Source of the DNA: Opitutaceae bacterium
GTDB lineage: Bacteria > Verrucomicrobiota > Verrucomicrobiia > Opitutales > Opitutaceae
Assembly (NCBI GenBank): GCA_014879845.1
Contig: JACSRI010000179.1
Coordinates: forward strand, 1-32,974
Direction of reading: 5' to 3'
Length of the DNA: 32,974 nucleotides
This document shows, one piece after another, positions 1 through 32,974 of this stretch. Numbering within the stretch: position 1 is the first letter of the stretch; each line of letters opens with the position of its first letter. The position numbers were made by a program, and so were the translations under genes. The notes beneath the pieces were generated by a model, which was not told the DNA's origin, ran no database searches, and was given only the letters and a program-made list of their open reading frames with translations.

Positions 1-1307
1 CGCCCCATCGCCTCGAGGCAGAGACCGAGTTCGTAGACGACCTCCTTCTTCGTCTCGTCGAAGGCCGGGAGTTCCTGCTTCGCGGTGCGGAGCTGCTCCT
101 CGGCGAGGTCGTAGAGCGCCTTGGCCCTGAAGCAGCTGCCGAGCGCGGCGATCGCCTGGAGCCGGAGAGACGGGCTGCGCTGCGCGGCCTGGAACTGCTG
201 GAGGGCGAGGTCGATCTCGCCGGTCTGCCGGTAGAGCTGGCCGAGCTCGAAGCGCTGGCCGAGTTCGTTGGGGAAGCGGTCCACCACGGCGCGCAGCGCG
301 GCGATGCGCATGGCGCTGAGTTCGCCGCGCAGGCGCGCCACTTCGGCGTCGTCCTGCACCCGGCCGCCGGATACGGCGACGGCCTTGACGCGATCGTCGA
401 GCTGTCGCTGCACGCGGGCGATGCGAAGGTCGCTCTCGAGGCGCTCGAGCGTGGGGTCGGCCGCCCCGGTCGGCCGCGCGCGCGCGCGGCCGAGCCAGAG
501 CAGCGCGTCGTCGAAGCGGCCGAGTGCCTGCAGGCCGGTCACCGCGGTGCGGTAGTGATTGAGGTTGTCCGGTTCGGCGCCGATGCGGGCGATCGCCTCA
601 TCGACGAGGCGCGCGGCCATCTCCTCCGAGGAGACGATCTTCTCGGACTGCTCGAGCGAGACGGCACGCTGTTCGTCGCGCAGCTTGTCACGGTAGGTGC
701 CTGAGCCGGAGTCCCAACGGCCGGCGGCGATGGATTGCTCGACGGAGGCGCGTTTGACCAGCTCGACGAGTTCGCCGTCGCCGGGCTGCGCCTTGAGCAG
801 CCGCTCGGCGATCTTGAGGGCCTCGGGCGAGCGCCCGGCAGCGACGAGGGCGCCGGCCAGGCGGACGAGATCGGCGCGGCTTTCGCCGGACTGCTCGATC
901 ACACTCTCGAGCGCGAAAGTCGCGGTCTCGCCAAGTTCCATGAGCACCGCGGCCTCGGCCAGGAGACGCAGCGCCGTGGTGTTGGTCGGATCGGCGCAAA
1001 GCGCCTTCTCGGCGATCTCCAGCACGCGGCCGGGCTCGCGCGAGAGGCGCGGGCGTCCCTGCAGTGTGGCATTTGTCGCAGCCAACGCGCCGGCGGCGCG
1101 GGCGATGAGGCGGTTTTTCGAGCGGAAAACCTTGAGCTGCGTGGCGCGCAGGAGCCGGCGCACGGCGAGGCAGCCGGGGTGCTGGGCGAGGATATCCAGG
1201 CAGATGTTGATCGCGTAGTCGGGATTGTCCCGCGCCACCGCGGTCCGAGCGCTCTCGTACTGTTTTTGCAGGCGGACAGGCAGGGATGTGAGCGGGATCT
1301 CCGGCAT
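1..1307 (-). CDS. Tetratricopeptide-repeat protein, 3' end cut by window edge
   Basis: An open minus-strand frame reads from an ATG at 1307 to the window edge, giving about 435 residues without a stop. It begins MPEIPLTSLPVRLQKQYESA and is rich in helical TPR-like pairs, for example PDYAINICLDILAQHPGCLA near the N-terminus and ELGQRFELGQLYRQTGEIDL followed by ALQQFQAA near the edge. No signal peptide or catalytic motif is visible, so it is probably a cytoplasmic scaffold or adaptor protein. It lies 89 bp downstream of glmM on the same strand and may share its transcript. No Shine-Dalgarno precedes the ATG, so the start rests on the frame and the helical content right after it. Its partner and exact job cannot be told from sequence. 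The TPR call is fairly secure; the function is unknown. Confidence 0.75.
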   Translation of the reverse strand, partial: MPEIPLTSLPVRLQKQYESARTAVARDNPDYAINICLDILAQHPGCLAVRRLLRATQLKVFRSKNRLIARAAGALAATNATLQGRPRLSREPGRVLEIAEKALCADPTNTTALRLLAEAAVLMELGETATFALESVIEQSGESRADLVRLAGALVAAGRSPEALKIAERLLKAQPGDGELVELVKRASVEQSIAAGRWDSGSGTYRDKLRDEQRAVSLEQSEKIVSSEEMAARLVDEAIARIGAEPDNLNHYRTAVTGLQALGRFDDALLWLGRARARPTGAADPTLERLESDLRIARVQRQLDDRVKAVAVSGGRVQDDAEVARLRGELSAMRIAALRAVVDRFPNELGQRFELGQLYRQTGEIDLALQQFQAAQRSPSLRLQAIAALGSCFRAKALYDLAEEQLRTAKQELPAFDETKKEVVYELGLCLEAMG

Positions 1308-1396
1308 GGCGTTCGGTCGGCGCAGCGTGCGGGCGGTCTCCGGGAGCGGCAACAGCAGAACGTGGCACCCGAAGGCGGGCGCCTACGCGGTCGCGC

Positions 1397-2737
1397 TCAC
1401 GCCCTCAGCCCCTCCTGCTCGACCGCGCGCTCGAGCGACGCGATGAGATCGGCGACGAGCGCCTCCTCAGGTCCCTCCACCAGCAGGCGGATCTTCGGCT
1501 CGGTGCCGGAGTAGCGCACGAGCACGCGGCCGTCGGCCCCGAGGCGGGCCTCGGCCGCGCCGATCGCCGAGGTGAGAAGCGCGAGGGTCGCGACCTCGGG
1601 CTTGCGCGTGACGCGCAACGCGCGCGTGGCCTGCGGGAATTTCTTCAGGCAGGTGCGCAACAGCGAGAGCGGCCGGCCCGTCGCGATCATCGCCTCGATC
1701 AGGAGCAACGCCGCGGCGAGGCCGTCGCCGCAGGGCGACACGTCGGTGCAGATGATGTGGCCGGAATTCTCTCCACCGAGGTTGAATCCGCCCTCGAGCA
1801 TCGCCGCGATGACGTAGCGATCGCCGACCGCGGTCTGCACGAGGCGGCCGCGCTGCTGTTCCATGAAGCGCTTGAGCCCAAGGTTGCTCTGCACGGTGGC
1901 GACGAGCGTATGGTGCTGCAGCCGGCCCTGGCGCAGGGCCTCGCCGGCGAGGATGGCGAGGACCTCGTCGCCGTCGACCTCGACACCTTTTTCGTCGGAC
2001 ACGATGAGACGGTCGGCGTCGCCATCGTGCGCGATCCCGAGACGCGCGCCCGTCTCCACGACGCGGCGACACATCGCCTGCGGGTGCTGGCTGCCGCACC
2101 CGGCGTTGATATTCGAGCCGTCGGGCGATCCGCCAATGACATCGACCTCGGCGCCGAGGGCGCGGAGCACGGCGGGTGTCGTGCGATGAGCCGCGCCGTT
2201 GCCGGCATCGACCACGATCGTCCAGCCGCGCAAGAGCCCGGGACGAAGCCGCTCGGAGAGTCGGTGCACGTAGGAGGCCTCGGCGGCGAACTCGGCCGGT
2301 GCGGCGTCGGCCGTCGCAGGCGTCTCCGGCAGGAGCGACTCGATCAGCAGTTCGTCGGCGTCGTCGAGCTTGGTGCCGCTCGGGCCGAAGAACTTGATGC
2401 CGTTGTCGGCGGCGGGATTGTGCGAGGCGGTGACGACCACGCCGAGCGCGGCCTTGTGCTCGCGCACGGCGAGGGAGACAGCCGGAGTCGGGACGACGCC
2501 AAGCGTGCCGACGCGCACGCCGGCGGCGGCGAGGCCGCGGGCAAGGGCGCGCTCGAGGAGCGGTCCGGAGCCGCGGGTGTCGCGCCCGATGAGCACGAGC
2601 GGCGGGGCCGCGATGGCGCCGTCGCGATGCAGCCAGCGACCGGCGGCCTCGCCCAGGCGGGCGGCAAACGTTTCGTTGATCACGGGTCCGCCGAACTCTC
2701 CGCGGACGCCGTCGGTGCCGAAGTACTGGCGCTTCAT
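1397..2737 (-). CDS. glmM: Phosphoglucosamine mutase GlmM
   Basis: A 446-residue alpha-D-phosphohexomutase that converts glucosamine-6-phosphate to glucosamine-1-phosphate in the cytoplasm, on the way to UDP-GlcNAc for peptidoglycan and LPS. The family signatures are all present: FGTDGVRG at the N-terminus, the catalytic serine loop TASHNP (Ser105), the metal-binding loop DGDADR (238-243), the sugar-binding loop GGENSGH (321-327) and the phosphate-binding loop RYSGTEPKIR (408-417). Length is normal for GlmM. The FGTDGVRG start and GGENSGH favour GlmM over phosphomannomutase or phosphoglucomutase. The start codon overlaps the end of trpD by 4 bp, which implies translational coupling in a trpD-glmM-TPR transcript. 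No Shine-Dalgarno is visible. Confidence 0.96.
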   Translation of the reverse strand: MKRQYFGTDGVRGEFGGPVINETFAARLGEAAGRWLHRDGAIAAPPLVLIGRDTRGSGPLLERALARGLAAAGVRVGTLGVVPTPAVSLAVREHKAALGVVVTASHNPAADNGIKFFGPSGTKLDDADELLIESLLPETPATADAAPAEFAAEASYVHRLSERLRPGLLRGWTIVVDAGNGAAHRTTPAVLRALGAEVDVIGGSPDGSNINAGCGSQHPQAMCRRVVETGARLGIAHDGDADRLIVSDEKGVEVDGDEVLAILAGEALRQGRLQHHTLVATVQSNLGLKRFMEQQRGRLVQTAVGDRYVIAAMLEGGFNLGGENSGHIICTDVSPCGDGLAAALLLIEAMIATGRPLSLLRTCLKKFPQATRALRVTRKPEVATLALLTSAIGAAEARLGADGRVLVRYSGTEPKIRLLVEGPEEALVADLIASLERAVEQEGLRA

Positions 2738-3777
2738 CTATGGAAGAACTGCTTCGCGCGCGCGAGCCACTCGGCCACGGCGCCGCCGAGCAGCAGCTCG
2801 CGTGCGTCGGGGACGGCGTCGGCGATGGTGCTGTACCGGCCAGCCACATACAGGCCCGCGGCGGCGTTGAAGACGATGCTGTCGAGCAGGCCCTGCGGCG
2901 CCTGGCCGGCGAGCACGCGGTCGAGGATCGCGGCGTTGGCCGCGGCGTTGCCGCCGGCGAGGTCGTCCGGCGTGCCGGACGCGAGTCCCACGTCGGTCGC
3001 GGCGAGGGAGACATCGACCTCGCGCAGGCGGCCGAAGCCGCGGACGCGGTTGCGCCCGATGACCGTCAATTCGTCGAACACGCGCCCCTCCGGGCCGACT
3101 CCGTGCACCACCAGGCCGCCGGCAAGGCCGAGGCGGTCGAGCGCGCCGGCGACCGTCGGGACGAGGTTTTCCGCAAAGATGCCCATCACCTGCATGGCGG
3201 GGCGGGCGGGATTGAGCAGCGGCCCGAGCATGTTGAAGATCGAGCGATGCCCGCGGGCGGCGAGCGCGCGACGCACCGGCCCGATCTCCTTAAAAGCCGG
3301 GTGGTACGCGGGCGCGAAGAGAAAGACGAAATTGAGCTCCTCCATCGCGGCGTGCAGCGCGGCCGGCTCGAGGTCGATGCGCATGCCGAGCGCCTCGAGG
3401 ATGTCGGCGCTGCCGCAGTGCGAGGTGATCGAGCGATTGCCGTGCTTGATCACCGGGATGCCAGCGGTGGCCAGGACGAAGCCCACGGCAGTGGAGATGT
3501 TGAAGCTGCCGGACTTGTCCCCGCCGGTGCCGCAGACATCGATCGCGACCGAGGCCCAGCGCTCGAGTCCGGGGTCGCGCGCGAGACCGCGAAACGCCTC
3601 GGCAAACCCGGCGATCTCGCCCGCCGTCTCACCGCGCCGCGCCAGGGCTTCGAGGAAAGCCTCCTTGCCCGAGGGCAGCACAGCCGGGTCGGCCAGAGCG
3701 CGGGCCACTTCGGGGATTTCGGCCGGGAGCATCTCGCAGCCGGAGGCCACGCTTCGGGTGAGGGCGGTAAGGTCCAT
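2734..3777 (-). CDS. trpD: Anthranilate phosphoribosyltransferase TrpD
   Basis: A 347-residue enzyme that joins anthranilate to PRPP, the second step of tryptophan synthesis. Family signatures are clear: the PRPP loop GTGGDKSGSFNIST (83-96), KHGNR (111-115), the loop carrying NPARP (189-193), and the metal-binding Asp-Glu pair in VFDELT (235-236). Length and order match stand-alone TrpD proteins. No other trp gene is in the window, so tryptophan genes are at least partly dispersed here. Its last codons overlap the glmM start by 4 bp. It is divergent from uppP across 93 bp that include a small AT-rich patch (about 3814-3838), which could hold promoters for either direction, although no clean -35/-10 pair stands out. 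Confidence 0.95.
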   Translation of the reverse strand: MDLTALTRSVASGCEMLPAEIPEVARALADPAVLPSGKEAFLEALARRGETAGEIAGFAEAFRGLARDPGLERWASVAIDVCGTGGDKSGSFNISTAVGFVLATAGIPVIKHGNRSITSHCGSADILEALGMRIDLEPAALHAAMEELNFVFLFAPAYHPAFKEIGPVRRALAARGHRSIFNMLGPLLNPARPAMQVMGIFAENLVPTVAGALDRLGLAGGLVVHGVGPEGRVFDELTVIGRNRVRGFGRLREVDVSLAATDVGLASGTPDDLAGGNAAANAAILDRVLAGQAPQGLLDSIVFNAAAGLYVAGRYSTIADAVPDARELLLGGAVAEWLARAKQFFHR

Positions 3778-3870
3778 GGCGGCCCGCGGTTAAACCCCCC
3801 GGCCCGCGCGCGCTCAAACAAAATACCATAGAGAACCGGCATCCGGCTCGACTCCACCCGGACGCACGCC

Positions 3871-4905
3871 ATGCAACAGCGCGGTATGCGCCGCGCCCGC
3901 CGATACACGTTTCTGGCCTCGTTGCTTCTTCTCGCGGTGCGCGGCTTTGCTGAGATGCCGACGGCTCCGGATACGTCGCGACCGACCCCGCCGGCCCCCG
4001 CGCTGACCTATGCGGACGCCACCGTCCTCGGCTTGGTCGAGGGCATCACGGAGTTCCTGCCGATCTCGTCGACCGGCCACCTCATCCTCGCCAACCATGC
4101 GCTCGGCCTCGAAAGCGAGGCGCAGGCCATCGACCGCTCGGGGCTCCCGCTTTGGCAGGAGCCGCCCGACCCCGCCCAGGGTCTGCCCGGCCAGCCCTTC
4201 ACGATCAAAGCCGCCGCCGACACCTATGCCGTCGCGATCCAGGTGGGCGCGATCGCCGCGGTCGCGATCCTCTATTGGAGCCGCGTCCTCGGCGCGATCG
4301 CCGGCGTGTTTGGGAAAAACCCGGCCGGCCTGAGGCTGACGCGCAACCTGCTCATCGCGTTTTTCCCGGCCGTCGTGGCGGGTCTCACCCTCGACGACTG
4401 GATCGAGGAGCATCTTTTCCGGCCCGGCACCGTGGCGGCGGCGCTCATTGTCGGCGCCGTGATCATGGTGGCGGCCGACCGCCGCCAGCGTGCCCGCGCC
4501 GCGGACGCGCCAGATGTCGACCCATCCGACCTCAGCCCAAAACAGGCGCTGCTCATCGGGGTGATGCAATGCGCCGCCCTCTGGCCCGGGATGAGCCGCT
4601 CGATGATGACCATCGTCGGCGGGTATGTCGCGGGGTTGCGCCCGGCCCGGGCAGCGGAGTTCAGCTTCCTGCTCGGCCTGCCCACGCTGACCGGTGCCGC
4701 CGTGCTCAAGTGCTACAAATCCGGCGCGCTCACACTCGAGGCGTTCGGCCCGGGTCCGCTCGCCTGGGGCGGTTTGGTCGCCGCCGTCTCGGCCGGCCTG
4801 GCGGTGGCCTGGCTCGTGCGTTTTCTGACCCGGCACGGGCTCGCCCTCTTCGCCTGGTATCGCGTCGTGCTCGCCGTCGGGGTGCTCGTTCTGCTCGGCG
4901 CCTGA
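3871..4905 (+). CDS. uppP: Undecaprenyl-diphosphatase (UppP/BacA family)
   Basis: A polytopic inner-membrane enzyme that dephosphorylates undecaprenyl diphosphate to recycle the lipid carrier for peptidoglycan and O-antigen synthesis. The two catalytic signatures are intact: EGITEFLPISSTGH at 57-70 and PGMSRSMMT at 239-247, separated and followed by hydrophobic segments. At 344 residues it is longer than the usual 260-290. The extra length is an N-terminal signal-like stretch (1-28: basic, then FLASLLLLAV, then a FAE cleavage-like site) plus a hydrophilic insert at about 80-113 between the first motif and the next membrane segment. ATGs at 3871 and 3886 are both possible starts; no Shine-Dalgarno helps to choose. 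It is divergent from trpD. Confidence 0.93.
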   Translation: MQQRGMRRARRYTFLASLLLLAVRGFAEMPTAPDTSRPTPPAPALTYADATVLGLVEGITEFLPISSTGHLILANHALGLESEAQAIDRSGLPLWQEPPDPAQGLPGQPFTIKAAADTYAVAIQVGAIAAVAILYWSRVLGAIAGVFGKNPAGLRLTRNLLIAFFPAVVAGLTLDDWIEEHLFRPGTVAAALIVGAVIMVAADRRQRARAADAPDVDPSDLSPKQALLIGVMQCAALWPGMSRSMMTIVGGYVAGLRPARAAEFSFLLGLPTLTGAAVLKCYKSGALTLEAFGPGPLAWGGLVAAVSAGLAVAWLVRFLTRHGLALFAWYRVVLAVGVLVLLGA

Positions 4906-4936
4906 CCGGGTCGCGCTCCTCCCCGGCCCCGTTCGA

Positions 4937-4948
4937 GACCGCGCGGTC
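4937..4948. promoter_or_regulatory. 12-bp perfect palindrome upstream of rpmF promoter
   Basis: GACCGCGCGGTC reads the same on both strands and sits 14 bp upstream of the candidate -35 box of the rpmF-plsX promoter. It could be an operator, but in DNA this G+C-rich a 12-bp palindrome can arise by chance. Confidence 0.2.
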
Positions 4949-4962
4949 GGCATGCTGCGCAC

Positions 4963-4991
4963 TTGACGGCTTCAGTGCCGAAACTTAACAA
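4963..4991 (+). promoter_or_regulatory. Candidate sigma70 promoter for rpmF-plsX(-fabH)
   Basis: TTGACG (4963-4968) is followed after exactly 17 bp by TAACAA (4986-4991). This is a near-consensus -35, ideal spacing and an acceptable -10, in a short AT-richer island between uppP and rpmF. It would give a leader of about 60 nt before the rpmF ATG. Confidence 0.55.
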
Positions 4992-5057
4992 AGCCGATTC
5001 TTTTCGTCCTTTCCCACTCCGGGAGAGGGCCGAGCAGTCCGTTTTCTCCCGTTCACC

Positions 5058-5237
5058 ATGGCCAATCCGAAACGCAAACAGTCCAAGCGCCGCAGCGCCA
5101 ACCGCCGCGGAGCCAACCAGTTCAAGGCGCCCCAGATCGCGCGCGACCCCGTCGACGGTTCGCTCGCCCGCTCGCATCGCGTCAATCCCAACACCGGGAT
5201 GTATCGCGGCCGTCAGGTCCTCGACGTCGAGGCCTGA
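5058..5237 (+). CDS. rpmF: 50S ribosomal protein L32
   Basis: A 59-residue basic protein starting MANPKRKQSKRRSANRR and ending GMYRGRQVLDVEA. The N-terminal basic tail and the central SHRVNP...GMYRGRQV block are the L32 family hallmarks. There is no cysteine, so this is the zinc-independent form of L32. It sits 28 bp upstream of plsX, the classic rpmF-plsX-fabH order of many bacteria, and just downstream of a good promoter. The DUF177/YceD gene that often precedes rpmF is absent; uppP lies there instead. The frame is different from the longer open frame that runs on into plsX, and the L32 match fixes start and stop. No Shine-Dalgarno; the leader is pyrimidine-rich. Confidence 0.93.
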   Translation: MANPKRKQSKRRSANRRGANQFKAPQIARDPVDGSLARSHRVNPNTGMYRGRQVLDVEA

Positions 5238-5265
5238 GCCCGCCCCGCTTCGCTACAGCCTCCCG

Positions 5266-6321
5266 ATGTCCCAACCCGCCGTCGGCCAGCGCATCGCCGT
5301 CGACGCGATGGGCGGCGATCTCGGCCCCGCCGAGGTCGTCGAGGCTGTCCGGCTCGCCCTGAGCCGACTTCCGAACCTCAACCCCATCACCCTTGTCGGT
5401 GATGTGGCTGTGCTGCGCCCGTTGCTCGCCTCCGCAGGCCTGAGTGAACACCCGTCCATCACGGTGCACCACGCCTCCGAGGTCATCACGATGGACGATG
5501 GGGTGATGACTGCGATCAAGGGCAAGCGCGACGCCTCGATGTTTCGCGCGATGGAGCTGGTCAAGGCCGGGCAGGCCTCAGCCGTCGTGTCGACCGGCAA
5601 CACCAAGATCATGGTCGCAGCCGGCACGCTCAAGCTCCGCACACTCGACGGGGTCGAGCGCCCCGCCCTCGCGCCGGTGATCCCGCGTGAAGGTGGTCAC
5701 TTCATCCTCATCGACGCCGGCGCCAATCCCGAGGCCAGCGCCCAGCACCTCGTGCACAACGCCATCCTCGGCACGGACTACTGCCGCATGGTGCTCGGCG
5801 TGGAGCGCCCGCGCGTCGGTCTGCTCACGATCGGTACCGAGGAGGGCAAGGGCAACGCCCTCATCGCCGAGGCGCATGAGGCGCTCAAGCGCATCGGCGC
5901 CCTGATCCACTACGTGGGCCCGGTCGAGGGTTTCCAGGTGTTCGAGGACGAGGTCGATGTGGTCGTGTGCGACGGTTTCGTCGGCAACATCTGCCTGAAG
6001 AGCTGGGAGTCGCTCTCGAAGTTTTTCTCCGGCCTGCTCAAGGAAAAGCTCTCTGCCACGCTCCTGCGCAAGGCCGGCTACGCGCTCTCGCGCGGTGCGT
6101 TCACCGAACTGAAGCAGCGCATCAAGCCCGAGCGCTACGGTGGTGCTCCGCTCCTCGGCCTGCGCGGCGTGATCCTCAAGGCCCACGGCTCGTCCAATCG
6201 CGAGGCGATCATGAACGCCATCCGCGTGGCCAACGAGACGATCACCCACGACCTCAACGAACACATCCTCGCGGATGTCGCACGGGCCAACGAGTTGATC
6301 GCCCAGCCCGCCACCTCCTGA
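5266..6321 (+). CDS. plsX: Phosphate acyltransferase PlsX
   Basis: A 351-residue enzyme that makes acyl-phosphate from acyl-ACP, the acyl donor for PlsY in phospholipid synthesis; it acts at the inner face of the membrane. Signatures include DAMGGDLGP (13-21), MDDGVMTAIKGKRDASM (76-92), VVSTGNTKIMVAAG (107-120), IGTEEGKGN (189-197) and CDGFVGNI (235-242). The frame stays open upstream to 4963, but that part runs through rpmF in another frame and has no PlsX homology. The ATG at 5266 gives the normal length and puts the VDAMGGD strand at the N-terminus. It follows rpmF by 28 bp and precedes fabH by 151 bp. Confidence 0.95.
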   Translation: MSQPAVGQRIAVDAMGGDLGPAEVVEAVRLALSRLPNLNPITLVGDVAVLRPLLASAGLSEHPSITVHHASEVITMDDGVMTAIKGKRDASMFRAMELVKAGQASAVVSTGNTKIMVAAGTLKLRTLDGVERPALAPVIPREGGHFILIDAGANPEASAQHLVHNAILGTDYCRMVLGVERPRVGLLTIGTEEGKGNALIAEAHEALKRIGALIHYVGPVEGFQVFEDEVDVVVCDGFVGNICLKSWESLSKFFSGLLKEKLSATLLRKAGYALSRGAFTELKQRIKPERYGGAPLLGLRGVILKAHGSSNREAIMNAIRVANETITHDLNEHILADVARANELIAQPATS

Positions 6322-6472
6322 GCGGAAGCAGAACGGGACCGAACCCGGCTCAACGGACCCGACTCCCAGCCTCCGCGGCGGGTCTGCCGAGCCTAGACCG
6401 CCGCCGCGTTTCCCCCTTTCGCGTCATCCCATTTCCGCTTTTGCTCCCGCCCCCCTCGCACCACACGCACGC

Positions 6473-7486
6473 ATGAGCGCCGCCAGCCACACCGTCGTCA
6501 TCCGCGGAACCGGGTCCTATGCCCCGGCCAAGGTCGTGACCAACCACGACCTATCCAAGACGATCGAGACCTCGGACGAATGGATCGTCACCCGCACGGG
6601 TATTCGCGAACGCCGCGTCGCCGGGCGCCACGAGGATCCGTCCGACATGGCCGCGGAGGCCGGCCGCGCCGCGCTCAAGGCCGCGGGCCTGACTCCCGCC
6701 GATATCGACGCGATCATCGTCGCGACGATGACCGGCGACCTGCCCTTCCCGTCGACGGCCTGCCTCGTGCAGCACAAGATCGGCGCGCGAAAGTGCACGG
6801 CCTTCGATCTCGCTGCGGCCTGCTCGGGGTTTGTCTACGGACTCGAGGTGGCCTCCAGCCTGATCCGCGCCGGGGTCCACCGGCACGTGCTGCTCATCGG
6901 CGCCGAGAAACTCTCCAGCATCCTCAACTGGCAGGATCGCACGACCTGCGTGCTCTTCGGCGACGGCGCCGGGGCCGTGATCCTCAGCCGCGGCGAGGGT
7001 CCGGGCGCCCGCAACTCCATCATCGGCATCCGCACGGGCGCCGATGGCGAGGACGCCGGGCTGCTCTACCAACACGCCGGAGGCTCGCGTCATCCCGCCA
7101 CGGCGGACTCCGTCGCCCACGGGCAGCATTTCCTGCGCATGAACGGCCGCGAGGTCTTCAAGCACGCCGTGCTCGTGATGGAGAAGACCGCCACCGAGTT
7201 GCTCAAGGAGCACGGCTACACGGCCGCCGACGTCGAATGCGTGATTCCGCACCAGGCCAACCGCCGCATCATCGAGACGATGGCGGAACGCCTGGAGGTC
7301 CCCCTCGATCGCTTCTTCATCAACCTCGACCGCTACGGCAACACTTCCGCCGCCTCCATTCCCATCGCGCTCGACGAGGCGGCGCGCGCCGGCCGGCTCC
7401 GACCGGGCGGCCTGGTCCTCCTGGTCGCCTTCGGCGCCGGGCTGACTTGGGGTGCGGCCTTGCTGCGCTGGCCGGCAGGAGCGTGA
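6473..7486 (+). CDS. fabH: Beta-ketoacyl-ACP synthase III FabH
   Basis: A 337-residue thiolase-fold condensing enzyme that starts fatty acid synthesis by joining an acyl-CoA primer to malonyl-ACP. The Cys-His-Asn triad is in place: Cys117 in DLAAACSGF, His260 in IPHQANRR and Asn290 in DRYGNTSAAS. GDGAGAV (163-169) and TRTGIRERR near residue 41 are also FabH-typical. Length is normal for FabH. It is the third member of the rpmF-plsX-fabH group. The 151 bp in front of it are pyrimidine-rich with no Shine-Dalgarno, and contain no other gene. Confidence 0.95.
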   Translation: MSAASHTVVIRGTGSYAPAKVVTNHDLSKTIETSDEWIVTRTGIRERRVAGRHEDPSDMAAEAGRAALKAAGLTPADIDAIIVATMTGDLPFPSTACLVQHKIGARKCTAFDLAAACSGFVYGLEVASSLIRAGVHRHVLLIGAEKLSSILNWQDRTTCVLFGDGAGAVILSRGEGPGARNSIIGIRTGADGEDAGLLYQHAGGSRHPATADSVAHGQHFLRMNGREVFKHAVLVMEKTATELLKEHGYTAADVECVIPHQANRRIIETMAERLEVPLDRFFINLDRYGNTSAASIPIALDEAARAGRLRPGGLVLLVAFGAGLTWGAALLRWPAGA

Positions 7487-7718
7487 ACCGGGCGGTGCGA
7501 GATCCGGCAGTCGGACCGCGACCCCGGCCCGGCGGCAAAGCGCTCCGCAGCGCCTGAATCACGAGAACTCCCTGCCCGTTTCACTGTCTCACATCACTCC
7601 GCCCTCGTCCCGCGACGACCACCCGCCGAACTCCGCGCCCAGCCCCTGTCTTCCGCCTTTCCCTTTCGCCTTTTCGCCTTCAGCCTCTTCGCTTTCGAGT
7701 CTTACCGCCCTTCAGCCG

Positions 7719-8936
7719 ATGCCGCTCTCCCCATCGATTTTCCGCCTCGCGCTCGTCCTACTCGCCACCGCGTTCGCCTCCTCCCTCATGCCGTCGCTCC
7801 ACGCCCAGGGCGGCGGTGAGCCTCCGCCGGAGGTTGAGGACCGCCGGCCCAAGGTCCGCGTGCGCAACCTCGAAAACAGCAGCTTCCGCGGCCTCACCCC
7901 GGCCGAAGCGCAGGAGGCCCAGGCCCGCTACCAGAAGGGCCGCGAGCGCGAGAATGCCGGCGAGCTCAAGTCCGCCCTCAAGGCTTACAAGGGCGTGTTC
8001 AAGGAGTTCCCGCGCTCGTCCGTCGCCCCGGAGGCCTACCACCGCACCGCCATCGTCTACGTCAAGCTCGGCAACCTGCCCCGCGCGTTCGAGGCCCTCG
8101 ACGTGATCCTCCGGGCGTATCCGAACTATGGGCACTTCAACGACCTCGTCAGCGAGCAGTACCGCATCGCCTACGAGATGATCAAGGGGCACCGCAACAA
8201 GATGTTCGGCGTGCTCCCGGGTTTTGCGAACAAGGACCGGGGCATCGAGTATTTCGAGCGCCTGATCATGAACGCGCCCTACAGCGACTACGCGCCGCTC
8301 TCGCTGATGAACATCGCCGAGCAGCACAATCTCTCCGACCGGCCCGAGCTGGCGATCGACGCGCTCGACCGCCTGATCACAAACTACCCGAACAGCATCG
8401 TGACCTCCGACGCCTACCTGCGCCTCGCGCAGGTCCACGAGAAACTCGTGGACGGCCCGCTCTACGATCAGAGTTCGACGAAGGAGTCGCTCAACAGCTA
8501 CCAGGACTTCCTCATCCTCTTTCCGAGGGATCCCAACGTCGGCGAGGCCGAGGCCGGCCAGGCGCGCATGAAGGAGATGCTGGCCCAGAGCCGCCTCAAG
8601 ATCGCCGACTTCTACTACTTCAAGCGTTCGCGCTTCCAGGCTGCCCGCGTGTTCTACAACGAAGCCATCACGATCGCCCCGACCTCGGAATCGGCCACGC
8701 TCGCACGCGAGCGCCTCGCCGCTCTCGAGGTCGACGAGGCCAAGATCGCCGCGCAGATCGCGGCCGACACCGAGCGGGCGGGACGCAAGAGCCGGTTCTT
8801 CGGACTCTTCAAGGGCGACGCCGAGGCGGCCGACGAGGCCCCGGGCACAGGCACGACCACCGCCCAGCCCTCCGGCACGCCCAAGGAAGACGAGCAGCCT
8901 GCCACGACGGTCACGCCGTCGACCGGCGGCAAGTGA
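7719..8936 (+). CDS. BamD-like secreted TPR protein (outer-membrane assembly)
   Basis: A 405-residue exported protein with TPR-like repeats from about residue 58 to 330, resembling BamD/YfiO-type components of the beta-barrel assembly machine. The repeat start YQKGRERENAGELKSALKAY followed by FKEFPRSSVAPEAYHRTA is typical of this group, as are later units such as RFQAARVFYNEAITIAPTS. Residues 1-29 form a signal peptide ending SLHAQ. There is no lipobox cysteine, unlike enterobacterial BamD. The C-terminus (about 365-405) is a low-complexity Thr/Pro/Glu tail. The frame is open upstream to 7452, but the ATG at 7719 puts the signal peptide at the N-terminus. It overlaps the next gene, an LptE-like lipoprotein, by 4 bp. 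BamD identity is likely but not certain; a generic TPR secretin-type helper is the alternative. Confidence 0.72.
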   Translation: MPLSPSIFRLALVLLATAFASSLMPSLHAQGGGEPPPEVEDRRPKVRVRNLENSSFRGLTPAEAQEAQARYQKGRERENAGELKSALKAYKGVFKEFPRSSVAPEAYHRTAIVYVKLGNLPRAFEALDVILRAYPNYGHFNDLVSEQYRIAYEMIKGHRNKMFGVLPGFANKDRGIEYFERLIMNAPYSDYAPLSLMNIAEQHNLSDRPELAIDALDRLITNYPNSIVTSDAYLRLAQVHEKLVDGPLYDQSSTKESLNSYQDFLILFPRDPNVGEAEAGQARMKEMLAQSRLKIADFYYFKRSRFQAARVFYNEAITIAPTSESATLARERLAALEVDEAKIAAQIAADTERAGRKSRFFGLFKGDAEAADEAPGTGTTTAQPSGTPKEDEQPATTVTPSTGGK

Positions 8937-9451
8937 GCCCCGTGCGCCGGCTCCGCCTCGCCTCCCTCGCGGCGATCGCCGCACTCGCGCTCGGCGGATG
9001 CGCGTCCTACCGCATGGGCGACCCGGCATCGCTGCCCTTCGCGTCGGTCTACGTCGAGCCTCCGCTCAATACCTCGACCGCGCCCCAGGCAGCCGCGCTG
9101 GTCGGCACCTCCCTCGGTCGCCAGCTCGATCGGACCGGACGCGTCACCCTCGCCGCCAGCGGCGCGGCGGAGGCGACCGTGCAGGTCACGCTGGTGCGCC
9201 TCACGCGCGAACCGACGATCTCGCGCACAGAGGACACCGGCCTGGCGCGGCGCTGGCGCGTGACGCTCGAGGCCGAGGTCACGCTCACCGACCGCCGCAC
9301 CGGCAAGGACTATTTCACCCGTCGCAAGGTCTCCGCCTTCGACGAGGTCTACAGCGACAGCGGCCTCGTCTCGGCCGAATACCAGAACATGCCGCTCCTG
9401 GCCTCGCGCTTGGCCGAGGCCATCGCGACGGAGATCACATCGGTCTGGTGA
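8933..9451 (+). CDS. lptE: LptE-like LPS-assembly lipoprotein
   Basis: A 172-residue lipoprotein with a signal peptide ending in the lipobox ALGGC (Cys23). The mature part has the alternating strand pattern and length of LptE, the lipoprotein plug of the LptD LPS translocon: an early FASVYVEPPLNTSTAPQ segment, then ATVQVTLVRLTREPTIS, RRWRVTLEAEVTLTDR and a C-terminal helix LLASRLAEAIATEI. It starts at a GTG that overlaps the TGA of the BamD-like gene (GTGA), so the two are translationally coupled; both products serve outer-membrane biogenesis. Sequence conservation in LptE is low, so the family call rests on architecture, size and context. A GC-rich hairpin lies 13 bp after the stop. Confidence 0.68.
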   Translation: MSPVRRLRLASLAAIAALALGGCASYRMGDPASLPFASVYVEPPLNTSTAPQAAALVGTSLGRQLDRTGRVTLAASGAAEATVQVTLVRLTREPTISRTEDTGLARRWRVTLEAEVTLTDRRTGKDYFTRRKVSAFDEVYSDSGLVSAEYQNMPLLASRLAEAIATEITSVW

Positions 9452-9464
9452 CCGGCCGAGTGGC

Positions 9465-9483
9465 CGGGCCGCGATCCGGCCCG
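9465..9483 (+). terminator. GC-rich hairpin after lptE
   Basis: CGGGCCG (9465-9471), loop CGATC, CGGCCCG (9477-9483) form a perfect 7-bp stem 13 bp after the lptE stop. There is no T-run, so it may be a weak or factor-assisted terminator. Confidence 0.35.
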
Positions 9484-9494
9484 CGTTGACCTCG

Positions 9495-9513
9495 ATGAGG
9501 CCTCCAGCCTCAT
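9495..9513. terminator. Second hairpin in the convergent lptE/menD gap
   Basis: ATGAGGC (9495-9501), loop CTCCA, GCCTCAT (9507-9513) form a 7-bp perfect stem between two convergent genes. It lacks a T-run on both strands and could serve either direction. Confidence 0.3.
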
Positions 9514-9657
9514 ATCGCCGGAACCGGGCGCAGGAACTCGACAACCATCCGTGAGCGGCGTCCATAAGCCCTCCGGGGGCCTGGATACACGTCGCGGATG
9601 GCCGCGCCTGGCATGCGAACCCGAGCGGCTCCATTGAGAGCCGAACGACTTCGCCGG

Positions 9658-11436
9658 CTACGATTTCTTGAGACGGCTCTCGTGCGACGGGCGGACGGCC
9701 TCGCCGCCTGCCGCGCCCGACGCGGCGGCAAGCAGGCGCCGGCGCGTCGCAACGTCGCGCTTGCGATCGGTCCTGACCTCCAGGACACGCACGCCCGCGT
9801 CGGGAGACGCGCTGACGAGTGCATGAAGGTGGCCGCGGTCGCGCACCCGCACGTGGGGCACGCCGTGCGCGGCGCACAGGTGCGCGAAGTCAACGGACTG
9901 CGGCGTGGCGAAATACTCCTCGAAAGGCGGATCAAACTGCGCGACCGGCAGGTGCCCGAAGATGCCGCCGCCTCGGTTGTTGATCAGGACGACCGTCAAG
10001 CTGCCGCGCAGGTGGCGGGCGAGAAGCAGCCCGTTGCTGTCGTGCAGGAAGGCGAGGTCGCCGCAGAGCAGCACGGCCGCGCCGCCTCCGTGCGCCACGC
10101 CCAGCGCGGTCGAGAGCGTTCCGTCGATGCCGTTGGCGCCGCGGTTGAAGACAAATCGATGCCGTCGCGTGGAATGCGGCCAGAAGTATTCGACGTCGCG
10201 CACGGGCATGCTGCTCGCGACGAACACCGTGGTTTCATCAGGCAGTGCATGCGCGAGCGTCCAACCGGCCACCGGCTCGAAGAATCCCTCCGGTGCGTCG
10301 GCCTCGAGCCCGGCGCGGAGCGCCTCCGCGACCGACCGATCGGCCCGCACCCAGGCCTCTCGATAGCCGGCTTCGGCCGCGGGTATGCCCTCGGCCGCGA
10401 GCGCCTCGGGCGGCCACGGAAGGTGACGCGTGCGACCGTGCAGGGCATCGCGGTTGTCCGCCGTGGCGGCGACAAGCGTGATCTCGGCCCCACTCTCCTC
10501 GAGCCAGCCGCGCAGGACCTTGCTCGTCGGCCACGCCTCGAGGCAGAGGACATGCCGGGGCGCGAGGTCGCGCGCCGTCGGCTCGTGCCGGAGAATCACA
10601 TCATAGTGCGCGACGACCGCGGCCGCATCCGCCGTGTGGTGACGCAATGGAGACAACGCATCGGCCAGGATCGGCCAGCCAAGGCCCGTGGCGAGGGCCT
10701 GCACGGCGCGCACGTAACCTGCGGCATCGGGAGGACTGGCCGGGCCCGCGACGATCAGGCCGCGTGTGGTCGTCGGTCGTTGCCAGACCGTCGCCGCCGG
10801 GGCCGGAGGCACGACCGGCCTGAGGTGCTCAAAAAACGCCTCATCGATCGCGCGCGCGACGTCGTGCGCGGACGCGTCCTCGATCGGCGGCAGCGGATCG
10901 CGAAACGGCATGTTCAGGTGCACCGGCCCGCCGTGCGGCACGAGCGTGCGCTGCACGGCGTGCGCCAGCGTCTGCCGGGCATATTGCAGCATGGGCAGGC
11001 GCGCCTCGGGCACGGCGAACTCGTGGAAATGCGCGACGAACGCGCCGAAGAGTTTCTGTTGGTCGATGGTCTGCCCGGACATGCAGTCGCGCATTTCCGG
11101 CGGCCGGTCGGCCGTGACGACGAGCAGCGGCGTGCCGCTCTCGCGCGCCTCGATCACCGCGGGCAGGTAGTTGGCCCCGGCCGTGCCGGAGGTGCAGAGC
11201 AGCACCACGGGCCTGTGCGTGCGTTTGGCCAGGCCGAGCGCAAAAAAAGCCGCGGAACGCTCGTCAACGACGGGCACGCACTCCAGGCCGGGATGCCGCA
11301 CGAGCGCGAAGGTCAGCGGCGTCGAACGCGATCCCGGCGAGATCACCGCGTGGCGCAGGCCGGAGCGCACGAGCGTCTCGGCCAGCACGCTGCACCACAG
11401 GGCGTTGGTGTTCCGGGAATCGACGGCGGGCATCAT
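9658..11436 (-). CDS. menD: MenD, 2-succinyl-5-enolpyruvyl-6-hydroxy-3-cyclohexene-1-carboxylate synthase
   Basis: A 592-residue thiamine-diphosphate enzyme that adds the succinyl semialdehyde unit from 2-oxoglutarate to isochorismate in menaquinone synthesis. MenD features are clear: SPGSRSTPL (33-41), the ThDP-activating Glu59 in DERSAAFFALGLAK, TSGTAGANY (82-90), and the ThDP/Mg motif GDLAFLHDSNG (459-469) followed by NNRGGGIFGHLP from 486. SPGSRS and the GDLAFLHDSNG form distinguish it from acetolactate synthase. It is the only men gene in the window. It is also the only gene here with a clear Shine-Dalgarno: GGAGG at 11441-11445. Spacing (4 nt to the first ATG, 7 nt to the second at 11433) favours the second Met as the real start. 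The large sensor kinase ends 58 bp upstream on the same strand. Confidence 0.95.
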   Translation of the reverse strand: MMPAVDSRNTNALWCSVLAETLVRSGLRHAVISPGSRSTPLTFALVRHPGLECVPVVDERSAAFFALGLAKRTHRPVVLLCTSGTAGANYLPAVIEARESGTPLLVVTADRPPEMRDCMSGQTIDQQKLFGAFVAHFHEFAVPEARLPMLQYARQTLAHAVQRTLVPHGGPVHLNMPFRDPLPPIEDASAHDVARAIDEAFFEHLRPVVPPAPAATVWQRPTTTRGLIVAGPASPPDAAGYVRAVQALATGLGWPILADALSPLRHHTADAAAVVAHYDVILRHEPTARDLAPRHVLCLEAWPTSKVLRGWLEESGAEITLVAATADNRDALHGRTRHLPWPPEALAAEGIPAAEAGYREAWVRADRSVAEALRAGLEADAPEGFFEPVAGWTLAHALPDETTVFVASSMPVRDVEYFWPHSTRRHRFVFNRGANGIDGTLSTALGVAHGGGAAVLLCGDLAFLHDSNGLLLARHLRGSLTVVLINNRGGGIFGHLPVAQFDPPFEEYFATPQSVDFAHLCAAHGVPHVRVRDRGHLHALVSASPDAGVRVLEVRTDRKRDVATRRRLLAAASGAAGGEAVRPSHESRLKKS

Positions 11437-11494
11437 GGAGCCTCCATGCTGGCGACGGTCCCGCCGCGGGCAATGCCGGTGTGCACTGCCCGGC

Positions 11495-14400
11495 TCACAC
11501 GTCCGCCGCGGCGAGCACGCGCTGGAGCGTGAGGGTCAGCACGTCGACCGAGTAAGGCTTGGGCACCACCGCGGCGAAACCATGCTCGCGGTAATGCGCC
11601 ATGACGGGATCGTTGGAATAGCCGCTCGAGACGATGGCGCGGACGGCGGGGTCGATGGCCTTGAGCGCCTGGATGGTCTCGCGGCCGCCGAGGCCGCCCG
11701 GAACGGTCAGGTCGAGGATGACGGCGTCGAAACGCCGCCCGCCCTGCATGGCCGCCTGGTAGATGCGCACGCATTCGCCGCCGTCGGCCGCGACCTGCAC
11801 CTCGCATCCGAGGTGGCGCAGGCAGCGCTCGCCCAGCCGCCGGATGGTCTCTTCGTCATCCATGAGCAACACGCGGGCGTGAACCAGCGCGCGGCTGGCG
11901 GCAACCTCCACGGCCGTCGGCGCGGTCGCCGGCGTCGGTGCAGGCAGCGCATCGGCCGCCGGGATCCAAAGCCGGAAGATCGCCCCCTCGATCTCCGACG
12001 ACTCGATCGTGATCCGGCCACCGTGGCGCTTCACGATCGAATAGACGATGGCCATGCTGAAGCGGTCGCTGTCGGAGGTGGTCGTCGCGTACGGATCGAA
12101 GAATATCCGGAGCTTGTCCGGCGGCACCGGTCCACCACAGCCACGCAGCTCGATCTCGACACACCGACCCGCACCATCCGCCGGAGTGCCGCCCGAGCCT
12201 TCCGCCCGATTGGTCGCCGTGATGGAGACAACCCCACCGCGCGCCGTGGTGTCCACGCGGCCGCGCATGATGATGTTCTCGAGCGCGCGCGTGAGCTGGC
12301 CGCGGTCGGCGTGGACCGGCCAGAGATCCGGCGGCATCACCACCTCGGCGCGCGCCCGCGCCCCGGCCAGTACCCGGCGCACCACGCCGGAGACCAGGCA
12401 AGCCAGGTCGAGCGGTTCGAGCATCGGATCGCCGCCCTTGGCGAAGGTCACGAGCTGCTGGGTGAGCTGGTGCGCGCGGCCCGCGCTGTCCTCGATGTCG
12501 CGCAGGCACTCGCCCGCACGCTTGGCCACCTCCGCGTCGAAAAGCGCGACCGAGGCGTTGCCCATGATCGAGGTGAGGAGGTTGTTGAAGTCGTGCGCGA
12601 GCCCGCCGGCGAGCAGGCCCAGCGCCTTGAACCGATGCGCCCGCTCGAGCTCCGCCTCGAGGCCCGCCTGGCGCTCGAGCTGCCGCCGGATCTCCGCGGT
12701 CTGTTGCACGACCCGCCGCCGCAGGAAGAGCGCGGCCCCTCCGGCCACGACAAACGCGCCGGCAAACACGCCCGACACGGCGACGAGCCGCCGAACCGTC
12801 CAGAACCGAGCAGCCCGGAGCAGGACGATGTCGCGCTCCGCGCGGGCGTGCAGTTGAAATCCCCGCGGCTCACGCGCGTCGCTGTATTCGAGCTGATACA
12901 ACCCGGTCACGCCGACCACCGCCCCGGCCTGAATCGCCGGATCGAGGGCAAGGCCGCCGCCTCCGTCGAGCACACACTCGAAATAGGTCCCGTCCTCGTG
13001 GAGGGTGAGACGCACGCGACCCGGCTGGCGCGCGATGTCCGCCACCACGCCATGCATGCGCACCAACCTCAAGTCGAGCCCGCGCGCGAGCGGGGCTTTG
13101 GGCGAGACCTCCACGGTTTCCGGCGCGCGTCCCGGACCGACGCGGTGCACGACGGCCTCGCGCAAGACCGCTCGCGCGCCGGCACGGCCGACGATGCCGA
13201 CCGCCTCGACCCGATCGCCCGCCTCGAACGGTCCCATGTCGCGCGTGAGCACACGCGCCGCCGTGGCCCCCTCCTGGATCACCAGGCCTTCACCCGGCTC
13301 GAAATCCAGCACCGTGCCGGCCACGCGCGCACGCACCATGTCGCGCACGGTCCCCAACTGCCGCAACCCGTCCAGCGCCTGGATCGGAAGGTCAAAGAGG
13401 TCCGCCGGCGCATCTTCCTCGACGGTGATGTCGTGCAGAAACGGCACGCGCAGCAACGTGCCGGTGATGCGACCGGCCTCATCCCGCACCGACTCGCACA
13501 CTCCGTGCACGCGGATGAGCGAACCCGGCGTGGCGACAAACGGCACGGGCGACTGCAGGTGCGCCACGAACTCGCCATCGGGACTGGTCACGTGGATCCA
13601 GCGCCAGTCGCCTTCCGAGATCATCTCCCGCAGAAACCCCCGGATGCCGACCCACTGGCCATCCTCTGAGCCGGTGCGCGCCTGCTCGACCGTGATGCCG
13701 TGGGGCTTCGGATGCCCCATGGCATCGACGTCGATCACCTGGTCAGCCTCCACCTCGACGCCTTCCGGCGTGACCCGCGTGCGACCGATGACCCGCACCG
13801 AGCGCTGCAGCGGCGGATACGACATGCCGTCGAGCCGCCGCACTCGCACGCCGCCACTCATGTCGTGCAGGTAGAAGAAATCCACGCCGGGCATCGACCA
13901 CACGGCGCCGCCGTAGAGATCGACCGACCGACCGCGCTCGGCCTGCTGGCGGTTGAGCGCGCGGACCTGCTCGATCCGGCGCAGCGGCCCGTCGGGCGCG
14001 GCACCTTCGTCGGCGGCCGGTTCGGGCGGGTTCGCCGCGTCCGACGGTGCGACGCGAAACAAACCGGCCTCGAGAATCCAGCGCGCCCCGTTTACCGCCA
14101 CACGCCCCACCGCCTCGACCTCCGTGCCGAGCGGAAGACGCTCCCGCTGCAGCGATTGCACGGTGACCTCGCCCGCCGCGTCGCGCACGACGATGGACAC
14201 ACCGGTGTCGCGCCGCTGCAGGCGGCCGCGCACGCGCACGATCGTGCCGCGCGGCACCTCGTTGATGCGCGTGGTCTCGGTCGCGGGGATATCAAAGGAG
14301 GCCGCCGTCGCGACGTCGCCGGTCACCTCGATGTCGCGTTCGCGCGCGATCCACAGCTCGACCGTCGACTCCGTGCCCGTCGGGCCAAGACGGCCTGAAT

Positions 14401-15025
14401 ACACGGCCTGGAGGCGGACAAACTTGCGCCGCAGATCGGGGACCTTCGCGGGATCGTCCGGCGCGACCCAGCCGATCGCCGGCCGGTCCTCGACCATCAG
14501 GTAGAGCCGCAGGTGCTCGGCATCGATCAGCTGCTGGTCGTCCACATAGGCCGTCGTCGTGACCACCCGCCGGGTGAAAGTGTCGATGTCGCCAAAACGC
14601 CCGCTTGTGTCGAGCGGTTGCACCGGCGCCTCCTCCTCGAGCACGGTCACCCGCACGGTCTCGGCATCGAGTCCGCGCGCCGGCACGAACGTGCCCTCGA
14701 TGAGCACGCGCTGGCCGTTGCGCAGCGGCAGATCGCGGCCGGACAACTGCACGTAGCGGGCGCCCACCGGCCCCTCCATCCACATGTTGTTCCAGGAGTT
14801 GTCGATGAAGTTGACCCGGCCCTCGAGCCGCAGGCGATGCATCCGACCGCGATCCTCGGGGGCCATCCGCCATACGACATCGGGATCGTCGGTGAATGGC
14901 AGGGCCTCGTCATCGGCACGTACGGGGGCCCAGGTCACAAGGCTGGCGCCGATCACGACCATGACCGTGATCGGTCGCACGAGTCTGTGCGCCCGGCAGC
15001 GCAGGAGGAACTCGGAGACCATCAT
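11495..15025 (-). CDS. OB-fold-repeat hybrid sensor kinase with degenerate ATPase domain
   Basis: A 1176-residue membrane protein. Residues 1-36 are a signal or anchor segment ending APVRAD. About 38-740 is periplasmic and built of roughly seven OB-fold-like beta repeats (VRVRGRLQRRDTGVSI and RVAGTVLDFEPGEG are examples). A membrane helix lies at about 747-768, then a coiled coil and an HisKA-type box GLAHDFNNLL with His811. A C-terminal receiver (1050-1176) has the acidic pair in LLMDDEE, Asp1105 in VILDLTVPG, SSGYS and Lys1156. The ATPase domain between them keeps its fold landmarks (FFDPYATT, VYSIVKRHGG) but lacks the nucleotide motifs. The N-box has Arg921 where Asn is expected. G1 reads LRGCGG rather than DxGxG. 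G2 (986-992) reads SDRFSMA rather than GxGLGL. It may be a pseudokinase. The frame is open upstream to 15196, but the ATG at 15025 (or 15022) starts the signal sequence. Confidence 0.85.
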   Translation of the reverse strand: MMVSEFLLRCRAHRLVRPITVMVVIGASLVTWAPVRADDEALPFTDDPDVVWRMAPEDRGRMHRLRLEGRVNFIDNSWNNMWMEGPVGARYVQLSGRDLPLRNGQRVLIEGTFVPARGLDAETVRVTVLEEEAPVQPLDTSGRFGDIDTFTRRVVTTTAYVDDQQLIDAEHLRLYLMVEDRPAIGWVAPDDPAKVPDLRRKFVRLQAVYSGRLGPTGTESTVELWIARERDIEVTGDVATAASFDIPATETTRINEVPRGTIVRVRGRLQRRDTGVSIVVRDAAGEVTVQSLQRERLPLGTEVEAVGRVAVNGARWILEAGLFRVAPSDAANPPEPAADEGAAPDGPLRRIEQVRALNRQQAERGRSVDLYGGAVWSMPGVDFFYLHDMSGGVRVRRLDGMSYPPLQRSVRVIGRTRVTPEGVEVEADQVIDVDAMGHPKPHGITVEQARTGSEDGQWVGIRGFLREMISEGDWRWIHVTSPDGEFVAHLQSPVPFVATPGSLIRVHGVCESVRDEAGRITGTLLRVPFLHDITVEEDAPADLFDLPIQALDGLRQLGTVRDMVRARVAGTVLDFEPGEGLVIQEGATAARVLTRDMGPFEAGDRVEAVGIVGRAGARAVLREAVVHRVGPGRAPETVEVSPKAPLARGLDLRLVRMHGVVADIARQPGRVRLTLHEDGTYFECVLDGGGGLALDPAIQAGAVVGVTGLYQLEYSDAREPRGFQLHARAERDIVLLRAARFWTVRRLVAVSGVFAGAFVVAGGAALFLRRRVVQQTAEIRRQLERQAGLEAELERAHRFKALGLLAGGLAHDFNNLLTSIMGNASVALFDAEVAKRAGECLRDIEDSAGRAHQLTQQLVTFAKGGDPMLEPLDLACLVSGVVRRVLAGARARAEVVMPPDLWPVHADRGQLTRALENIIMRGRVDTTARGGVVSITATNRAEGSGGTPADGAGRCVEIELRGCGGPVPPDKLRIFFDPYATTTSDSDRFSMAIVYSIVKRHGGRITIESSEIEGAIFRLWIPAADALPAPTPATAPTAVEVAASRALVHARVLLMDDEETIRRLGERCLRHLGCEVQVAADGGECVRIYQAAMQGGRRFDAVILDLTVPGGLGGRETIQALKAIDPAVRAIVSSGYSNDPVMAHYREHGFAAVVPKPYSVDVLTLTLQRVLAAADV

Positions 15026-15230
15026 GATGGAACGAGGGGCGAACGCGGGGAAGCGAGGCGAAGCTGCCCGCCGCACGAGCGACTCGCAAGACCGGGATGC
15101 GCGCGCGCCGGGATAGACCAGCGAAAAAAACGGCGGATGGGTGAATCCCGGATGCCGTACGCGGCCGCGTGGCCTGATCGCGGGCGCACCGGACATTTGC
15201 AGTGCTGCCGTTCAGGGATTCATTCCCTGC

Positions 15231-15407
15231 ATGGAGAAGAAACCCACGACGCCTGCGCGTCCTGGGGACAAGAAGCCCGCGGCCCCGCCGCACATCACGA
15301 CGATTCGCGAGGTCAAGGGCATCCATGTCCTCGATCACAAGGACGACGCCATTCACCCGGGCCCGACCGGCACGCGCGACCTCGCGCGAAGCGCGACGTC
15401 GCTGTAG
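15231..15407 (+). CDS. Small hypothetical protein, 58 aa
   Basis: A 58-residue frame starting at ATG 15231, MEKKPTTPARPGDKKPA, followed by a more ordered part TTIREVKGIHVLDHKDDAI and a short tail. The first 20 residues are Lys/Pro-rich and likely disordered. The rest has G/C-rich third positions and a plausible strand-turn pattern, which makes it look coding rather than a shadow. No family is recognised, and there is no signal peptide or membrane segment. It is divergent from the large sensor kinase (205 bp apart) and stands alone. The frame stays open upstream to 15141, but the residues there look non-coding. Confidence 0.45.
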   Translation: MEKKPTTPARPGDKKPAAPPHITTIREVKGIHVLDHKDDAIHPGPTGTRDLARSATSL

Positions 15408-15628
15408 CCAGGCCCGCGCCCGTCCGGCCGGGGAAGAGTTCGCGCCCCGCCACACCGGCGACGGGCGGCAGGTGGGGTGTCGCGCGATGTCCGCACGGTC
15501 CCCGGCGACGCGTTTGCCGTGGCGCCAAGCGCCATCGGCCGGGCCGCGAACTTCGGCCTCGGAATTCGCGCCGTAGATTCCCGCAGTCGAAGGACCCGCG
15601 GTCGAGGCGGTCTCCTGCTCGCGGTTTG

Positions 15629-15663
15629 AAAACGCGAACGGCCCCGCGCATCACGGGGCCGTT
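15629..15663 (-). terminator. Rho-independent terminator of the CHRD gene
   Basis: Read on the minus strand, a perfect 10-bp stem (AACGGCCCCG / CGGGGCCGTT, + strand arms 15637-15646 and 15654-15663) with a 7-nt loop is followed by CGCGTTTTC. It lies 29 bp past the CHRD-protein stop. Confidence 0.7.
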
Positions 15664-15692
15664 CCGGACTCTCGCCTTCGCCTACCGTCCGT

Positions 15693-16556
15693 TCACCGGC
15701 GGCCGCGCTTGGAGTGCAGGAACCGCAGCTGGCCCTTGGTCTCACCCTCTGGATACACCTCCGAAGTCGCCACGACGGAAGTCCGCCCATCGAGCATCGC
15801 GAGCAGGAAGTCCGCGTCGTCGCCCTCGACGGGCGGCGGCACCTCGATGCCCGAGAGGTCTCCGTGATAGGTCTTGCCGCGGCGGCGGTAGTCGGACGGC
15901 TGGCCGAGCGCCACCTCCGTGATCCCGCCAGCGCTCGCGCCATCGAGACGGATGAAGACGCCGGTGAGCGTGTTGCGGAAATTCGAGAGCACGACCCGCG
16001 CGTCGATCGTGTCGTCGAGGAAGCTGTAGCGCACCCGGGCGACGCCGCGCGCACGCGGGCCGCCGGCGTTGGCGGCGCCGACGGGCTTGAGATTGGCGAT
16101 GAAGTCCGCGCTGTGCGGCAGCAGTTGCCCGCGGATCGCACCGGCCGGGAAGGTCGCCGTATGGAAATTCAGGTACGCGCCGCCCGTGAGCAGCATGCCG
16201 ACGTCCCCGGCGTATTGACCGCGCTTTACCTTCAAGCGCACGCGCTCACCCGAGCGCTTGTAGGCGGACTCGTCGCCGAGATTGACGACCGGCGAGCCGT
16301 TGGCGCCGGCGTCGGCCTCGTGGATGTGCGAGGCCGTGATATCCTCGGCCAGGCCCTTGATTCGCACCTCGAGGTCGAAGGTGTTGGTGTCCATGTCGTA
16401 TTTCATGACCGCCTCGCCGATCGCGGGCGAGGTGGTGGCGGGCACCTCCTGCGAGGCGGTGATTTCGGCGGTGAGGATCACCTTCTGGGCAACGGCAGCG
16501 AGGGGCAGACCGAGCGCGGCGACAGCCACGCCAGCGAGTATCTTGGGTAGGTTCAT
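15693..16556 (-). CDS. Secreted protein with two CHRD domains
   Basis: A 287-residue exported protein. Residues 1-23 are a signal peptide (MNLPKILAGVAVAALGLPLA, cleavage after AVA). The first CHRD (chordin-like) domain spans about 25-150, with the typical ITASQEVPAT opening, TASHIHEA in the middle and YLNFHTATFPAGAIRGQL at the end. A second, more divergent copy covers about 155-282 and ends ETKGQLRFLHSK. CHRD domains are beta-rich extracellular modules of unknown role in bacteria. The frame is open upstream to 16889, but the ATG at 16556 gives a clean signal peptide. It is followed by a good terminator, so it is probably monocistronic. The double domain is likely a tandem duplication. Function unknown. 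Confidence 0.85.
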   Translation of the reverse strand: MNLPKILAGVAVAALGLPLAAVAQKVILTAEITASQEVPATTSPAIGEAVMKYDMDTNTFDLEVRIKGLAEDITASHIHEADAGANGSPVVNLGDESAYKRSGERVRLKVKRGQYAGDVGMLLTGGAYLNFHTATFPAGAIRGQLLPHSADFIANLKPVGAANAGGPRARGVARVRYSFLDDTIDARVVLSNFRNTLTGVFIRLDGASAGGITEVALGQPSDYRRRGKTYHGDLSGIEVPPPVEGDDADFLLAMLDGRTSVVATSEVYPEGETKGQLRFLHSKRGRR

Positions 16557-16924
16557 GGTCGTATGTATCGAAGGTTGAATCGATCGGTTTGCATGGAACA
16601 GAGAACGCGGGCTCGGCCTCGAAACTGCGGCGACCCGCGACCCGGGACAGGAAGCCCCTGTGACAGGCATCGCCAAGGGAAGTTCGCCGCCGGTCCCATC
16701 ATCTGCCGAGCGACTCGACCAAGGCTCCCCCAGCCGCACTCCGCGGGTAACTCCATGGAGCCGTGGAGGTTTCCCCCTGAGAGATCGACCAAAGATCGCC
16801 CGGTCACCCACCTCCGGCCCGCGCCCGGCCAGGCGCGAGTCAAGCCACCCCACCCCGAGGTCGATATACAGGAGTGCCGGGAGCGGCATCCGTCGCGAAC
16901 GGCGCAGGCCAAACCTTTACCGCC
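16557..16924. other. 368-bp divergent intergenic region
   Basis: Between the CHRD gene (minus) and a small plus-strand gene. No convincing gene, tRNA or recognised riboswitch was found on either strand. It holds short stem-like pieces (for example ACAGG..CCTGT near 16648-16662) and an AT-richer TATACA near 16865 that might serve as a -10 for the small gene, but without a matching -35. Confidence 0.4.
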
Positions 16925-17137
16925 ATGTCGATCAGTGCCGTGACCAATCTCACCGCGTCACAGGCGATCTACAACCAGATCGCCGCACGACACGTGCCGG
17001 CAAAGAACCGACCGCCGGGCGCCGACAAGGAGTCCGCACGCTCCAACGACGCACTTCGCGCCGCACGCCAAGCCAGCTCCGGCGCGGGTTCGTCGCACTC
17101 CGAAAAGTCCGAGGTCCGCCTGCGCACCTACGCGTAA
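16925..17137 (+). CDS. Small hypothetical protein, 70 aa
   Basis: A 70-residue frame from ATG 16925: MSISAVTNLTASQAIYNQIA, then a Pro/Gly/Lys-rich middle and a Ser-rich segment ending VRLRTYA. It has no signal peptide, membrane helix or recognised domain. The amphipathic N-terminus followed by a likely disordered region recalls short secreted or assembly-associated proteins seen in this phylum, but no function can be given. It ends 21 bp before the convergent SDR gene. The frame is open upstream to 16874; the Met at 16925 is chosen because the upstream residues look non-coding. Confidence 0.5.
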   Translation: MSISAVTNLTASQAIYNQIAARHVPAKNRPPGADKESARSNDALRAARQASSGAGSSHSEKSEVRLRTYA

Positions 17138-17158
17138 GGCCGCGCGCGGCCCGGTCGG

Positions 17159-17929
17159 TCAGATCGCCGGCATCACGTTGCCGCCGCACACCGGCACGTA
17201 CGCCCCGGTGATGAAACTCGCGAGATCGCTGGCGAGGAAGGCCACGACGTGCGCGATCTCCTGGTCGGTGCCGCGGCGCGCGAGCGGGACGGATGCCTCG
17301 TAGCCGGCGTTGTGCTCGGTGCCCTGGGCCCGGTCCCGCTCGCTGATCGTCCAACCCGGTGCCACCTGGTTGACCGTGATCTGGTGCCGGCCGACTTCGC
17401 GCGCGAGCACGCGCAATACGCCGTCCATGCCGCGCTTGGCCGCCGCGTAGGCGGACTGCGTGGGGGCACACTGCATGGCGCACTCGGTGTTGATCCCGAT
17501 GTAGCGCCCTCGACCACGCGCGGCCATCGCGGGGATGAAGGCCTTGGCGAGGTGGACGTTGTGCATGACGCAGGAGCGGAACTGATCCTCGTAGTCAGCC
17601 AAGTCCTCCTCGAGCACGGTCGACCACGGGTGCACCTGCGACACGGCGCAGGCGACCACGATGTCGGGCGCGCCGATCGCGGCGGTGATGGCGTCGCGCA
17701 TCGCGAGCACGCTGGCGAAGTCCGCCACGTCGGCCTGCACCGCGCACGCGCGCGCGCCCAGGGTTTCGATCTCGGCCTTGAGGTCATCCGCCTTGGCCCG
17801 GCTCGAGTGAAAATGCAGCGCCAGGTCGGCGCCACAGCCGGCAAGCGTGCGCGCCATGACCCGGCCGAGCTGGCCGGTCGCGCCGGTGATGAGCGCAACG
17901 CGCCCCCGAAGGTCGATGGAGAGACTCAT
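17159..17929 (-). CDS. SDR-family oxidoreductase with altered active site
   Basis: A 256-residue Rossmann-fold short-chain dehydrogenase/reductase. The cofactor loop TGATGQLG (15-22) and the Tyr161-xxx-Lys165 pair (SAYAAAKRG) are intact, as is the C-terminal FITGAYVPVCGG typical of FabG-like members. Two classical features differ. The NNAG strand reads VACAV (about 92-96), and the catalytic Ser, 13 residues before the Tyr, is Thr148 (INTECAM). The enzyme may still be active because Thr can replace Ser in some SDRs. HSSRAK after the second strand suggests NADP(H) preference, which is inference. It lies 80 bp downstream of gpsA on the same strand and may share its transcript. The frame is open upstream but starts at ATG 17929 by homology. 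Substrate unknown. Confidence 0.85.
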   Translation of the reverse strand: MSLSIDLRGRVALITGATGQLGRVMARTLAGCGADLALHFHSSRAKADDLKAEIETLGARACAVQADVADFASVLAMRDAITAAIGAPDIVVACAVSQVHPWSTVLEEDLADYEDQFRSCVMHNVHLAKAFIPAMAARGRGRYIGINTECAMQCAPTQSAYAAAKRGMDGVLRVLAREVGRHQITVNQVAPGWTISERDRAQGTEHNAGYEASVPLARRGTDQEIAHVVAFLASDLASFITGAYVPVCGGNVMPAI

Positions 17930-18009
17930 GCCCGCGAGCGTGCGTCCTGACCGCGCTGCGGCCAGCCCGGACTCAGGCGAATCGTAGCACGCCGCCACCC
18001 GCAGCCGTG

Positions 18010-19011
18010 CTACCGGCGCGTCTCGGGCTTGGCGTCGCGCAACATCAGGTCTCGGATCGCCACGCGCGGGTCCTTGTCCTCGTAAAGCACCGCGTGCACC
18101 TCGTCGACGATCGGCGTATCCACGCCGGCCCGTCGCGCGAGCTGGTAAGCGCTGCTCGCGGTCTTCACGCCCTCGGCCACGACCATGCCCATCTCGCGCT
18201 GGATCTCGGCGAGCTTGCGCCCCTTGCCGAGTTCCTCGCCGACGTGCCGGTTTCGGCTGTGCCGGCTCGTGCACGTCACGATCAGGTCGCCAATGCCGCT
18301 GAGCCCGGAAAATGTCTCCGCACGACCGCCGAGCGCCTCGCCCAAGCGGGCCATCTCGACGATGCCGCGGGTCATGAGCGCGGCCTTCGTGTTGTCGCCC
18401 ATGCCCATGCCGTCGAGGATGCCGGCGGCGAGCGCGAGGACGTTTTTGAGCGAGCCGCCCAGTTCCGCGCCGACCACATCGTCCGACGTGTAGATGCGCA
18501 GATACTGGTTCATGAACGCCTGCTGCACGGATCGCGCCGCGGCGGCGTCGCGCGAGGCGGTCATCACCACGGTCGGGATCTTGCGCGAGACCTCTTCCGC
18601 GTGGCTCGGGCCTGAGAGGATGGCATAGCGCACGTCCCCCAACACCTCGGCCACGATCTCGCTCATGCGCTTGCACGAGTCGACCTCGATGCCCTTGGCC
18701 ACGTTCACGTAGATGAGCCCGGCGGGGCGCGCGACGGCGCGCAGGCGCTCCAGCGTGCCGCGCATGAACTGGCTCGGTGCGGCCAGCACCACGATTTCCA
18801 CGCCGGCGCACGCACGCGCGAGGTCGTGCTCGAGCTTGAGCGCGACGGGCAGTTCCACGCCCTTGAGGAACTTCTCGTTGCGGCGCGTCCGCCGCATCTC
18901 CTCGATGTAGTCCGGGAACGGGCCCCAGAGGGTCACCTCATGGCCGTTGTCGACGAGCACCATCGCGAGCGTGGTGCCCCAGCCTCCGTCGCTGAGCACG
19001 CTGATCTTCAT
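18010..19011 (-). CDS. gpsA: Glycerol-3-phosphate dehydrogenase [NAD(P)+] GpsA
   Basis: A 333-residue enzyme that reduces dihydroxyacetone phosphate to sn-glycerol-3-phosphate, the phospholipid backbone. Together with plsX in this window it supplies the first steps of membrane lipid synthesis. Signatures include VAKGIE (104-109), LSGPSHAEEV (132-141), the catalytic Lys189 in GGSLKNVLALAAG, and MGDNTKAALMTRG from 204. The N-terminal dinucleotide loop reads SDGGWG (7-12) instead of the usual GxGxxG, with Ser in place of the first Gly. The rest of the protein and its length are normal, so I expect a working enzyme. It is upstream of the SDR gene and divergent from a small secreted protein. Confidence 0.93.
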   Translation of the reverse strand: MKISVLSDGGWGTTLAMVLVDNGHEVTLWGPFPDYIEEMRRTRRNEKFLKGVELPVALKLEHDLARACAGVEIVVLAAPSQFMRGTLERLRAVARPAGLIYVNVAKGIEVDSCKRMSEIVAEVLGDVRYAILSGPSHAEEVSRKIPTVVMTASRDAAAARSVQQAFMNQYLRIYTSDDVVGAELGGSLKNVLALAAGILDGMGMGDNTKAALMTRGIVEMARLGEALGGRAETFSGLSGIGDLIVTCTSRHSRNRHVGEELGKGRKLAEIQREMGMVVAEGVKTASSAYQLARRAGVDTPIVDEVHAVLYEDKDPRVAIRDLMLRDAKPETRR

Positions 19012-19163
19012 GCGGGAAAGGCGCCTGGGATGAGGGTTGGAGGGACGGGCATGCCGGTGACACTACCGGAGCGTTCGGGCGCAGGGAAACCGGAATCTGC
19101 GCACGACGTCTGCCGCCCGACTCGATTCTTGCCCGCGAGAGGGCCCGGCCCATCGTGCCGTCC

Positions 19164-19646
19164 ATGCCGCGCCGCCACCTCTCGCCGCTCGCCGCCCTGC
19201 TGGCCCTCGCGCTCGCGGCCGCGCCGGCGCGTGCCGACGACGCCTCCCTGCCGGCATCCGTCGCGGTGCCGGAGATGAAGACCTCGATCTACGTGGGCAG
19301 CGTCACCTTGCGCACCACGGCGTTTGCCCGCGCCGGCGATCTCTGGTCGGCGACCTACGAGGCCAAGGTCTTTCCCTGGGCCTTCTGGAGTGAGCACGGC
19401 GCCATCACCATCACCCTGCCCGAGGCCGACCTCGTGCGCCTCGGACAGGGTGAGACAGTCAACTTCACCGGAGACGCGACCAACCACAAGGGCAAGCCCC
19501 GCGAGGTGACCGGCCGCGCCGTCCCCGCCGACCCGACCACCGGCCGCATCAAGGTACGCATCCGCGTCGACGGCGTGGAGCTGGTCTTCAACGGTGACTA
19601 TACCATCGGTCCCCCGGCCGATGCCGCCGCGGCGAACCGGCGTTGA
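19164..19646 (+). CDS. Small secreted beta-rich protein, 160 aa
   Basis: A 160-residue protein with a clear signal peptide (MPRRHLSPLAALLALALAAA, cleavage after ARA) and a mature domain of about 135 residues. The mature part is beta-rich: KTSIYVGSVTLRTTAF, then SATYEAKVFPWAFW, GAITITLPEADLVRL, and a last pair IKVRIRVDGVELVF and NGDYTIGPP. It has no Cys and no lipobox, so it is probably a soluble periplasmic protein. A GTG at 19155 adds three residues; the ATG at 19164 gives the cleaner signal peptide. It is divergent from gpsA and convergent with the response regulator gene (79 bp). No family recognised. Confidence 0.75.
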   Translation: MPRRHLSPLAALLALALAAAPARADDASLPASVAVPEMKTSIYVGSVTLRTTAFARAGDLWSATYEAKVFPWAFWSEHGAITITLPEADLVRLGQGETVNFTGDATNHKGKPREVTGRAVPADPTTGRIKVRIRVDGVELVFNGDYTIGPPADAAAANRR

Positions 19647-19725
19647 CTCCGCCGACCAAGGCCGCACGCCCGCGCCGCACGGACCGACGCCCGCGTGGAC
19701 CCGTCGGCCTGTCACCGGCAGGCGA

Positions 19726-20355
19726 CTACAACTCGATGATCCCACGCTGCGCCGCGGCCGTGACGGCCTCGGTGCGCGCGGAGACGTGGAGCTTGCTCAG
19801 GATGTTTTTCATGTGGTCCTTCACCGTGTTCTCCGAGATCGAGAGTTCACGGGCGATTTCCTTGTTCGCACGCCCCCGGGCGATCAGGCGCAGCACTTCG
19901 ATCTCGCGGGTCGAGAGCGGCTCGTAGGTCTTGCGCATGGCGAGCCGGCTCGCGACGTCGCGCGGTATCCATCGCTCGCCCGCCGCGACGGCGCGGATCG
20001 CCGGGATCAGGCCCTCGCCGGTCGAGCTCTTGAGCACGTAGCCCATGGCGCCGGCCTCGAGGGCACGGTGGATGTCCTCGTCGCCGCTGTAGGCGGTGAG
20101 CACGAGAATGCGAGCGTCGGGATGGCTGCGGCGTATGGTCTCGATCGCCTCGTTGCCCCCGAGCACGGGCATGCGCAGGTCGAGGAGGGCGACGTCCGGC
20201 CGGTGGCGCTCGAAATACTCCACTGCCTGCGCGCCGTCGGCCGCCTGCGCGACAACCGCCATGTCCGGCTCGCAATCGATGACCGCGGCCAGCCCGCTGC
20301 GCACGATGAAGTGATCGTCCGCGACGAGGATGCGGATCTTGGCGTCGGCACTCAT
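19726..20355 (-). CDS. NarL/LuxR-type response regulator
   Basis: A 209-residue transcription factor. The receiver domain (about 7-122) has the acidic pair Asp13-Asp14, phospho-acceptor Asp59 in [11 protein letters not shown], Thr87 and Lys109. The C-terminal LuxR helix-turn-helix (about 144-205) carries [20 protein letters not shown] followed by [18 protein letters not shown]. Its ATG overlaps the stop of the sensor kinase gene by 4 bp (ATGA), so the two form a translationally coupled pair. The locus is divergent from the TonB receptor/GH30 genes, which are its most likely targets; this is inference from position. No shared operator has been shown. Confidence 0.93.
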
Positions 20356-22592
20356 GGGTTGACCGTGTCCGCCTGTCCAGCCTGCGGCGCCGGACCACAG
20401 GCCGCTTCGAGCGGAATCTCCAGTGCCACGCGCGTGCCGCGTGACGGCGAGCCCTCCACGCGCACGACGCCTCCCATGCGTCTCGCCCGCTCGGTCATGC
20501 CGACGAGCCCGAAGTGGCTCTCGCCGTGCTCGACGGCACGCGCGTGATCGATGCCCACACCGTTGTCCTCGATGCGCAGCACCAGGCGGTGCGGCTCGCA
20601 GGTCAGCTCGATCGCGATGTGGGTGGCGCGGGCGTGCTTCGCGACGTTGGTCAGGGCCTCCTGCCCGATGCGAAGGACGTTCTCCTCCACGACCTCGGGC
20701 AGGCCGCGCATGTCGCCGTCGACCCTGAACTCGAGCGTGATCCCCGTGCCGTCGACCAGTTGCTCCGCGCTGCGCCGCAGCGCCCGCGCGAGGTCGAACT
20801 GCTCGAGCTCGCGCGAGCGCAGGTCCCAAATGGAGTGGCGCAACTCGATCTGGCTCTGCTGCAGCCAGCTGCGCGCGAGCTGCAGGTGATAGCTCGATTT
20901 CTCCGGTGTGCGCTCGAAGAGCTTGGCCGCGGTGTCGAGATGCAGCGCGATGCCCGCGAGTGTTTGCTCTAGGGTATCGTGCAAGTCCCGCGCGAGACGT
21001 GTGCGCTCGGCCAGCACGGCCTTGAACTGCACCTCGGCCGTCCGGCGCGCGGTCATCTCCACCTGCAGTTGGGCGGAGCGCTCGATGACCTTCTGCTCAA
21101 GGGTGTCGTGCGCCTCCTGCAACTCGCGCTGGGCCTGCTCGCGCTCGCGCACGACGACGCGCAAGGCGGCGTTCTTGCGCGACACGGTGAGCGACCACGA
21201 GGCGACGAGGACGAGGACGGCACTCAGCAGTCCCACGCCCGCGAGGAGCCGCTGCGGCGTCCACCAACTCGGCCGCTCGTGCACCCGCATGCCTCCGGGT
21301 GATGGCAGCAGCAGCGTGAGCGCCTGCAGCCGGCCCATGGTATCGACCTTGGAGACACAAACGCCGTCGACATCGACCACGCTGCCCAGCGGCACGGCGT
21401 CGAAGGCCGCGTCGTCGGCATCGGTCACATGCTCATACTCCACGGTGAAGGCCATCTCTTCGCCCTGCATGAACCACGTCGTCGCGCGGGTCGCGGCGGT
21501 CGCGCCCACCCGCGCCAGCGGTCGCGTCGTGCGATCGAGGATGCGCCCGCGCACCGTGATGAGCTCGGCATGGTGCCAGCCGACTCTCACCTCGGCAAAG
21601 GGAACGGCCCGCGCCGCCGCGGGCGTCATCGTCACCCCGGTCAACCGCAGGGTCGCGTCGCGCAGGAGCGGAAGGTGATTCTCGAACTCCAGGAAACCCA
21701 CCGCCTCCACCTCGCTGCCCGGCGGCACCGGCTCGGCCGACGCCGTGTGGACACGCAGGCCGCCGGTGGCGTCCTGGACAAACACCGACTCGCCCGCGCG
21801 CTGCAGCGTCACGACGCCGCGCACGTGCATGCGGCCCATCGCCTCGCCCGCGCGCCGGTATTGGGCGACGCGGTTGAGCGCGATCGCCGGCTGCGCGAAC
21901 GGGTCCTCCTGTTCCGGGGCGATCACGAGAAAGTCCTCGGTGCGCGGCACATACACCGCGACCGACGTGAGGTGCCGCAGCGCCGCGTTGTAGTGCGTCG
22001 CGGCCGTGCCGCGCACACGCACGCGTGCCGCCACGAGCCCGGCGGGCAGGTCACCGCCCGCACCCGAGGGCGCGAACACCTCGAGCCGGTATCCGCCAAC
22101 GGCGAGGTCCAGGCGCAACCGGCCATCCTCGATGCGCGCCGTGCGCACGACGCCGGAAGTCTCCACGCGGACGCCGTCCTCGATGCCCGCCATGAGATTC
22201 TCGATCGAGACCACGCGCGCCTCGGGCAGCGGTGACTCGCCAGTCTTTGTCCAGCGCGGCGCGCTGATGATCGGCGCGAACGCACCGGGATGGCTCACGC
22301 CCTCGACGGTCACGACCTCGCCCGGGCGCGGCTGGGGGCGGCCGAGGTTTTCCACGAAAACTCCGCCGGTCTCGTCCTGGAGGAAGAACTGTCCGGTCCA
22401 GTCCGGCTCGGCCGCAGTCACCACGCCGCTCAGGCGCACGGGCAGCCGCAAGCCTGCTTGTTCGGCCGTTAGAGACAACACAGCGGCGGCGGAATCGAGC
22501 GGCGCCCGTGCCGGCTCCTCCGCGCGCGCCGGGCCCAGCGAAGCGGCCAGGCTGATCGCCGCGATGCACAGAAATCTCCCTGCGAGAGTCAT
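20352..22592 (-). CDS. Sensor histidine kinase with OB-fold-repeat periplasmic domain
   Basis: A 746-residue membrane kinase. Residues 1-24 are a signal peptide (ending GPARAEE). About 30-440 is periplasmic and consists of about four OB-fold-like repeats, each with a pattern like [20 protein letters not shown] followed by DETGGVFVE, or [21 protein letters not shown] membrane helix spans 449-470, followed by a long coiled coil. The NarL-class HisKA_3 domain follows, with His538 in [14 protein letters not shown]. The ATPase domain has an intact N-box (Asn649, [13 protein letters not shown]), G1 (EDNGVGI, Asp676) and GLVGMTERA. The frame is open upstream to 22715, but the ATG at 22592 places the signal peptide. 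It is the cognate partner of the regulator that follows. The ligand is unknown; the neighbouring TonB receptor and glycosidase suggest a carbohydrate. Confidence 0.92.
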
Positions 22593-22661
22593 GGGGTCGG
22601 TTCCGGGCTGCCGGTGGCCCCATTTCGCCCGATACCTCGCCTGTTTCCAAGTCCCGTCTGA

Positions 22662-22675
22662 CCACCCGAAAGTGG
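22662..22675. promoter_or_regulatory. Candidate operator in HK/TonB-receptor divergent region
   Basis: CCAC (22662-22665), six bases CCGAAA, GTGG (22672-22675) form a short inverted repeat inside ACCACCCGAAAGTGGGAT. It lies in the 224-bp gap between the sensor kinase and the TonB receptor, where a NarL-type regulator could bind. Evidence is only position and symmetry. Confidence 0.25.
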
Positions 22676-22816
22676 GATGTGTCGGCGCACGCGGCCTGTT
22701 ATCCTCGGGCACCATCGGCGCGGGACCCCATCCGTCACCCGCCCGACCGACTCACGGCGCGCCCAGCGCCGTTGCTCCACCAAAACCCTCCCATCGCCGA
22801 CACCACCCGATTGGCT

Positions 22817-25783
22817 ATGCACAAGAAAACACAGACCGCGCGTCCCGCCCACCTCGTGGCGATCGCGCTCGCCGCCAGCCTCTGGCCCCTGACCGCCCTC
22901 GCCCAGCAGACCCCCGCCCCGGCCGCCGAAGCGACTGCGGGCCGTGAGTCCGTCGAGGACGATATGATCGAACTCTCGCCCTTCACCGTCACCACCGATC
23001 GCGACCAGGGCTACAAGGCGACCAACTCCATCTCCGGCACGCGACTCAACACCGCGATCAAGGACCTCCCCATGCCGATCGAAGTGATCACGGAGGAGTT
23101 CATCCGTGACACCGGATCGACCAACCTGCGCGAGTCGCTGCGCTACAGCTCGGGCATCCTCCTGCAGACGCAGAATGACTACGGCGCGCCCGGCGGCAGC
23201 TTCTCCGTCACTCCGGGCAAGATCAACAACCCCGAGGGCATGACCGCCAGCGCCACGCGGACCAACATGAAGATCCGCGGCTTCCAGACCGAGTCGGTCC
23301 TGCGCGACGGCTTCCGCCGCCAGAACGCCACCGACGCCGTGAACATCGCGCGCGTCGAGGTGGCCCGCGGTCCCGCCTCGCTCCTCTACGGCGTGGGCAA
23401 TTTCGGCGGCGTCGTGAACTACCTCACGAAGATGCCGACGGACCAGCCCTACAACGCGGTCTCCTTCGCCTACGGCAGCGAGAACTTCATGCGCGCCACG
23501 ATCGACTCGAGCGGCCCGCTTACCCAGGACGGCTCGCTCGGCTATCGCCTGACCGGCGCGTGGCAGGACACCGAGTCCTACACTGACTTCAACACCGAGG
23601 ACCACACCTTCATCTCGCCCGTCATCGTTTGGAAGCCGGCCAAAGGCACCGAGGTGCTGCTCGACCTCGAGTACGGCCAGCAAACGCAGGAGGGCATCAG
23701 CTGGCAGAATCTTCGCGCCGCCGTCTCCGGCTACGTGAATGATTCCGCCGGATACAACGGCGACTTCCTCGACATCCCGGGCAAGGATGAGCGCGTCTTC
23801 CGCTGGAGCGGGCCCGACACCTACCGCGACAGCACCGCGACGAACATCGAGTTCAAGATCACGCAGCGTCTCGCGGAAAACCTGCACCTCATGGCCGGCG
23901 TCAACCGCGGCACGTTCGACTTCGACCAGCTCGACAACCTCGCCGCGCTGCAGCGCGTGAACGAGGGCAGCAATGTCCCGGCCTGGGCCGTCGCTCCGAT
24001 CGAATACCGGGGCATCGACTCCTCCCAGTCCGGCGTGCCCGCCGGCCCGCAACCCTCGACCATAGCCTACCAGTGGGAGATGCGCGAGCAGGAGAACGTC
24101 CACGACCAGGCGCGCGTGGAACTCAACTACAGCTTCAAGCTCTTCCAGGATGGCTCGAAGTGGCTGCGCATGGACAACTCGTTGCTCGCCGGCTTCAGCT
24201 ACACCAAGGACGAACTCGAGGACCACACCGACCAGACGCCCGGCGACGTGGCCAACTACCACAGCCCGGCGGACTACTCCTACATCCGCCACGGCTCGCA
24301 GGGCGACGGCTCCGCCGACCACGCGCTCGTCGAGTGGAGCAACCACACCACCGAAGTCTCCAATCCCGCCGCCTACCTCGTCTACCAGGGCAAGTTGCTC
24401 GACGACCGCCTGACCCTCATCGCCGGCGCGCGCCGCGACCGCAGCTGGAACAACGAGTGGATCTACAACCCCGAGTTCAACTCCGACGGCACCCGGCGTG
24501 GCGACACCGCGCCGCGCACGACCCGGGGCGAGACGAGCGAAGACACGACCTACCAGTTCGGCGCCAACTTCCAGATCACACGCGAGGTATCCGCCTACGT
24601 GATGCGCTCCGAGGGCATCCAGCCCAACTACCAGGGCAAGCTCGACCTCCACGGCAACCCGCTGCAGGCCGCGCTCGCCAAGAACATCGAGGCCGGGCTG
24701 AAGGTCGACCTCTTCAACGGCAAGGTCTCCGGCACGATCAGCGCCTTCGAGATCACCCGCGAACGCACCCAGATCGGCAGCTCCAGCCTCGTCTGGTTCG
24801 CCCCGGTCGTCTCGGGCGACCTGCATTTCGATCCGGACCGCGACATCGTCTACAACGTCAACGACCTCAACCCGGCCACCAACGACTGGAACGCTGCGGT
24901 CGTCGCCTCCACCCCGCAGTGGGATGCCGCCGTCGCCGCCGGCACGGTCTACCAGGCGACGAACTCCGCCGGGGCGACGAACTGGTACGCCAACGCCTCC
25001 ACGCCGACGGGCGCCGCGTTCATGGACGCCGTCTTCGCCAACGTGCGCGCGCTCAACCAATACGGCTGGTGGGGCTGGATCTACTCGGGCGCCGACCCGG
25101 GTTCGCTGCCCTTCGACAACCTCGTGAACAACGCCACCATGGATGACAACGGCGCCCAGCGCTCCGTCGCCACCGGCAGCGACCAGTCCAAGGGCTGGGA
25201 CACCCAGCTCCTCGTCTCGCCCACGGAGAACCTGCAGCTGGTCCTCTCCTGGTCGCACATCGAGAAGAAGGTGCTCAACGCCCAGGAATGGCCCCGGTAT
25301 CCGTACCCCGAGGACCGCTGGGCGATCTGGTACGCGCCCATCTCCTGGTCGGCCACGGCCGGCCGCCCGCTCGAGGAAGTCTACACGGATCCGAACGACA
25401 CATCGACGTTCATCGCCTTCGGCACCGGCCTGCCCATGGACGACACGCCCGAGGATCAGGGCTCGTTCTGGCTCAACTACCAGTTCGGCAAGGAATCCGC
25501 CCTCAAGGGCCTCTCGCTCGGGCTCGGCGGCTTTTACGAGGGCGAGCGCGTGGTCTACCCGTCCTACGGCCAGAATGCCCTCGATAACGACGGCAACGTG
25601 ATCACCAAGATCACGCCCAGCCGCACCCAGCTCAACGCCATGGCGCGCTACGCCTTCCGGTTCGGCGACCGCGACGCGAGCATCCAGCTCAACGTCGACA
25701 ACGTCACCAACGACACCGACCTCTACGGCTTCATCTACGCCGCACCGCGTCGCTGGCAGCTGACCTTCGAGACCACGTTCTGA
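22817..25783 (+). CDS. TonB-dependent outer-membrane receptor
   Basis: A 988-residue outer-membrane transporter. Residues 1-29 are a signal peptide (ending TALA). A short linker contains MIELSPFTVTTDRDQGY (50-66), which is the typical verrucomicrobial start of the plug and a possible TonB box. The plug covers about 70-207, with VEVARGPASLLYGVGNFGG around 180-198. The rest is a beta-barrel with aromatic-rich strands, ending in LTFETTF with the C-terminal Phe expected for outer-membrane barrels. The frame is open upstream to 22679, but the ATG at 22817 gives the signal peptide. The receptor probably imports a substrate too large for porins. The GH30 gene 23 bp downstream and the GPH transporter beyond it point to a saccharide, though a siderophore cannot be excluded by sequence alone. 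Confidence 0.93.
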   Translation: MHKKTQTARPAHLVAIALAASLWPLTALAQQTPAPAAEATAGRESVEDDMIELSPFTVTTDRDQGYKATNSISGTRLNTAIKDLPMPIEVITEEFIRDTGSTNLRESLRYSSGILLQTQNDYGAPGGSFSVTPGKINNPEGMTASATRTNMKIRGFQTESVLRDGFRRQNATDAVNIARVEVARGPASLLYGVGNFGGVVNYLTKMPTDQPYNAVSFAYGSENFMRATIDSSGPLTQDGSLGYRLTGAWQDTESYTDFNTEDHTFISPVIVWKPAKGTEVLLDLEYGQQTQEGISWQNLRAAVSGYVNDSAGYNGDFLDIPGKDERVFRWSGPDTYRDSTATNIEFKITQRLAENLHLMAGVNRGTFDFDQLDNLAALQRVNEGSNVPAWAVAPIEYRGIDSSQSGVPAGPQPSTIAYQWEMREQENVHDQARVELNYSFKLFQDGSKWLRMDNSLLAGFSYTKDELEDHTDQTPGDVANYHSPADYSYIRHGSQGDGSADHALVEWSNHTTEVSNPAAYLVYQGKLLDDRLTLIAGARRDRSWNNEWIYNPEFNSDGTRRGDTAPRTTRGETSEDTTYQFGANFQITREVSAYVMRSEGIQPNYQGKLDLHGNPLQAALAKNIEAGLKVDLFNGKVSGTISAFEITRERTQIGSSSLVWFAPVVSGDLHFDPDRDIVYNVNDLNPATNDWNAAVVASTPQWDAAVAAGTVYQATNSAGATNWYANASTPTGAAFMDAVFANVRALNQYGWWGWIYSGADPGSLPFDNLVNNATMDDNGAQRSVATGSDQSKGWDTQLLVSPTENLQLVLSWSHIEKKVLNAQEWPRYPYPEDRWAIWYAPISWSATAGRPLEEVYTDPNDTSTFIAFGTGLPMDDTPEDQGSFWLNYQFGKESALKGLSLGLGGFYEGERVVYPSYGQNALDNDGNVITKITPSRTQLNAMARYAFRFGDRDASIQLNVDNVTNDTDLYGFIYAAPRRWQLTFETTF

Positions 25784-25806
25784 CTCGTGCCCGACGCCGT
25801 ATTCTC

Positions 25807-27240
25807 ATGCACTCCGCCCGTTCCAACATGCTACGCGGTGCCCTCGTGACCGCGGGGCTCTCCCTGACCACCATGTCGTCCGCCGTCGCCAGTTCCTGGA
25901 CACTGCACGAAACCGCCCGTGACTCCGGGCACCGCCTCACCGCCGTCGCGGCCCCCGCACCTGTCGCGGGCCGGCCCGCCCCGTCCGGCGCGCTCGCGGT
26001 GGATGCCACGCAGCGTTACCAGGAGATCGTCGGCTTCGGCGGCGCCCTCACCGAATCCTCGGCCTGGGTGCTCGCCCAGCTCCCGCCGGACAAGCGCCTG
26101 GAGGTGATCCGCCGCTACTACGACGCGAAGGACGGCATCGGCTACACGATCGCGCGCACCCACATCAACTCGTGCGACTTTTCGCTGAACATGTGGTCGC
26201 TCGACGACGTGTCCGGCGACTACGACCTGCACCACTTCACCCTCGAGCCGATGCGCCGCTGGGTGATGCCGCTCCTGCACGATGCGCGCAAGGCCGCGGG
26301 CGCGGAGCGTTTCCGCCTGCTCGCCTCGCCGTGGAGCCCGCCGTACTGGATGAAGACCAACTTCCGCATGGACGACGGTGGCTCCCTGCGCCGCGAGTAC
26401 GCCCCCGCGTGGGCCCACTTCTTCGTGAAGTTCGTCCAGGCGATGGAGAAGGAGGAGAAGCTCCCCGTGTGGGCGCTCACCGTGCAGAACGAACCGGAGG
26501 CGCACCAGACCTGGGAATCGTGCCTCTACACGCCCGAGCAGGAGCGCGACTTCGTGCGCGACCACCTCGGGCCGGCGCTCGAACGCGCCGGGCTCTCCGA
26601 CGTGAAGCTCCTCGGGTGGGACCACAACCGCGACCGCATCGAGGCGCGCGCCGACGCCATGCTCGGCGATCCCGCCGCCGCGAAGTACCTCTGGGGCCTG
26701 GGCCTGCACTGGTATGTGAGTGACGACTACGCTGCGTCCTCGCGCGTGCACGCGAAGTTTCCCGACAAGCCGATCCTCTTCACCGAGGGCTGCTTCGAGG
26801 GCGGCCAGTCCATGGGCGCGTGGGAGCACGGCGAAGGTTACGCGAAGCAGATGATCGGCGACATGAGCCACTGGGTCGCCGGCTACATCGACTGGAACAT
26901 CGTGCTCGACCAGCGCGGCGGGCCGAACCACGTCGGCAACTTCTGCGACGCCCCGGTCATCGTCGACACGACGACGAAGGAGATCCGCTACGGCCCGTCG
27001 TTCTACTACATCGGGCACTTCAGCCGCTTCGTGCTGCCGGGAGCGCACCGCATCGCCTCGAACGGCGGCCCGACCGGACTGCAGTCGATCGCCTTCCGCA
27101 ATGCGGACGGTTCGCTCGTCGCCATCGTGCTCAACACGACCGATGCCGCGGTCGGCTTCACGCTCGCGGCCGGCGGGGACACCCTCGCCTGCTCGATCCC
27201 CGCGCGCAGCATCCACACTTACGTGCGCGCGGCGAAATAG
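25807..27240 (+). CDS. Secreted GH30-family glycosidase
   Basis: A 477-residue exported glycoside hydrolase of family GH30, the clan that includes glucosylceramidase-like beta-glucosidases and beta-1,6-glucanases. Residues 1-29 form a signal peptide (cleavage near AVASS). A (beta/alpha)8 barrel follows: IVGFGGALTESSAW (74-87), the TIARTHINSCDFS strand (114-126) and ASPWSPPYWMKTN (173-185). The acid/base is Glu229 in TVQNEPEAH and the nucleophile is Glu327 in LFTEGCFEGG. A C-terminal beta-domain (about 405-477) completes the fold. Both catalytic glutamates are present, so it should be active. It lies 23 bp after the TonB receptor and is almost certainly co-transcribed. Whether it cuts beta-glucosides, beta-1,6-glucan or another linkage cannot be decided from sequence. 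Confidence 0.92.
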   Translation: MHSARSNMLRGALVTAGLSLTTMSSAVASSWTLHETARDSGHRLTAVAAPAPVAGRPAPSGALAVDATQRYQEIVGFGGALTESSAWVLAQLPPDKRLEVIRRYYDAKDGIGYTIARTHINSCDFSLNMWSLDDVSGDYDLHHFTLEPMRRWVMPLLHDARKAAGAERFRLLASPWSPPYWMKTNFRMDDGGSLRREYAPAWAHFFVKFVQAMEKEEKLPVWALTVQNEPEAHQTWESCLYTPEQERDFVRDHLGPALERAGLSDVKLLGWDHNRDRIEARADAMLGDPAAAKYLWGLGLHWYVSDDYAASSRVHAKFPDKPILFTEGCFEGGQSMGAWEHGEGYAKQMIGDMSHWVAGYIDWNIVLDQRGGPNHVGNFCDAPVIVDTTTKEIRYGPSFYYIGHFSRFVLPGAHRIASNGGPTGLQSIAFRNADGSLVAIVLNTTDAAVGFTLAAGGDTLACSIPARSIHTYVRAAK

Positions 27241-27287
27241 CGGCCAGGTTTTCGTTGGGTTAATATCCAGGGTTCTGGTCTCGTATT

Positions 27288-27327
27288 GCGGCGTGGTGGT
27301 CGTCCGAAAAGGACGGCGCCACGCCGC
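27288..27327. repeat. Long stable hairpin between GH30 and GPH genes
   Basis: Outer arms GCGGCGTGG (27288-27296) and CCACGCCGC (27319-27327) enclose an inner stem GTCGTCC/GGACGGC (27299-27305 and 27311-27317, one G-U pair) with a GAAAA loop. It makes a long near-perfect hairpin 47 bp after the GH30 stop. Without a T-run it is not a classical terminator. It may be part of a dispersed intergenic repeat or attenuate expression of the transporter. Confidence 0.5.
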
Positions 27328-27482
27328 TCGCCTGTACGGCGTCCACGCCCACAGCGACGGCCGGGCGCGCGAAGCGCCAGCGATGGAGTTCCTTTGCCCG
27401 GGAGTTGAGAACGTCAGCTCCGCGCTCGCCAATCGCGCGCGACCGGCTAGCCGTCGTGGCGCCCCGACACGGCGCTCACCCC

Positions 27483-28892
27483 ATGACCTCCTCTCCCGAC
27501 AAGCTCCGGTTCCGCGAGATGCTCGCCTTCGGCTGCGGCGACTTCGCCTCGGTCCTCTACTGGCAGACGTTCATGCGTTACCTGCCGTTCTACTACACGG
27601 ACATCTTCGGCATCACGGCCGGCGCGCTGGCGACGATGCTCTTCGTCAGCCGCATCTGGGACGGCGTGAACGACCCGGTCATCGGCATGTGGGCCGACCG
27701 GACGGAATCGCGCTGGGGCAAGTTCCGGCCGTTCATTCTCTTCGGCGCGGTGCCGTTCGCGATCTTCGGCGTACTGACCTTCACGACGCCGAGTCTCGGC
27801 GACACCGGAAAACTCATCTGGGCCTACCTGACCTACAACGGGCTCATGATGCTCTACACGACGGTGAACATCCCCTACACCGCGCTCATGGGCGTGATGA
27901 CCAACGACGCAGTCGCACGCGCGCGACTCTCGTCGATCAAGTTCATCTTTGCCTTTACTGCCGGCATGGTGATCTCGGCCGTGCTTCTGCCACTCGCGAC
28001 AGCGCTGGGTGGTCCGAACAATCCGCAGCGCGGCTGGCAGCTGGCGTTCGTCATCGTGGGCGTGGTCGCGGTCGGCTTCTTCATGGTGACTGTGTTCGGC
28101 ACGAAGGAACGCATCAAGCCGGCACCCGAGGAGAACACGTCGGTCGCGCGCGACCTGCGTTTTCTCCTGCAGAACAATGCCTGGGTCCTGCTCCTCTGCA
28201 CGACGCTGACGTGGATCCTCTTCGTCGCCTTGCGCAGCTCCGTCTCCACGCACTACTTCAAATACTTCATCTACGACGGCGTGCCCGAGACCCCGCTGCC
28301 GTTCCTCGGGCGGACATTCACCCTGGATGGACTGGTCTCCACGTTCAACACACTCGGCCAGGCCGCCTCGGTCGCCGGCGTCGTCGTGGTCAGCCTCATC
28401 GTCTCCAAGGTCCCGAAAAAGGCCCTGTTCATCACGCTCTTCGTGCTCCAGATCGGCACGACCGCGTCCTACCTTTTCCTGCACCCCGGCCAGCTCGGCG
28501 CGATCTTCACGCTCGAGGTGATCGGGAGTTTCCTCGGCGCTCCGCTGCCCGTGTTGATGTGGGCGATGTATGCCGACACGGCCGACTACGGCGAGTGGAA
28601 GACCGGCCGCCGCACGACGGCGCTGGTGTTCTCGGCCTCGACCATGAGCCAGAAGTTCGGCTGGGCGCTGGCGGCGTTCATCGCGTTCCAGCTGCTGCAA
28701 TTCGTCGGGTTCGTGGCCAACGAAGTCCCGTCCGACGCGGTGAAGGGCAGCCTCGTGAAGCTCATGAGCATCTATCCGGCCGTCCTCGGCATGCTCTCGA
28801 TCGTGATCTTCCTGTTCTATCCGCTGAACGAGAAGCGCATGGCGGAGATCAATGCCGACCTCACGGCGCGACGGGGACAACCCGCGAACTGA
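27483..28892 (+). CDS. GPH-family (glycoside-pentoside-hexuronide) cation symporter
   Basis: A 469-residue inner-membrane protein with about 12 predicted membrane helices. The loop between helices 2 and 3, RIWDGVNDPVIGMWADRTES followed by RWGKFRPF (57-84), is the MelB/GPH-family hallmark. A second characteristic block, MYADTADYGEWKTGRR, lies near residue 363. These carriers bring in mono- or disaccharides with Na+ or H+. The frame is open upstream to 27405, but the ATG at 27483 puts the DKLRFREMLAFG start of the family at the N-terminus. It lies 242 bp downstream of the GH30 gene on the same strand. It would carry the products of the secreted glycosidase across the inner membrane. The exact sugar is unknown. 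Confidence 0.93.
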   Translation: MTSSPDKLRFREMLAFGCGDFASVLYWQTFMRYLPFYYTDIFGITAGALATMLFVSRIWDGVNDPVIGMWADRTESRWGKFRPFILFGAVPFAIFGVLTFTTPSLGDTGKLIWAYLTYNGLMMLYTTVNIPYTALMGVMTNDAVARARLSSIKFIFAFTAGMVISAVLLPLATALGGPNNPQRGWQLAFVIVGVVAVGFFMVTVFGTKERIKPAPEENTSVARDLRFLLQNNAWVLLLCTTLTWILFVALRSSVSTHYFKYFIYDGVPETPLPFLGRTFTLDGLVSTFNTLGQAASVAGVVVVSLIVSKVPKKALFITLFVLQIGTTASYLFLHPGQLGAIFTLEVIGSFLGAPLPVLMWAMYADTADYGEWKTGRRTTALVFSASTMSQKFGWALAAFIAFQLLQFVGFVANEVPSDAVKGSLVKLMSIYPAVLGMLSIVIFLFYPLNEKRMAEINADLTARRGQPAN

Positions 28893-28898
28893 CGCGGG
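28881..28898. terminator. Hairpin at convergent GPH/pseudopilin ends
   Basis: CCCGCG (28881-28886), loop AACTGA including the GPH stop codon, CGCGGG (28893-28898). This is a 6-bp perfect stem in the 15-bp gap between convergent genes. No T-run; possible bidirectional weak terminator. Confidence 0.3.
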
Positions 28899-28907
28899 CT
28901 GGACGGC

Positions 28908-29378
28908 TCACAGCTGCAAGCGATAGCTCGATCCGCTGCCGGTGAAGTCGCCGGTGGCGAGGTTGCCGTCATCGAGCGCGGCGTCGACGAGGACCATGGA
29001 GCCGGCCGTCGCACTCAGGGTCGTGAACTCGATCTGCCGCGTGGGCCCGGTCCATGAATACGCACCGCCAGGCTCCTTGGTGTTGAGATAGGCGTTGGCC
29101 AGGTACCCTTCCATGCCGGCCGGGATCGTCCCGGCCGCGGTGGCCGGCGGCCACGCATCGGTCTGAAGCGCGCAGGCCTGGAAGGCCGCGCGGAACTGCC
29201 GAAGATCGTTCGTGATGCGCGTGGCCAGGGCGCGCTCGCGCGTGCGCTTCATCGCCGGCAGGGCCAATCCGGCCAACAGGCCGATGATGACGACGACAAC
29301 CATGATCTCGACCAGGGTGAATCCCCGGCGGCTGGTGGGATGCGTGTGCACGAGCGTTGGCTCGCTACATCGGCACAT
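28908..29378 (-). CDS. Type II secretion/type IV pilus-like pseudopilin
   Basis: A 156-residue prepilin-like protein. The leader ends SRRG, followed by the class III cleavage site and the hydrophobic spine FTLVEIMVVVVIIGLLAGLA, with Glu at mature position 5. The C-terminal domain is short (about 100 residues), with WPPATAAGTIPAGMEGYLAN and a YSWTGP turn, as in the many small pseudopilins of Verrucomicrobia and Planctomycetes. Start choice is uncertain: ATG 29378 gives a 19-residue leader, GTG 29351 gives a 10-residue leader closer to typical, and TTG 29393 is also in frame. It lies 35 bp downstream of the cytochrome c gene on the same strand. No other secretion or pilus gene is near, so its machinery must be elsewhere. 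Confidence 0.85.
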   Translation of the reverse strand: MCRCSEPTLVHTHPTSRRGFTLVEIMVVVVIIGLLAGLALPAMKRTRERALATRITNDLRQFRAAFQACALQTDAWPPATAAGTIPAGMEGYLANAYLNTKEPGGAYSWTGPTRQIEFTTLSATAGSMVLVDAALDDGNLATGDFTGSGSSYRLQL

Positions 29379-29413
29379 CCCCCGGCCCGGCAAAACACCG
29401 AACCGTGCGCCCC

Positions 29414-29767
29414 TCAGGGTTTCGCAGGGTTTTCAGAGTCGCGCAGGCTCCGGACGAGCGCGACGAGGGCATCCAGCTCGGCTTCGGTGAATTTCGAGCC
29501 AAAGGCGGGCATCGTCGTCTTCGTCCCCTTCAGGCCTCCGACGATGGCGCTGCGGATCTCGTCGTCGGTCCGCTCCGTGTGCGAGAGGTCCTTGACCCCG
29601 AGGCGCTGGGCCGCCGGCGTCGCCGCCCGGCCGTCGGGCCCGTGACACATCGCGCACGAGCGCTTGAAGAGCGCGGCGGCATCGACGGCCGGCGACTCGG
29701 CAGAGGCGATCCCGCCCACGGGAACCAGCGCCGCCACACCCAGGAACAGGCTGCGAAGGGAGAGCAT
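29414..29767 (-). CDS. Small periplasmic cytochrome c (class I, mono-heme)
   Basis: A 117-residue exported protein with a signal peptide (1-24, ending IASAES). One heme site CAMCH (Cys38, Cys41, His42) and a distal methionine (Met86 in TTMPAFG) give the standard His/Met ligation of class I cytochromes c. Length and the KFTEAELDALVALVRSL C-terminal helix are typical of soluble electron carriers or of the c-type domain of larger complexes. It lies 14 bp downstream of the spermidine-synthase-like gene and 35 bp upstream of the pseudopilin gene, so the three could be one transcript although their functions look unrelated. The partner oxidase or dehydrogenase is unknown. Confidence 0.9.
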   Translation of the reverse strand: MLSLRSLFLGVAALVPVGGIASAESPAVDAAALFKRSCAMCHGPDGRAATPAAQRLGVKDLSHTERTDDEIRSAIVGGLKGTKTTMPAFGSKFTEAELDALVALVRSLRDSENPAKP

Positions 29768-29781
29768 CCCGTCAGCGAAAC

Positions 29782-30465
29782 TCAGTTCACCTTGTCCGCA
29801 ACATAGATGAGGTGCGCGGGGCGGCGCTGGGCCGGGTAAGTGCGCGCGGGCACGGCCTCGACCGCGAACCCGCCGGCGGCGAGGCGGTCGGCGAAGGTGT
29901 CGTCGCGGCTGGCTGACCAGATCGCGGCACGTCCGCCGGGGCGCAGCATCGCGGCGATGCGGCCGATGCCCTCGCGCGAGTAGAGGCCCCTGTTCGCGGC
30001 CTGGACCATCGCCACCGGGCCGTTGTCCACATCGAGAAGCACAGCGTCGCAGCTCGCGGCCGGCGCGCGGCGGATGAACTCGGCCACGTCGCCCGGCACG
30101 AGTGCGACGCGCGGGTCGTCGAGGAGCCCGCCGTTGAGCCCGTGCAAATGGGTGCGATTCCACTCGATCACGTCCGGGATGAGCTCGGCCACGGTCACGC
30201 GCGCGTCCGGACCGACACCCGCGAGCACGCGCCGCAGCGTGAAACCCAGGCCGAGTCCGCCGATGAGAATATGGGGCGCCGCCGTGAGCGCGGCGAGCGG
30301 CCGGTTCACGGCGAGTTCGCCGAGCAGCGTCTCGGAGGCCGTGGCGGCGGAGTCCATGAGGATCTGTCCGTTGATGCGGATACAGAATGTGCCGTCGTGC
30401 TCGTGCAACGTGAGCCGGCCGCCGCCGGGCGCGGCGGCCTCGGCGAGTTTGACGTGGGGTTTCAT
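29782..30465 (-). CDS. Spermidine-synthase-like SAM-fold protein
   Basis: A 227-residue Rossmann-like protein of the spermidine synthase/methyltransferase superfamily. The glycine-rich motif ILIGGLGLGFTLRR (66-79), the acidic residue ending the second strand (Glu94 in VAELIPDVIEWNR), GDVAEF (125-130) and LLDVDNGP (143-150) match the SpeE-like cofactor site. It is shorter than true spermidine synthases (about 280), and the catalytic Asp loop is only partly recognisable, so aminopropyl transfer is not assured. SpeE-like proteins of this size are common and mostly uncharacterised. It is first in a run with the cytochrome c and the pseudopilin. The start ATG at 30465 has no Shine-Dalgarno. Substrate unknown. 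Confidence 0.75.
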   Translation of the reverse strand: MKPHVKLAEAAAPGGGRLTLHEHDGTFCIRINGQILMDSAATASETLLGELAVNRPLAALTAAPHILIGGLGLGFTLRRVLAGVGPDARVTVAELIPDVIEWNRTHLHGLNGGLLDDPRVALVPGDVAEFIRRAPAASCDAVLLDVDNGPVAMVQAANRGLYSREGIGRIAAMLRPGGRAAIWSASRDDTFADRLAAGGFAVEAVPARTYPAQRRPAHLIYVADKVN

Positions 30466-30492
30466 CGAGTGGCCGGGACGGCGGAGGGAAGA

Positions 30493-30729
30493 ACCACCGA
30501 GGTCATCGGGGAGGCACAGGGTTCACGGAGCACAGGCCTGAGCTTCGCGTGATCCGAACAGGTGGCGATCCACAACAGAGCCGTCTCCCGGACAGCTGAT
30601 CCAAGGGCAGGGCGATGCCTCGGGCCGGGCCGCGATTGATCACCGGACGCACGGACACGGCTCGGCCAGAGGCCTCGCCGCTTCGGGTCGCCTCGGTGAC
30701 CTCCGTGTCGCCTCCGTGAACGCTGTGAG
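30493..30729. repeat. Intergenic element with inverted arms (CACCGAGG/CACGGAG type)
   Basis: The left arm (about 30493-30536) contains CACCGAGG (30495-30502) and GTTCACGGAG (30521-30530). The right arm (about 30687-30729) carries the same words in reverse complement: CCTCGGTG (30691-30698) and CTCCGTGAAC (30712-30721). About 150 bp of unrelated sequence lies between. Both arms are made of short CACGGAG/CACCGAG/CACAG-like units. This resembles the dispersed non-coding repeats with such units found in environmental Verrucomicrobia and other phyla; I cannot confirm copies elsewhere from this window. The 94-aa frame at 30462-30746 here is low-complexity and not considered a gene. The element fills most of the gap between rpsA and the spermidine-synthase-like gene. 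Confidence 0.55.
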
Positions 30730-30744
30730 CCACATGGTTTCCGC

Positions 30745-30782
30745 AAAAGAAAACGGGCGCCCGGATCTCTCCGGGCGCCCGT
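30745..30782 (-). terminator. Strong rho-independent terminator of rpsA
   Basis: Read on the minus strand, a perfect 12-bp stem (ACGGGCGCCCGG with CCGGGCGCCCGT, + strand arms 30753-30764 and 30771-30782) and a 6-nt loop are followed by TTTTCTTTT. It is the clearest terminator in the window. Confidence 0.88.
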
Positions 30783-30791
30783 GAAAGCGAT

Positions 30792-30813
30792 CAGGCGCGT
30801 GGTGCCGCGCCTG
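30792..30813 (-). other. Additional hairpin between rpsA stop and terminator
   Basis: CAGGCGCG (30792-30799), loop TGGTGC, CGCGCCTG (30806-30813) form an 8-bp perfect stem 8 bp past the rpsA stop. It may stabilise the 3' end of the rpsA mRNA. Confidence 0.35.
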
Positions 30814-30821
30814 TCAGGCGA

Positions 30822-32495
<1,674 letters not shown>

Positions 32496-32937
32496 AACAA
32501 CGAAGGCCGACGTCCGGGCTCTGCTTCCGTGACCAGGACCTCGACCGTGGAGGTGCGGTGACCGGCACGAGGCCGGGCCGCGGTGTTGTGGTTACTGACT
32601 GGATGGATCGGACTGAAGCGGGGCGGCTCCGATCCCCGGGAAACGCCGCAAGAGGGTCAGGCTCCATCTTTGCCCGGGCGGGAGCAAGGGGAAAAATGCA
32701 CGGCGACGGGCACCCTTCGGGCCCGAACCGGGGGCATTGGGCGCCGACGGGCCCCGGGCACCGCCTGCCCACTGCCCGAGCGCCGCGTCCAGTTTACTAT
32801 TGCCCGTCACTCGGGCGCAAAAATACCGTGGGCAGACTGGTCGGCCGGCGCCCCGCCGCTCCTGGCGGCCCGGCCCCACTCGGGCAGCGATGCGCAACCG
32901 TCATCCCGTCGCGCCCCCAACACACAGAGACACGTCA
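32496..32937. other. 442-bp divergent leader region upstream of rpsA
   Basis: No gene is convincing on either strand here. Most of it is very G+C-rich. GCCCGAG and CTCGGGC (about 32774-32780 and 32810-32816) form an inverted repeat around an AT-rich island. The region probably contains the promoters and 5' leaders of rpsA (minus) and of the right-edge gene (plus); S1 genes are often autoregulated through their leaders. Confidence 0.4.
32790..32826. promoter_or_regulatory. AT-rich island, possible divergent promoter
   Basis: This is the only AT-rich stretch in the region (TTTACTATTG at 32793-32802 and AAAAATAC at about 32819-32826). On the minus strand TTGCGC and TAGTAA are 15 bp apart; on the plus strand TTGCCC and AATACC are 16 bp apart. 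Both are weak matches to sigma70 boxes. Confidence 0.25.
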
Positions 32938-32974
32938 ATGAACGAAGAGAACACCGCGGCGTCGCCCACCGGCG
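32938..32974 (+). CDS. Start of an unidentified gene, cut by window edge
   Basis: An ATG at 32938 opens a frame MNEENTAASPTG that runs to the edge with no stop. Only 12 codons are visible, so the gene cannot be named. It is divergent from rpsA. No Shine-Dalgarno precedes it. Confidence 0.35.
   Translation, partial: MNEENTAASPTG

Follow-up and report, generated by a model that had tools for sequence, protein, structure and literature searches.

What is left for a histidine kinase to do once it has lost its own kinase reaction? This question is raised by one gene in a 32,974-nucleotide stretch of DNA from an Opitutaceae bacterium (contig JACSRI010000179.1; the window, below, means this whole stretch), whose product carries an altered ATP site between an intact phosphoacceptor histidine and an intact receiver. 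In eukaryotes, pseudokinases form a large field of study; histidine pseudokinases are already a known kind, of which few have been described. The best known of these lack either the histidine (DivL) or the sensor and receiver (ChpT and Spo0B). In the family considered here, the two residues that carry phosphate are kept and the ATP site alone is lost; intact sister kinases are available as controls, and the family would allow the role of a histidine kinase without its own kinase reaction to be addressed directly. In the literature searched, mostly outside subscription journals, we found no conserved family that keeps sensor, histidine, and receiver and loses only the ATP site, with a fixed lid; a search of the same literature for histidine pseudokinase gave no match.

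The pseudokinase and its nucleotide-binding motifs

The gene lies on the minus strand, which the initial annotation did not mention. Its product of 1176 amino acids would gain 57 residues (1233 aa) if translation began at an upstream in-frame ATG at 15196, as in the ORF listing (ORF 11495-15196). The features of the gene are as follows; cassette members are the ten proteins, described below, that share the altered lid.

11495..15025, minus strand: pseudokinase gene, 1176 aa (residues 1-1176 at 15025-11498, stop at 11495)
14915..14983, minus strand: putative hydrophobic N-terminal segment, residues ~15-37, a signal peptide or first membrane helix (sequence inspection)
12791..14902, minus strand: sensor region, residues 42-745, tandem OB folds (Pfam tRNA_anti-codon OB match, AlphaFold2, Foldseek)
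12725..12793, minus strand: putative membrane helix (hydrophobic), residues ~745-767 (sequence inspection)
12422..12670, minus strand: DHp domain, residues 786-868 (HisKA 30.1 bits, cut-off 26.9; helical hairpin in the model)
12593..12595, minus strand: His811, the phosphoacceptor in H-D-F-N-N, kept in 10/10 cassette members
11954..12412, minus strand: CA (ATP-binding) domain with altered motifs, residues 872-1024 (HATPase_c 35.0 bits, cut-off 26.4)
12263..12265, minus strand: Arg921, replacing the N-box Asn found in 37/37 intact relatives
12125..12148, minus strand: G1 region LRGCGGPV, residues 960-967, Asp962 lost (Gly962) (alignment to intact relatives)
12050..12070, minus strand: lid (G2) SDRFSMA, residues 986-992, with Arg988 (alignment to intact relatives)
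11516..11878, minus strand: receiver domain, residues 1050-1170, with Asp1105 and Lys1156 (Response_reg 51.9 bits, Pfam)

The AlphaFold2 model of the sensor has a mean pLDDT of 88.5, and its Foldseek matches are tandem OB proteins, for example RPA and HIN-200 domains. For the DHp-CA-receiver part the mean pLDDT is 85.7, and the predicted CA fold is complete and normal. The structural matches of the DHp-CA model are the histidine kinases ShkA, ZraS, and CckA plus the pseudokinase DivL (4q20); the receiver matches CheY-like domains with Z ~20, and the VIA-align list is filled by receiver-domain matches. Because Pfam HisKA, HATPase_c, and Response_reg still match, the CA domain is in frame and recognizable. 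Features of an active hybrid kinase (HisKA with His811, the HATPase_c fold, and a receiver with Asp1105 and Lys1156) are thus present in the protein, but the intact N, G1, and G2 nucleotide motifs of such a kinase are absent from it. The order of the cytoplasmic domains (HisKA, HATPase_c, REC) is that of CckA-type hybrid kinases. HisKinCckACaul, covering residues 785-1165, is the best NCBIfam match, but at 159.3 bits it lies below the cut-off of 1000, and the CckA DHp-CA structure (5idj) is the best solved relative by sequence. CckA, however, keeps its ATP site and senses through PAS domains, whereas the window protein has lost the ATP site and has an OB-fold sensor.

In an alignment, N921, D962, G964, G966, G988, and G990 are each found in 37 of 37 intact relatives; the window protein has R, G, G, P, R, and S at these positions, as well as an extra residue, R923, inserted in the N-box. 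His811, Asp812, Asn815, Asp1105, and Lys1156 are intact. The window genome encodes other kinases, and all 28 of those that were aligned over the lid region have a lid of the G-L-G-L type. The initial annotation had numbered His811, Arg921, Asp1105, and Lys1156 correctly, and the changes that it read in the N-box (Asn to Arg921) and the lid (SDRFSMA) do fall on residues invariant in the 37 intact relatives. Its statement that the G1 Asp-x-Gly had been replaced holds for Asp962; the motif is not wholly gone, as Gly964 is kept. It had also argued against a frameshift, and rightly, since the motifs are changed inside an aligned frame and comparable lids occur in other genomes. Frameshift and assembly error are both ruled out on these grounds, and since lids of this kind recur in related genomes, the alteration is not the product of chance or a sequencing error.

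Distribution, constraint, and ancestry of the altered module

The family search covered 252 genomes of Opitutaceae-like Verrucomicrobiota, in which the window genome, a 5.4 Mb draft, is the sole genome of its genus. Ten proteins have an altered lid: the window protein, two each from G010, G055, and G063, and one each from G020, G083, and G071. In all ten, the lid reads D-x-R-F-x-[LM]-A or close to it, with Gly988 changed to Arg in nine and to Gln in one, and Leu989 changed to Phe in nine. The N-box Asn is replaced by His, Arg, or Tyr in 9/10, F-D-P-Y is present in 10/10, and only the window protein lacks the G1 Asp. The statement that all three boxes are changed is therefore true of the window protein, but the loss of the third is private to it, because the G1 Asp is lost only there. 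The two nearest full-length relatives, 50-51% identical to the window protein, have the altered lid and N-box in common with it, as do three proteins of genus g21 and a partial copy from G083; intact proteins form the sister groups. A private degenerate copy, which intact orthologues would have indicated, is ruled out by these relatives in other genomes with the same lid and N-box changes.

A profile built from the ten cassette members ranks exactly those ten first across the family (547-662 bits, compared with at most 535 for intact kinases), and among 71 distinct kinases read at further loci, the GLGL-type lid is missing only in the ten. Outside the family, among the matches whose loci were read, a search of the order gave no full-length match with a dead lid; in a search of the phylum, scores in the cassette range occurred only in G000, G020, and G063, and the matches read there have GLGL-type lids. 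An eleventh copy (L113 6857-10542, G172:C1) belongs to clade A (see below) and has the lid EKRFALA, but it is split into several frames and is either a pseudogene or a sequence error, the draft genome being 69% complete. To judge from this distribution, the loss of the ATP site looks like an old, retained trait, common to nine relatives of the window protein. Lid changes of other kinds are also seen. Those of L094 (G071) and L052 (G057) differ and are placed elsewhere on the trees; at L069 (4998 and 7237) and L077 (4953 and 7156), two hybrid kinases are neighbors, one intact and one whose lid is degenerate (DGLELY), which appears to be a separate loss.

Constraint is unevenly spread over the protein. 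With the topology fixed, the CA/sensor ratio of branch lengths is 2.18 in clade A and 1.03 in its intact sister clade, and CA/receiver is 3.17 versus 1.66, whereas DHp/sensor (0.83 versus 0.61) and receiver/sensor (0.69 versus 0.62) are close. For clade B, which has three sequences only, the corresponding values are 0.73 versus 0.57 (CA/sensor) and 1.58 versus 0.57 (CA/receiver) in its own intact sisters. The rate of the CA domain is thus roughly double that in the intact sister clade, while DHp, receiver, and sensor are not faster. Over the same ten members, HDFNN is invariant, and so are receiver residues Asp1057, Asp1105, Ser1134, and Lys1156 (alignment positions 288, 336, 365, and 387). 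Because the CA ratios are high while HDFNN and the receiver residues are fixed, constraint appears to be relaxed on the ATP site and not on the residues that carry phosphate. The fast CA domain, together with the copy in G172 that is broken by frame changes, would also fit a gene that is decaying without function; this is very improbable, given open frames of at least about 1100 codons in lineages that are 38-51% identical, DHp and receiver active sites that are fixed, and a new lid that is nearly so.

The descent of the ten members differs with the part of the protein that is used. In a tree without the CA domain, they split into clade A (seven members, the window protein included) and clade B (three), and in a sensor-only tree, A and B as one clade are rejected (log-likelihood 172.7 lower, AU p = 2e-145). 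In a tree of DHp, CA, and receiver from which the N, G1, and G2 columns have been removed, A and B join in a single clade (99/97.8), and topologies that put B or A beside its sensor sisters are rejected (p = 0.0006 and 0.0009); the single clade persists (100) upon rooting with intact-kinase outgroups. Two independent losses in A and B, the reading that the tree without CA would give, are disfavored by the same motif-stripped tree (p = 0.0006/0.0009). A single loss of the ATP site, followed by recombination between sensor and transmitter (a sensor swap), is likely on this phylogenetic evidence. It is held as likely rather than proven because the AU tests on single domains are weaker (0.066 and 0.109 for DHp plus CA alone, 0.516 and 0.15 for REC alone) and because block identities give a modest excess towards clade A, mainly at residues 869-910 and 1110-1170. 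The alternative to a single loss is convergence of the modules under similarly relaxed constraint. A fuller history, which we regard as rather doubtful, is that an ancestral DHp-CA-receiver module lost the use of ATP, gained the fixed D-x-R-F lid, and later joined two lineages of OB-fold sensor, so that a recombined dead module would have acquired a new activity, with Arg988 and Phe989 in a role that the old lid did not have.

Proposed phosphate handling by a kinase with an altered ATP site

We tentatively favor the reading that the window protein is a membrane-bound, sensor-gated histidine phosphotransferase/phosphatase, descended from a hybrid histidine kinase, which other kinases load or drain. 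In this proposed mechanism, His811 would not be loaded from the protein's own ATP, and the CA domain would persist in folded form, to serve in docking or in conformational change. The geometry of the DHp domain would be set by the OB-fold sensor, and depending on that geometry, His811/Asn815 would either pass phosphate to receivers or strip it from them; these receivers could be the protein's own Asp1105 or response regulators that other kinases have phosphorylated. Such a mode of working would resemble that of ChpT and Spo0B, with a sensor and a receiver of its own added.

Spo0B has DHp-like and CA-like folds, and its CA part no longer serves as an ATPase. ChpT has the same two folds, and the CA-like part without ATPase motifs recurs in the window protein, where the change is a loss of motifs only; ChpT and Spo0B have neither sensor nor receiver, whereas the window protein has both and its HATPase_c domain still scores above the cut-off. 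The CA part of ChpT no longer serves as an ATPase (PMC9981736), and ChpT phosphorylates CtrA and CpdR although its CA-like domain is functionally degenerate (PMC9981736). In HisKA proteins, a Thr or Asn at H+4 is needed for phosphatase activity, while the kinase reaction, and not the phosphatase, depends on the acidic residue that follows the His (PMC3510030). A phosphotransferase/phosphatase is favored because the acidic residue at H+1 and the Asn at H+4 are both kept, and because ChpT works with a degenerate CA domain. Against this reading stand Asp812, which is kept in 10/10 and would be superfluous for a pure phosphatase, the chance of weak nucleotide binding, and the lack of a partner kinase or response regulator gene beside the window gene. 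Of what the initial annotation had proposed, the dead ATP site stands as a conserved trait; the roles that it offered (phosphatase, acceptor, and switch) are not separated from one another.

The protein might instead be an active kinase of a noncanonical sort, whose remodeled N-box and lid would continue to bind ATP, perhaps with a Mg2+ geometry other than the usual one. A CA fold that is complete in the predicted model, a G1 Asp in 9/10 members and F-D-P-Y in all, and a lid that has been replaced by a near-fixed D-x-R-F, not by random drift, are consistent with such a kinase. It is nonetheless improbable, for none of the 37 intact relatives departs from the N-box Asn or the lid Gly, the window protein has lost the G1 Asp as well, and the CA domain evolves ~2x as fast relative to the other domains. 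Weak binding of nucleotide by the cassette proteins is possible, because 9/10 retain the G1 Asp and most landmarks of the fold remain.

A DivL-like scaffold or reversed sensor, which would bind phosphorylated response regulators and signal by its shape with no handling of phosphate, is another reading to be weighed. DivL, found among the structural matches of the window protein (4q20), is a pseudokinase that binds TNP-ATP weakly (57 uM) and has neither kinase nor phosphatase activity (PMC4211667). It has a histidine kinase fold with impaired use of ATP (PMC4211667), as the window protein appears to have from its motifs; however, DivL has PAS sensors, no receiver, and a Tyr (Tyr550) in place of the His, whereas the window protein keeps His811 and its receiver. 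The motif residues His, Asp, and Asn are kept in 10/10, as are Asp and Lys in the receiver; all would be superfluous for a scaffold, which makes this reading quite unlikely. Handling of phosphate is favored over a pure scaffold because His-Asp-x-x-Asn and the active site of the receiver are fixed while the CA domain drifts.

The main rival to the favored phosphotransferase/phosphatase is a heterodimer, in which the CA domain of an intact paralogue would phosphorylate His811 in trans and one complex would read two sensors. The retention in 10/10 members of His811 and of the acidic Asp812, on which the kinase reaction of HisKA proteins depends (PMC3510030), would be explained in this way, and candidate partners exist: the window genome has an intact full-length relative (L002, 38% identical), and most genomes with a cassette member have intact members of the family. 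There is also a precedent in ChrS, since inactive ChrS raised output via its paralogue HrrS and native ChrS-HrrS heterodimers were seen in a two-hybrid assay (PMC9491836). In ChrS_CA-fs the CA domain is inactivated while sensor and DHp remain (PMC9491836), as in the window protein, but it is a laboratory frameshift without a receiver and not a naturally conserved family with one. Moreover, the His of the pseudokinase is dispensable in ChrS, and truncated ChrS gave no two-hybrid interaction (PMC9491836). Homodimers are usual for DHp domains, no fixed genomic pairing was found, and in G063 the His is missing from the only other full-length OB-sensor match that has a HisKA-type transmitter of this kind. 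On balance, we consider a heterodimer unlikely.

Genus g21 has further kinases with an OB sensor, L124 (G063), L115 (G127), L116 (G089), L151 (G144), and L153 (G110), in which N, G1, and G2 are intact. In the first four, the phospho-His is replaced (AQDFNE, TRDFDS, ARDFDD, and ARDFDG, respectively); the motif of L153 lies outside the part read. Three of these g21 kinases were read over their full length and lack a receiver; kinases of this type are the converse of the window protein. The His-less L151 (G144:C1:379-3402) is read through four in-frame TAG codons. A fixed reciprocal pairing of cassette members with these His-less kinases of intact ATP site was dropped because such kinases also occur in genomes in which no cassette member was detected.

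Gene neighborhood

The genes adjoining the pseudokinase include no response regulator, phosphotransferase, or partner kinase. Some 60 bases downstream of it lies the following gene:

9658..11436, minus strand: menD, menaquinone synthesis (TIGR00173 453 bits, cut-off 244.2)

In the two nearest relatives (G010 and G055), menD is likewise downstream on the same strand (L108 4195-5925 and L109 8815-10554), with one extra ORF of 156 aa between it and the pseudokinase gene. In genus g21, two clade A genes each adjoin a gene (L111 11741-12646 and L117 6361-7698) whose product has a TPP_enzyme_C domain and may be a subunit of a 2-oxoacid:ferredoxin oxidoreductase. Other kinases are encoded around L110 (G063), among them a PAS-GAF hybrid kinase and a REC-HisKA-HATPase protein. 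The window itself holds a second kinase of 787 aa (20352-22715, minus strand), in which a related sensor of the OB type is combined with a HisKA_3 domain; its gene is divergent from a run of genes for a TonB-dependent receptor, a GH30 protein, and a sugar transporter.
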